Below, piece by piece: positions 1 through 64,000 of a stretch of 64,000 nt of DNA; position 1 is the first letter of the stretch, and each line of letters starts with the position of its first letter. A program made the translations under genes and the position numbers. Origin of the DNA: Thysanoteuthis rhombus. Its lineage: Eukaryota > Mollusca > Cephalopoda > Oegopsida > Thysanoteuthidae. The notes beneath the pieces were generated by a model. That model was given only the letters and a program-made list of their open reading frames with translations. It had not been told where the DNA came from and did not search any database. Location of the stretch: the NCBI GenBank assembly GCA_963457665.1, contig OY735207.1, forward strand, positions 37,876,816 to 37,940,815, in the 5' to 3' direction.

Positions 1-190
1 CTAGAGTTAGCACACACCATTTACAAGAACTATTAATAAAGGAGTTGAAAAGAGACGCATAGTTTTGGAATAATATTGTTTGGAGAAATGAATTTATTTA
101 GATTACTTTTTAGATTTTAATGAAGCTAGAAAATTTGACCTTAGCTCAGCCAGGCTTGTTATCTTTTTGATTCAGTGTTGTTTTTTTTTC
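1..190 (+). repeat. Dispersed repeat shared with 16005-16245, copy 1
   Basis: It starts 'ctagagttagcacacacc', then 'tacaagaactattaataaag' and 'gttttggaataatattgttt', then 'ggagaaatgaattt', ending near 'ccaggcttgtt'. It is cut by the window edge, so its true start is unknown. Confidence 0.6.
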
Positions 191-3100
191 TTTTTAACTT
201 TAAGTGTTTCATATTCATGTAAGATGCCTGTTGCCTGTTGATATGACATCGGTTATCTCTCAAAAAGAACATCTGTTGGACTGTTCTCAACCGGTCCAGA
301 CTGATAGTATAAATGCAGACGGTCTTCAGCATTAAATCATTATGCAAGAAGCATTTTACAGTTCTAATTAACAAAACAACTCATTAATTTTTATTGTAAT
401 TTTTGCAGTAATTTAAATTTATATTAACATATCCAGCTTATCATCTTTAGGGTTTTTTTGCATAAATTTTGATAAGATCTAATGATGTGTTGCTCACCCC
501 CCCCTCTCAACCCCCCCAAAATAAACAAACAAATAAACAAACCAAACAACTATGACTAGATGCAATCAATTGAATATTGAATTTGATGATAATGTGTGTA
601 TTTCCATGGTGGAGGATGGAGTGGTGTAATGGTTATGTCAGAGAAAATGGAATCAGTGAGTTCAAAAATTGGAGTAAAATCCACTCCTTCCCCCAAGATA
701 TATCAGTCTGATCTGAATGGGCTTCCATTTTGTAAGTATCAGGTGCTTGAAGTGAAGACCCCCGTATTCATCAAGTTCTGATTTATCATTGTGTATAATT
801 ACTGATGTTAATAATCCTCTGTTAATAAGGACAATGCTGCTGCAAATGCTCCATAGTAAATGAAGGTAAAAATATAGATGTGTGATCATTCTAAGAACTA
901 ATCCTGTAAGGGCATTAGTTTTGGAACATTGCCATTTATTGATTGCTTTGTTACTGAACACAAATAGAGTTTTCATTAGATTACTGTTTCAATTATTAGC
1001 TCATTGTAAGATGAAATTGAAATTCACAATATTTTGATCAGCCACTTTTTTGATTTAATGCTACATCTTCAGAGAGTGAAATATAAACTGTGCCTCAGAA
1101 TGAACTTACTGTGTGAATTATACCCAAATGCTGATCTCCTGATTCTACAATCACTGAGCAACAGGCACTCTTCGCCACCTTTTCCAATAACTTTCACGCT
1201 GATTTCCTGTTCTTAAGAAATGATTACTATTTTTGAACATTATTGGGTTGCTACGATTAAAAAGCAGCAACTTGTCATGAAAATATATTGAAAAGCATCA
1301 GCATTATATTTTAAAGAAGAAATGGTGTATGCTAATGTTTTTGTGGAGAAGTTCATTTTTATTTATTGATTTTAATGTTTGCAACTAGAGGAAAGTTTAG
1401 TCGAGTTGATTTTTCCAGTAGAGGTAAAACTTTAAGGTCTATACATTATGTGAAACTTATATTTATTTGACTTTTCAAGATTAGGTTTATAGATTGCTGC
1501 ATGCTGGATGGGTGCTGTGGGGGTTGAAGCGCCAGAGATGCGGGTGAGAGAGAAATGCTGTTCTGCTGCCAAGAAGTCTGGAAAGAAGATAAATGGATAT
1601 TGAAACTAGAAATGAAGATGGGGAATTTTCAAGGGGATGGTTGAGAAATCAAACAAACATTGGATCAGCTATTGTTGCTATTAGTATTATTCTGTTGAGA
1701 GGGAATCTCAGATGCATGTTGCTCATAACCCGAGAAAGTTGATTTATAAAATGTTAATAGTATTATCATATTGACTAAGTTTAATTTGGCACTGCCCGAA
1801 GCCAAATAGAAGGAATGAAGATAGGAAAATTGTGCTTTGACAATGTTCCAAGTGGGGATGGGGGGGCTGCCTGCCTTGAAAATTAGTATTTGAAAATCTG
1901 GTGTTTTAGCTGGTTCCTAACACCAATCATTGGTACGATTGGCAAATATACTATTATTTAACCCAGTCCATAAAATGTTATTGTATCATTATAAAATGTA
2001 CATATGATGGGTTCATACAAAATGGTATGCAGTGTAGTTTTTTGTGAGATTTTCAAATGAGTTGTTGTTCAGTGTTTTTTTTTTTTGTCTTTTTCCCTCT
2101 CTTCTTTATTTTATTTTTCTGCAATATTTCAGTTGGTCTTCTCTCTGACTTTCTGGTAATATTTCTCTGGCGCAAAGTATGATTGTCTGGTCTAATTCTG
2201 CTTGTAATACAATCTCTAGCTTATTATCATTTGTATTGTTATGGTGATTTTTTTTTTCTATTCTAGTGATTCATTGAATTTGATTGTTACAGGATTGATT
2301 ACTTTGTCAATATCACTCTTTTTCACCTAAAGAAGGCCAGAGAATGAACCAATTGGAATGGCCCATGGTATAATTTTGAACAAAGTAATGCTAATACTCA
2401 GTGTTTATCTTTATTGAGTTAGGAATTTGGTTGAATCCTGTGCTTTTGGTTTGATGAGGTATTTGAATTATTAAAGGTTTCAGTTTTGTAAGCTTTGTTC
2501 AATTTAATCTGGTAAACCAAAGTTTTCAGAATCGCTGGAAGAAGGCAGGCAATAGCTGCTTGTAATATCCCTACTACAGCTGCTGCTGATGTGTCAATTT
2601 CGTTTTTACCCAATTTTATTGCCGTATTGTTTTAGAATTATCAAAAATCAGAAAATATAAAGAGTCGTAAAAAAATAATAGAAAAATGGATTTTGTTTGA
2701 GGTACCTATTTTTTGATTTCAATAAATACATTAATTCTAGAATATAAAATTGTATGATTTAATCACATATATATAATACAGCTTTTTTTTTGTACTTTTA
2801 CTATACTAATAATGTATTCAAAGACTAGAAATTTGCATCTTTTTGTAGACTTTTGAAAGAGTAGGAATAATATGAACAGATGGTGTATGCTGGTCAGCCC
2901 ACGTGACTTGCTGTTGGGGTAACTGGGTATCTTCTTATTCACTGTTCGGCCATCGTATAGTGTCTGTTGCCTAGCAATAAATGATGAAGAATATTTGGAT
3001 GTGTTAGTGAGGCCAGTCGAGTAAAGAAGTCTGATCATAGCAGAATCAAATGACAATCAGTAGAGCTTTGGAAATGAGAGAGAGAAAACAATTGATCAAT

Positions 3101-3299
3101 TGGATATCCTAATTGTATGTTCAATTACTTGCGATTTGTTGATATTAACCTCGCTTGGATATTGTGGATTTTATAAGTATATGAATTTACTGACTTCTTT
3201 TGGAATAGGAAGAATATTTTGCAGGTTGTAAAAATCAGTATTCAAAGTACTGGCTTTTACTTGTCAATTGTTCAACTGTCAACAAAGGTTTCTTAAGTT
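191..3299. other. Intron or intergenic DNA, no gene recognised
   Basis: AT-rich unique-looking sequence with a short C-run near 497-505. Open frames here are short and have no recognisable content. Confidence 0.5.
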
Positions 3300-3690
3300 T
3301 AAGGTTATACTTCCTGGATTGCTATGTATGTACTTGTTACATATACAGTCTAAACAAATGGAGCTAGAGGGCTTGAAATGCCAACATTTACTCCTTATTT
3401 TGTCCAGAAAAAATGTCTTTTTCTGTTTTTCGAAGATTCCCCTCCAAAATAAGGTTTCTGTGTGGGTGTTCAATTTGCAATGTAAGCTTATGCTAACTTG
3501 GTCCCTCAGTTTGTACCCGGCAGCATTCATTCTTGTTTTATGAAAATTCAGACATTTTTAGTGATCACTGCCCAACAAAAGTCTTTGATCACCCCTTTTG
3601 CCAGAAGATATTGGTCATTTGACAGTATCTATTGTGTGACTGATCAGATTGTTTTTTTTCTTTGTCAAATGAATACCTAATTGATGGACA
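3300..3690 (+). repeat. Dispersed repeat family, copy 1
   Basis: It shares order and sequence with the inverted copy at 23490-23890: a 'ctatgtatgta...cttgttacatata' head, a central block and a 'tttgacagtatctattgtgt' end. Read on the minus strand, 3279-3530 is open and gives A-A-G-Y-K-L-R-D-Q-V-S-I-S-L-H and F-F-L-D-K-I-R-S-K-C. No known family was recognised. Confidence 0.65.
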
Positions 3691-4454
3691 TCTGTGTGAT
3701 CAAACCTCTTCTGTTATTAGAATCACAGGGGGTTGGTGTCTGCATCTGCAGTCAGCTGACCACTATTCTATAATGGAATTGGTAACTCTGATTATGGATT
3801 TTTGACTGATTCAACTGCAGCTTGTGACTTACTTGAAAGCTAAGCCAGAACCTGCAGACCTTGTAATCATTTTTACACGTATGTATTGATTCATCTATTC
3901 AGATGGTAAAGAATGTTTAATGCAGTTGAAATTTTTTTTTTTTTAATGGCATTAAAAGTTGGTTGTCACAATTTTAATTAGTACTAATGCATTTGTACAC
4001 ATTCAACCTTCAATTCTACCTGACCATTGTGTTGCAGTCAGTGTGTGCTGCAAGATCATTACTTGTAAGAGTAGCTCAAGTGGTAGAGAGGACAGTTCAA
4101 TCTCATTTTATATCATTTGTTGTTTGAATTGAAGTTCAAGAAGAAAAACGTGGATTTTAACCTGTCGACACAGTAGTAAAGATGTCTAATTGTTGGTTAG
4201 TTCTTTCCACTCTTCTTAAATAAATAGTCAATGACATCAAACTATCATAATCCCTTATTTGCTTATTGTTAAATGCATTGTTGAAACAGGAGCTGTCAAC
4301 ACTTCGAAATAATCCATTGTGTAACCCACGTAGATATTAATGTGTCTCCCAATTTATTCTCATATTCATCGAATATTTCTCTTCCTTTCATGAATTCTCA
4401 TTTTTGCTATCTTGCCCAGAGCATCCTGCTTCAATTGGTATTTATTGGATTAGA

Positions 4455-4890
4455 CTAGGAGTTGGCAAACTTTTTTGGTGATGGGCCGGACTTGAAATGT
4501 TTTTCATGTCTTGCAGGCCAAAGCTGATAGAGAATATAATGATCATTCAAACTTATTTTCAATTATTTTAATGTCTCTTTTTCATTATTGTAGTATTTAC
4601 CTACACAAACTCCAATGTACAATCAATCAATGAGAACTATAAAATTCTTCTTAGGGGGCAAAATATTTTCAATTGTGATTCAAATGTTGTGTATATTAAT
4701 AAAACAGCTATGAAATATTGATTTGTTTAAGATTACTGCAAAAGTGAGACTTCAGCTGTATTGTTTACTAACTTAAGACTGATGAAGGGAACTAAGGATT
4801 TTTGTATTCAACGAAGTTGGTAGGCCAGATGAAATGATGCTGCCGGCTAGATTTGGCCTAGACCAACTTTGGCTCGAGGTTTGATTTCTA
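4455..4890. mobile_element. hAT-like non-autonomous element
   Basis: The left end reads 'aggagttggcaaactttttt' then 'ggtgatgggccggac'. The right end, reverse complemented, reads 'gagccaaagttggtctaggc' then 'aaatctagccggc'. The 'gttggcaaac...gggccgga' terminus is typical of hAT-derived MITEs in many animals. The interior is AT-rich and noncoding. The 8-bp target duplication could not be established. Confidence 0.55.
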
Positions 4891-5044
4891 GAGCATTTTA
4901 TGAAGACTTGATGAACATAGAATCTCAGAACCTAATAAGCAGATCTCAAAATTCTATTAAAAATGTCATCTAAAATAAACTCTATCTCTTTTTCTTTTTC
5001 TAATCTTTCTCTCTCTGTCTCTATTATTTCCTCTCACTTTCTTC

Positions 5045-5230
5045 CTGTCTGTCTCTCTCTCTGTCTGTCTCTCTCTCTGTGTCTGTCTCTCTCTGTGTCT
5101 TCCTTCCTCTCTCTGTGTCTTCCTCTCTCTGTGTCCTCCTCTCTCTCTGTCCTCCTCTCTCTCTGTCTTCCTCTCTCTCTGCTCTTCTATCTCTCTGCTC
5201 TTCTATCTCTCTGCTCTTCTATCTCTCTTC
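5045..5230 (+). repeat. Pyrimidine-strand microsatellite/minisatellite
   Basis: CT-rich tract grading from (CTCTGTCT)n through 'ctctctgtcttcctctct' units to three copies of 'tctctctgctcttctatc'. Overlapping open frames here are composition artefacts. Confidence 0.9.
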
Positions 5231-6537
5231 AAAAGATTATTTCTATAGTAAAAAAACAATATAGAATAACTTGAATAAAAGTCCTTCAAAGCATATCCTA
5301 ACTGATTCTCAGTTGATCCCACTTGTTGAATAGTGCCAGTTGGGATAAGGATATAACTCAGTTTGATATTGAATCTTTGATCTATCATATGATTAATATA
5401 AAACCGACCAAAAGTTGGTGTTTGCCATCTCAGAAGCTTCACTCATTTTATGTTGTTGAGACTTGGTTGAAAAACATTTTGCCTGATTAGAATTTGGGTT
5501 CCCTTCTAACCTTGCATTTGGCGTTTTTAACTTCCAAGTGCAAGAAATGTTCAGAATAATTCACTGAATAAAACTTGAATAATTAATTGCTTGCTGCTGC
5601 CCATACAGCTCAGTGATGAAGACTTAGGACAGGAAAATGAAGTTTTTGACTCCTTCATGTTGCTTCTAAAATAGACCTCTAAAAAGTCGTGAATTTGACT
5701 GTGTGCTTATTCTACGATTTGTGCAAGGAACTATTAGCTGCTAAAAATATACACGTGTTATAAAATCACAAGTTGATGTAAAAAAAAAAATCCTAATGTT
5801 CACAAAATAGATTTTCACAACTTGCACAATCATTTGAACTTGCCATATTGAATATCTCTTTATCGATTTTGGAGACTGAAGACTAAAACTTTGAAAAAGA
5901 GCAATAAAGCCCTCCTTCCAAGTTGTCAGTCTTGTATTTGCAAAACTTATGATACCTCTGTTGTTAAAGTAACTCATATTGATTTTGGCTTATTTGTTTA
6001 TTCTTTAGATATTGAGGGCATATGGGGAGGGAGCACATCTTTTATCTCATAGTTGTAGGACAACAATGTTTTTTACTCTCAGAGTATAAGGTTTAGTGGA
6101 CTATGAAAAATTCAAGTTTTTAGAATTTGATTCATGAGCCAGAGTTTTATTGTAGCTGATTGTGTCAATGATTACCTTAGTCACAGACTATCAAAAATTT
6201 AAGTATATGTTCTCCTTCTCTTCCCAAATGATGCATCAAAGCCAGAACCAATGATTCAAGGTATACCTAAAATGTGCAGGATTGAGTTTGAAAAACATTT
6301 TTAGGCTTTTTTGGTGGGGGGATTCTATTTACTACATGATTCTAATGCTCAACTGGATCCCCAATAAATGTTTCCAGTGGAAAACATTGTGATATCATAT
6401 TAGAACATTTATTCTGTCCACATTTATTCTTTGAAAAATTTTTTCACATGACTTCATATTATAATGACAAAGTTTTTCATAATTTTTTTGATGTTAATCG
6501 TTTGGAGTTAAGGAAAGAGAGAACTTTATTTTGACTT

Positions 6538-7345
6538 TCAGAGGTCAAAATCAAGGGGAAGATTTATTTTCACTTTTGAGGGTTGAAAACTGAGTGGAAT
6601 TTGTTTTTCATTTGTAAGGACCATGATCAAGGATGGAATTTTTTTTCCACTTTCAAGGCTCAAAATCAGCAGGAAAGTTCAATTTCAAGGGTTAAAATTG
6701 AGGGAGTATCATTTAAATTTTACTTTTATGTATCTAAATCGATGGGGGGGGGCTCTTTTTTTTTTTTCAATTTTAGGGGTTAAAATAGGGGTAAGGGGAA
6801 CTATTTTTCTCCTCAGGGTCAAAATAGAGGGTGAATTTTCTTACACTTTTTGAGATCAAATATTGAGGAAGAACCTTCTTGTTGATTTTAGTAGTCAAAA
6901 AGGGGTTGGGAAACTTTTTTTTTTTCCCCCTCCAGGGAACATTTTATTCATTATAAGAGTCATCACAACTTTATTTTGATCCCTAGAAGTGAAAAAGAAA
7001 GGAAGAATTTTTATTTTTCATTTTTTATTATCAAAATTGAGAGGAAAATATTTTCCACTTTTAAGATTCAAAATCTTTTTTTTCTCCTCTAGGAATTAAA
7101 ATTTTTCTGGGAAGTTTTTTTGTTTTCATGTTTAGGGGTCAAAATAGGGATGGGCCACTTTTTTCCTCCATCAAGGGTCAAAATCAAGAGTGAATTTCTC
7201 TCTTTTTTAGGGATCAAAATCAGGGTGGACAAATTTTTTCTCTTTCTTTTAAGAGTCACAAAAGAGGGAGGAATGTTTTTTCACTTATTAGTGTCAAAAG
7301 TAAGGGTGAACTTCTCCCTGGGATCAAAAGAGAGTGGGAGTTACA
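6538..7345 (+). repeat. Degenerate 38-40 bp minisatellite array A
   Basis: About 20 diverged units each combine a G-rich part around GGGTCAAAATCAAGGGG with a T-run of 6-11 bases. Phase is kept over ~0.8 kb despite much substitution. Short open frames inside are only products of the periodic composition. At its right end it meets a C-run and a 'ctcggcaacgccaggtataa' motif. Confidence 0.8.
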
Positions 7346-7415
7346 TTTGCAGCCCCCCCCCCCTCGGCAACGCCAGGTATAATTGCTAGTCATATATAAA
7401 ATAAAAGCTGTTTTT

Positions 7416-7712
7416 GTCACACTTATAGTATCAGTAGCAACCTCTCCCTTGCTACCCCTTAATAAAACTACCTTTCATGCCTCACTTCTCCCTATGTACC
7501 CTCTTATTGAACTACTTTTTTCTCTCCTCTCTTCTCCTTTCCACCCCTCTCATTAAACTACCTTTCTTCTCTCCCTTCTCCTTTCCTTAACTCTAATTAA
7601 ATCTCTCTCTTCTTCCCTGTCCCTCCCTACGCTCTCATTGAACAACTTAACTCCTTTCTCCTTTCTCCCTGTGCCTGTCACACTTGTAGTATCAGTAGCA
7701 GTCATCGGCTGA
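7416..7712 (+). repeat. 44 bp pyrimidine-rich array bracketed by direct repeats, locus 1
   Basis: Five units of about 44 bp each have a 'taccctcttattgaactac' core followed by CT-rich sequence. The array is flanked on both sides by 'tcacacttRtagtatcagta' (R = a or g), once near 7417 and once near 7678. The distal copy continues 'gcagtcatcggctga'. Flank and array recur at 18090 and 30058. Confidence 0.75.
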
Positions 7713-9982
7713 GTTTTCTGTTTTACACTTATGATAACCATCTGCAAAGCGATGGGTCATTGACTAGTTTGAAGTTAAATCACATCATTCTCAGAATATA
7801 ATTGTTGACAACAAATATTAATTGAATATTGATTACACACAAGCCTGATTTTTTTTAAAGAATTTCCTCATCTTTTATGCTTTGAAACCGATTGATTGAC
7901 AATGTTTTTGCAAGCTCTATAATAGTTAACTAACAATAATGTTTGATGATATTGTTAGCTAACTTTTTTTTATTGTAATATTTATCTATGTGAGCAGAAA
8001 TGTGTGTGATGCTATATGATCCTTTAGATATTGATTTCATGTATCCTACAAGCATTGAATATCAGTTCTTGTGCATTTTTCCTGAGTGGTAAGCACAATC
8101 TCAGGAACCATTTTGTTACAGCTTGGTTTTGCTTTAAGCAGTTTATCAAGAGCAAAAATGAAAGGAGTCATTAACCCATTTAAAACTCTTCAGGAGATCC
8201 AGAGATACAATGCAGACGGAAGTTGTGATATATTTAGCCATCTTTTGATGAACTGAGAAAGTCTTTTATATGTATATATTTTGGTTTGGTTACCTGCTAA
8301 TATCAAAGCTTAACTGGATTTCTGGATCATCTTATATAGAGGACCTTGTCACTTCCTTTGTCAGTTGGTTTTCTGTCATACTAGAGCAAACAGAGAGGAT
8401 GGGAGTACTACAAACACGCAGACACAAAATTGGTTGTTGCTGGTAAATCAGGCTCATGTCTGTATTTGCGAGAAGTAGGCAGACAAGTGCTGCTGGTAAT
8501 GTCTTATTTTCGTCTTTTACCCAATTTTGTTGCCTTATTGTTATAAAATTATCAAAAAAACAAATTATTAAGAGTTGTAGAAAATGATGGAAAAGTACTT
8601 TTCTTTTGAGGTATACGCTTTTTTGTTTACTATGAAGGCATTTATTTTAAAATGTATATTTACATAATTTATCCATTCGTAAATAGCAGCCCCATCATTT
8701 CTATAGGTTTTATGCTATTCAATAACGTATTCTGGAAAATTTTGTTTCGCCAGAATTGAAAAGGAAGAAACAAAACTCACTGCAAAAATTTACATCATCT
8801 GTAAGATATAAGTTTTGTGTAGTATTTATATGAACATGGGTGTGCCTAAGAGGATATAAATGCATTTTCAGCATAGAAAAGTAGCTTCGTTATCCAGAGC
8901 TCCAAGGAATTGCTCAGAGAAATATATTTATCTGCCATACCATTTGATTAGAGTCGGATCATTTCGAATCAGTTTCGTCTTGATCAAAGGGAAAATATCC
9001 TGGCAAGTCAAGCTAGTTGCATGCAAATGCTATTAAAATAGCCTCTTAAAACATGGATGCTCAATATGTCATCTATTTTTTATTTTATTTCAAGCATTGG
9101 TTAAAAAAAAAGAATAATCTAATACTTTAATGTCACATTTCTCAAAATATGTGTCGATTTCGTATTCAAATCTCATTGAAAATCAAGCTCCATCCTAAAA
9201 ACGTATGAGGACCGTGGTTTTCAAGAAACTACTGCTAAAAACGTTTTCCGATACCTATTGAGTATGTATGTAGAATTTGTTTGGGCTGTGCCCATATTTG
9301 GGTCTTTTCTATAGCGTTACAACGCATATTGTGTTACCTTCCACTTATATATTTATAACTGTAGTTAGTACCTGCTAACTCAGAAAGTAATTCTACTTTT
9401 CATAATAAATAATTCCAACTTCATAGTTAGTTTTCTGACAGCAATCAAGAAGTCACTTAATGGCTGAATGGGAATATTAAGCAAATAAAATGTTTAGCAC
9501 CTGCCAGCTCAGAAAATAATTTTAATTCTTGTTATAAATTAATCATTTTAATTATTTCCATTGAACTTGGATGAGAATTTCAATTTTTGTAGTTCAATAA
9601 ATAGTTCTAATTTTATAGTTCATTTCTGGTGGTCTTTGTGTGGATTTGTTGTGTGCGGATTTATCCTTATGTGGATTAGTTGTGATTAGAATAGATGGCA
9701 TGGGTTTGTATTACAGAGAAATGCTGTTGAACCGTTTATATATATATATTGTATCCTTGTGCATATATACGTTTATAGGTGTGCTCATATATACAACTTG
9801 GTTTAATCCCAGACCACATGGTAGGGAGGGAGATTGTGTTCTTCCCAACCTTTCAAGTAGGTAGGAACAGCTTGCTTTGAGAATCAAACCCTTGCTTTTT
9901 CTATGCATGAACATCAACCACTTCTGCTCAAAGTAAATTTACAACCAGCTCACCTAAAAAATTGGCCCTTGTGTGGGTGTAG

Positions 9983-10056
<74 letters not shown>

Positions 10057-12369
10057 TTATATATATATATGTATATATGCTGGTATTTACATATTTTAAG
10101 TATAAACTTGTTTTTTCACCCATGTTTGGTCTAGAATAGATCCAGAATAGAATTTCAATTGAACAGAAATTAGCCGCATTGTTTTCCAGAATTCACTTGG
10201 CTTGAAGTGAGGAAAATTATAACCAGTTATATTAAAACAACAAATCTGTTGTCATTGTTTATCATTTGTATATAGTGATCTATTCAAATTAGTTTTCTTA
10301 TCATTATTGTTACAGCATTTTGGCTGTTTTACCACCTCCTAATCATTCTACAGGTTGTGCAAGACGTCACATACTCTGGTTCAGTGAAAGAGGTAGATCA
10401 ATGACGTTTGGTTTGTGGCTCAGTTTCAGCCACTGGATCATCTTTCGGGACAATAATAATAGATTAAAATGTTGCTTAAGCATGTATAGTGACCTGTGGT
10501 CATGAGTTCAATCCCTGAACCTGTACCATTATGATACCACATCAGCACCTGGAGCATTACCACTTGCCTATATGCATGTGCAGTATCGAATGAGAAATTT
10601 GTTGTGATTCAAATGGATCATTGAGAATAGAAACAGCATGAACAAGGGGTAACATAGATTCAAAGATGATTGAGTTGGGAAACAAACATCTGACATCTGT
10701 CAAAGTTGGTACTTGAAACTGCCTGGTTGTTAAATGTGAAGCCAGGATTTTTGGCGATGGCAATGATACAGACACTAATACACACTGGCAGGGTCAAGTG
10801 TCTTGATCCATTCCTCCCCAGACTAAAATATTCTTTTCTGGGAAAATCCAATCATTGGGTGTTTATGTCACCTTGCCCAGATACACTCTCATATAAGAAC
10901 ATAATGCACGTACATACCAATGTGGCCAGTTGTCTAGTAATCTCTGTGCATATATGCACAAGCACAGAGAATTCTCAGATTATAGTAAGAATGAAAGAAG
11001 GCTAAAATAGAAGTCGGTTAGATGATTAACAAATGATTTTAGGGAAAAAATCCCAATCTTTTCATCAATCCTTTCATTAGATAAATGCATATCATCAGTT
11101 TAGGATTTGCATTTGTTTGAATCATCTTTGATGATCTACTTATTATTTCAAGTGTACTTCTTGAGAATAATTTTGGTGTGTTAGTATGTACACATGTTTT
11201 GAGTGCCTGATTTTCACAGGTAGAATTACAGAAAAGTGGAAATACTGAATTAGAACTAAAGATAGCAATTCATGAAAGTAATCCAACAATATGAATATCT
11301 ATATCTTTTATATAACTCTCTTAATATACACATTAGGCAGCCTTTAACCTAAATATCAAGTCATTTCCTATTCATAGAATTCATTCAGTAAGTAAATGCT
11401 TATTCCTCGAATTTATGATGAAGAATTATAATTAGCACTTGATTAATCTGGAGTTATCTCCCTTGCTTGGAAATTCTTTTATCAATTTATACTTCAATAA
11501 ATTGTTTACTTGAAAACTGTTGGGCCAATTGGACTGAAAATTGCTTCGTTCTTTCTGAATTGGATCATTGTAATGCTTTTGCACAAGCAAAAATCGTGCC
11601 ATTTTTGCAGTGTTATGGTAGAAATTTGGTTATTCAGAAGTTTTGAAATAGACAACATAAGGTAGTAGGGAGGAAAAACCTGGTGTAGGATAGATCTCTG
11701 AACTTTGTTTTGAGAAAAAAAAAAAATTGAAACAAAAGAAACCTGCTACGTTGTATCTTCTGTCTGGTATTCCAAATATCTCCAGCTGAATTTACAGTAA
11801 CTCCAACTTTCATTTTTGCATATCTATCAACAATCTTTTTTCAGGCATATCTTTTCCATTCCAAATTCACCCCCACTTTTGATTCTTTCTGTACCTTGTA
11901 CTCATGTCCTTCCAAAGACATGAGCCCTCCACTGTCTGTCTTTAAACTGCTAGCATGGCCTGTGTTCTTGTTCTTTCCGTGGTCTTTCACATGGTCTCTC
12001 TTGTCCAATGGTGGATGATAGGGTTAAATGGCGCACAGATCGGTCATCACTGTTTGTGAAAAAATATGCCCTTTTACAGTTTGTTATAGTAGATCTCTAC
12101 TCTCACTAAGTGTGCTATTTCAAACTGAAAGGACTTACTGATTTAGTATCTTGGTTATCAAATATTCCGATGACCATCATGAATCTATTTTTTCGTTCAC
12201 AGAATTATTACTTGTAAATGAATAACTTTATTCAATATTAACTGGAAAACATTATTATGTATAAGCATTTATCTTTTTAAAGTATTCATTTTTTGGTTCT
12301 AATTTCCCTTTGAAACGAACTCGTGTATATAATTGATGAATAGATGCCAAATTATTTTGCTACTAATAG
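7713..12369. other. No gene recognised; scattered SINE-like and microsatellite sequence
   Basis: Apart from the AT/GT microsatellite at 9985 I see possible polymerase III B-box-like remnants near 9880 and 10503 ('gagttcaatccctg'), and otherwise AT-rich sequence. Confidence 0.45.
9985..10080 (+). repeat. (AT)n-(GT)n compound microsatellite
   Basis: About 30 bases of AT are followed directly by about 38 bases of GT and a further short AT tract. Confidence 0.95.
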
Positions 12370-12600
12370 GATTTGAACTCACCAGCTGGACCATATTATT
12401 CAATGATACCAGTCAACAATGCAGTGAAAGCTTTGGGTTCAAATCCCACTGGTGCATCATTGGCATTTATCCACATATTTAATCTATAGCTGTGTTTCCT
12501 AACTCTATTCACTACGTAGCCCACCTGGGTGTTGGTGTGCCATGCCATGGCCCCATTGGGATTATAGCCAGTAAATTTTTGAAACAAAAAAAATATCAAT
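12370..12600. repeat. tRNA-like SINE fragment(s)
   Basis: 'gggttcaaatcccactgg' near 12436 is a perfect polymerase III B-box (GGTTCAAATCC) in a T-arm context. 'ggatttgaactcacc' near 12368 is a second, inverted one. No complete tRNA fold was found around either, so these are SINE remnants rather than a tRNA gene. Confidence 0.45.
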
Positions 12601-14389
12601 AAAAACTGCAACTTTTTTTCAATTCAAAAGCACTTGATAAAAAGGAAGAATGAAAATTTCGTTACACATTGCAATAATAACCTGGAAAAAATTGAAAACG
12701 CATTCCCAAAGGGTTTTTTCTGGTTGGATATAACGCAAAAGAATGTAAACATCTACCACATGCACAAGCTTCCTAATCCTGGGTTCTGTTGCAGTAAGAG
12801 CACATCTAATATCTGCCTCCCATTCTAGGTGGTGGAAAGCCTTTGTCTTCAGCTGCACCAATGTTGAAAAGCCTGATTTGCAAAGCAAAGTGGGAGCTTC
12901 CTATAGCATGTTTTTGTACAACGGACAAAAAGTGAGGGCCAGTTCAGCAGTATCATAACATTGTAAATAGACCCCTACCCCCCAATATTTGTTTTGTGAA
13001 AATGACTTCTCAATAAATCTAAAAGAATTAACCAAAATACTTCAGAGCCATCATTTAGTATGATGAATCAATAGAGAGGTTCCAGTTCAGCAATATAATT
13101 ACCCACCACCAATCACATTTTTTTTTTTTAATGTTTTTTAATTTTTTCAAGTATCAAGCTTAATTGTTATCAGGGGTGGATTGAGCTGAAATGAAATACC
13201 CCGATAGATTTCTTATATGAATTTTGAAGCCTAAAATGTTAACATACCCCCCCCCCCCACACACACTTTGTTTCTTTGCAGAGTTTGGTCACATGTGGAG
13301 GAACAGGAAATGTGAAACAATGAGATCAAAGTCATCATAGTCCATTACACTGTTTATTTTTTTTAAGCATGAGTCTATTTTCTTTGTATTAGTATTGCGG
13401 TTGAAACAAATTATTTTTGAGCAAGCAAACTTCCCCTCTAACTTAACCGGTGGTCAAGTTACATTAAAAATCTTACAGGCTGGCTATATGATCAGGTATA
13501 GTCTTCTAAATTCTTCCTTTTCACTATGAAGAATTTCTATTTTCATAGATTTTTTACAAGAAAATCCAGGAACAGGATTTACAAAAATAAATGATATACT
13601 TGGCTGCAAACAGGCTTAGGCAAATTATATAGTGTACTTTACAGAATGTTTAGTATTGATTTTTTGTGACCTATAACCAGCAATTAAAACTTTAATCTGT
13701 TGAAATTCATAAGTGAGCTGTGCTCTGATAAGCTTATGTGAAAAAAACAATCCAAACAACTTGTCAGCCTAATTCTTCTCTGTTTCTAGGATTTCAGTTT
13801 TCTATAAAAAACATGCCAGTGGATCAACAAAGTATATTACGAAAATTGGTTATCTTTAAATCAAGCCTCAAAATAATGTTATCTTTTGTCTGGTTTGCAT
13901 GTTTGTTGGAGGCAACGAAATGATAGTTTTTCAGTCTTTTTTTCCCCAAGCTATTCTTAACCCTTTTATCACGGTAATTAACTCCAGCCGCATAATCGAT
14001 GGGCGGCTGTATTCAGTTACAGTTGGGAAAAAGATTCATGTCTATCAATATGATGAACAGCGAGACTTGTTCTGTTTGTTTCTCTGACTTTCCACTTAAA
14101 TGTAATGATTTTGCTGATGAGAGTATTTCCTACCCACCATTTGAACCACCAGCTCAGTAACTTTTGAATAAAATATTAGTTGAAATTCATAAGACATGAA
14201 CATTTATTTACAAGATTAACTACTTAGAAGTAGTGATGCATCAAGTCTTGAAGTAAGTAATAATGTAAAGAAATCATTCAAACTCTACAGTAGATATTAT
14301 TACCAAATGTCTAACTGACCTTGAGTATGTAGTTCCCTTTTGAAAGAAAAAGTTTTTGCACAAAAATTCAAATATATATATATATATAT
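12601..14389. other. No gene recognised
   Basis: AT-rich sequence with a C-run near 13248-13258. It ends at a (TA)n tract (14372-14389) that abuts the Penelope-like relic. Confidence 0.45.
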
Positions 14390-15650
14390 CAAAGCCTTAA
14401 ATAATAGTGGTTTCACCAAAACAAACCTCAAGTATGATAAATAAGTTAAATCCAATAGCAAGAAACAGAGAACCAAGAAAAACAAGAATAGAAAAATCAT
14501 TCAGTATACACCCCCATTTAACTTACAAGTAAGAACTAACTTGGGTAAAATATTAATTCAATTAATTGAAAAACACTTCCCACCCCAAAACCACCCACTA
14601 AGCAAAATATTTAATAAAAATAATTTGAAAATTAGTTTTAGTTGTATGGAAAATTTTAATAGAATTATCACTAAACACAACAATAAAATTATTAGAAATA
14701 ATAGAAGTAAAGAAAGCACTAATACAATAAAAAATCAGACTGCAATTGTCCAAATAAGAGCTCCCTCCTACAAAACAAATGCCTTAGATCTAACATAGTC
14801 TACCAGGCAAAGATAGCAACCCGAGCAAAACTCTTAGAAATAGAATAATAAATCGGAATATCAAACACACCATTTAACACCAACCATACATCATCATTCA
14901 CTCATGAAAAATACAAAAATAGCACATCCCTATCAGCTCATTATTGGAAATCATACCAAATGAATTACAAACCAATGATTAAATGGAAAATTCCAAGATG
15001 AACATGCCAAAATTTAGAAAATTTTTGCAATCTCTGCCTAAACCAGAAATTTGAGATATTGAATTTCACTAAAATTATAAAGAAGATCAAAGTACATTTA
15101 TCAAATAGAAAAAAATGAAATAACTCCTAAATGCAGGCATCGCTCAAAATTCCTACTAACAAATAGTAATCCATACATTAGTAAATTAAAGGTAACGTAG
15201 ATAGTCTATTCCCATATCTATCATCCTGAAAAACTTCCAATCAGCATTATCTACTTCCTAACATGCCCAAATAAATCAGGAATAGTGCAATCCACTAGAG
15301 CCATCAAGGATACCAACATAGGCAATAGACCCGATGCCAAATACCAAGGTCAAGATAAAAACATCCCTCAGAAAACAATTAAGCCTCCTTTCAGAGATAA
15401 CTCATAGTTCTAGTTCACATCTTTTGACTTGTTACTTACAACCATCAACAAAAATATTCACACTACTAAAAACAATGAAACAAAATGAATAACCCCTCCG
15501 ACTCACAGCAACATCCACAAGATTCTCACTGAATTCCCCAAACTAGAATCCAAAAACATAGTCAATAATTTGCCTGATGAGGCCCAGAGAGGGCAGAAAC
15601 ATGAACTAGTTTGTGTAGTGAATCCACATCCTATTATATATATATATTGC
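14390..15650 (+). mobile_element. Penelope-like retroelement relic (3' part with GIY-YIG endonuclease)
   Basis: The frame is broken, but successive blocks match the carboxy-terminal part of Penelope-like element proteins. They are: L-N-N-S-G-F-T near 14400; R-K-I-I-Q-Y-T-P-P-F-N then L-G-K-I-L-I-Q-L-I-E-K-H-F-P near 14490-14580; a C-N-C-P-N-K ... N-K-C-L-R-S-N-I-V-Y-Q-A-K block near 14740-14815; E-K-Y-K-N-S-T-S-L-S-A-H-Y-W-K near 14905-14950; C-N-L-C-L-N-Q-K-F near 15030; and K-C-R-H-R-S-K-F-L-L-T-N ending near 15168. These are the zinc-finger-like, GIY-YIG and terminal basic segments. Frameshifts and stops separate the blocks, so it is dead. Most of the reverse transcriptase is missing on the 5' side, where the relic abuts a (TA)n tract. 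A second (TA)n tract marks the 3' side. A hammerhead ribozyme motif lies in the noncoding 3' part. Confidence 0.85.
15568..15623 (+). ncRNA. Type I hammerhead ribozyme motif in the Penelope-like relic
   Basis: All conserved elements are present in order. The core CTGATGA is at 15574-15580 and GAA at 15596-15598, with the U16.1-A17 cleavage position at 15616-15617. Helix I pairs 15568-15573 with 15618-15623 (6 bp, two wobbles). Helix II pairs GCCC 15582-15585 with GGGC 15591-15594 around a 5-nt AGAGA loop. Helix III pairs 15599-15605 with 15610-15616 (7 bp, two wobbles) around CTAG. Predicted cleavage is between 15617 and 15618. The one departure from consensus is a G-A mismatch at 10.1-11.1, normally G-C, which probably weakens activity. 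Penelope-like elements are known to carry hammerhead motifs in their terminal repeats, so the location fits. Confidence 0.8.
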
Positions 15651-16004
15651 TAAAAGCCATTATAATCCTACTTTTCAGTGGCACTGCTGTTCTATCAAAT
15701 CTGCACAAACCCATCAGCTGTTTACTTATTGTTGTCAAACTCCTGGAGCTGACTTTATTATTGTGAATTTGTCAGACATAGGAATTCAAGACACGAATAA
15801 AAGAGAAAGGTGAAAAGAAAAAGTGATGCCATGACATCATATCGTGTCAACTTGCATTTGCAAGCTTTCTGTATTTTTTTGTAAATATTGACTTTCTATG
15901 ATGAAAAAAATTGTCAAACTCCTACCATTGGTTTTGACTTTACTTTCGTTTTATCACAACAATGACAATGACATCACCAAAATCAGTGATGTCATAACGC
16001 CTGA

Positions 16005-16245
16005 ACTAGAGTTACATATGCAAAAACTGATGATGAATTCACTCTCTCAACTCTGGTCAACTTGTTTTATTACAAGAACTACTTATAAAGGAGTCAAAAT
16101 GGGATACATAGTGTATATTGTATGGAGAAATGAATTTTGTTTTGTTAACCTTCTAGTTTTCGATGTTGCAAGGCAGATGGCCCCTAGTGCAACCAAGCTT
16201 GTTCAGTGCTGGTATTGGAGATGGGCAAATTCTTTAAAGCTTTTC
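16005..16245 (+). repeat. Dispersed repeat shared with 1-190, copy 2
   Basis: 'ctagagttacatatgcaaa', 'ttacaagaactacttataaa', 'gtatattgtatggagaaatg' and 'gcaaccaagcttgttcag' follow the order of the copy at 1-190. A 130-codon open frame (15898-16290) runs through it. Copy 1 does not keep that frame, so I do not call it a gene. Confidence 0.6.
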
Positions 16246-17559
16246 CTTGTTTGCTTTCAGATTGATCAGATCAAAATTTTAAGACACTGATATATTTTAC
16301 CGTGACAGTGAAAAAAAAAAGTTAGTTTTGAAAACCACTAAAAGTTAGTGTATTTACTTAAGTCATACTGTAAGTATAAGACAAATTTTGAATCAAGCTG
16401 AAAATTCTGGGAAATGTACTCGATTATACTGAGTGAAACCACATTGAATTTTAGCGAGTGAAATGGTGCACGTGTTTGTGCTTGTATCTCACCTCTTCAT
16501 TTATGTTCAAAGCTATTGTCTTGAGAGGTCTTTAGATTAGAGCCTAGACTGAAGTTGTCAGGAATCTAAATTTCCCTGGTGATTTTGAGCGATAATCAAA
16601 ACATTTGATGATGTCTCATTAGTAGGAAGAGAGAGACAAGTATAAACGCACAAGATTAATTCACATCTTAATTTGGCACCCTCACTAAATATGAATCAGT
16701 GTTAGAAATGGAGGGAAGGTGTTCTCAATTTCTAGTTATTTTTATCCGTTCAATATCTACTAATGGGCACGTTACCATATGCCTAGTTCTCAAAACCCAT
16801 TTCCATCACTGATATGAAAGAATGATAAGTTATGTATGTAATGCTCATTTAAAAAATAGATTTTCTAAAAGTACAATTCTCACTACTGACGAGAAGTCTT
16901 CCTGAAAAAATAAACTGAAGATAAATAATACACAATACACACTAAACATTATCCACGCAAAGTGATTGTAGAAAATTGACTTTCAACGAACGGTATTATC
17001 GCTCACTATTATCGCTATGTTGGTACTTACAATGCACTGGGCCAATTATTGACTTGAGTATAAGTCGAACTTCTGATTTTAGGCCATATTTTTTCTTAAA
17101 ACAACTGCAGTTGACAACCCAAAAATGCTTCCAACTCCTCGACTCCCGACTCCCACTCTGCAGCCCTTATCTGAAGAATTTGCTCAAATACTTGATTTGT
17201 ATTTAATATCATACTTGCGCTCAAATTTTGAACAAAATCTTTGAGTTGGCAATATTGATTCTTTGCTAAAGACATTTGCCTTTTCATTAAATGTACTTGA
17301 AAATGATGGCCTTTCTGTGTAAGTCATACTCTGGCTACCTGTACTTTTGATCAGAATAGATATTTTCATTCAGAACATTACATTTTTATATTGAACCACT
17401 GCGAGCCATATATCTAAGTATTTGAAAAGCCTCTGGATGAGATGTTATATGGAATCCTCTGGTGTTTCAGGTCTTACAATGTCATGCACTCTCCTGCAGA
17501 TGACTCAGTTGGGGCTAGCTACTTATGACTCTATATCTCTCCTGTTCTGGACCGCAGCT

Positions 17560-17905
17560 ATCTGGGGGTCCTCTCTGCCGCATTGATGGTATCCATTGAT
17601 GCCCAAATCTCTAAAGACTGGCTGAAGAACGGTCTGCAGATCCCCTGCATCCCACATCCACTCTCCATCCAGCTTACTAGCCGTCGGCAGCTGTTCGTAT
17701 GCATATGGTGAGCCTTTTTTTCAAAGGCCTCTTCCAAGTGATCTTCCCATGGGACTTTCAGCTCTAGCAGCACAACTTGCCTGGTGGGTTCAGACACAAG
17801 GACAATGTCTGGTAGCAGGGGGATGCCTGCAATATGGTTGGCAAACCAGATGCCGTTCAAGGTCCGCCAACAGCCGCCAATCCCTTGCTGAAGTCGAGAT
17901 GCCTG
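17560..17905 (-). mobile_element. Retrotransposon fragment with PD-(D/E)xK-like endonuclease motif
   Basis: The minus-strand reading contains P-D-I-V-L, an 11-residue gap and L-L-E-L-K-V-P-W-E-D, then E-E-A-F-E-K-K and a G-C-G-M-Q-G block. This resembles the carboxy-terminal domain common in animal non-LTR elements with a restriction-like endonuclease (R2 / NeSL-type, K/R-P-D ... D/E-x-K). A preceding block, A-R-D-W-R-L-L-A-D-L-E-R-H-L, lies in another frame just upstream (17905-17850), so at least one frameshift separates them. A stop follows A-A-E-R-T-P-R where the family usually has a W-L-W end. Only this terminal domain remains. The assignment is by motif memory, not by search. Confidence 0.65.
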
Positions 17906-18093
17906 CAGATGTTCTTTTGTAAGAAACTGATATAAGAATTGTTTCCTTTTTATCCAAACCTTAGATCATCCATTCAAATTTATTTACAGAGACGGATAAC
18001 GAGTGAAAGCATTTTGGCAGACTATTTGGCTTTTTAATTTTTGCTTCAGCCATAAGAAATCTAAATCATTGACGATTATCATAAGTGTACTAC

Positions 18094-18325
18094 AACTGTC
18101 CAGCTGATGACTGCTGTTGATACTATAAGTGTGACACTGTAGAAATGGGGAAAGGACTGAAGAGAGGTAGTTTTGATAACAGAGTTGGAAACGAGAGAAA
18201 AAGTGAGGTAGTTTAATGAGAGGGTAAGAAGGGAGCGGTGAAAAGAAAGTTAGGTAGTGTAATAAGAGGGTAGAAAGAGGGCTGATAGATGCTACTGATC
18301 TTATTACTGTCAAACACACATCTCT
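18094..18325 (-). repeat. 44 bp pyrimidine-rich array, locus 2 (inverted)
   Basis: Read on the minus strand, units such as 'taccctcttattacactacc' and 'taccctctcattaaactacc' recur. They are bracketed by 'gatcagtagcatctatcagc' on one side and 'cacttatagtatcaacagca' plus 'gtcatcagct' on the other. The array lies opposite to locus 1. Confidence 0.75.
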
Positions 18326-20859
18326 TATTATATCTGATTTAAAAAAAAATATCTGTAACATATGGTGGAAAAATGATTGAAAATAGTTTTCAAACCAAGG
18401 ATCACTTGTGCGGATCTTAAGATTGTAAGATGGTCACTGTATCTACTGGTTGATATATAGTGATAAAAATAATTGGCTCCTTAAATCCTACATACATTTT
18501 TATTGACCTTGGAAAACATATTTTGAATAGTTCTGAATTCTTTTAATTGCGAGCATCCATACTTTTATAAACTATATTGAGTTAGGGTTTTTTTCTTTCT
18601 ATCAACCCATCTTTTATAAAAACCATTACCTTTATATTCAGAAGGATGGCCCAAATGATCTATGGCCAGTGTTACCTTTGAGCTGTGTGACCGCATATGA
18701 GAAGAGATTGTACTGAGCTGGGAAATTTTAATGCTGTGCACCAATTTTGAAAGTTACAGATAAATAAAGAGATTCAATGATAAAACTATGTGATTGTACA
18801 AGCAATCATCACACAACAGCATTTTCTGGTTTTCAGGCTTATGAAAAGATTATAATGTGTACAAATAATTGCATTGATAATGAAAAAATTTGGATTAAAT
18901 AACAATGTACAAGTGAAGAAAAATCAATGCTCCAAATAGTTTCTTTTTATTATCCACTTTTTATTATAAGTATGTGACCGTTGCTTTATAAACTTATGAC
19001 AAAAATCAATGATCATCTCAAAAGTGAAAACATTTTCTGCAACCCCCCCCCCCACTTCAGTTGTTCACAAGCTTTTTGATCCTGAGCAGACTATGAAAAA
19101 ATTAGGGGGAATATTGTCAATGACATATGGTAAAAACACAATTCGAAACAGTAATGAGTTATACTAGATTTTCCAAGTCTTACTTCTACTTGTAGTATCT
19201 AAGCAGTATTGTAAGTAAAAAAAATGGATACACTCACTAAAAAAAAAAAAATCAAGAACTATTTGTTTTGGGGATTATTTCACTATTAAATGATTGTCAT
19301 TGAGTGGGTTAGATAATCTAAATTTAATTTCCCGATTCTTAGTGTAAAACAGTAAATACTTTTAATCTCTGTGTATTGATTCTTTTTCCTAGAAGGACTG
19401 GCAGTTCACAATAAAATATTCTGTCAAATATTATGTTAGAAATTCAAGAAAGAGCGTTTCCCTAATTATTTTTTTTGTTTAAGTCAAAAATTGCCCTCCC
19501 TCCCCCCTAAAAATACCCACAAGCAAAAATTGCCAAAAAACCGCCATAAATGGCCAAAAAACACCCAGCTTCATTGAGAATTGCATAAATTTGAAATGCC
19601 CTCTACCCTTTCTCTCCAACCTTAATATTTTGCTTATTTAGCCTGAATGATCCCAAAGCCCCGAAAAGGGTACTTCTACTATTTTTGCAAAAACCCGCAG
19701 CAGGAACTAGTCTAACACACAGTATGCTGAGTGTAGTCTACTCATTCTTCATCATCTGCCGTACCCAAGTGGTTTGTTGAAGCTATTCATTCCTTTCTTC
19801 AATTCAGTAATCAGATTATTAGGATCGTTTACTTAATTATCTAACTAGCGTTGAATCCGAGGAAAAAATGACGGTTTATTCAAGTATGGATCAACGTTTC
19901 TGCTTTTGATCAGAGTATCTGTGTTCTCTACCCAGTATCAAAGTGTCGCTCCTCCAATACTCCTGCCTAAGATCGGAGTGTAGTATCTCACTGAAAAGTG
20001 CTATACGTACAGACACAAATTTATATGTGAATGCACGTCTTGTTTGAAGTTTTTTCTTCATTACTTTTTAAATTTTCACTTCTTTTTTTTTTTTTCAATG
20101 AATTTGAAAGAACTGTTCAATTATGTGATTGTTCTAATATCAACAAATGAAAATTATAGACATTGTAGTTATTTATTTATAAGACAGTTAAAAACCAACA
20201 AAACTGTTTTCTTCAGACAACCAGAGAAATGAAGAAATTTTCCAATCACTAGCATATTATATTGATTTTTTTTTTGAGGCAGTACATTCTTAAACTAGGA
20301 CACTCTGTCATTGTCTGATAGATGCAAACACAAATCCCTGCCAGCTTCTCTTTGCTGCCACTTATTCTTTAAAGTTAGTGTTTGTCAGTGCATCTTCCAT
20401 CACACATTGTTTTATCCTAATATGGTGCAAAGAAACTAAATATCGGATTTGATTAGTTACCACACTGCGGTGCTATTTAGCACTCCTTTTTATCAGTAAG
20501 AATTTGTTAAAATTTTTTTTAGAAAATCAAAAACATAGAATTACACAATCTTCACAACCTCCTTGGTTATATTTTGAGTGGTAGTTATGACAATTATTTG
20601 CAATTAATGTCTGAGAAAGAAATAAAAACAAAATATATCTTCTCTCTCCAGCTAAGGTTTGTAGAGGAAAAAACTACTGCCTGGTAAACATTCATAATTA
20701 CGATATGTTGTGACTATACCTCTTGGGTGTATTCTGTGTAAATCTAAGAATTTTATGTTGACTAATTTTTATTATTATCATTATCATTGTTAGGTGGAGC
20801 TATCTAGCACTTCTTGATTTATTTTGATAATTTGCTTCTACACTGTTTCTACTTCATTT
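18326..20859. other. No gene recognised
   Basis: AT-rich intron or intergenic DNA with C-runs near 19044 and 19500 and several A- and T-homopolymers. Confidence 0.45.
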
Positions 20860-21435
20860 TTTAGGGGAGGGGGTGTTATTCATGATCGCTCAACTTCTAC
20901 AGTCTAAAACAATGGAGAGAGGCCCCCCAAGAGCTTTATGAATAGTAGTTCACTTCCTGCATTTCTACTCAATTTAGACAATATCTCTGGCCCCCAGATT
21001 GGGAACCACTGCACTGAATATTGATAGATAGGTTTCATGGAATCCAGCCCCGTCCTCTGTTGAGAGAGGGGGTGAGTAGAGATTTTGAATCACCTGGGTC
21101 TTCTGAAGCTCCATGAATATTAGTTCATCTAACAAATCTCACTAAATGTGTGTGTGTGTGTGAGTGGGAGGGTCAAAGAGCTAAGCACTCCACTTGGGAC
21201 CCTTAAATCTCTAGCTACATCATTGCTTACGAAAGGACTGCCTACTCAACAAGTTTATGAGTTCCAGACTTTTGAAAAGCCTGCCCACAAACCCTGAGTA
21301 ATACTATCTTGGACACGCAGGAGTTTGTGATCACCAGGTTGGGAACCACTGATTTGGATGTTGTAAGGAAGGAACAATCAAGGAGCCAATTCCCCCCCCT
21401 GGCTCCCAAATCTCCGGCCATGCCCCTGGGTAAGC
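20860..21435. mobile_element. Cluster of hAT-like MITE fragments
   Basis: Two segments end in 'ttgggaaccactg' (near 21000-21013 and 21337-21350), the reverse complement of the common hAT terminus 'cagtggttcccaa'. The two share an internal 'agctttatgaatagtagttc' / 'agctccatgaatattagttc' block. 'cttaaatctctagctacatc' near 21204 and 'cccaaatctccggccatgcc' near 21406 look like the opposite ends. The cluster is therefore two or three overlapping, decayed copies. Confidence 0.55.
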
Positions 21436-21844
21436 ACGGGTATAATTTGATAGGAGATTTTTCGGTAGTGTGCCAAATAGCCCCGAAGGCAGGGCTATTT
21501 GGCATTGGTTTTTGTCAGTAATTTTTTATATGGAAAGTTTCTTCAATATTTTTTTTCTTTTCCTATCATTGGAGAGCCTTAGGTAGTGATAGTTTGATGT
21601 ATAAATAATAAAATTTCAGTTATAACTCCAAGAGTTATTGCCAAAAAACAAACTAATCCTCAATATCCCCACTATATGGTATGTGATGCGTAATTATGAT
21701 AGCCTTTATTTGGATTTCCTATTATATATGGTAGTTCTGAAAATATTGATTCATTCAGAAAAAAAAAAAATCAACTGTTAAGCTTGAAAAAAATAAAAAT
21801 ATTCATTATGCTTGAAGCCTTTGTTAGGGTGCATGTATTTGAAC

Positions 21845-22040
21845 TAAGTTGTTACATATGAAATGTCATTTTCTTACATCATAGAGAATAATGCCCATAG
21901 TGAAAGATTTACTAATGTAATTACTTTTTTTTTTTACTGACTCCAATGTAAATAGTGATATAATTCGCTATCATTTGAGTTTCCTAACAATGGTGTCTAC
22001 CCAAGTAGTTAGACTAATTTTCAAGTACGATTTCAAGTAC
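21845..22040 (+). mobile_element. 5' fragment of the same mariner family
   Basis: It starts TAAGTTGTTACATATGAAAT, the same terminal repeat as the element at 27228, and follows its 5' leader closely. ATG at 21990 opens M-V-S-T-Q-V-V-R-L-I-F-K-Y-D-F-K. Similarity stops there, so only the left ~200 bp remain. Two copies of one family within 6 kb indicate local or repeated insertion. Confidence 0.75.
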
Positions 22041-22269
22041 TTTTTTCTTACTTTTTACTGCCGCAATAAAAGAATGTTTTTTTTAATTCTTTTTTTCTTT
22101 CGAAATCAATTCTTGAAATCAAAATGTGACGTAGAATTGCGTTCTTTATCAAAGAAGACATTTTCCTCGTACCTTATATTGTGGTGTTTATTAGTGTATG
22201 TTTTGGTTTTGTTCAGTTAAGGTAAATTTTTCTGAAACACAAAATTTGGGGTTCTGCTGTTTTGTTGAT

Positions 22270-22880
22270 TATATGAAGGGGACTTTTATTGTTCACTTTT
22301 TGGGGTTGGAATCGATAAGGAACTTTCATTTTTCCGTATCAGGCATAAAAATCGATGGGGAACTCTTCTTTGAACATTTTTAGGGGTCAATATCAAGGGG
22401 AATTTTTTTTCATTTTTTTTGTGGTCAAAATCAAGAAAGGAGACTTCTTTTTTTTTTTTCACGGTTCAAAATCAGGAGGAATATTTATTTTCATTTTTAG
22501 GGGTCAAAATCAAATGGGAATTCTTTTTTTTAATTTTACGAGGTCAGAATTGAAGAGGGATTTTTTTTTTCTCTCATATAGTGATCGAAATCAAGGAGGA
22601 AAGTCACTTTCTTTTTGTGGTTGATATCGAGAGCAAATTTTTTCTTCCAAGGTCAAAATTGAGAGTGAATTTGTTTTTTTTTTGTTTTTGTTTTTTTTTC
22701 CATTTCAAGTGATCAAGATCGTGAGAAACTTTTCTCTTTTTTTCCTTTCTTTTTGGAGTCTAAATAAAGGGGATTTTTTTTTTTTTACCTTATGGTGGAC
22801 AAGATTGAAGGGTGACTTTTTTTTTCTCTTTTTGGTCAAAATCGTGGCAGAGCTTTCTCTTTTGCCCAATCCCTTTTTTT
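22270..22880 (+). repeat. Degenerate 38-40 bp minisatellite array B (same unit as array A)
   Basis: Units recur near 22385, 22424, 22463, 22501, 22541, 22583, 22618, 22651 and 22706, with GGTCAAAATCAAG-type heads and long T-runs. Unit, strand and period match the array at 6538. It ends before 'gtacccgtccatcaagtcgg' near 22938. Confidence 0.8.
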
Positions 22881-23201
22881 TTTCACATCAACTGAACAAC
22901 CTTTACGTTAGCCCTCCTTTTTTCTAACTAAAGATTTGTACCCGTCCATCAAGTCGGGTATTTAGTATAGTGTTATAATCTAACTGCTATTTGCTTTTAT
23001 ATAAGTTTTAAATATTGACTTGTTGGAGAAAAGGTGCGCTATTTTTTTGTCTCATCAAGTGCAATTCACTTCAATAAAACTTGAAGTGAATGATTTTTAA
23101 AAACCCTTTGCAATTATTTTTTTGTTTCTATTTCTCAGTTTTTGAATATCTTACTATCTATTACCATTGATTTATTCACTGCTTTTTTTTCTTTCTTTCA
23201 G

Positions 23202-23272
23202 AGAGTGGCAAATGCAAAGAGTATTCCAAACCAGTATGTCCATCCATAGTCCAGATGTTGTTTTTGTTTTAG
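23202..23272 (+). CDS. MPPE1: MPPE1 coding exon (first one visible)
   Basis: This internal exon encodes 23 residues that start E-W-Q-M-Q-R and end D-V-V-F-V-L. It is followed by the first base of a glycine codon completed in the next exon. The start of metallophosphoesterase 1 (PGAP5) reads very similarly just before the second metal motif. A pyrimidine-rich tract and CAG acceptor precede 23202, and GTAAGT follows 23272. The exon enters in phase 2 (its first base completes a codon) and leaves in phase 1. The exons that should encode the amino-terminal membrane anchor and the D-x-H metal motif were not found in the preceding 23 kb, so they probably lie before the window. Confidence 0.9.
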
Positions 23273-23489
23273 GTAAGTTTTTTTTTTTCTATGTTCTTTG
23301 ATTGTTTGCTTATATCTATTCACATGGAAATGACAGAAATGCCACACAGAAAGCTTTGTGCCGGTAATATGTCTTTCATGATGAGAGTGAACGTGCGTGT
23401 ATGTTTCTTCTGAGATACTTGGGATGATTTTTCTCTAAACATAGAGATATTATTTATACAGTGCCCAATGAGTTTTAGCTTTATTGCAT

Positions 23490-23890
23490 GTTTTCAAATG
23501 ATATTTACAACACGAAATGTCTGGTTGATCACTCAATTGAAACTGTCATGTGACCAACGTCTTTTGGCAGTATGCTATGTTGGGGTGAGCAATTAAAAAA
23601 ATTTGGAAGAAGGTGTGAATAGGTTACCTCTTGCATTTTCTTGTGCAGTGATTGAGAAAAAAAAACAAAAACACGTGAGTGCTGCTGGACACAAACTAAG
23701 GGATCAATTTAGTATAAACTTACATAATGAGTTGATCTGTCCACTAAAAACCTTTATAGGGGAAGAATTTGAAAAAAAAACAAACTTTTTTCTAGACATG
23801 AGGAGAAAGTGTTTAAGTTTTCAGCCCTTTAGCCCCATTGGTGCGGCCTTTGTATGTGATACATACATGCATATCCAGCCAGCTAGCTAG
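23490..23890 (-). repeat. Dispersed repeat family, copy 2 (inverted)
   Basis: The reverse complement follows the copy at 3300 over about 400 bases. The + strand is open from 23603 to 23890 and gives A-A-G-H-K-L-R-D-Q-F-S-I-N-L-H and F-F-L-D-M-R-R-K-C, equivalent to the open strand of copy 1. It lies only 220 bases after an MPPE1 exon, inside the intron. Confidence 0.65.
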
Positions 23891-24048
23891 CCAGACCAAC
23901 ATGAAAACTTGAAAAAAACTTATGTTGACTGTTTGGTTCAAGGTTGCTAATAAGACCACATTTGCAGTTGAATTAGAATGGATGCTCCGATTTATCTTTA
24001 CTCATTGCTCTTGAAGTTAATGATGAATGTTTTTGAATGTTTGGAAAG

Positions 24049-24262
24049 ATGAGTGAGACAAGTGCTGGATATCACGATTCACAACATGGATCCCCAGAGA
24101 TCATATGTGAAATTGTGGCTGACAGAAAGTAAGATGATGTGACAAGCCTGACAAATTCAGAAAGTACTGGCTCAGCAACGCCCATGACAAAGAAGTCTGG
24201 TGAATCTTAGGGAAGGTTTATGCCCAATGATGAATGCTAAAAGGCCGATGATGATGACTAAC
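24049..24262 (+). mobile_element. RTE LINE 3' tail, degraded
   Basis: It shares the nucleotide order of the copy at 35205: 'tggatatcacgattcacaac', then the arginine-rich segment, the 'aagtactggctc' box and a short GATGATGAT end. It contains several stops and is 5' truncated. Confidence 0.75.
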
Positions 24263-24354
24263 TAGACAACCCTGTGATCCATTGAGTCACAGATCGAGTG
24301 AAGAAAAAAAGTCATGAATAAAGGTAAAGAGGAAAAATTTAAAGTCCTGTGAAA

Positions 24355-24690
24355 TAAAAAAGGCAGGCTTTGTATGCATGCATGACATCTATAGGCTGTA
24401 ACAAAGCAAAACGAAATAGGTATTTAGTGGCTGGGGGGATTAATTTGCATTGAGAATTCATGCAAAATTAGGTTTGTATCTGGTCGTGTGTGTTCATTTT
24501 TTTTTTTCTCAAAATTCAGACTTTTTAGTGATTCTAATAAAAGATAATAAGTAACTTATTCATTGATTACCACTTTTTCCAATTTTTTAATTGATCACCC
24601 CCAACACAACATGCTGCCCAAGACTTTGGACATGTGACGGTTTCTATTATGTGATTAAGCAGACTTATTATTATACATAATTATGAACTG
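24355..24690 (+). repeat. Dispersed repeat family, copy 3 (partial)
   Basis: It has 'tgcatgacatctataggctg', then 'aaaattcagactttttagtg' and 'caacatgctgcccaagactt', and ends 'gtgacggtttctattatgtg'. The central open segment of copies 1 and 2 is missing. An RTE tail lies just upstream. Confidence 0.6.
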
Positions 24691-25450
24691 ATAATAATGT
24701 TATTAATACATTCATATATTTTTTTAACTCCATGAACAATCTGTTGACCTGTGATTCTGAATTTTCATACATTTACACATGCTTTGTTACTTACTAGAGT
24801 ATACAAGTTATCAACAATGTAAAATTCACATAATGATAATGAAAACAATTTGCCCAAGTTAATACCGAGTCAACATGCTACCAAAAATTGTATTGATGGA
24901 CACTAGATATTGCTCTTGAAGATGAAAAAAAATGCTATCCCAGGGGTTTATAGGCTATTCTATACACGATAACTTGCCAGATAATATTATTATCATTGAA
25001 AAATTATGAAATCTTTGAAACAAATGACGAGTCCTATGAGTGACTCAGGAAGCAAACTTGAAAAGGAGAGAAAGGATATGAATGAAATACTTTGAAGATC
25101 ATGGAATATTGGAATGCATCTTCTTTAAAACTATTTTTTTTTTGTTCTGGGGTAATGATTGTTATTTTCTGATTATGTCTAAGAAGTATAGAAAATGGAT
25201 GTTATTCCCTTCAAACTTAGCTTTTCAGATCAGAACATTGATATTTTGTAATTTACCTATTTTGCTTTGGAAGGTATTTGGAGGCTGCAAACTCTTATTT
25301 TAGAGCTGTGATAAATTATTTTATGAGGCCTACTTTTATATGCAGTGGTGGCATAAACACCTGGGGATCAACCAGTGGCTCCCACTTGAAATTGTTCATC
25401 CCAAGATAGAATTTGGGTGGCTCTGATTAGTCCTACATTTGATAGTGTAC

Positions 25451-25784
25451 CTATCGGGGGAAACTCATCAGGAATGCCGTAATTTTTAAGTTCCCGATTA
25501 ACTCTCGGCTGTGCTTGTATGTCAAAGCATCTAGTATTGTAGGTGTAATGAGCTGCCTAGAATTTGTCTTGATCCCCAATAGGCAAAGGCCCCGCTTGTC
25601 TCGGTAGATGTCACCATAAAGTACTGTCTTACGGCATAGGTCAAAGTTGATGTTGATGTTAGACCTTAGGTAAAGGAGATCTTGGATTGCAAGAAAATGC
25701 CCCCAAAACTCACTAGGAAGGTGTATATTCAGAGGTGCAAGGCAAGTGGTTTCACCAGGATATTCTATTCTTCGAATGTTGCTA
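25451..25784 (-). CDS. Possible terminal exon of an unidentified minus-strand gene
   Basis: On the minus strand a polypyrimidine stretch ending TTTTTAG is followed by 110 open codons to a TAG at 25451-25453. The stretch starts N-I-R-R-I-E-Y-P-G-E, passes L-P-S-E-F-W-G-H-F-L-A-I-Q-D-L and ends L-M-S-F-P-R. It is visibly less AT-biased than its flanks and has mixed codon use rather than low-complexity residues, which is why I take it as coding. The nested AG-TAG acceptor gives the same frame with either AG. I do not recognise the family. It sits inside the first visible MPPE1 intron, antisense to it. It could be a nested gene's last exon, an exon of a neighbouring gene or an old retrocopy. No second exon was identified. 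Confidence 0.4.
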
Positions 25785-27227
25785 CTAAAAATGAAAGTAA
25801 ATCTTAGAAAAAAACTTATCTTAAATCTTTTGTGATTACCTTTATTTAACATTAGTGTAAATACAGAACAATTTGGATTCATGACTTTTTTTCGGAAAAA
25901 TTTTTTTTTTTCAAAATAAAATTTTTTCTGACGAAAAAAAAAAATACAAATTGACCCATTGTACTATTGGAAATAGGTTATTTCAAAATGTAACTCTTCT
26001 GGTCACAAAAGAAAAGTTTGAGGGAAATAATAGCCATTATTCATATTTTTTACTTATAAACAATTATAAAATAATATTCACTGCCCAGGAACAAAAATCT
26101 CATTGCACAGTGTAAACATTAGTATACTGTGAACAGTGCTGGAATTCTCTTAGGAAAGACAGGAACATATAGGAAGAAAGAAATAGACAATTCAAACTAA
26201 AGTATAACTGAGAATGGTGAGAAAAGTGTTTAAGCTTTGCCATGAATTGTGATCACATGGCTGCTATAAAAAAAAAACGTGGAATTCTGAACTGGTAAAT
26301 AAAACAATGATTTGCTTTTGTTATCAAGAGAAAGTTGTATTTAGAAGTGCTTTGTGCATCTAAGTATTGAAGTACTCTTTTTGGCACGGTGTCATTCTTT
26401 TGTTTTTCTTCTATTTATGCCAATATTTGTTGGAATATTCCAACTTGGTCACTAGTGCGAATTCATTGAGCACTTAGTATAGAGTAGTGATTCTTGAACA
26501 GGAAGCACTTTCCTCCCAGCTGAAGAAAAATCTCCCAAGAGAAGGGGTTTTAGCCAGGGGAGGTATTGGGGAAGAATTTCAGTCTGTAGAAGAATAAAGT
26601 CCTTTGCAAATAAGAACCCTAACCTCAGCTCTATGATGTAAGTAATTTTTTTTCAGAATACAGATCTTTATTTCAAAATCTTTTTTGATATATCCTATAT
26701 AGTTAGAGCTAGAATATCTCGTCTTTCTAGACTGATGTCTAAAAGGCAACAGTCTTTGTTATGAGATCATTTTATTTCTTTCATGACTAATAATCCTTTT
26801 GTTGGTATAAAAAGAAAATATGTGAACCAAGCAGGTGTTGATATTTTTTAGAAATATTTATATCCTGTAAGATTTTTTCAAATGCTTAGTCATTAGCAGA
26901 CTGTTGCTATTTGTAGGTATTGATCTGGACATTGCAAAAATAGCTCTAGGATATGGAAATAGATATAATCCTTCACTATAGAGGTATTAGACAGGAAAAA
27001 GTGTCACTCCTTCGGCAGGAAAATGACTAAAATATATTGGCATTTTCCCCAGTATTTCTGCTGTTTAGTCATAGCGTCGAGACGATGCCAATTGCTCTTT
27101 GATCTCCAAAATTTAACCTTATATGGTTTTACTATGAGATAAAGGGTGAGTTCGTCTGGAATGAACTTGACAAAAGGAAGTTGATTAGTTTCATTCAAAT
27201 CTTAAATAATTTTTTCTTAAATAACTC

Positions 27228-28092
27228 TAAGGTTGTTACACATGAAATACCATTTTTTTCTTTACAATAAAGAGAATAATGCTAAAAGTGAAACATTTAC
27301 TAGTGTAATTGCATTTTTTAGCAGATTCAATATAAATATAGAGATATGATTTGTTATTGTTAGAGATTTTTTAACTCTTAACAGTGATGGTGTCTACCCA
27401 AGAAGTTAGATTAATTTTCAAGTATGAATTTGAATTAGGACGAGCAGCAGTAATATCAACAAGACATAAGTTGTACACTACCATAGTACAGACAGTCCTG
27501 TAGGTCTTGATCTGGATATACCAATAACAAACCTTGAGTGGGGCCCAAATCTGTTCTTAATCCTGAAGTATTATTGACAGCAATGGCCAACAATCCACGA
27601 ATAGCAGTCAAGTCTGGAGTCTTAGGACTTCAAAAGCGACCATATCACATTAGCAATTAGGAAGGCAATAAGAAAGGTTGTAAAGTTGGAACAATGGGTC
27701 CCATATAAACTGGATGAAATGCTCCATGACTATGTCAGACTCCACTCCTTTCACCTGATAGTGTCCAGAGAATTGAGCAATGGAATCTTGCAATGTTCTT
27801 CATATTCACCTGAGATTCTTCCTACAGATTATTGTCTTTTCAAACATTTTGAACATTGTATCCGTTATAAAAGGTTCAATAATAGAGAAGCCATGCTTTT
27901 TGATTTCACTCTATTTGTAACCACTAAACCTCTACAAATCTATTGAGTATTTATATCATCATTAGAGGATTGTTGAAAAAAAATTATTGCTTTAAATGGT
28001 TAATATTTTGATTATATATTTACTGTTTGTCTTATTGCTTATATCATCCTTTATCTTACAGTTCATAAAAACATTTCATATATATAACCTGA
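27228..28092 (+). mobile_element. Mariner-family transposon, near full length, inactive
   Basis: Inverted ends match: 5' AAGGTTGTTACACATGAAAT near 27229, and the reverse complement of the 3' end reads CAGGTTATATATATGAAAT. The transposase would start at 27387 with M-V-S-T-Q-E-V-R-L-I-F-K-Y-E-F-E-L-G-R, a mariner helix-turn-helix opening. The middle reads V-L-L-T-A-M-A-N-N-P-R-I-A-V, then E-Q-W-V-P-Y-K-L-D-E. The end carries C-S-S-Y-S-P-E-I-L-P-T-D-Y-C-L-F (the conserved H-P-P-Y-S-P-D-L-x-P-x-D-Y box) and R-F-N-N-R-E-A. Stops and frameshifts occur, and the second catalytic aspartate region (H-D-N-A-R-P-H) is lost. The ~865 bp length is below the usual ~1.3 kb, so there is an internal deletion. 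A TA follows the right end. Confidence 0.85.
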
Positions 28093-30057
28093 TATTAATT
28101 TGGTTAATTTGCATCTTGATTCTTGGCTTCCCGCTCCACTTGATATTGTAGTTTGTTCTCAGGGCATGTAAATGCTGGCAGACTACAAAACTGATAGTGT
28201 ATCCATTTTGATCATTTTCTATTTGAAAATAAGTTACTGTTTTATGCAAAATGGCAAATCTTGTCTTTTTTCTTGAAATCCTTTTGAGGCTTGAACAACA
28301 GTATTAAAAATATAAAATATTGTGATATTTTGAGAGTCTGTGCTATGAAATATGGGGACAGGTGAACAGAAGCAAAACACTTGAATTAGTTCATGCTTAT
28401 TGTAAAGATTTTCGATTTCAGTTTTATTAACTAAAAACATTATGCCATTATGTTGTATTCTGGCCTTCTTCAGTTGTCTGTTGTAGTTGTAAAATTTTAA
28501 GGAATTCAAATAAGACTCCTAATTCAATTCATGGGGTTTGAGTGTTCTCATTCAGTCGTCCATGCCAGAGATGTCTAGTATTAGTCAGTTCTTTCTAGTT
28601 AATTCATTTTTGTGATGTCACTTGTCTGCCTCTTCCACTGAACTAGAATAAATGGCTTTTTTGGCACTATCCAACCCAGGGATTGAACTCCTGACAGCCA
28701 GGCAGGTTTTTAAATATGCTGCCAAGGATTGAGTAAAGGGTTTAGTTTGAAATTACCAGAAAGTTACCAACTATGTGAGACTGCTGAAGAAAACTGGTTG
28801 GTACATTGGCCGAAACATTTATATTATTGATATGCGTAACTACTACCATCTATATCTATCATGTCATGCTGAAGACCATGCTATAAGAGAGAGAGAGAGA
28901 GAGAAAAATGGCACCAAAGAATAAGAATTGTTTTGTTTTATTTACTAATTGTCAGAGAAAAGGAAGAGTTTGTTTTCACAAAAAGTGACTGTAATTTCTC
29001 ATTTTTATCTTTTGTTTTTTTTTAAAGAGAGTTTAATCCAGTAGATTTCACTTTATTTAAAATCTTAAGTGTTTTTTTTTCCTTACATAAATTGCTGCTT
29101 TCAGTCGTAAAAAACCCATTGGGTATATCCATTAGGAAGGATAGATATGCTTAAATTTATAATGAATTTGTAATTGTATTAGAAATGAGAATACAACAAT
29201 GATTACATGAATAAATCAATTCTTATAATAAAAGTTTTTTTTTTTTTTTTTCATTCAAGGCAAGATTTTCTTAGATATTGTTATGTTCTCATAACTATGG
29301 GAAGAAAAAATCTTCTTTCAGAAGAAATAACATCTCTGCGCCCCAAAATTTGATTGGAAAAAAAAAGGACACCATAATGTTGAAATGAAAGTTGTGAAAT
29401 CCAACAATGTAGGAAGCCAAGGCGTCAAGAGGAATTACTTGTATGAAAAATATTCTTCATCATAGAGTTTTAAATGAGCAAAATATCATTTTTAGTAGTC
29501 CTGTTCATGGGTTTAATTTACTCAATTTATTCTGTTGTATTGTATATATATAACGAAGTATTTATATTTATCAATACATATATATAACATTGTTGTTTCT
29601 TATTAAACTGCTAGTGAGTATAACAAATGAGATGGCACTGGTCTGAGTGAATTAGTCTTATCTATAGTGTGAAACTTGTTTCCTAACTTCTATGGTTGGC
29701 AGTAGCTTATTCAAAATATTTTTCATTGAATATAAGATTCTATTAGCTGATTTAAGAAAGAATTATTAATTTGAAAAGGCACACTGCCTATATTTGAGTA
29801 GAAGGAAGATAAATTGTCAATACGAGTGAATTGTTTGTAACCTCAAGTCTTGTAGAAGATTGTAATGAAATATGATCTTATTTTTCAATTACTTTAGTTA
29901 TTAGTGTTGAGTCTATGAAAAGATGAAAAGAAAGGAATGACAATTTTTATTATCCTTACATTATATTACATTGAGTATCAAATAGACTCCATTCTTTGTT
30001 ACAATGAAGAAAATGGACAGCAACACAACCAACAAATCCTCTTATTCATAAGAGCCA
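28093..30057. other. MPPE1 intron, no gene recognised
   Basis: It contains a short (GA)n at 28885-28904 and a possible tRNA-like remnant near 28680 ('gggattgaactcctgac'). The rest is AT-rich intron. Confidence 0.45.
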
Positions 30058-30205
30058 TGACTGTCACAATTATAGTATCAGTAGCAGACATCAGCTCCTA
30101 GTCCTTATTAATCTATCAAACTTCATTTTCTCCCCTCTCCCTTCCTACCTTCTTATCAAACTGCCTAAATTTTTCACTCCTCCTCTTTCCTTCCCTCCTG
30201 AATTT
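30058..30205 (+). repeat. 44 bp pyrimidine-rich array, locus 3 (partial)
   Basis: It starts 'gtcacaattatagtatcagt' and 'agcagacatcagct', then has about three units including 'taccttcttatcaaactgcc'. The second flanking repeat was not seen, so this copy is probably truncated. Confidence 0.65.
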
Positions 30206-30256
30206 GAATTCCAAGTTTTCTTTCTTCTAGACTGAGTGCTAACCAAGACTAGAAAG

Positions 30257-30412
30257 CTCCATCTGCCCTGTTTTTTTTATCCATCGCTGGAGGGGAGGAG
30301 AAGAGATGAATTTATGCCTCTTACAAGGGCATTGGTGTGAAGTGAACATATACTGCCTCTTTCAAAATTTAACCTGGCTCACCAATCCCATTTTCTGAAT
30401 TCAAGACCTAGA
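30257..30412 (+). repeat. SINE-like repeat, copy 1
   Basis: Shared order with the copies at 31168, 32105 and 42960: a 'tatccatcgctggag' block, then 'atgcctcttacaagggcatt', 'gtgaagtgaacata', 'tgcctc', a tRNA B-box-like 'aatttaacctggctc' and 'ccattttctg'. It lies on the + strand shortly before the GDxxD exon of MPPE1. Confidence 0.7.
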
Positions 30413-30640
30413 GTGGAATCCATTCCTCCCTTCACCTAGGTGAAAAATCAAAAAAAGTTTTGGGTTGAGTTTGCAATCCGACCCCTAAAAAACCTGCTTG
30501 CTCCAGATGACTGGTTAGCTAGCTAAAGGACGAAAAGGATGAAAAGCCTCTCATCTCTAATTAAATTGTAATTGTTTGGACGTAATCATCTCCATTCTTT
30601 TCATCCGATATCACTCTGTGTTATTTTTCTGTCTTTGTAG

Positions 30641-30782
30641 GTGATTTGTTTGATGAGGGCAAGTGGTGCTCTGATAATGAATTCCAATATCACGTGGACA
30701 GATTCCGCAGAATGTTCAGACATTCCAAAGATGTCGCTTTCCATGCAGTAGTTGGAAACCATGATGTAGGTTTCCATTATGA
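30641..30782 (+). CDS. MPPE1: MPPE1 exon with GDxxD and GNHD metal-binding motifs
   Basis: The exon carries two hallmark motifs of calcineurin-like metallophosphoesterases: G-D-L-F-D-E-G, whose glycine is split across the intron, and G-N-H-D followed by V-G-F-H-Y. These supply the bridging aspartate and the asparagine and histidine of the dinuclear metal centre. PGAP5 is known to remove the ethanolamine-phosphate side chain from the second mannose of GPI anchors, which allows efficient ER exit of GPI-linked proteins. The acceptor is TTTGTAG before 30641 and the donor is GTGAGT after 30782. It enters in phase 1 and leaves in phase 2. The introns either side are 7.4 kb and 12.5 kb. Confidence 0.95.
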
Positions 30783-31167
30783 GTGAGTATCAATTTTCTT
30801 CTGGTCGTATCTTTATCATCACTTGGAGGTTTTTTTTTTCTCCTAGATTTCATATTTTTGAGAAATTGATAGCATTAATAAACTTTTTTTTTTCTTTTAA
30901 AAAAAAAAAAAAAATCCGAAGGTCACAAACAATTTATAATAATGAAAAATCAGAAGATTAATTCTAATACAAATTCCATCGTGATGCATTTTTGTGCTAT
31001 CAGGTAGTTTTAATTGTGATTATTGCTAGTAAGTGCCTTTACACTAGCCATGGTAACGACTGTCTCCGTCCAGGCTTCATAAGTTTCTCTTTATCTCAGA
31101 GTTCTTGGAGGTTTTTCTGACTTGTGAAAATAGACTTAACGGCAACTAGCACCCAAAGTGGTAGCAC

Positions 31168-31320
31168 TCACTTTACCACTTGTTATTTAACCCATTGCTT
31201 GGGCGAGGAGTTGGACTCATGCCTTTCCCAAGGGCACTTGTGACATTTTCTGTCTCAGTTGGAATTTGAACTCGGCTTGCCCAGTCCATTTTCTGCACTC
31301 TTGACTGATCGGTCACTGGC
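31168..31320 (+). repeat. SINE-like repeat, copy 2
   Basis: It contains 'ttatttaacccattgcttgg', 'catgcctttcccaagggcac', 'ctcagttggaatttgaactc' and 'ccattttctgcactc', in the order of the other copies. The 'ggaatttgaactcggct' part resembles a tRNA T-arm. Confidence 0.7.
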
Positions 31321-32104
31321 TCTTCAATTATTGCAAGGATTTTTAAATAACTGGAGCAAGTGTGAGAAGTTCAAAGTTTATTGGTCCATTGTCAACCAAC
31401 ATTATAAAACACAGCTATTTCTCCACATTACAGCCATCCTAAACCTGTCACTAATACTGTTTTATAGTATGAGATAAGAGGGATCAAAACCTTTAATTAC
31501 CGTATTCCAATACAAGTGCAAAATATGGAACTGAGTTCAGATGGCTAAGTAAAAGTATTGGAATTGTGGAAGACATAAATAACCTTCATCTAACCTAGCA
31601 AACATTCAGATTCCAACTTCATTTTTCAAGGTGTCATTACAGTTGTGATGATATTATGTTGTGAAGAACTCTTATTATGCTAATGCTTATGAAATCTTGT
31701 TATCTAGTTCTTATAAACCATCAACTGAGAATGAATCGATTTATATTAAACAAAGATCACCATTCACATGTTCAGAATTATATATTTGTATGGGTGAGAG
31801 TTTTCCGGTACATTCTGTTTCAAAGGGTTCGGACTTTAAAAAACTTTGGATATTAGTGCTGAAGCTACAGTTATGGTTTGAGATCCGAACGGTCAATGTC
31901 TCTACTAATATCCTGGATCTGATCTGTCCTTCAGCTTGCACACTGATCATTAGCAAATGAGTTTTTACTGGGTGGGATTGCAAGCCACATTCCCAACTTT
32001 TTTTTGTTATTTTTACCCATAGCTGTGTGAAATAGTGGATTCTCCTTTTGGTTTTGAATCTTGAGTTTTCCTGCTCCAAAACTGGTTGTCAATTGAAACT
32101 AGAG

Positions 32105-32270
32105 AGCCCAGTCTCACCTGTTATTTTATCCATAGCTAGGTGAATGAAGAGAAGAGAAGGATTTACGCCTTTCCCAAGGACTTAAATGAGAAATGAACAC
32201 AAACAGCCTCAGCTGGAATTTGAACCTGACTCTCTGATTCCATTTTCCATGCTGGTGAACTCCTTCTACT
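32105..32270 (+). repeat. SINE-like repeat, copy 3
   Basis: The best preserved copy. It has 'ttttatccatagctaggtga', 'acgcctttcccaaggac', 'gaaatgaacacaaacagcct', 'cagctggaatttgaacctga' and 'ccattttccatgctggtgaa'. An RTE fragment follows 35 bases downstream. Partial copies occur near 32014 (head only) and 34650-34705 (tail only). Confidence 0.75.
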
Positions 32271-32304
32271 AATATAGATATTTAGAGTATAACAGGTCTA
32301 TATC

Positions 32305-32450
32305 AGGACACTCAAACCATACAACGTGGGCTAGAGATGATCATGCTTTACATCTCATGGAGAGATCACTGGACAGCTCAGTATATGAGAAAAAAAAGCT
32401 GAACTCTGAGATACCATAAAATCCATTAGAAAACTCAATGGCAAATGTTG
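32305..32450 (+). mobile_element. RTE LINE thumb-region fragment
   Basis: The stretch reads approximately L-E-M-I-M-L-Y-I-S-W-R-D-H-W-T-A-Q-Y-M-R-K-K and then 'atccattagaaaactcaatggcaa'. These match the segment just before the W-A-G-H box in the copies at 57034 and 62438. It has no tail and is an internal fragment. Confidence 0.6.
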
Positions 32451-34021
32451 CTGATATCAAGATGAATCAGCTTGAACCATCCTCTATCTTACTTTAAAAA
32501 GAGCTCACAGTCAGACATTTAATGTACATCAAAATGAATCTATTTTAAAGCTTAATACATTACTTGGTGAAAAATTGTTACTGCCAGTAATGAGTGTGAA
32601 AATAGTAAGAAAACTATGAGGAAATTTTATAAGCAAATTTGATGTCTAAATTTAGGATGCATTGTTAGAGTGGGAAGTTATTTATGTGTATTCTGGGATG
32701 TTACCATGGTGCAATTGTTCCGGTTTCCTGCAAGGATTCCAAAAGAGAGACATTTCCTAAAAATAGTGCTGTGATTATCTGCACTGGAGCTAATAATTTG
32801 ATATGTGCTATAGTGTAATGATTTCTGTGAACTATCATTGACTGTTCGGACATGCTATGGTAGTAGCAGTAATAATAGAGAATCACTGAGCCGTATATGA
32901 AGGTGGATCTCTAAGTTTGTAGCCTGACAGCCATTTGCTAAACTTTGATCTGAAACTTTCTCTGTATAATTTTCGGTCCATGTGATCAATGGAAAAGAGA
33001 CGGGTTAATCTCCTTCCATGCGAATGCATTTGTGTTGAAAATAAATGCGTTGTGTAAATGCTTTTTTTTCATAATTAGGTTACAGACTTATTGATGCTGC
33101 CTACTTATCTTTTGGTGAAGAAACATATTTGCAGATTTTCTTTCATAATGTTCGATTGAGTATTCATCAGTGCATTTTTACCTCTTTGGATTCTCAATTT
33201 TATTTCCTCTTTATATTCCAAACATTATCACTTCTTTCTTCATTTTAATGATTTATTTAATTTATTGGAAAGGAAGAATCAAAGAGCTTGCTACATTCTA
33301 AAAGATCAATAAATTTTTTAATAATCTGAATTCTATGAAAATTGCATTTGATAGAACTTAAACCAGTATCACTCTGAATATGGTATGGAACCGTTGAACC
33401 ACGACTACTTTAGATTATTACTTATGTACATCCATACACACATATGCATATAAATGAGTTTATATGTTGTGAGTAAATCTTTTCAGTGAGCACACAGATA
33501 CTTGGTACAAGTGCCTTGGAGCAACACTTTCATCCTGGGTAGAGTGCAACTCATCCTACATGAATCCTTTGATATGCTTTGATCCTAGGCAAAGTGCACA
33601 GATACTGTGATCCTAGGTGGAAGTGCTGATCCATATGCAAATAATCCTGTCATTTTTTATGGGTACTATGCTATTTTAGATATGAAATGAATATATCAAT
33701 GTTATAGTAAACTGCCTATCATTTAGTAGACCAGACGCTGAAAGATTCAGTGAAGTGCAATAATGTATGTACACACAGATGGATGAAGTGGAAAATAAGA
33801 ATAATATTATTATAGATATGAAATATGATACCTGAAGGGTATATCAGTCAAACTATAAAGAAAAAAAAGATAGAAAACTGGCCTCTGTAAATTGCTGCAT
33901 AAAGTCATATCTCTGTTTGGTTTAAGATCCTACTGTGTAATCACTCATGCAGTTTTATTGTGTGCAATATAGCATGACTGTTAGGACCGGTTGCCTGTCC
34001 AGTATTTGTTTCACTTTTTTC

Positions 34022-34023
<2 letters not shown>

Positions 34024-34077
<54 letters not shown>
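34024..34077. repeat. (TA)n microsatellite
   Basis: An uninterrupted run of about 53 bases in the 12.5 kb MPPE1 intron. Confidence 0.95.
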
Positions 34078-34079
<2 letters not shown>

Positions 34080-35204
34080 AGAAGTATTTTTATGGTAGAC
34101 AGAGTGAAGCTTCATCAAGTGGACTCTGTAATTGCACGATATGATGGGTGGTGTGTGAGCACGAATATAGAATCATTTTGTGGTAGTTTAATAGCTTTGA
34201 AATAATTACAAAAGTCCATTGTATAGAATATATAATCAGCATCAATAGAACAACTAGGGATGAGATTTAAATCTGCAATAAATCCAGTCTTCCCTGCATG
34301 ACTGGAGAAATTATTTCACTAATGTATGTCAAATTGCCCAGAAGTGAAAACCGGAATTGATTGTGTTACTTAATAATGCTGTTGGGCAAATATTGCAAAA
34401 CAATTTATATTCCAGGTGACCCCATCAAAAAAAAAAAGGCTATAGATTTGGTGGACTAGAATTGCAAAAATTTCTTGGCGATTCCATTACTCAATAAAGT
34501 TAATCGTTAATCAGTGAATTACTCCGACACATTTGCGAACCATTTAGGTTATATTTTAGTGACTATTATCCACCCAATTTTTTGGCAGTCACCCAGGAGT
34601 AGTAAAACTCAATAAACTGTTTGCTTTTGCTTTGATGTTTAAACTTATCTCAGTTGGAGGTTGTGCTCTGCTCACTGATTCCATTTTCCATGCTGCTCCC
34701 TGAATTGATTTTATTAGAAATGAATAGACGCTTATGTAGATATTTACAAATTAGAGCGCTCCCAGTTTTTATGTGGTATTATAAAAAAGGTCCGTTTTTA
34801 TAGTTTTGGCTGGAAATATCAGTTTTGACCCTAAATTGACCTGTGTTGGCATTTAGTGACCTGATAGGTCAGTGCCAATCATCCCATATTCATCCTGGAG
34901 TCAAGTTACACTTATAGACAAATCTTCAGCTCCCAGGGTCAAGCCGTTTGGCTGGCCATAAGACGTACAAGCAAGCAAACAATTTTTTGCTCTATAGAGA
35001 TGGATTATCGAATTCTTGCATGTTGGAGCATGATTAGTTTCTGACATTATAAATCTGTAAAATAGGCATTAAAAAGCTGTGTTCAATTTTACTAAAGTTA
35101 ATGATGACTTTGGAGTGTGATGAACAGAAACATTTTGGTGTGAGAAGTAGAATATTGCATAATACAAATGATTTTTACTCATTTTTGTAACTGCTACAGT
35201 ATAG

Positions 35205-35457
35205 AGCATTATTGGAGTTGTCAGCTGAATTTCAAAGAATGGCTGACAATCGATGGACATCACGACTCACAACATGGATTCCCCGAGACCACATGCGCAA
35301 CCGAGGCCGGCAAAATGTTAGATGGAGAGACGAGCTAGATAAGTTCAGGAAGTACTGGCTCCGTGACGCCCATGATAGAGAAGTGTGGCAAATCCTGGGG
35401 AAGGTCTATGTCCAACGACGGACGCTAAAAGACTGATGATGATGATGATGATGATGA
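35205..35457 (+). mobile_element. RTE LINE 3' tail with (GAT)n end
   Basis: Seventy open codons read R-M-A-D-N-R-W-T-S-R-L-T-T-W-I-P-R-D-H then R-G-R-Q-N-V-R-W-R-D-E-L-D and end R-R-T-L-K-D, immediately followed by a (GAT)n tract. It is the best preserved copy of the RTE carboxy-terminus in the window and is 5' truncated. The stop and tail are at the normal places for this family, so this open frame is a LINE end, not a host gene. Confidence 0.85.
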
Positions 35458-37859
35458 ATTTAAAGAATTAATTTTATGATCAATTGATGTGAGAAAGCAA
35501 GGATTAAGCAAACTCATTCTTGTACTGATGATACTTCCAGTGGAACATCACCTGATTCTAGGAAAATTTTGTATTAGACAACCACTTGAAATATGTGGCT
35601 GCAGGTGCAACCAGATAAAACTATTTTCTCACTAATGATTCTATTTTCTTTTTCTGTCTGTCATCAACAATCTTATCTCTCTGAAAACACATTTGTTCAA
35701 GTAACTGGTTATAGTCTTACAGTGAATTGAAAATTGTTGTTGCTATGAAAATTTCAGTTCAGTCACTCTTTAATCCTTTCAAGATGCTCAATGTTTTAAT
35801 TTTTGAAAGGTTATCAAAAACAGAACATGTTAATTTTTATTCAATGGTGAAAGAATACTTCTTTTATGAATTTTTTTCCATATTTTGAAGAATCAAAATC
35901 ATTATGGGATACATTTGTCCCATTACACTGATGGAAAAACACAGAATTAGCAGATCACGTTGCCTACATGTCATTCCTGTTCTGTCATGTTATGTGAACT
36001 AATTTCTGCATAGGTTTCATACTATGATGATGTCATTGACTCCAGTTATATGAGCCGGTAAAACCTTATTCACTATATTTATCGTGACACAAATGTCTTA
36101 GTAGACTTCTCAGAGATTTATGCAACATATATTTCCTGGTACTCCTAGAAGCCCCAGGATACATATGTCCTAGGAATGTCAAAAGGGTTTTTGATAAATT
36201 TTGTATTCAGTTAACCAAAAGAACTGCGTGGAAAAAAAATCAGTTTTCTCATCAAAAATTTACAAATATAATTATATAAATATACTTGGAGCAACTGGGG
36301 CACAGTGGATCACTGTGATTTTTTTTACAAATGTGAACACACAGTAGGATGGCCACTACCTACCTCCTTTTCTCAAGTCAAGTTATCTTGTTTTGTGAAA
36401 GACTTGCTTGCTTGAGCATTGCTGTATAGTGTGCATGATTAGGAACCTAATTTAAGCCGATAGTAATATTCTTACTTCTATTAATGGACCTACAACTATA
36501 CAGAATTCTCTAATTATACTATAAGAGGTGAAAATGAGATTATGTAAGAATTATTCTCTGTCCGAACTTCAATCACTGTGTTTGCCCTTCTTAAACATCT
36601 GGTTTTCCTTTCTCATTAGTATGCGTGGGGCACAGTGAATCTGGAGATGATGGATCACTTCTAGGATTGAGCCACTTCAATTCTTTTATTAAAAAAGTTT
36701 ACAAAGAAACTAAAAAAGCATTTTAATTTTATTTTTGCATCCTGTTTTCTTTTCTTAAATTGCTTTGGGGACTGTGTGAATAGAATCATGTGTTATATCT
36801 TTCCTTTAGTGTACTTAACTTTTGCCAATAAATGTTTGGGAGATCACAGTCTATAATTCAACGAAACTTTGATGAAATGTGTAGTTGGTTTCATTCTAGA
36901 ACTTCTTTGGATCTTTCAGTCTTATGTTGATTCACTGTTCCCATGGGAATGATTCACTGTGTACTTAATAAAGACAAGGTCTTGCCAGCTGCTAAGTTAG
37001 GAGAGATATTACTTTCTCATGTTCACATAAACTATCAGTCAACAGAGTTGATCTTTTTCTTTTTTTTTTCACCCAAATATATTTATGAAATTAGCTTTTA
37101 CCTTTGATTGATTTTTTTCTGATCCTCTGTTCCCTGGTTACCCTTACATAGTAAAGCATATACATAAAAATGGTTGATGATCTTGTAAAATCTATTTGGT
37201 CTCTAAACTAAAATGACAATTAGTTTGAGGCTTGTGATTTGAATACCCAAGTCACTGTGATTAAAGCATTGAAAACACTGTCTCTTTAACCCTTTAATAA
37301 CTAAGGAATACTTCAAAGTATCAATTGAGTTTATTAGATTTCATAGTTTGAGTTAAGATAATGAAATCCTCATTGGCACAATTCATTCATTTGGATCTGA
37401 TTTATAGTCCAGACTAACTAGCCCAGTTTGGGGCCAAAATAGGAAAAAATCAAAACAATTTTCTTCTCCTCAGTGCATTTCTATGGAATCTACTGGATAT
37501 CATAAGAGTTCCAGGAAATCTTAGTTGAAAATCCAGGATAGCTACCATTTTTAGTGATGGCCGCCAATTTGACTGATAAAAATTTGCTTTGGGCCAGAAA
37601 GATCAATGTTAGTACAGATCGTTGGAAAGAAGATTTTATCAGCTTTCTAACAGTATATCTTGTCAGTTTGTAGTAGTTGTGCAAAAGAAGTTACAGACAG
37701 AAATTTGAAGGTATGTATCTCATCATACACTGTTATTAGTCTATCAGAGAGTGATTATCATTTTTTGGGGTAGAATCTTAGCAACCTAGTTGAATCAAAT
37801 CTAAAAACCATGTAGATTAGGAAAAAGAATGTTGTCAGTTTTCTTTGAACCTTTAAAGT
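35458..37859. other. MPPE1 intron, no gene recognised
   Basis: AT-rich intron sequence following the RTE tail. No repeat family with another copy in this window was noticed. Confidence 0.4.
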
Positions 37860-38230
37860 GGCGATTTTGCTCCCCCTTCCTCAAAATTTCATTGACATTC
37901 ATGGAGAACTTGGGAGATATCGTGTGGACAGACAGGAGTGAATATAGAAATGTATGAAAAATACCTCTCAATCAAAAATGAATTCCTGTATATATCACCA
38001 AATTTAATCAGTTCTTTCTTACCCTGTGACCCACCTTTCCATAAAATTTCATTGGTATTCATGATGAACCTATGGTGATATTGTGTGAACAGACTGAAGT
38101 GTACGTTTCTTCCAATTACAGCAATAAATCATTGAGTATGGATGTAACTATGAGTATAATCACTTCTGTAGTGTACTGCTGTCCTTCCTTGAAATTTCTT
38201 TGAAATTCACAAGAAACTTTTGGAGACGAA
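37860..38230 (+). repeat. Degenerate ~150-160 bp tandem repeat (three units)
   Basis: Units begin 'caaaatttcattgacattca', 'ataaaatttcattggtattc' and 'ttgaaatttctttgaaattc', near 37883, 38041 and 38187. Each of the first two is followed by '-gagatatcgtgtggacagac' or 'ggtgatattgtgtgaacaga'. This type of 'aaatttcattgaaattc...gatattgtg..cagac' repeat is frequent in invertebrate genomes. Confidence 0.6.
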
Positions 38231-38319
38231 AAGAACTCCAGGAACACTCTCTCATGGGTTATTTAATCAGCAATGAGATGCTGTTGAGTGAGCTTGTGCA
38301 CTGTGTGACTGTCACATTC

Positions 38320-38506
38320 ACCCAGCTTTGTCAGTCCTCCTTTAGTCCAGATTTGGCACCCTGCAAAATTTTAAACCATAGATGAGATTAAGGAGAATGA
38401 AATGATCGCAATCCCTCAAAAGAATTTTGCAGATTGTTTTGAAAAGTGGAAGGCACACTAGGATAAGTGCGTAAGGTACCAAGAGAAGTGCTTTGAAGGG
38501 GACTAA
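38320..38506 (+). mobile_element. Mariner transposase C-terminal remnant (second family)
   Basis: S-S-F-S-P-D-L-A-P-C-K corresponds to the H-P-P-Y-S-P-D-L-A-P-C-D box. After a deletion and frameshift come I-D-E-I-K-E-N-E-M then A-I-P-Q-K-N-F-A-D-C-F-E-K-W-K, one stop, and D-K-C-V-R-Y-Q-E-K-C-F-E-G-D followed by a TAA. This is the typical end of a mariner transposase. It ends differently from the element at 27228, so it is another lineage. No inverted ends were located. Confidence 0.75.
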
Positions 38507-40084
38507 GATGTCCTTGCTCTAGGTAGGCTATTTCCTTTTGTTTTTCGTTAATATCAGATGGCAGCTGGATTCTCTCCAGACAGAACTTGTTCATTACTGA
38601 CCAAATTCAAATCTATATATAGCTTACCCAGTGGTTGATGTAGTCGTATATATTTGTGTGATATCTGTGGTTCAAGCCATTGTAAAAGACAGAATTTCAA
38701 ATGCTGATAATCAGCCAGGCAAGCTTTCTTTACTTGAAAGGTTGCTTCATTATACTCTCCTTACCTTTATAGCAGTTGGTACATTTTTGTACTTGAAAAA
38801 ACTTCAGTACTTACATGATACAAATATCCAGCTGAATATATACATTAAAATAATTTCAATTTATTTTTTCTTTTTTTTGCATTGTGTAAAAGTTACAAAT
38901 TAGCACTTTTGCTAAATGGCCTACCAAAACATATGAAAATTCTCCCCTTAATAATGGATAGGAACCAGGTTGTAATTTCCCAAAATAGAATGCCTGAATA
39001 ATTAGACATTGAATATATGGCTAGATGTCTCAGTTTAGAATTGGCTTATTTTCTTTTTTAGAAACCAAAACACCAAGGATGGTAGGTCTTGTCTTCTTTA
39101 GTTCCATTTTTCTTAGTATTTGATATTCACTTGAGTAGGCGAAAGGTTGTTCTCAAAATTCTGGTTCCTTATAGCCAAATTATTCATGGTATCTTGCTTC
39201 TTGCCATGCTCCATAGAATGAGAATGAGCAAAAAAAATATTGGCCATGAATTTTTATGTGTCTGTTCTTCACAAAATATCTTGGTACCTTTTCTCTCAAC
39301 CAAGCATATAAAAACACTGGAAATGTGTATGATAATACCATTATTTCTTTTTCTTTTCTCCCTTCTTAAATATAGCTCGGTGGTAGTGCATCAGATTGAA
39401 CGCCATACCATTCCATTCTATGTGTTAGTACGATAATGCTAGTTACCACATACTTACTGTTAAGATTTTCAGCATTTGAAACCAACACTATAAATGCAGT
39501 ATATATTATCCATAATTTTTCAACTGCTCCTGTCAGATATGCATGTACGCAGAAATTTTTATGAGATGCACGGATATATTTGGGATTATGCTGTCAGATT
39601 TTCAGAAGAAACGTTAAAAAAAAAACATCAAGAAATCGATGTGGTATTTATCATAAACAAGCTGGACCCGTCAAAATTCTATGGATGTTGACAACTGAGA
39701 TTATCCATTATCTCATGCCTCTACTCTTCTTCACTCTTTGTCAATATCTTCTCATTCTATCCTTTATCCCTTCCAATCCTTTTTGACTTTCCTTATTTTT
39801 ATCTAAATTTCATACAAACATGGATTAGTTTCATAGGCAAAAAAAGAAATAAGGAATACACAAATATTTGCTTCTGCATCTCTTTAATCTTTCTTGTGCT
39901 CTATCTCTCTATGAAGATTTTTAATGTATCCCAATTATGACGCCTTTCAGTCTTTGGCTCCTTGTCTCTTGATAGCCAACAAGCCCTGTCTCTCTTAATG
40001 TCTTCCCTTTGTCTCGATATATGTATATTAGAAATCATTGAACAAAACTCTCAGAATAGGTTGCTTCAGTTTTCACTCCGTTTT
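38507..40084. other. MPPE1 intron, no gene recognised
   Basis: Open frames up to 115 codons occur (for example 39089-39436). Their content is hydrophobic and low-complexity with no motif, as expected from T-rich intron sequence. Confidence 0.4.
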
Positions 40085-40740
40085 GCCTATATATGTATGT
40101 ATGTGGGATGTCTATAGGTGGCACCAGTCAATCTATAAGGCTGAAAATTAGCATTCGTACTCCACTGGACCCCCTCTGGGAACATTGTGGATTTTCTGAT
40201 GAAGTGCTTGATTGGCTTTTGGGGGCTTTTTTGTCAAAAAAAACCCCCATTTCTTCTGGTTTTGAAGCTGTACAGAATGCATCTTTCATTCTGCAGCCTT
40301 GAAAATTTGCATTAGAAGTCTACCATACATCTAGAAACATTTTTAATCCCTACCCCCAATAGTTTTTTTTTCGGGGTAGGGTTCATAGACCTAATGCTGA
40401 ATTGGTCACCATTTCATGTATACTTGTTTTTTTTGAAAATTCAGATATTTTAAGTGATCTCAGCCCAAACAAACATGACAAAAGTATCAAATTCATTGGT
40501 CACACCTTTTTTTCCCAATTTTTCAATTGATCTTCCCTACCCATTTGCTTTTAATATTTTATTTTGGGGAGGGATTCAGACGTTTTTAAGGATCACTGCC
40601 CAACTAAAGTTGTAAGAAATACCTCATTTTCTTATTACCCCTTTTCCAACTCTTTCAATTGATTACTCCCAACATGGCATGCTGCCAAAAGATGATGGTC
40701 GTGTGACGGTTTCTATTGAGTGACTAACCAGACCTGTTTG
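40085..40740 (+). repeat. Dispersed repeat family, copy 4 with duplicated end module
   Basis: The head has 'tgtatgtatgtgggatgtct'. The end module is present twice: 40435-40545 with 'gaaaattcagatattttaag', and 40575-40740 with 'gattcagacgtttttaagga'. The second one finishes 'ggcatgctgccaaaagatga' and 'tgtgacggtttctattgagt'. Confidence 0.6.
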
Positions 40741-42959
40741 TTTATGTCTAATGGGAAAATAATCAGATGCCATTATGGGCCGATCAAAATTGAGAATCTT
40801 ACTAGCCGATTTGAAAGAGTTAAGATTTCTTCAGCTGGAAAAAGGGATTTAAAAGTAACTGTTCGTTCGGCTGCTTGTCGGAGAGAGAGAGAAGGATTTG
40901 CTCCTTGCACCGGCCTGAGTTTAATGACCTGTAACTAAAGGGATGAGAAACAAAGAGAGAAGGAAAATACAGAGAGATAACATAGATATATTTTAAGAAG
41001 CCGCCCACCAGTATTTACAAGTAACGGAGCACGGTATGGCCTGTATATTAGATAAAAGAAATCGGTCTTTGTTTTTTTGTTTTTTTGTAATATGACTTCA
41101 AGTGAGTCAATTCCCAAGTGCATGTGAGATGATGTTTTCTATGCAGCAAAGACCAGACATCAAAGGTATGCACATTTCTGCTTTCTCATCTTTTCCTCCT
41201 TGAATAGGTCAGACTTTCTTGTCTTGTTTCCAACACAACGAGTTTCATATATTGCGTTGCATCTTTCTCCTATTCTGATCTTCATGACACGCCCCGAATC
41301 AGAACAAACTTTTTTAATTGAGCCTGCTTTATATGCATGCTGTTGTACGATAGATACATTGTGTTGGTTCTGTAATTCAAAACCCCCATGATGCTACAAA
41401 AAGAATAATGGTCATACATTACAAACAAGCAGAATAACAGTAAAGATAAGCACTAGGAATACCTGTGGAAGCAGTGGAGCTAACTGTAGTAGAGGTCTTG
41501 TTGTAGCTTAACTGAAAGATTTGAGCCTGTTAGGTATAATGTAAAGGGCTAGAATAAATCTCTATACTGGTTTTATTGTGCTGCTAATGAATGTATCAGT
41601 GCTACTCACTTTGTAGTGGAGACATTTCATCATGTGGGTCAGTCCCTATTTTCTTTGGACTTTTCATTCAATCAATCACCTTTTTTAGGGAATATATCTT
41701 GATCAAATGAACAAAGGCAAGGTTGAATGGGTTGATAGAAAATGAAATGAGTCTGAATCAATTCCCATTTTGTTCATTAATTTTACTTGAGTATCAATTT
41801 GATCACTTCTACTCAAAATTTTTGTTTGGTATTCAACTTGCATGAAAGCTCCCTATTAGCAGTTGATATTCTTTATCTTAAAATTTTCTTGTTGATGAAA
41901 TAAGTCTTTAGATGATTAGTAATTTCCACAGGGATAAGAACGCAAAACATTAAAATATGGCTGAAATTTTTTCTTTTTATTAAGATTTCATATCTGATAT
42001 GAATAATAAAAATGGCAACAGATTTGAATTTAATCTTTTACTTAAAAAGAACGAAAATAAACTGTCAGTCTGGACATAGGGGCTTTGTCATAAGTGGACT
42101 AATAGGACCCAAGTACCAACCCTATTCTCAAAGTGGCATAACATTGATGTGTATGTCTAAAGAAAAAAAGACTCCTTCATTTGTCTGACGACTATGAAAG
42201 ATCTATCAACAGGATCTAGTGAAAACATCTGGAACATGCTGACAGCAATGACCGGCCATGCCCATGGCCTTTCTGTGACCAAAAACCAAAGTCTCTTTCT
42301 GTGATTTGAGTAGTGTTCAGTATCTACCATAAAATTGTTATTGAAAGGTCACATTTTGTTATGGCAGTCTGGGGATTAGATTCAAATCTGAGGATCAGAC
42401 CATAATTTTCAGGACATGATGTATCAATCAGTGGTAAAGAACCCTTTGTCTGATTGATGAAATGTCTGACAAAGCTTGAACCTCAGGCAGCGAAAACATT
42501 CAACTAGATTTGCTAACCTCCTGTTGGGCATTACTTAGAAATTCTCCTCATGAGATTTGTGTGATGATCAAAAATTGAACAATGTTTATTCATCCAAGTG
42601 TTTTGTTGGGAGTGTTAACAGCTGAATCATCCAGGATGTTTAATGCTCTATCTTCATATTTTTGTACTAGTAGATTGTAATTTCATCAGTTTAGTATTGA
42701 ATAGGAAAGGGTATTAGCTAAATACTGAATGTATAAACTATGATATCAAAGTCCTGTTTGAGATGTAAATGCATAACTTTTAAAAATGAAAGGCTTCTTC
42801 ACTTTTTTGTATACATTTCTTTTCCTCTTATATAGATGAGACATACTCATACATATATCTACACAAATTTGCACCCTTACATATAATAGCACCATGCCCA
42901 ACCCTCTGCCTTTACCTGGGCCCAAGTAGAACTGCCTAACAGGATAGAAGGGCTGCAAC
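40741..42959. other. MPPE1 intron, no gene recognised
   Basis: Mixed sequence with no identified element. The slightly less AT-rich 42080-42540 part may be a decayed repeat but has no second copy here. Confidence 0.4.
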
Positions 42960-43115
42960 TGCCTTGCTATTTACCCATAGCTTGGGGGGAAAGATGGATT
43001 CATGCCTTTCCCAAGGGCATTAGCGTGAAGTGAATATAAAGTCTTGGTTGAAACTTGAACTCAGTTTGCTGATTCTGTTTCCCATGCTGGTAACCATTAC
43101 GCAACTCCATCTCTT
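42960..43115 (+). repeat. SINE-like repeat, copy 4
   Basis: It contains 'ctatttacccatagcttggg', 'catgcctttcccaagggcat', 'tagcgtgaagtgaatataaa', 'gaaacttgaactcagtttgc' and 'ttcccatgctggtaaccatt'. It lies 130 bases upstream of the third visible MPPE1 exon. Confidence 0.75.
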
Positions 43116-43245
43116 GCTATAACAGGAAAGAGAAAAATTTTACCATCTAATTTTGCCATAAAAATGTGTACTAACATCATATTTATTTTTACATGTTACT
43201 AACATCTGTTCTTTTTCTCTTTTTTTTTTCTTTCTTTCTGTTTAG

Positions 43246-43432
43246 TATGACTGTACATAAGCATGATCGTTTCCAGAAGGCCTTTAACGCTCCGTCTGTT
43301 CGTATGCAACAGATCAGTGATTCTGTGTTTGTGTTTGTGAATTCCATGGCTATGGAAGGTGACAACTGTAATTTGTGTGCTGATGCTGTAAGGAAGATGA
43401 ACAAGATCTCACAGACTCTCAAATGTTGGCAG
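43246..43432 (+). CDS. MPPE1: MPPE1 exon, middle of the phosphoesterase domain
   Basis: It encodes 62 full codons after the split aspartate codon: M-T-V-H-K-H-D-R-F, then a V-F-V-F-V-N-S core strand, a G-D-N-C-N-L-C stretch with two cysteines and a C-W-Q end. The pattern 'H-D-R-F ... F-V-N-S ... G-D-x-C-x-x-C' fits the segment after GNHD in MPPE1. A polypyrimidine tract and TTTAG precede 43246, and GTAAGC follows 43432. It enters in phase 2 and leaves in phase 0. The upstream intron is the longest seen here and holds SINEs, RTE fragments, a mariner relic and a long (TA)n tract. Confidence 0.93.
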
Positions 43433-44104
43433 GTAAGCAAAAAGATGAACCTTGTCAATGCAGTCTCTCAACCAGGGTGGGGAGGATTTTAAGGTTTCAG
43501 CAGAGAATTCGGACCACAAATTGGCACTTTCAGACCTTTGGAATATTGATCTTTCTATCAACTATGATAGTAGAACGTACTTTTTGAGTCAAAAAATCTT
43601 GGAAAGAAGGGAATGATATTCTGAAAAATTGTGAAAAGGGTGAATAGGCAAAAAAATGGTTGAGAAATGAGCATTTAGATAAAAATATTCAGTCACTCAG
43701 TTGATGTATCCAAATAGACCATGTTTGTTTAGAGGTCCTGATGCGACATGATGGAAAGGTCAATGATTAATCGGTGTGCTTCTCTAATTGTTCTCTCTTC
43801 ATAGAACAGTTAGAGGCAAGGAGATGTGGATTGATGCTTTTTCCAAATAATTTCATGTCAGAACTAAACCATTCATACTTGTATAGGTACAGAATTTGTA
43901 AACACATGAAGAAGCTGGTTATTGAAGGTCTTTTTTTTATCTCTTTCTCTCTCTCTCTCTCTCGGTTCTTAATTGTTGCTGGCTTTTTTTATTCTTGCTC
44001 ATTTACAAATTCTGGTTATAGGAATTCACTGGTAGAAAAACTGAGTTCCAGAATTTTATAAATGAATAAATGCAGCTGCATCACATTTCTTACTTGGAGT
44101 TTGA

Positions 44105-44393
44105 GACTGAAGAATATGCGAGGAGCCAGATCAAGAGGCTATTGGGTTCCCAGGAATCTCTCCTTGCTACCATGAAGCGATAAGAACTGTTGCAGTTTGG
44201 TGATGTCTTGTGGCATAACAGCCTATGCAAGACCATCATACAGGGCAATGTTGAGGGAGGGGGCAGATGAGGTTAGTAATGGAAGGGCCAGGGTGACATG
44301 AAAGAGTAGACTGACATAACCATTCTGGAACTCGGATTGGCATGGAGGAGCACCTCAGCTCCTTCTGCTCCCAGACCCCCCCCCCCATGATGT
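44105..44393 (+). mobile_element. LINE 3' fragment of a second family
   Basis: Readable blocks in shifting frames are I-K-R-L-L-G-S-Q-E-S-L-L-A-T-M-K-R, then N-S-L-C-K-T-I-I-Q-G-N-V-E-G-G and W-K-G-Q-G-D-M-K-E. They end in an A-P-S-A-P-R-P stretch with a C-run at 44376-44386. These resemble the terminal region of LINE reverse transcriptases of the K-L-x-W-F-G-H-V ... T-I-L-Q-G-T-V-E-G type and differ from the RTE copies. It lies in the short MPPE1 intron between 43432 and 44659. Confidence 0.65.
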
Positions 44394-44658
44394 TTTTCAT
44401 TTTGTTACAATTATTTTTTACTTCTTTACTAAATAATGTTCATGCATGCCTCTTACTAGTAACAATTATTATTTTAGAAGAAAGATCTGTCTGCTTTGTC
44501 AACTATTATCTATTTCAATTTCAGTCAGAAAAGACAAAAAGGCCTAAAAAGGGAAAAGATGCTTTTCCTTCGTTCTTTGAATAGTTAAGTCTCCGATACT
44601 CTATATTTATTGTTTTTTTATTTAGTAATTGAAATTAAACTTATTATTTCCATTGTAG

Positions 44659-44733
44659 GGAGCTGAAGAATATTCCCGTGAAAATTGTAAAGATATTGAA
44701 CTGTCTCCTTATTCCCGCCCAATTATACTTCAG
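44659..44733 (+). CDS. MPPE1: MPPE1 exon, 25 codons before the HFP motif
   Basis: A short symmetrical (phase 0-0) exon encodes G-A-E-E-Y-S-R-E-N-C and ends P-I-I-L-Q. In MPPE1 this is a variable linker followed by the beta strand that leads into the metal-binding H-Y/F-P motif. The acceptor is TTGTAG and the donor is GTAAGC. Because both boundaries are phase 0, skipping it would keep the reading frame but remove the strand before the catalytic histidine. Confidence 0.9.
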
Positions 44734-46414
44734 GTAAGCACCCCCAACCCTTTTTCTTCCTACAGGGATTATTGTAATGCTCAATCATGTCTTAATTTTT
44801 TGTTCAAGGTATAGAAAAAAACAACCTTGTGAGAATTTCATTATAAAACAAATTAACTCTTATAGCTCCCATACTTTCTAAAAGCAAATGTATATTTTGT
44901 ATTTTTTCTCGTTCAAAGAAAATTTTTTTTTTTACAGACTTGTCCTAGTTTTCATGCATTATAGTTAAATCAACTAAATTCATATAAATCACTTTTATCA
45001 ATATTTGTATGTACAGGCTACCCCTGCTGTATGAAAAAACTGTTCCAATGAAAACCTCTTTCTTGTAAGCTGAATTGCAGAAGCAAAGTTGCAATGACCA
45101 TCACTTAATCTGGGAAAAATTTTTATACGTTCCCAGACCTCCAAAATGGTAATGATTGTATGTTAGGCTGAGTTGTCAGATGTTGGGGTGGTCGGAGGTA
45201 TAGGAGACGGTGGTATAGGACTGAGGAACTGGGTGCGTGCTGTCTCTTTAACAGCTTGCTGCTAAACAAACACTGATCACTATTTTTGCTCTCTGCCTTT
45301 TCTTGTAAAAGCGAGAAATAGAACAAAATTCAACCATAAAAATCAAGTCAATTTTGCAGCATCATTATTGAGGTTTTTATGAAAATTTTGGTTGACAGCA
45401 GATTTTAAGACAACTGGATCAGTTGAACATGTATTTTGTATTAAATACGAGTAAATTTTCTTTACATTAATTTCTGCCGGTAATTTCCCATTCTGTTTTT
45501 TACATTCGTCTTCATTAACTTTAAAGAGTTTTAAATTGATTGATTGAGAATTGCCTTCCCTCAGAAAAGCATAACTTTCATATTGGCTGTATTTTTTGGT
45601 AGAACCAATTAGTGGAACAAAGCTAGCTCTGCCCTTTTGGTGGGGAAAAATCTTTGCTTTTAAACCATTTCAATCTTTATCCCTATATATCGTCACTGAA
45701 ATATCCATGTTAAAATTCATATTTGTCTCACTCAATGAGATGTCATGGCTGACTAAGCCCATGAGAGTATGTCTGTTCTTGATTGTTGAACTATATCAAA
45801 GACATGCAGCTGATCATCAAGATATTTTAAATGACTGGATACTTTTTAAACAGACCTTGTATTTTTTTCTGATTCATCCTTTATGTTCTGCCTATTCTGC
45901 TATTAACAAAATAGCGACAGAAGAAAAGAAACGTACTTGTTTGTGGTTGTAACCTATGCATATGGAGATAAAGGAATACCTCGAGGATTGTGATTGTTTT
46001 CTAAAAATAGAAATACTCAAGTTGCTTGTCATGTTTCTTTCTTTCAATACAAAAGAAATGACTTTTGATGGCAACACCCTAGTATGTATCAATATACTAG
46101 AAAATTGAATCCTACTACATATAAACTACATCTTGAGGATGAAAAGAAAAATAATTGGGGAAAATTGCTATTACTTTCAGACTAATACGATTTATAGATA
46201 ACAGGATTTTCAAACAAAAAGAGAAAATGTGTATTTTTCGTGATATCTGGAGTTATACTTACTTCATTGGTAAAATATGAAATCCTTTTTGTTCTGGGCA
46301 AAAGATGAGCCCTGATCAACTGAGATATTATTGCAGAAATCATTACACAAGTCTGGTAATCATTTTGGTTTAATGTTGGATGCTTAATAATAGTTTTTCT
46401 GCTTTCTATTTTAG

Positions 46415-46537
46415 CATTTCCCAATGTACCGACCATCTGATATCAACTGTAGCACCCCAGATGCTGCACCAGAGCCTAGGAAATCTGTCCCTTTTCGAGA
46501 AAACTATGACTGTCTGTCAAGAAGGTCATCAAAACAG
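46415..46537 (+). CDS. MPPE1: MPPE1 exon with catalytic HFPMYR motif
   Basis: Forty-one codons begin H-F-P-M-Y-R, the histidine-containing metal-ligand block of the family (H-Y-P-L-Y-R in vertebrates). They continue through S-D-I-N-C-S, a weak N-glycosylation sequon on the lumenal side, and end F-R-E-N-Y-D-C-L-S-R-R. The E-N-Y-D-x-L-S block is strongly diagnostic of MPPE1. The exon is phase 0-0, with acceptor TTTTAG and donor GTGAG. Confidence 0.94.
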
Positions 46538-48192
46538 GTGAGTTGCTTTTCTCTTCAGGTTTGAGTATTTGCATTAAAGATTTTTTTCACAATTTGCCTT
46601 CATCCAAATGTTTCACTTAGAAAGTTTTCAACTTTTTTAAATATCCGTATTTGTGAAGTTTTCATATGTGCATTTACATATCTTCGTATTATATTTCCTT
46701 GATTCCTTTTAACCATTCTGCTCAAGGATGACATGAGAGTACATTTCAATGAAACTGATATCGTTTGAGATACTCTTTAAAAAAGAATCTGTCTTGCAAA
46801 TTCTCTACTAGAAAGGAAATCAACTTTTAAATGATAACACATTGTATGAAAAGGTTTGGTCAGTTTGATTAACAAACTTATCAAACACATTGGAATAGGG
46901 TGCAGTGACATGAAATGAGGGAAAATTCAGTCCCAAATAGTTTGATAATTGAGAAAAGGGTATCAATTCTGGAGATGGATTGGATATCATAAAAAGATAA
47001 GCCATTCTTTTCCCTGAGAAGAGAAAAAAGGCCCATGACTGTAGACAGAAAGGAATGTTTTGTTGATGATTTGAACAGAATGATTCCAGTGCACATTGAT
47101 TAATTAAAAGCGTGTTTTGGGACTCATCTTTGTCCCAAATTTCAAAAGTATACTGTACTCTTCTTTTTTTGTAATTGACTCAAGTCAGTGTTTCTGATCT
47201 TGTTGGAAAAAAATAACTGTCTTCATCATAAACACAACATATTTTCATAGCAAATATACCCTCTGAAAATGTAACTCCTAAAATTAAACAAAAAATTGAG
47301 TGAAAAAAGCTGCTTGGTTCAAGAAGACCCTAGTAAGTGTTATTATGCCATAAAAATATTTGTATCTATTCTACCCTTAACCATCTGGTGCACTGTCATT
47401 AGAAATTATCCTTTTGGACTTGAAGCTGTTAAAGTTTGCACTTCTTCTCTATTTGACATATATGCCAAATGATGAAGATATGTATTTTTATACAGCACAT
47501 TTGGCAAATTTTCACTGCTTTCTATTGATTTGACTTGTAACCGCTCTTAATGAAAAGGTATAACCTACCCTCTTGACTGTAGCAGACATCTTGGCAAAAG
47601 TTCATTGGATTACAAAAAGTAAAATGGTTGTATATTTATAGGTCAATCTGCTGTTTTTGTATTTAGTTACCTCATTAAATAGCATCGCACACACACAGGT
47701 GACATTTACTTGAAAGTATTGTTTATTTTACAAGTATTAGGAAAATAAATCTTTGCTTTTGTGGGAAGCATCTTTTTATTCTCCAAGCTTATTCGATGAT
47801 AACATCTAGTATGGCACATCAAATGGAAACTCTGACTCCTAAGCCTCTACTTCAGCTTTATCTACCATATTGACTAGAGTAAATTGGTTAGTTACTATTT
47901 ACAATTTACTGAAAAGCATATAGAAAAGGAAACTGGTCTGAATGGTATGGAAGAGAATCATTTGCTGAGATTTAAAATCAGTTTTTTTTTCTTTCTTGCA
48001 CAGATATGTAGTAATGGCAATAAGTAGTAGGGGAATTCAATCTATTGTAGTATATGAATTTTGCAACTAACTTATGTCTTGTCAAAAAAATTGCTCGATT
48101 TCCAATTCCATCCTCAATATTTATGATTATTGAATATTCATCTTTTTTTTTTCAATTGTGCTGTTGAATAAATCAACATTATTCGGGAAATT

Positions 48193-48195
<3 letters not shown>

Positions 48196-48249
<54 letters not shown>
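48196..48249. repeat. (TA)n microsatellite
   Basis: An uninterrupted run of about 54 bases in the MPPE1 intron between 46537 and 49005. Confidence 0.95.
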
Positions 48250-48251
<2 letters not shown>

Positions 48252-49004
48252 TAGAAAGTCTTACAGCTTTGAACACTAAATACATTGAAAAAAGCTTTTG
48301 TGTCACTTCAGTCTCTAATCTCCCAGTATCTGTAATTTTCTTCAGTGTTTTTTGATGTTCTACATACACTTTGTTATTAGGGCACAATGTGAAAATCTTC
48401 TCTTGTTGGGATTATCAATTGTTTACTATATAATTATTGAACCTAACCTGCAGATACTGGTTAGCTTCATGATAAAATTATTCAAATTCTCAATGAAAGT
48501 GAATGCATTTGTGAGGTACAAGCTGTGAAGGAAGAGTTGAATTGTTATTGACAATGAGCAACAGAGAGAAATTCAATAAAAAGTAATTTTTATATTTTGC
48601 TTTATGTGGTCAAATTATGTTGTATCTGGCTCATATACCTTGCTCGTCTCTCTCTTTCCTTCTCTTGGATATAAAAAATCAAGAAGGCGTAGAGAGAGAA
48701 CAGAGAGATACAATAGTGACTCTGGATATTGCTATTGTCACTGGTAACCCTAAAGTGGTACGTCAGTCTTGTACAGAGGGCAACATACTAGAGTGACTGT
48801 TGAAGAAAGATATCAGTTCATCTGGTTATTTTCCATTTTCTTGTTAGCTTTCTCTTTCTCCCTTCTTTCTTTCTTCTGTTTTTTCTTCTTTTTCTTCCCT
48901 CTCCCATTTTCTTTTCCTCCCCTTTTATTCCTTTAAGCCTTTATTCTCCTTCCTCTCGTCCATTTTCATTTAAAAATCTAATATATTTACTTATTTATTT
49001 CCAG

Positions 49005-49145
49005 ATTTTTAAGTTACTCAATCCTCGCCTGATTTTGTCAGGCCATACCCACCATGGCTGCTATAGGGTCCATGAAAATGGGACACCAGAGTGGACTGTT
49101 TCATCACTGAGCTGGAGAAACAAAGCATCTCCAACATTCCTTCTG
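49005..49145 (+). CDS. MPPE1: MPPE1 exon with GHTH metal-binding motif
   Basis: Forty-seven codons contain N-P-R-L-I-L-S-G-H-T-H, the last metal-ligand motif of calcineurin-like phosphoesterases. V-S-S-L-S-W-R-N-K and A-S-P-T-F-L-L follow, matching the conserved S-W-R-N block of MPPE1. An N-G-T sequon lies between them. The exon is phase 0-0, with acceptor TTTCCAG and donor GTTAGT. All metal motifs visible in the window are intact, so nothing here suggests a pseudogene. Confidence 0.95.
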
Positions 49146-52100
49146 GTTAGTAAATATCACACAATCAGTATTGATGTCGTCCATCAATAGAGAAAACACT
49201 CTCAATGCTTAGCTTGAAACTGTTTTGTCTTCATGCTATTTGAAAAAGAAAATGTGTGGTTTGGTATGATTTTATTTTTTTACTAATTTATCCATACCAT
49301 TAAATAACTTGTATTCAAATTTTGCAGTTTAATTTTAGTTGAAAAAATAATGTTGCTTTGATTTTTTTTTTAATATATTTACAAAAAAAAAAATGAATGA
49401 ATGAAGGAAATTACTGTATAATTAGCATTCAATTATTATCTCCCTTGACAAATGTTGGAGACAAAAAAAAGACTTCATGCGGCATATTATAGAAGTATAT
49501 CTGTTTATCATTTTTATTCTATCGACTAGAATTTGCTGGCCATTCAGTTGCAATTTTTAAAAATATCCAAATATTATCCTGCATCTGATGCAGTGGAATA
49601 TTTTTAATGGAAGCACCAAATGTACAGTTTATTCAGATAGGGAGAATAGATAAGTGAAGTACTCTCCAAAACGTTTTTGTGAAAAACATACTTCTTATGT
49701 TGGTAAACACTATTTGAAATTGTTTGAAGTAAAATAACCCTATTTTATTGGTGTTACATCCTCTTGATGTTTAATTGAGTGAGAAAGTTTTAATAAATTA
49801 AGAATATCTTTTTTGCAATGTGAAGTGATATAAAGTACAGCTATTTTCGTTCTGAGCTTTAGGCTTCTTCTGTTGTTGAAAATGTTTTTTTTATTCATCT
49901 AAATTTATGAGACTTATCCTGTATTTCAAAATAGGACTAAAAATCTGGACCACTTCTCCATCCTACCCTTGGAGTGGCCATTTAAACAACTAAATTTTGA
50001 CGAGGCATCCTTCCCAAGGAAGCAGTCTAGAGAAAGGGGAGAAATTATTTGTCAAAATTGAAAAAGATATTGTACACTCCTATGAATACATAAATTTGTC
50101 TATCATGGTTTATTCCTCCAACTTAGTTTTGGCAATAAAACATTCTATTCATCAAACCAGTCTAGGGGGAAAGATCTAGTTATCCCCAACTCTTCAAGAA
50201 CTCAATCATACCAGGAAACCGTATCTATTGATGATACTTATTCAGGGGAAACTACTCATCACTAACGAATATTGCATTATGATTATCTCCCTTGGCCACT
50301 TTCATTGAAGCACTGGTATTACGGCATTTATTTTGTAGGATTATTGCAATATTTATTTTAAGGTTGATTTTTTTGTCAGTTATGAAACTTGACTAAAATT
50401 TGCTCGTCATGTTTTTCTGCAAACATTTCCGAAGCATAAAATCAAGCCTTAATACTGTTGTATACATTTATTTTTTCAATTTGAAAAACTTATTGTTAGT
50501 CAGACTAGGATTGCATATTTTTTTCGCTGAAATGAGTAACAAATACCTATTCGACTTAATCTACTAGCTAGATAAATAGATATATAGGCCACAATACATT
50601 TGATAGAAATATCTATCTATGTTCTGTGGAGTTTCAGTGGTTTTCTTCACATCGTCTTACTTATTCTAAGAGTTTATAGTTAATTATTGCAAAGCTGTTA
50701 ATAGTGTGAATAATTGTTTTTATATCTTATCAATTTCATCTTGGGTTTTATTGAAAAATGAGAACTCGTTCAAATTCATTGTTTCAAATGGTTGGTAGGA
50801 AATATCTTTATCAGCACATTGTTACTTTTAAGTGAACGAGTTGATTGTTATTGATAAGAAACAGAAAAATCGCACTATTCATTATATGAGTAGATTTTAA
50901 ACCAACAGGGGAAGAAACCTTTCTTTTTTTTTTTTTTTCTTTTTTAAAGTTAAGATCAAAGCATTCACATTTATATGAAAGTATGTAAATAATTGCTTTC
51001 TCTTGGAGAATGTATATGATCATTTACAAATCTAGAAAATGAATTGAATACAAAATATTACTGTCATCATTGTAAAGCTAAGAGAATTTACAAAATCAAT
51101 CACCTCTCAAATCATTCTAAAGTAATTGAAATAGCCCTGAAATCAAAACCACTTAACCGGGTTCTATAAACCAGCATTAACTCTTGAATCCATTCTTGAA
51201 ATTTTAAAAAATAATGCTAGGGAAGTAACTTCTGAGCATACGTGTGTGTGTGTGTGTGTAGACATATGTATCCTCTTTTATAAATACTGGTATCTCCTGC
51301 TATCAGAAAGTAGACTGTTCCAATGGAACTTTTCATGAGTCAAAATGCTGTGAAGGAAAAAACAATTACTATTTATTTATAAGGGAAGACTTTATTAGTG
51401 TTCCAAGACCCCCCCCCCAACAATCTTCTAGGTCTGCCAGTTTTATGCTTCGCCTTGCAATCTTATGGGCTCTCTTATGGATTTCTGATAGCTTAGGACA
51501 CAGTTTGCTAACAGGCACAAAATACAGATAAGACACTGATGTTCAAAGTCTCTGTTCAAAGTTATGATGGCTTGAGATTTTTGAATAAAAAAAGGAGTGG
51601 CGTAAAGCAAACCTTTATAGAGCAGTGGATACCTGTGCCAATAACTAATGTTCTTGCTACCAAGAAAGTGTTGGGTTAGTTTCTTGTCAAAGTTCAACAT
51701 TCAATGCGGAAAAGTGGATATCAAACAGATACTGTTGTCTATAGATGGAAGTAAGACTTTGAATAAGTTTTCATTCTTTATTTTTAATCATTACTTGTAT
51801 TTATTTAATCCCCTCATTTAAGGCTTGAAATTACTACTATGCTGACATTTCTTCCACTCTGCCCCTTACATTGACCATTAACTATAGAAGAAGGGAAGAA
51901 CTTTTTATCTCGGTGATATCCTTATAAAGTTCTTACAGATCTACTGGTTACATGATTGAAGATGTACTACTTATGAATTTTCTTAATAACCATTGAATAA
52001 GCATATTTTGGGTGAGATTTTTTTTTCCTTATTTACCTTATAATAGAAGTGTGAGTTATGTGTTTGTAGCTGTAATCAGTGACATGTGTATACAATATAT

Positions 52101-52568
52101 TTACTGTCAGTATTTATTACAAGTCTATGTGTGTGTTACACATGGATAAGTATATTGTACATATGTAACACATATATATTTGTGTGTAGTGAATGAGATA
52201 TATATCCGTACTAACAAACATGCAGTACATGTATACCACATTTCTTATATAAATGAATCAGGATTCATTAGATGTGAGTATATGATATATACATTTGTAT
52301 CATATATTCTGTATGTCATAATATTTATGGTCTGAGTATGCATTTGTGTGTATGTGTGTGTATGTATACAAAATTTATTGCTTCATTGTTGAAATCTGCT
52401 TATTTTTCATGAAAAGAAAATGAAAGAAGTTTGATTTCACTTTGATTACATAAACTTTTGATCATGAAAAATACTTGTTTAAATCAAAATTGAAAGTACA
52501 TATTTATTTTTTGTAAAAAGAAAAAAAGTTAAATCTTTGCCAATCAGGCAATTTTGTCAATTCTGCAT

Positions 52569-52576
52569 AACACACT

Positions 52577-52641
<65 letters not shown>
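52569..52641. repeat. (AC)n-(AT)n microsatellite before the last MPPE1 exon
   Basis: ACACTCACACACAC leads into about 55 bases of AT. It ends 100 bases upstream of the acceptor at 52742. Confidence 0.95.
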
Positions 52642-52643
<2 letters not shown>

Positions 52644-52742
52644 TCACACATCCGCATCCACACAGAGAAATTCACTTACATATGCACCTTCATTTTTTAA
52701 TATAATTTTTTGAATAATAATTTCTTCTTTTTTATGTTTCAG

Positions 52743-52916
52743 GTTGTGATAACAAGCAATAATTTTGCTATTCATCAATGTGAAGCCCCCAATGAAATGA
52801 CTGTAATATATATGTACATAATTGGTGCTCTGTTGTCCTTCTTTTCTTTGTTCTTACCCAGACCTGGTGCACGCCGAGTAGCTGGGTGGTCATCGTCAGT
52901 CAATAAGAAAAGCTAG
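52743..52916 (+). CDS. MPPE1: MPPE1 terminal coding exon with transmembrane helix and stop
   Basis: Fifty-seven codons plus TAG. The first part, V-V-I-T-S-N-N-F-A-I-H-Q-C, closes the catalytic domain. About 20 hydrophobic residues follow (M-T-V-I-Y-M-Y-I-I-G-A-L and on to F-L), forming the expected carboxy-terminal membrane span. A short basic cytosolic tail ends N-K-K-S. Vertebrate PGAP5 is retrieved to the ER through a dilysine-type tail. Here the lysines are at -2 and -3, so only -3 fits KKXX, and other basic residues lie further in. The 303 visible residues compare with about 390-400 for complete family members, so roughly 90 amino-terminal residues are missing. Confidence 0.92.
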   Translation, partial: VVITSNNFAIHQCEAPNEMTVIYMYIIGALLSFFSLFLPRPGARRVAGWSSSVNKKS

Positions 52917-53882
52917 CAAATCCAGTGGTTGTATTTGTCTTACTATTTGTTCACTTTTAATGGGAGTTGAATGGGGGCAGAAAAATCTTTCATTTCAAAC
53001 TTGCCTGATCACACACACACACACATAAACAGTATAGTTATGAACATAAACATCCATTTACACATATACACACCTGTGCACCCATAGACATTTATTTATT
53101 CACAGTACAGTTGTCTGCCTTAAACAGGTAGATCCATTCGTGAAAGAATGCCCTCTGGCTAGCATTACGGTTACTGATCTATATATCTTCGATATAAGAA
53201 TCGATGTGTATGTGTATCTGTGCTTATTCTGCAAAATGCTTAGAAAAAAATCAAACCAAACCTATGCATCCCCAAAGTTTCACAAGGACTAAATTTTGAC
53301 CAAAATAGATAATTGGTAGATGAAAATCTTTTTTTATTTTTCACCTACATATGTACTATAAATTGCAGATTTATAAAATTTTGGACCAATCACTAACTTG
53401 ATTATTTTAACTGCAATTTGATGTTTTTACTGTTAAAATTTTTTTTTTTTTTTTTCTGCTTTTTGCTTTTTCAAGTTGACTTTTTTTTTCTTGTGTTTCT
53501 AAAAAAAATATTATTAAAAAGAAAATTTTTCAGTGCCTGCATTATACATGGTGTTTGGTTTAAGTCAATCCCAGCATCACAGATGAGATGTAAAGATACG
53601 GACATTTTTTAACATTATTTTTATATGGAAGATATACCTACATGCATGCATATTTATATATGTAATGCAATCTTCTATACATACATTTGTGTATGTTTTA
53701 TTATTATTAAAGGCCTCCAATCTGCTCCCAATATATATTGTTTATATTGTTTATATAAAGAAAAAAAAAATTAACATGGATTTCCCTTTTTTTTACTGTG
53801 ACATCTCTCCATATTGTTCTGTCACAAAATTAATTGGAAAGAATTTTGAGATTTTGAATTCTTTTCTCTGATGAAAAATAAA
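52917..53882 (+). other. MPPE1: Probable MPPE1 3' untranslated region
   Basis: AT-rich sequence follows the stop. It holds an (AC)n tract near 53010-53026, T-runs and no credible coding frame. An AATAAA hexamer at 53877-53882 is a plausible poly(A) signal, though its A-rich surroundings make the exact end uncertain; another hexamer occurs near 54232. The 3' end cannot be fixed without transcript data. Confidence 0.45.
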
Positions 53883-55428
53883 AAAAAAATGAAAGAAATT
53901 CTTAAATCTTTTTTTTTTTTCAAATTTTTAAATTAATTACTTCCTAATTTGAAGTTTGAACATTTTCTTTAATAATTTTTCTCTCACTTTTATTTCGTCT
54001 GAATGTTCTCATGAAACCACACACATATACTAATGGTCATGATTGAATTCCGAAAAGAAAGTATGGTTCAATGTTTAAATATCTACTTCAAGACCATTAT
54101 TTGCTTTATCAATTTTGCTTTCATTACATGTATTAATTTTTTTTATTGATATCAGTGGCTTGTATAACCTCTAAAAGTTCAGTTCCACTGCAATCACCCC
54201 ACTGACCAAAGAAGGTAATGACTGGTAAATAAATATGCTATTTTATTTCAATGTCACTTTCTGCACTTAGAAACATGGTAATCCAAATAGATGTGAATTG
54301 CAGATGCACAACCTTTCATTTGAAATTGGAAAAAAAAACCAGAAAGCTCCAAAGAACATTTTTGTGTGAAGGTCTGCTTGACAAAGTTCATGTTTGGCTC
54401 CAAATATAACTTGACATGGCCTACACTCAACCAAGTTCATCTTGTTTACTTTGCTGCACTCTAGCAAGCCTTGTATGGATCATTTCCTGACAGCTCAATC
54501 TACCCCACTGACTTTAAAGACAGAAAATGTTTAAAAGAATTGCAAGTTTTTGTCTGGGTTACAATGAGAAACAGAAAAAGGAGGCATTTATTGTATGGTA
54601 CCTGCACAACCACTCTAAAGATTAAAAACATTTTGAATAAGAGACTGTGAGCCTGTACAAGGTTTTCTCTAAAATTTTTCTTGCTGAAAGAAAAGTATTG
54701 TATTGAAGTGAAGCTGTTGGTTTCTCAACTTGAGTTAGTTTGTTACAAGATCTATTCAAAAAGAGAATTCTGAAGAACGTCCTTCTAGGTATTTCATCAA
54801 TTGTAAATTTTGTCTATATTTCATCAAGGCAATTGAATGAAATATCCTCATTATGAAATTTAAACAAAAAAAAATTTACATCAATGAGTTTTGTGTCTTT
54901 AATGTAAAGATCCAACTTTCAAAAATGGAAAAGGTTTTAGAAAAATGGATATCTGTTATTCAATCTGGCTTGGTAAAATGCCTTCGTAAGTAACTAACTG
55001 AAATCTGCCCTATTGGGCGGTTACCAGCTAATATATGTATTGAATGAAAAATAATTAAGCATTATAGCTACACTGTAAATAGAACCCTGCTCTAAAACCC
55101 TTTAAAAATTTTTTTCCAAAATATTTTACTTGGAAACATTCCCTTTGGTTCATGAAGTATGCATACCAAATTTGGTTGACCTTTGTCAATGTTTGAAGTG
55201 ATACAGTAACACACAGAGCGAGTTGTTTCATGCAAAAGAAGTGTTAGGCTATGAGTTATTTCCCTTACCTTAAAGCAATGAAAATATCAGCTGAAACAAT
55301 ATAATTTTTTTTCATTAGAGGAGGCATTGTTGGCCATTGTTGTCAATTTTTGGCTATATTTTTTTCCTTCATCCTAATTTTTTAATTGCTTTTAATTACA
55401 ACTTATTGGCAGAAATTGCGAATAAATG

Positions 55429-55538
55429 ATAAGCTCTCGCTAAGACTGGAACTCCTCACCTTTTTTTTGCTTTAGAGAAGGCTGCTTGACCATACCTACT
55501 GAACTACTAGAAAAGTTTGAGTCTCAGCGAGGGCTTAT
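55429..55538. repeat. Foldback (inverted-repeat) element
   Basis: Arm ATAAGCTCTCGCTAAGAC (55429-55446) pairs with GTCTCAGCGAGGGCTTAT (55521-55538), 16 of 18 positions, around a ~74-base centre containing a tRNA-like 'ctggaactcctcacc'. A partial relative with 'ggataagctctcatttaggc' lies near 62209 without a second arm. Confidence 0.65.
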
Positions 55539-56119
55539 TTCTGATCTACACTTTACTCATCACCTTGGACCGATGGCTTGAGTGAAGTTGCAATAAAAAT
55601 CTAGTCAGAAATAATCAATAATGAGGATATAAATTATTAATGATTCTTTGAATTAATGAATTTATGAAAATATTATTCCACTATTTCATAAAGGGATTTT
55701 CTCTGTGATGAAAATATTTGATTTCTTTTTTCTTTAAGACTGGTTTGAGCCTTCCTTGTGGTTTGTTATTGGTATTCATATTTCCAGACTAAATGCTTTG
55801 TTGACAATATCAGTACCTTGAAAAGTATTTAATCTTGATTTGAAATCGTACTTGAAAATCAGTCCCACTTCTTGAGTTGACATTATTGCTGATAAGGGCT
55901 CAAAAACCTCAAATAAGTTATATTTCTATCTATGTTGAATCTAAACAAAAATAGTAAATTAGTAAATTTTCACTTTTAGAATTATTCTTTTCGATGTAAA
56001 AAAAACAAAATAAAAAAAAAAACTCCCAAGTAAAACGTCCGAATATTTTTATTGAAATAGTTTCTGCAATCGAGTTTTCATTAGTTGATGATGTCATCAT
56101 GCCCACTGTTTCAAGTCAG

Positions 56120-57003
56120 TATCATTTTATACTAGCATGGGTACCCAGCACTTCCCGGAGAGAAAAAAAAAAACAGCTAATATAATAAGACAGGAAAAAA
56201 AAATATGCTCTTTAATATATTTCTTCTCACACCATACAAGAAATGAAAAAAAAAAAAAAAAAAAGATTATTTACACATATGAAAGTAACTTATGGAAAAT
56301 AATATTCTAGTACACAAAACAAAACAAATGATGTAATCGTTTAGTTTGACAATACTTCTAGGTGTACAACATTAGAGCTTCTACCCTTGGGTACTAGTAT
56401 GAAAAGATTGTTTTGTTGCTCTAGGGTTGGATCTCCAATGAAGAGCTAATCATGGGGAAGAAGTTAGGTTGAGGTTAGTGATCTTGATTCTGCCACATTG
56501 GGAATTGAAGTTGCTTTAATTTAAGGGGTAATTCTTAGAGTTATGAGGCATGAATGCAATCATCCTCTGGACATCTGAACAACATCTCTTTTTATCTTGT
56601 CCTCTCCCGTCAACAATTAATCTTTAATGATGTAATTCTTTGACTAAAATACAGCTCATTAAGGCCACAGACTAATAGTGCCTCCAATGACCTCTGGTGA
56701 CTTCAGAGGTTGAATTCAACCTCATCGACCCTACTAGACTTAAGATCAAAAAAACATTTTTCTACTTCATAGAAAAACTCAGTATCCCACTATATTTTGT
56801 TAGAAATTGCTTCATCTAGCTAAAAAATCTCCAGTTGACCTCTGATGACCTCTGAGGGCAACGTCACATTACATATGTCACAACTGGATGTCTTGTGAGT
56901 CCCCATGTCAAAAATTAGGTCAGTGTACCTTGTTGTTCGCCTACTATCCTGACATGTCTCCTACACTCACTCACAAACAAAAGCCTCCAATATTAATATA
57001 GAT
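56120..57003 (+). repeat. Dispersed repeat with 'tatactagc...ttaatatagat' ends
   Basis: It begins 'ttatactagcatgggtaccc' and 'agcacttcccggag' and ends 'cctccaatattaatatagat', termini seen on a widespread class of invertebrate repeats. Inside, 'gacctctggtgacttcagag' (56689) is echoed by 'gacctctgatgacctctgag' (56836). Poly-A tracts occur near 56167 and 56246. It is noncoding. Confidence 0.5.
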
Positions 57004-57033
57004 TCCCGTGTAACTATATTTTAAACGTGGGTC

Positions 57034-57291
57034 ATAGAATCCATTGAAAAACTCAGATGGCAATGGGCTGGCCATGTCATAAGAAGGACAGACCACCAAT
57101 AGACATCATGAGTCCTGATCTGGCTCCCCAAAGATCACATCTGCAACCGAGGCTGGCAGAGAACAAGATGGAGAGATGAGCTGGACAAATTCAGATAGTA
57201 CTGGCTCCGCGACTCCCACAGTAGAGAAGTGTGATGAATCCTGAGGAAGGTTTGTTTCCAACGACAGATCTTAAGAGACTAATGATGATGA
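57034..57291 (+). mobile_element. RTE LINE 3' tail, degraded
   Basis: It begins slightly further upstream than the other tails (I-E-K-L-R-W-Q-W-A-G-H-V-I-R-R-T). It then carries the same C-N-R-G-W-Q and W-R-D-E-L-D-K-F blocks with stops, and ends AATGATGATGAC. It follows directly after the repeat at 56120-57003. Confidence 0.75.
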
Positions 57292-60200
57292 CTTCTCAAA
57301 ACTAATGATGGCCCTTTGGTATCAATTGTTCACGTAAAGATTACTCTGGCAATGGGTGAGTGCAGTCAAGGAAGAAGGGCCCCTTGTTACTTGAGCAGAT
57401 CACTTAATGCTCAATTTCTGACATGATAAATAATTCTACACTCACATTAGATTTACAAATCTATTTGACAAGCAAACTAGATAGTTATAGAGAGCATTCA
57501 TTGGACTAACATCATTATTTTTGTTTTTATCACCATTCTGTCAGTGTAATATCAAGCCCTCTAGACATATATTTAGTGACTCAGGTCCTCTGTCTTTTAG
57601 CCAGAAAAAAGAATTGATTGGCAAGTTCCAGGGGTCCCCTCCCCATTGTATCTGAAGGGGTTTGGTTTGATGCTTCAGGCATCTCAAAAAAGGGTCCTCA
57701 CTTCACATTCAACCTTGTATCACTAATAAATAATGACTAGGGATCTTTATGAGAGTAGCAATGGCAACCATTATCTTCATCTCCCAGGCTTATTGTCGTA
57801 TTGATGAGACGGTGCTAGAATACACTGTCTCATTGGGCGAGCAGTGCTGTGGGATAAGGAAAGGAGTGGTTGCAAGTTCAGATCTCTGGGAAGGATTCTG
57901 GGTGTGACCAAAAACTTAGGATGAAAACAAAATAACAACAGAATAAAATAAAGTGCTACTTTCGAAATTTTTTGAAAAATGGCAAAAAAAAAATATGATC
58001 GTAGAGAAGGAAGACCAAAACATTGTGATAAAAAAAACTACAAAGAATAAAAACCGTTTTATCTCAGAAATTCAATTGCAAAACTAAGTGGGTATGGCTA
58101 TGTTATCAATGTCTGATAAGACAAGCACATATTTTCATTTGCTGCTCTCTCAGAAGGGACAAAACAAAAAACCTGCAAAATATTGTTTTATTTTTTAGTG
58201 ATTCTATTAGTATACATCTCACACGCCTCAATTCCTTTTGATGGCCAGTTATAAAAAAAAAGAGAACAATTGCTGTAAGAGGTATTGTATGTATGCTTAG
58301 AGTTTCTTGAAAAAATTAGTGGAATAAAATTACTCTTGGTAGAAAATATCTAAATATATCTAGATTTATTCTTATAAAAAGTTTCCAAGATGTGAGTTAA
58401 GTATAAAGTAAAGAAAAAAAAGTAAATTTTTAAATGTTTCAAGTTATATTCAACAGTAAAAAAAAAATTAAGTTAAGAAAAAATTATTGTTACTGTACAT
58501 TAACTTTTTGTAGTTGATGAAAAAGACTATTACTCTGCTCAATTACTAAAATCTTTTGTAATATTCCTGACCCATGCTGTCTCAAAATAACATGCGTGTG
58601 TTAAACTGAATTGGTAAAATTGCACAATTGGAGAAATTTCTTATTTTACGAGGAAAGTTTGATTTCACTTTGATTACATAAACTTATGATAGTGAAAAAA
58701 TAGTTGTTCTATATCCTTGTTCTGTTTTCACAAACTTACGATCAAATTGAAACTACGTATTTATTTATAAAAGTAAAAAAAGTTGAAATTCCGCCAGTTA
58801 AGCAATAATACCTATTCGGCATGTATCTCACACACACACACACATACACACACAGAATGACTATTTTGCAGAATGTTTATAATTGGACATTAATTTTTTT
58901 TTTTTATATTTAAAAGCCACAAAACTATATTTACTGAATTGTTTTTTGCTTTTTCATTCTGTTCTATCTATATATAATTAATTTTTTTTTTTTTTACTTC
59001 TGAATATTTTATGAAGCACCTATTTTTGTAGTAAATGCCTGGATATTCTACCACTATATCACTCACCGGAATGAATTAAATTTATGTTTTGATATCAATA
59101 ATTAAGACATTCATTATTCACTCATTTCAACATCATTCTTTTACCAAGTAGGGGGATCAATTTTGTGATGATATCAACAGTAAACTGATCCCTCACTTTA
59201 TCAACTAATATTAATCTTTGACTAGTATGACTCAGACTGTCAGGATTGGAAATAAAGAATGAGCTTTAGATGAATCTCGAACTTGTGGTCCCTTCTACTG
59301 CAGGAAGCTTCCTATACCTGGCAATGCTTTACCAGCTGCACTGCTGGAGCTCTTACAGCTGGCTGTAGATAAAATTTAACCCTTAAATTCATCTCATCTT
59401 CCATCGGTCTTTGGAGTCATGTGTTATTATTTCTATGTACTGTAGTTATAATACAAGTAATATCATACTGATTTTTTAATGTATGAAATATATCAATACT
59501 AGTCAAAAATTAATAATGGTTGACAATACTACATCTAGTAAGAAAATGAATTGGGATATTATCATTCACTCTACTATTTGCAAGAAATAAATCATTTGAC
59601 TCTTTGCACGAACTTTGATAATGGAGGCTCAGTTGTCTTAAAACAATAGCTTATTTGAACTAATATCCTCATCTTTGTTCCTTTCACTTTTCTGGTAAGT
59701 TCTTGAATTTTCTGGTAATAAGTATCTATAAAGATGAAGATACCATCATGTTATGATAATATCTAATCCTTGAACTGAAGGTGATTGTTGACTTTCTTAT
59801 TTTTTGAATATATTACTAATCCTCATTTTTATCTCCTATTGCTTGATATTTGTGAAATGGATTCCTCTTGAATTTTGGAGTCTGACAGCCCCCTCCCCCA
59901 AAAGCAGACATTGTTCTATAAGCTCCTTGGAAACAACAGATTTTAATGGATGTAATCAAAACTTGATTATCTGACAATCAAAGAAAATGAATGTCATTTT
60001 TGAAGCTCTTAAGAAACAATGGTTTTTAATGGATGCAATCAAAATGTAATTTATTTTATTCATTTATCTATCATTTGTTTGTCAGAATGCATCTCCAGAC
60101 TCCAATCATGGAAGACGGATGTAATTTTTAAAGCACTAAGAAAACATTGTTTTTCCATTTTATTTTTTACAACAGTGATGAAAAAAAAAGTGTTTTTAAA

Positions 60201-61461
60201 AAAAAAATCAATATAACAGATCCATCAGCTTCAATTGTCTTGGTTTTTTTGCCATTGGAATCGGTGGATTGATCTGTGAAGTATTGTATGCTTCTTAAAG
60301 TGCAACAATTACACTCAAAACAAATACAAGCATAGGCATCTTGGATCCGTTCGAAGTTGACCATCATCTTTGACTACTAAGAATAGCCACAATGATGAAG
60401 ACGAGTCCTCTTGAAATTCCTGAACTTAGTAAATTTTTTCTTTGCCATTTGGTAACATATTTCATTCAAAGTGTTATCTGATCATAACCTGGTGATATTC
60501 AGAAGGTAAGTAAATCCTTCCCCTTGGGGAAAATTCAGCACTTGGATAGCCTTGTGGTGGAGATTCAGACACATCGCTGAGGTGTTTGAAATTATTATCT
60601 CAATAATGATATACAACAAACTCATAAAGGAAAAAGAAAATCTCGATCTCAGAGCAGAGTTTGTTAGAATTTTTGATGATATAACGTTTTTCTGGAAAAG
60701 GAAAATGCAACAGCAAAATAGAAAATTAACAAGTACAATATGAGTGGCCACAAATGATAAGTGTCCAATGCACCGTTTTAAAAAAGTTTATATTTCATTA
60801 TTTTAGAGTTACAGCGCTCAGTTTTTGTTTTTTTCCATTTTGAAACTCAAAAACTGCATTATGAATCTGATGTGTGCTAACTGAGTGATGGGGAAAGACT
60901 GGAATGGAGATATCCTACATTAAGGCATTTTTGCAATGGGTGAATTTGGTACTTACCATGTGCAGCAACTCATAAGAAATATAATTAATTTCCGTATTTG
61001 TCTGAATAAAACATGCCCTGAAAAATATACGCAAAAATACAAAAATACACTGTGATATTATGATATGCTCTTGGCCCTTCAAGAAACTGATGTAAGAACA
61101 AGTGGATAAATGTAAAATCACAGGTATATGATGGTTATATAATTATATAATGGGCGGGAAATGAAATCAGTAGATTTTAATGACTGGGAAGTAGGTGGGA
61201 TTTAGTCTCTTCTTTTTTTATGTACCTGTATTGATCTTTGCCAGGAAGATCTCCAGAATATATAACCTCTTTTATTTTAGGAATGCATGTTCTTATTTCA
61301 TTGGACAAACTTTTAAACTGGTAATACATGGCTGTATGTACCTACATGATAGAGGAAGCTCAAGTATTTTCCTGGCTGCTCCGATGGACAAACAATAACC
61401 CCAAGTTCAACGATACGTCCACCATCCGTGGTATTAGCAGCTAAGGGGGAAGATGATGATT
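57292..61461. other. Intergenic DNA downstream of MPPE1, no gene recognised
   Basis: AT-rich with A/T homopolymers and an (AC)n at 58831-58852. A possible tRNA-like remnant lies near 57865 ('ggttgcaagttcagatc'). Confidence 0.4.
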
Positions 61462-61640
61462 CATCTGAAGGTCTAGACCAAGTTTCATATCAGTCCAACA
61501 TAATATAGTCCAGAAAATTGATATTTGCCATTACTAGTTGTACTAGCTTGAAGATGAGAATGGTTCAGGGTCTGGGCTAAGTTTCATATTAATCCTACTT
61601 GATACGGTTGAGAAAATTGATATTCAACATATAAGGGATC
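61462..61640 (+). repeat. Degenerate ~97 bp tandem duplication
   Basis: 'ccaagtttcatatcagtcca' ... 'gtccagaaaattgatatttg' recurs as 'ctaagtttcatattaatcct' ... 'ggttgagaaaattgatattc'. There are two units, of the same general 'aagtttcat..atcc' type as the array at 37860. Confidence 0.55.
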
Positions 61641-61904
61641 GACCGAAAAGAGTTTTAGACGCATCCGAAAGCTTAACACAAAACTTCTTCATAAGCTCCC
61701 TCTACGAACGACTCTCAATTTACTGAACCCAGGTCTACCCACACACTCTGGTGATGGACTCCTTCGTGAGTCTATTGTACCAGCAGAAATAAAAGACAGT
61801 TTTTGTTAAGCCTTGAATTCGTCCTTGCTCTTTTCCTTTCCTCGGTACTCAATACTAACGTATCTTACAAGCGTATCTTGTAACGTATCTTAAAAGCGTG
61901 AAGA

Positions 61905-62102
61905 ATGTCGTACTATAAGCCGTTGCCCATTGACGAAGACACGCTTCAGTACACATCATCCAATCAAGATTCTACTGTAAATGTGTTCAATGCAATGGTG
62001 TTATGGATAGGAGGTCGAACACTGAAATCTCAAGATGTACAGCAAGCTTGGATGAATTGTGGTGGACAGTTAAACTACAATATCTTTATTTCTATTAAAT
62101 AG
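61905..62102 (+). other. Unrecognised 65-codon open frame in a less AT-rich block
   Basis: ATG to TAG. The frame reads M-S-Y-Y-K-P-L-P-I-D-E-D-T-L-Q-Y and later Q-D-V-Q-Q-A-W-M-N-C-G-G. Residue use is varied rather than low-complexity, and the block 61640-62430 has a visibly different base composition from its surroundings. No family is recognised and no clear donor site follows. Three copies of 'cgtatctta/g' lie just upstream (61858-61896). It may be a fragment of a repeat or a first exon; I cannot decide. Confidence 0.2.
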
Positions 62103-62437
62103 TCAATCATTATTTACTAGTATTTTCTTCCATCTTAGTTTTTTGGTTATATCTTATTGCAACTTTACTCCGGCCGTCAAACAGCGACAGTATGCAAATG
62201 AAATGAAGGATAAGCTCTCATTTAGGCTCGAACACGAGCCCCTTTGGCCACAGGGAAGCTTGGTTATACGTACTAGCTATACTTACTGACTGACAGAAGA
62301 TTAGATCTAACTTTTGAACCTTTAATTTCGTGGATTTTTCACATTTCGGAACCTCAGTATCAATCCGAATCGAAGGACTCTTGTGTCAAATTCACAAAAT
62401 AATGGCAGCAGATTCAAAACATGCTGGACCATGAGAC

Positions 62438-63345
62438 TCCATCATCATCATCTTTTTAGAGTCTGTTGTTGGACCCCCCCCCCCAGGATTCGCCAGACGT
62501 CTCCGTTATGGGCGTCGCGAAGACAATACTTTCTGAACTTGTCTAGTTCCTCACGCCATCTTGGATTTTGCCAGCCTCAGTTGCACATGTGATCTCTGGG
62601 GATTCATGTTGTGAGTCAGGATGTCCATCAGTTGTCTGACATTCTTGCAACGTGACCAACCCATTGCCATTTGAGTTTTCTCATGGTTTCCATGATATCT
62701 CAAACTCCTCTTTTTCTCCAATGTACTGTACTGTCTTGTGATCGCTCCGTGTGATGTTGAGCATGATTCTCTCATGTGCATGTTTCACGGTTCTCAGTTT
62801 GAGGGTCAATCATTTAATTAAGTTCCATTTTCAATTCCATATGTGACCATCAGGAGGATGCATTGCTTTTAGACCTTTCTTTTTAAGACTAATGGGATGT
62901 TCTTGTTCGTAAAAGGCTGAACTTGCTCTACTAAAGGCTTGCCATCCTAGAGTGATTCTTCGCTTGATTTCGTCTCCTCTTGAGTGTTTTATAGAGATTC
63001 GTCATCCTAGGTAGATGTAGTGGTCTACTTTTTCGAAGCCTGCGTTTTCAAGTTGGATTTTTGTGTCTTTTTCAACTTGTTTGATGTAGATGACATTTGT
63101 TTTGCTGAAGTTCATGTGAAAGCCAACTTTTTTGATCTCTTCTTTTAGTTCGTCTAGCATTACTTGGGGACCGTGAAGGTTTTTTTTGCAAAAAGGACGA
63201 TTTCGTCTTAAAATCTGAGGTTTCTTATGTATTCGCCGTCTATTCTAAATTCTTCATTTTTCGACTTTTGATTTCGGAAAATCATCTCAAGTCAGAAGTT
63301 TCGGTGAGCTGGTATCACCTTGTCGTACTCCGTGCTATGTTGATA
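62438..63345 (-). mobile_element. RTE-type LINE fragment: reverse transcriptase 3' half and tail
   Basis: On the minus strand G-V-R-Q-G-D-T-S-S-P-K-L-L is the conserved RT block, followed by E-F-R-I-D-G-E-Y-I and a decayed catalytic box reading R-F-stop-D-E-I-V-L-F-A where R-F-A-D-D-I is expected. Next come L-K-E-E-I-K-K-V-G-F-H-M-N-F-S-K-T, D-H-Y-I-Y-L-G and E-I-K-R-R-I. The reading then decays through the H-I-W thumb area, and N-G-N-G-L-V-T matches the usual W-x-G-H-V-x-R region. The element ends at a (TCATCA)n tract on the + strand, i.e. a (TGATGA)n 3' tail, as RTE elements have. Stops, including one in the catalytic motif, show it is dead. Confidence 0.8.
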
Positions 63346-64000
63346 TATATATATTGAAAGACTTTTACATATACAGGGTCTATCAAGCCACGAATTAGAG
63401 AGGTACATCCTTTATCAGATGATACATATTTTCCTTGAAATGCAGAAGCTATGTATTTTACCAACCCATTAAACTGGTCTTCACCAGGGTATCTGTTCTC
63501 TGCCAAACTTTTTAATCTACTGTTTTCGGCAACATAGATCATAATCGCATTTTTTAATTCTCAACCATTAATCCAACTAAACCCCCCGTCACTCATTTTT
63601 ATTATTGCTGCTTTTATATCCTCGCACCCTCGTTTATATTGTCTCCCCCCTTTCTTTCTCTCTATCTTAAAAAAAAAAAGAAAAAGAAAAGACTTATTCC
63701 TATCTATTATTATTTTCCGCTTTAGGATGAACATCGATTATTTCTGGCGCGTTTCATTTCAATTAAATCCGTTATTAAATTTTGATCTAGCGAGATCCCC
63801 AGATGTATACGTATCAGCATGATTACCTCACGTTTGGGTGGAGGGGATAAAGTAGCTTTCTGGGATCATGATTGTAGCTCTTTTTTTTTTAAAAAAGCAA
63901 GGTCAAATTCATAAAATTCCTCTCACAGTTCGTAATCGATTGATCGCAAGGTTAGCGTGCAAAAAGTCTTGCTTTGAGAAAGTGTTGAAGGAGAAGCCGT

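Follow-up and report, generated by a model that had tools for sequence, protein, structure and literature searches.

Hammerheads of Penelope-like elements and related carriers

Hammerhead ribozymes of Penelope-like elements (PLEs) were reportedly described by Cervera and de la Pena in 2014. As far as the consulted parts of the sources go, the Anolis PLE (PAc) carries its hammerhead across the junction of the pseudo-LTR (pLTR) and the ORF, reverse transcription is started internally within an AC-rich stem-loop and AT-rich targets are preferred (PMC11167929). The same excerpts state that the Anolis hammerhead cut only when protein was present in the assay, that mutants of the hammerhead were without effect on insertion and that PLE hammerheads were assayed at 3-25 mM Mg2+ (PMC11167929). 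PLE copies were described as becoming 5' truncated upon insertion (PMC8969392, in the excerpt available), and the corresponding part of the work on a rotifer PLE identified a pseudo-LTR which extends 12 codons into the start of the ORF and which can be lengthened by a 31-bp tail (PMC3846280). Further excerpts describe PLE hammerheads as usually being without helix III (PMC6155905), the Terminons as possessing a hammerhead as their 3'-terminal fold with AC-rich repeats adjacent to it (PMC6431247), and the retrozymes as tandem repeats which yield circRNAs of about 170-400 nt (PMC7229834).

A type I hammerhead motif at 15568-15623

Within the window, i.e., the whole stretch of 64 kb of DNA that was analysed, an independent descriptor scan of both strands returned one match, a type I hammerhead motif on the plus strand (15568-15623), whereby the hammerhead claimed in an earlier note on this DNA was recovered with exactly its coordinates, helix lengths, core and type I order. 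The hammerhead core consists of C3U4G5A6N7G8A9 and G12A13A14 together with A15.1-U16.1 and H17, and both the descriptor and the list of fixed core positions followed this textbook definition. Motif and geometry can be read directly: each of these core elements is found, CTGATGA being located at 15574-15580 and GAA at 15596-15598, and the core is intact at 11 of 11 fixed positions. Likewise all three helices are found, helix I being open-ended. Helix I is formed by 15568-15573 with 15618-15623 (6 bp, two wobbles; CG GT TG TA TA AT), helix II by 15582-15585 with 15591-15594 (4 bp, every pair G-C; GC CG CG CG) and helix III by 15599-15605 with 15610-15616 (7 bp closed by a CUAG loop; AT CG AT TG GT AT AT). 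The length of helix III depends on the loop rule, as 8 pairs were counted under the rule used first and 7 when a loop of at least 3 bases was required; four of these 7 pairs are A-U and two are wobbles. Taken together, helices I and III contain four imperfect pairs, every one of which is a wobble. A15617 takes the position of H17, which places the predicted cut between 15617 and 15618 and agrees with the U-A cleavage dinucleotide reported before; the G-A defect reported at 10.1-11.1 was found as well, as G15581 and A15595 are mispaired outside helix II and the pair that is usual, without being defining, at this position is absent. On these grounds, 15568-15623 is filed as a hammerhead motif and not as an active ribozyme. 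The features of the locus are compiled in Table 1.

Table 1. Positions of the hammerhead motif, the surrounding insertion and its flanks within the window.
Feature	Position	Strand	Basis
Probable target-site duplication, copy on the left: (AT)n, then CAAAGCC	14372..14396	.	Direct repeat with right flank
Insertion body, probably a 5'-truncated PLE, A-rich on the plus strand	14397..15634	+	Borders from flanking repeat; composition
Decayed ORF, first open segment, ahead of the endonuclease	14496..14744	+	83 codons free of stops; family putative
Second segment, in the other frame, a GIY-YIG-like endonuclease remnant interrupted by three in-frame stops	14747..15112	+	Reading frames; 43% to a hand-made PLE consensus, a lead only
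Third segment, first frame again, probable ORF end (CRHRSKFLL)	15114..15182	+	Reading frames; family putative
Type I hammerhead motif, predicted cleavage 15617/15618	15568..15623	+	Descriptor scan, pair listing, null simulations, covariance models
Helix II and loop, outermost G-A (10.1-11.1) mispaired	15581..15595	+	Alone folds at -7.2 kcal/mol
Helix III, near-palindromic, 7 bp, CUAG loop	15599..15616	+	Alone folds at only -1.6 kcal/mol
Short tail from hammerhead to target DNA: CCACATCC, then T/A	15624..15634	+	Sequence; compared with published start of reverse transcription in AC-rich stem-loop
Probable target-site duplication, copy on the right: (TA)n, then TGCTAAAAGCC	15635..15658	.	Direct repeat with left flank

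Chance expectation, covariance models and folding

The frequency at which such an arrangement is expected by chance was derived from several null sequences. Among 100 Markov-simulated windows, matches of whatever strength occurred at 0.13 per window and none reached a helix sum of at least 16, the observed sum being 18 under the loop rule of that scan. In 6 Mb of random sequence trained on the window, both strands considered, 18 matches were counted irrespective of strength and a single one with a helix sum of at least 16, which corresponds to 0.19 and 0.011 per 64 kb, respectively, the latter rate resting on a single event and the observed sum being 17 under the stricter loop rule applied here. 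Random sequence trained on the element (4 Mb, both strands) gave 8 matches of any strength and 0 with a helix sum of at least 16. When the core and GAA are taken as given, the probability for helices I and III to sum to at least 13 is 2.5e-5. The bare pattern CTGATGA...GAAA occurs 4 times in the window as compared to 1.34 expected occurrences, and helices were found only for the match at 15574.

With Rfam at gathering threshold, 0 matches were obtained for the motif, and a run with permissive filters gave Hammerhead_3 as sole hammerhead match (14.7 bits, E 1.6; threshold 48.5), a score similar to those of the unrelated families CAESAR (16.0) and Sso133 (12.5) within the same run. As of overlapping clan members solely the best is kept, Hammerhead_1 cannot have scored better than Hammerhead_3 there. 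In a control on 6 viral loci with well-paired type I-like motifs, Rfam at gathering threshold detected a hammerhead in none, these motifs being themselves predictions and one of them possessing C-A at 10.1-11.1; hence, Rfam gathering thresholds can miss motifs of this hammerhead type. A covariance model (R2) was subsequently built from 57 of 58 selected viral motifs, one odd row (L182) being omitted, whose helix II differs from that of the window; the selection was drawn from 76 distinct motifs among 90 type I-like ones, these in turn coming from at least 128 pattern matches. Applied to the 64-kb window, R2 returned a single hit, which covers the model at full length and locates to 15568-15623 (13.1 bits, E about 0.09). 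Among 22 other viral loci, none of which contributed to R2, matches were found in 19, with their pattern-matched motifs scoring at least 22.5 bits, while no match was obtained in L006, L021 and L080, the three loci whose 10.1-11.1 position is C-A. Two off-pattern matches within viral loci scored 14.3 and 13.3 bits, and taken alone the 13.1 bits of the window motif lie in the twilight. A further model (R1), made from 32 of 69 distinct type I-like viral motifs, scored the window motif at 24.4 bits (E 3.3e-5), a value which is circular with regard to helix II, because helix II of the window motif had supplied the pattern by which the members of R1 were retrieved. Covariance support for the motif is thus weak, and the check by covariance model which had been proposed in the earlier note ended divided: the Rfam score falls below threshold, an outcome which the note had listed as refuting, though this threshold missed 6 of 6 viral loci, and R2 places its only hit at exactly the expected coordinates with a low score. 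Folding of the lone RNA gave a minimum-energy structure other than the hammerhead (-13.7 vs -9.9 kcal/mol for the hammerhead fold) and was no better than that of shuffled sequences (z-score 0.01).

The mismatch at 10.1-11.1 and its bearing on activity

The pair at 10.1-11.1 matters, because compensatory changes at G10.1 and C11.1 were reported for cave-cricket hammerheads (PMC2837043, excerpt). The standard G10.1-C11.1 pair was described for the structure of a pseudoknot hammerhead (PMC11300833, likewise in excerpt). A hammerhead from axolotl that has U-U mispaired at the base of its helix II still cleaved 22% within one hour (PMC7229834). Among the viral type I-like motifs, C-A at 10.1-11.1 was found in 3 of 84 (2 of 69 distinct ones); the viral contigs concerned, L006, L021 and L080, have an otherwise complete type I motif, and similar motifs (e.g., L039 and L049) have G-C at this position. 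Thirteen viral motifs with T-C in this place (e.g., L069, L001, L085) were not counted as mismatches, as they look rather as if a T had been inserted after CTGATGA, ahead of a helix II that is perfect; this extra T possibly is an insertion variant of the hammerhead core. Considering the viral C-A motifs and the cleavage of the axolotl U-U hammerhead, the mismatch is no proof for the death of the ribozyme. Activity is nevertheless not assured, because the first pair of helix II is unformed and the RNA taken by itself favours a different fold, and the RNA of 15568-15623 would be expected to cut weakly or not at all.

The insertion and its decayed reading frame

The motif is located at the 3' end of a decayed insertion of about 1.2 kb, whose borders are directly visible in the sequence. 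Two AT tracts bracket the segment, each being followed by ...AAAGCC. AT tracts are rare in the 64 kb, as only 9 were found which, with margins of 20 bases, cover about 1%, and out of the 36 pairings possible among these 9 solely the one at 14372.. and 15635.. has six 3'-flanking bases in common. The flanking repeats are not identical: their tracts measure 18 and 13 bases, AAAGCC follows at unequal distance, and part of the sequence is of low complexity. The repeat is probably a target-site duplication within (AT)n DNA, which would set the body to about 14397-15634. With the 3' border adopted (15634), the predicted cut is 17 bases away from it. The composition of 14397-15632 (A 0.44, G 0.11) differs from that of the 3-kb flanks (A 0.31-0.32, G 0.16-0.18), and the optimum segment derived from composition only is 14360-15569, the right border of which coincides with the start of the hammerhead and thus lies before most of the motif. 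As to the pseudo-LTR, one terminal region is present in the insertion, and blastn did not find a second copy of the segment in the window.

The remnant of the reading frame comprises 3 stops in 228 codons, all within the second of three segments, and two frame changes, which upholds the statement that the neighbouring coding part has lost its frame. Two of the three stops stand just before the IG of an expected YIG. We take the remnant to resemble the C-terminus of a PLE protein, as judged by Cys motifs, NIVYQ, IG after two stops, NHTSSF, CNLCL and CRHRSKFLL. Its endonuclease part was 43% identical over 94 residues to a PLE consensus, a value that serves as a lead only, since this consensus was put together by hand after the window had been read. 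No reverse transcriptase part was recognised in the insertion. Searches of the ORF pieces against Pfam and PDB yielded no relevant match, a sub-threshold Calponin-homology match (E 0.051, 0.063) being set aside as chance. Viral contigs yielded no PLE relative with the endonuclease piece of the window, the hand-made consensus or an alignment of the piece with a longer hand-made consensus as queries, and neither did the collection of genome contigs, for which the queries were the hand-made consensus and the same alignment. In line with this, tblastn of four window pieces against 113 viral loci gave nothing below E 0.05, and peptide strings of the remnant were without match in a literature search. 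An AlphaFold2 model of the single read-through sequence was discarded (pLDDT 41.7). From the claim of a dead Penelope-like element the decay, i.e., stops and frame changes, can be regarded as established, whereas the label PLE is probable from anatomy and motif likeness and was confirmed by none of the searches. Taken by its anatomy, the insertion is probably a PLE.

Elsewhere in the window, the ORF 48804-49187 (+), ending LILSGHTHHGCYRVHENGTPEWTVSS..., was without Pfam or PDB match; it presumably resembles an exon from a host gene for an MPPE1-like metallophosphoesterase. Another ORF, 17561-17965 (-), contains PLLPDIVLVSEPTRQVVLLELKVPWEDHLEEAFEKKAHHM and had no Pfam match, this sequence presumably being typical of proteins from repetitive elements in aquatic animals. 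At 4939-5271 (+) an open frame is found which is rich in repeated Leu-Ser/Cys-Leu, as it would derive from a CT-rich simple repeat.

Proposed origin and alternative explanations

The reading that we consider highly likely is that 15568-15623 represents the hammerhead from the 3' terminus of a single PLE copy, old and truncated at its 5' end, which decayed neutrally. In the RNA of the live element, the hammerhead would have been positioned near the junction of pseudo-LTR and ORF. Reverse transcription would have begun shortly 3' of the hammerhead at an AT-rich target and stopped short upstream, leaving a copy limited to the ORF end for the C-terminal endonuclease, the 3' portion of the pseudo-LTR and the hammerhead with its short tail; this copy afterwards would have decayed neutrally; truncating reverse transcription would accordingly have preceded the decay. 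Truncation at the 5' end is suggested because the N-terminal part of the protein is missing. Such a copy may be expected to lose its protein first and to keep its hammerhead, which is nearly complete because it is small, resides at the end where copying starts and can still be recognised once a few hits have accumulated. An origin from a PLE is favoured because the AT-rich borders match the preference for AT-rich targets described for a PLE in PMC11167929, and the locus also shares 5' truncation, target-site duplication and a 3' tail by the hammerhead with PLEs, the repeat being imperfect and partly of low complexity. Against this origin stand the right border derived from composition (15569), the unlike flanking repeats, the 7-bp helix III, the lack of a second copy in the window and the outcome of the library and collection searches, none of which confirmed the PLE protein.

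That same border at the start of the hammerhead would fit a separate insertion of retrozyme or satellite type beside an unrelated dead element, and type I hammerheads were indeed found in animal retrozymes (PMC7229834, excerpt). However, a single flanking repeat encloses both the ORF remnant and the hammerhead, and the window contains neither a second hammerhead nor a second copy of the segment, whereas retrozymes were described as tandem repeats; a separate insertion is thus regarded as very unlikely. Yet a little less probability is given to the idea that the ribozyme is still used or selected, e.g., in RNA processing of a host transcript or in copies mobilised in trans. The earlier note had asked whether a fold that outlived its protein indicates recent mobility or continuing function, and the 11 intact fixed core positions as well as the exclusive occurrence of wobbles among the four imperfect pairs would be in favour of the latter. 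From the stop count, a divergence of about 0.096 substitutions per base was estimated (95% interval 0.020-0.279), which presupposes an intact ancestral ORF and neutral decay. At d=0.09 an 11-base core remains untouched with a probability of 0.354 (0.80 at d=0.02; 0.02 at d=0.3), hence no selection is needed, because neutral decay spares the core about one time in three. Together with the unformed 10.1-11.1 pair, the preference of the lone RNA for another fold, the 5'-truncated state of the fragment and its PLE-typical site, this speaks against the meaning ascribed to the fold. For a dead PLE copy, a 3'-terminal ribozyme that looks intact is about what neutrality predicts and is no sign of continuing function. 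Least probable of all is a chance resemblance arisen within the A-rich decayed insertion. It could draw on the Rfam scores far under threshold, on the E of about 0.09 obtained with the model whose helix II is unrelated and on the two off-pattern viral matches that outscore the window motif; these are opposed by the 0.011 matches of this strength expected per window, their absence from the element-trained sequence, the low probability of helices I and III with the core given, and the position of the motif, which terminates a PLE-like insertion on its 3' side.

Returning to the decayed PLE copy, it may further be speculated, albeit as an unlikely extension, that the parent family possessed a near-palindromic helix III of 7-8 bp and could cleave as a monomer without protein help of the Anolis type, in which case the four wobbles would mark selection on pairing before the death of the copy. 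The long helix III deserves attention only if sibling copies have it too. All in all, the locus is an ordinary decayed hammerhead in its published setting, and the useful points are methodological.

Comparison with known hammerhead carriers

A literature search for hammerheads in cephalopods gave no paper. The locus is here placed beside the carriers introduced above, within the limits of the excerpted sources. With the hammerheads of PLEs it shares the type I order, the position in a terminal region where ORF and pLTR join, helices I and II of minimal length and an AT-rich target; it differs by a 7-bp helix III with CUAG loop, by G-A at 10.1-11.1 and by residing in an element that is 5'-truncated and dead. 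With the Terminons of bdelloid rotifers (PMC6431247) it has in common that the hammerhead serves as 3'-terminal fold with an AC-rich stretch adjacent to it, but these are giant and telomere-attached, whereas the fragment in the window measures 1.2 kb and ends without a run of ACACCC or TCACCC repeats. To the metazoan non-LTR retrozymes (PMC7229834) it is linked by the type I hammerhead, yet these are small, non-autonomous tandem repeats, while the window contains a single copy joined to the remnant of an ORF.
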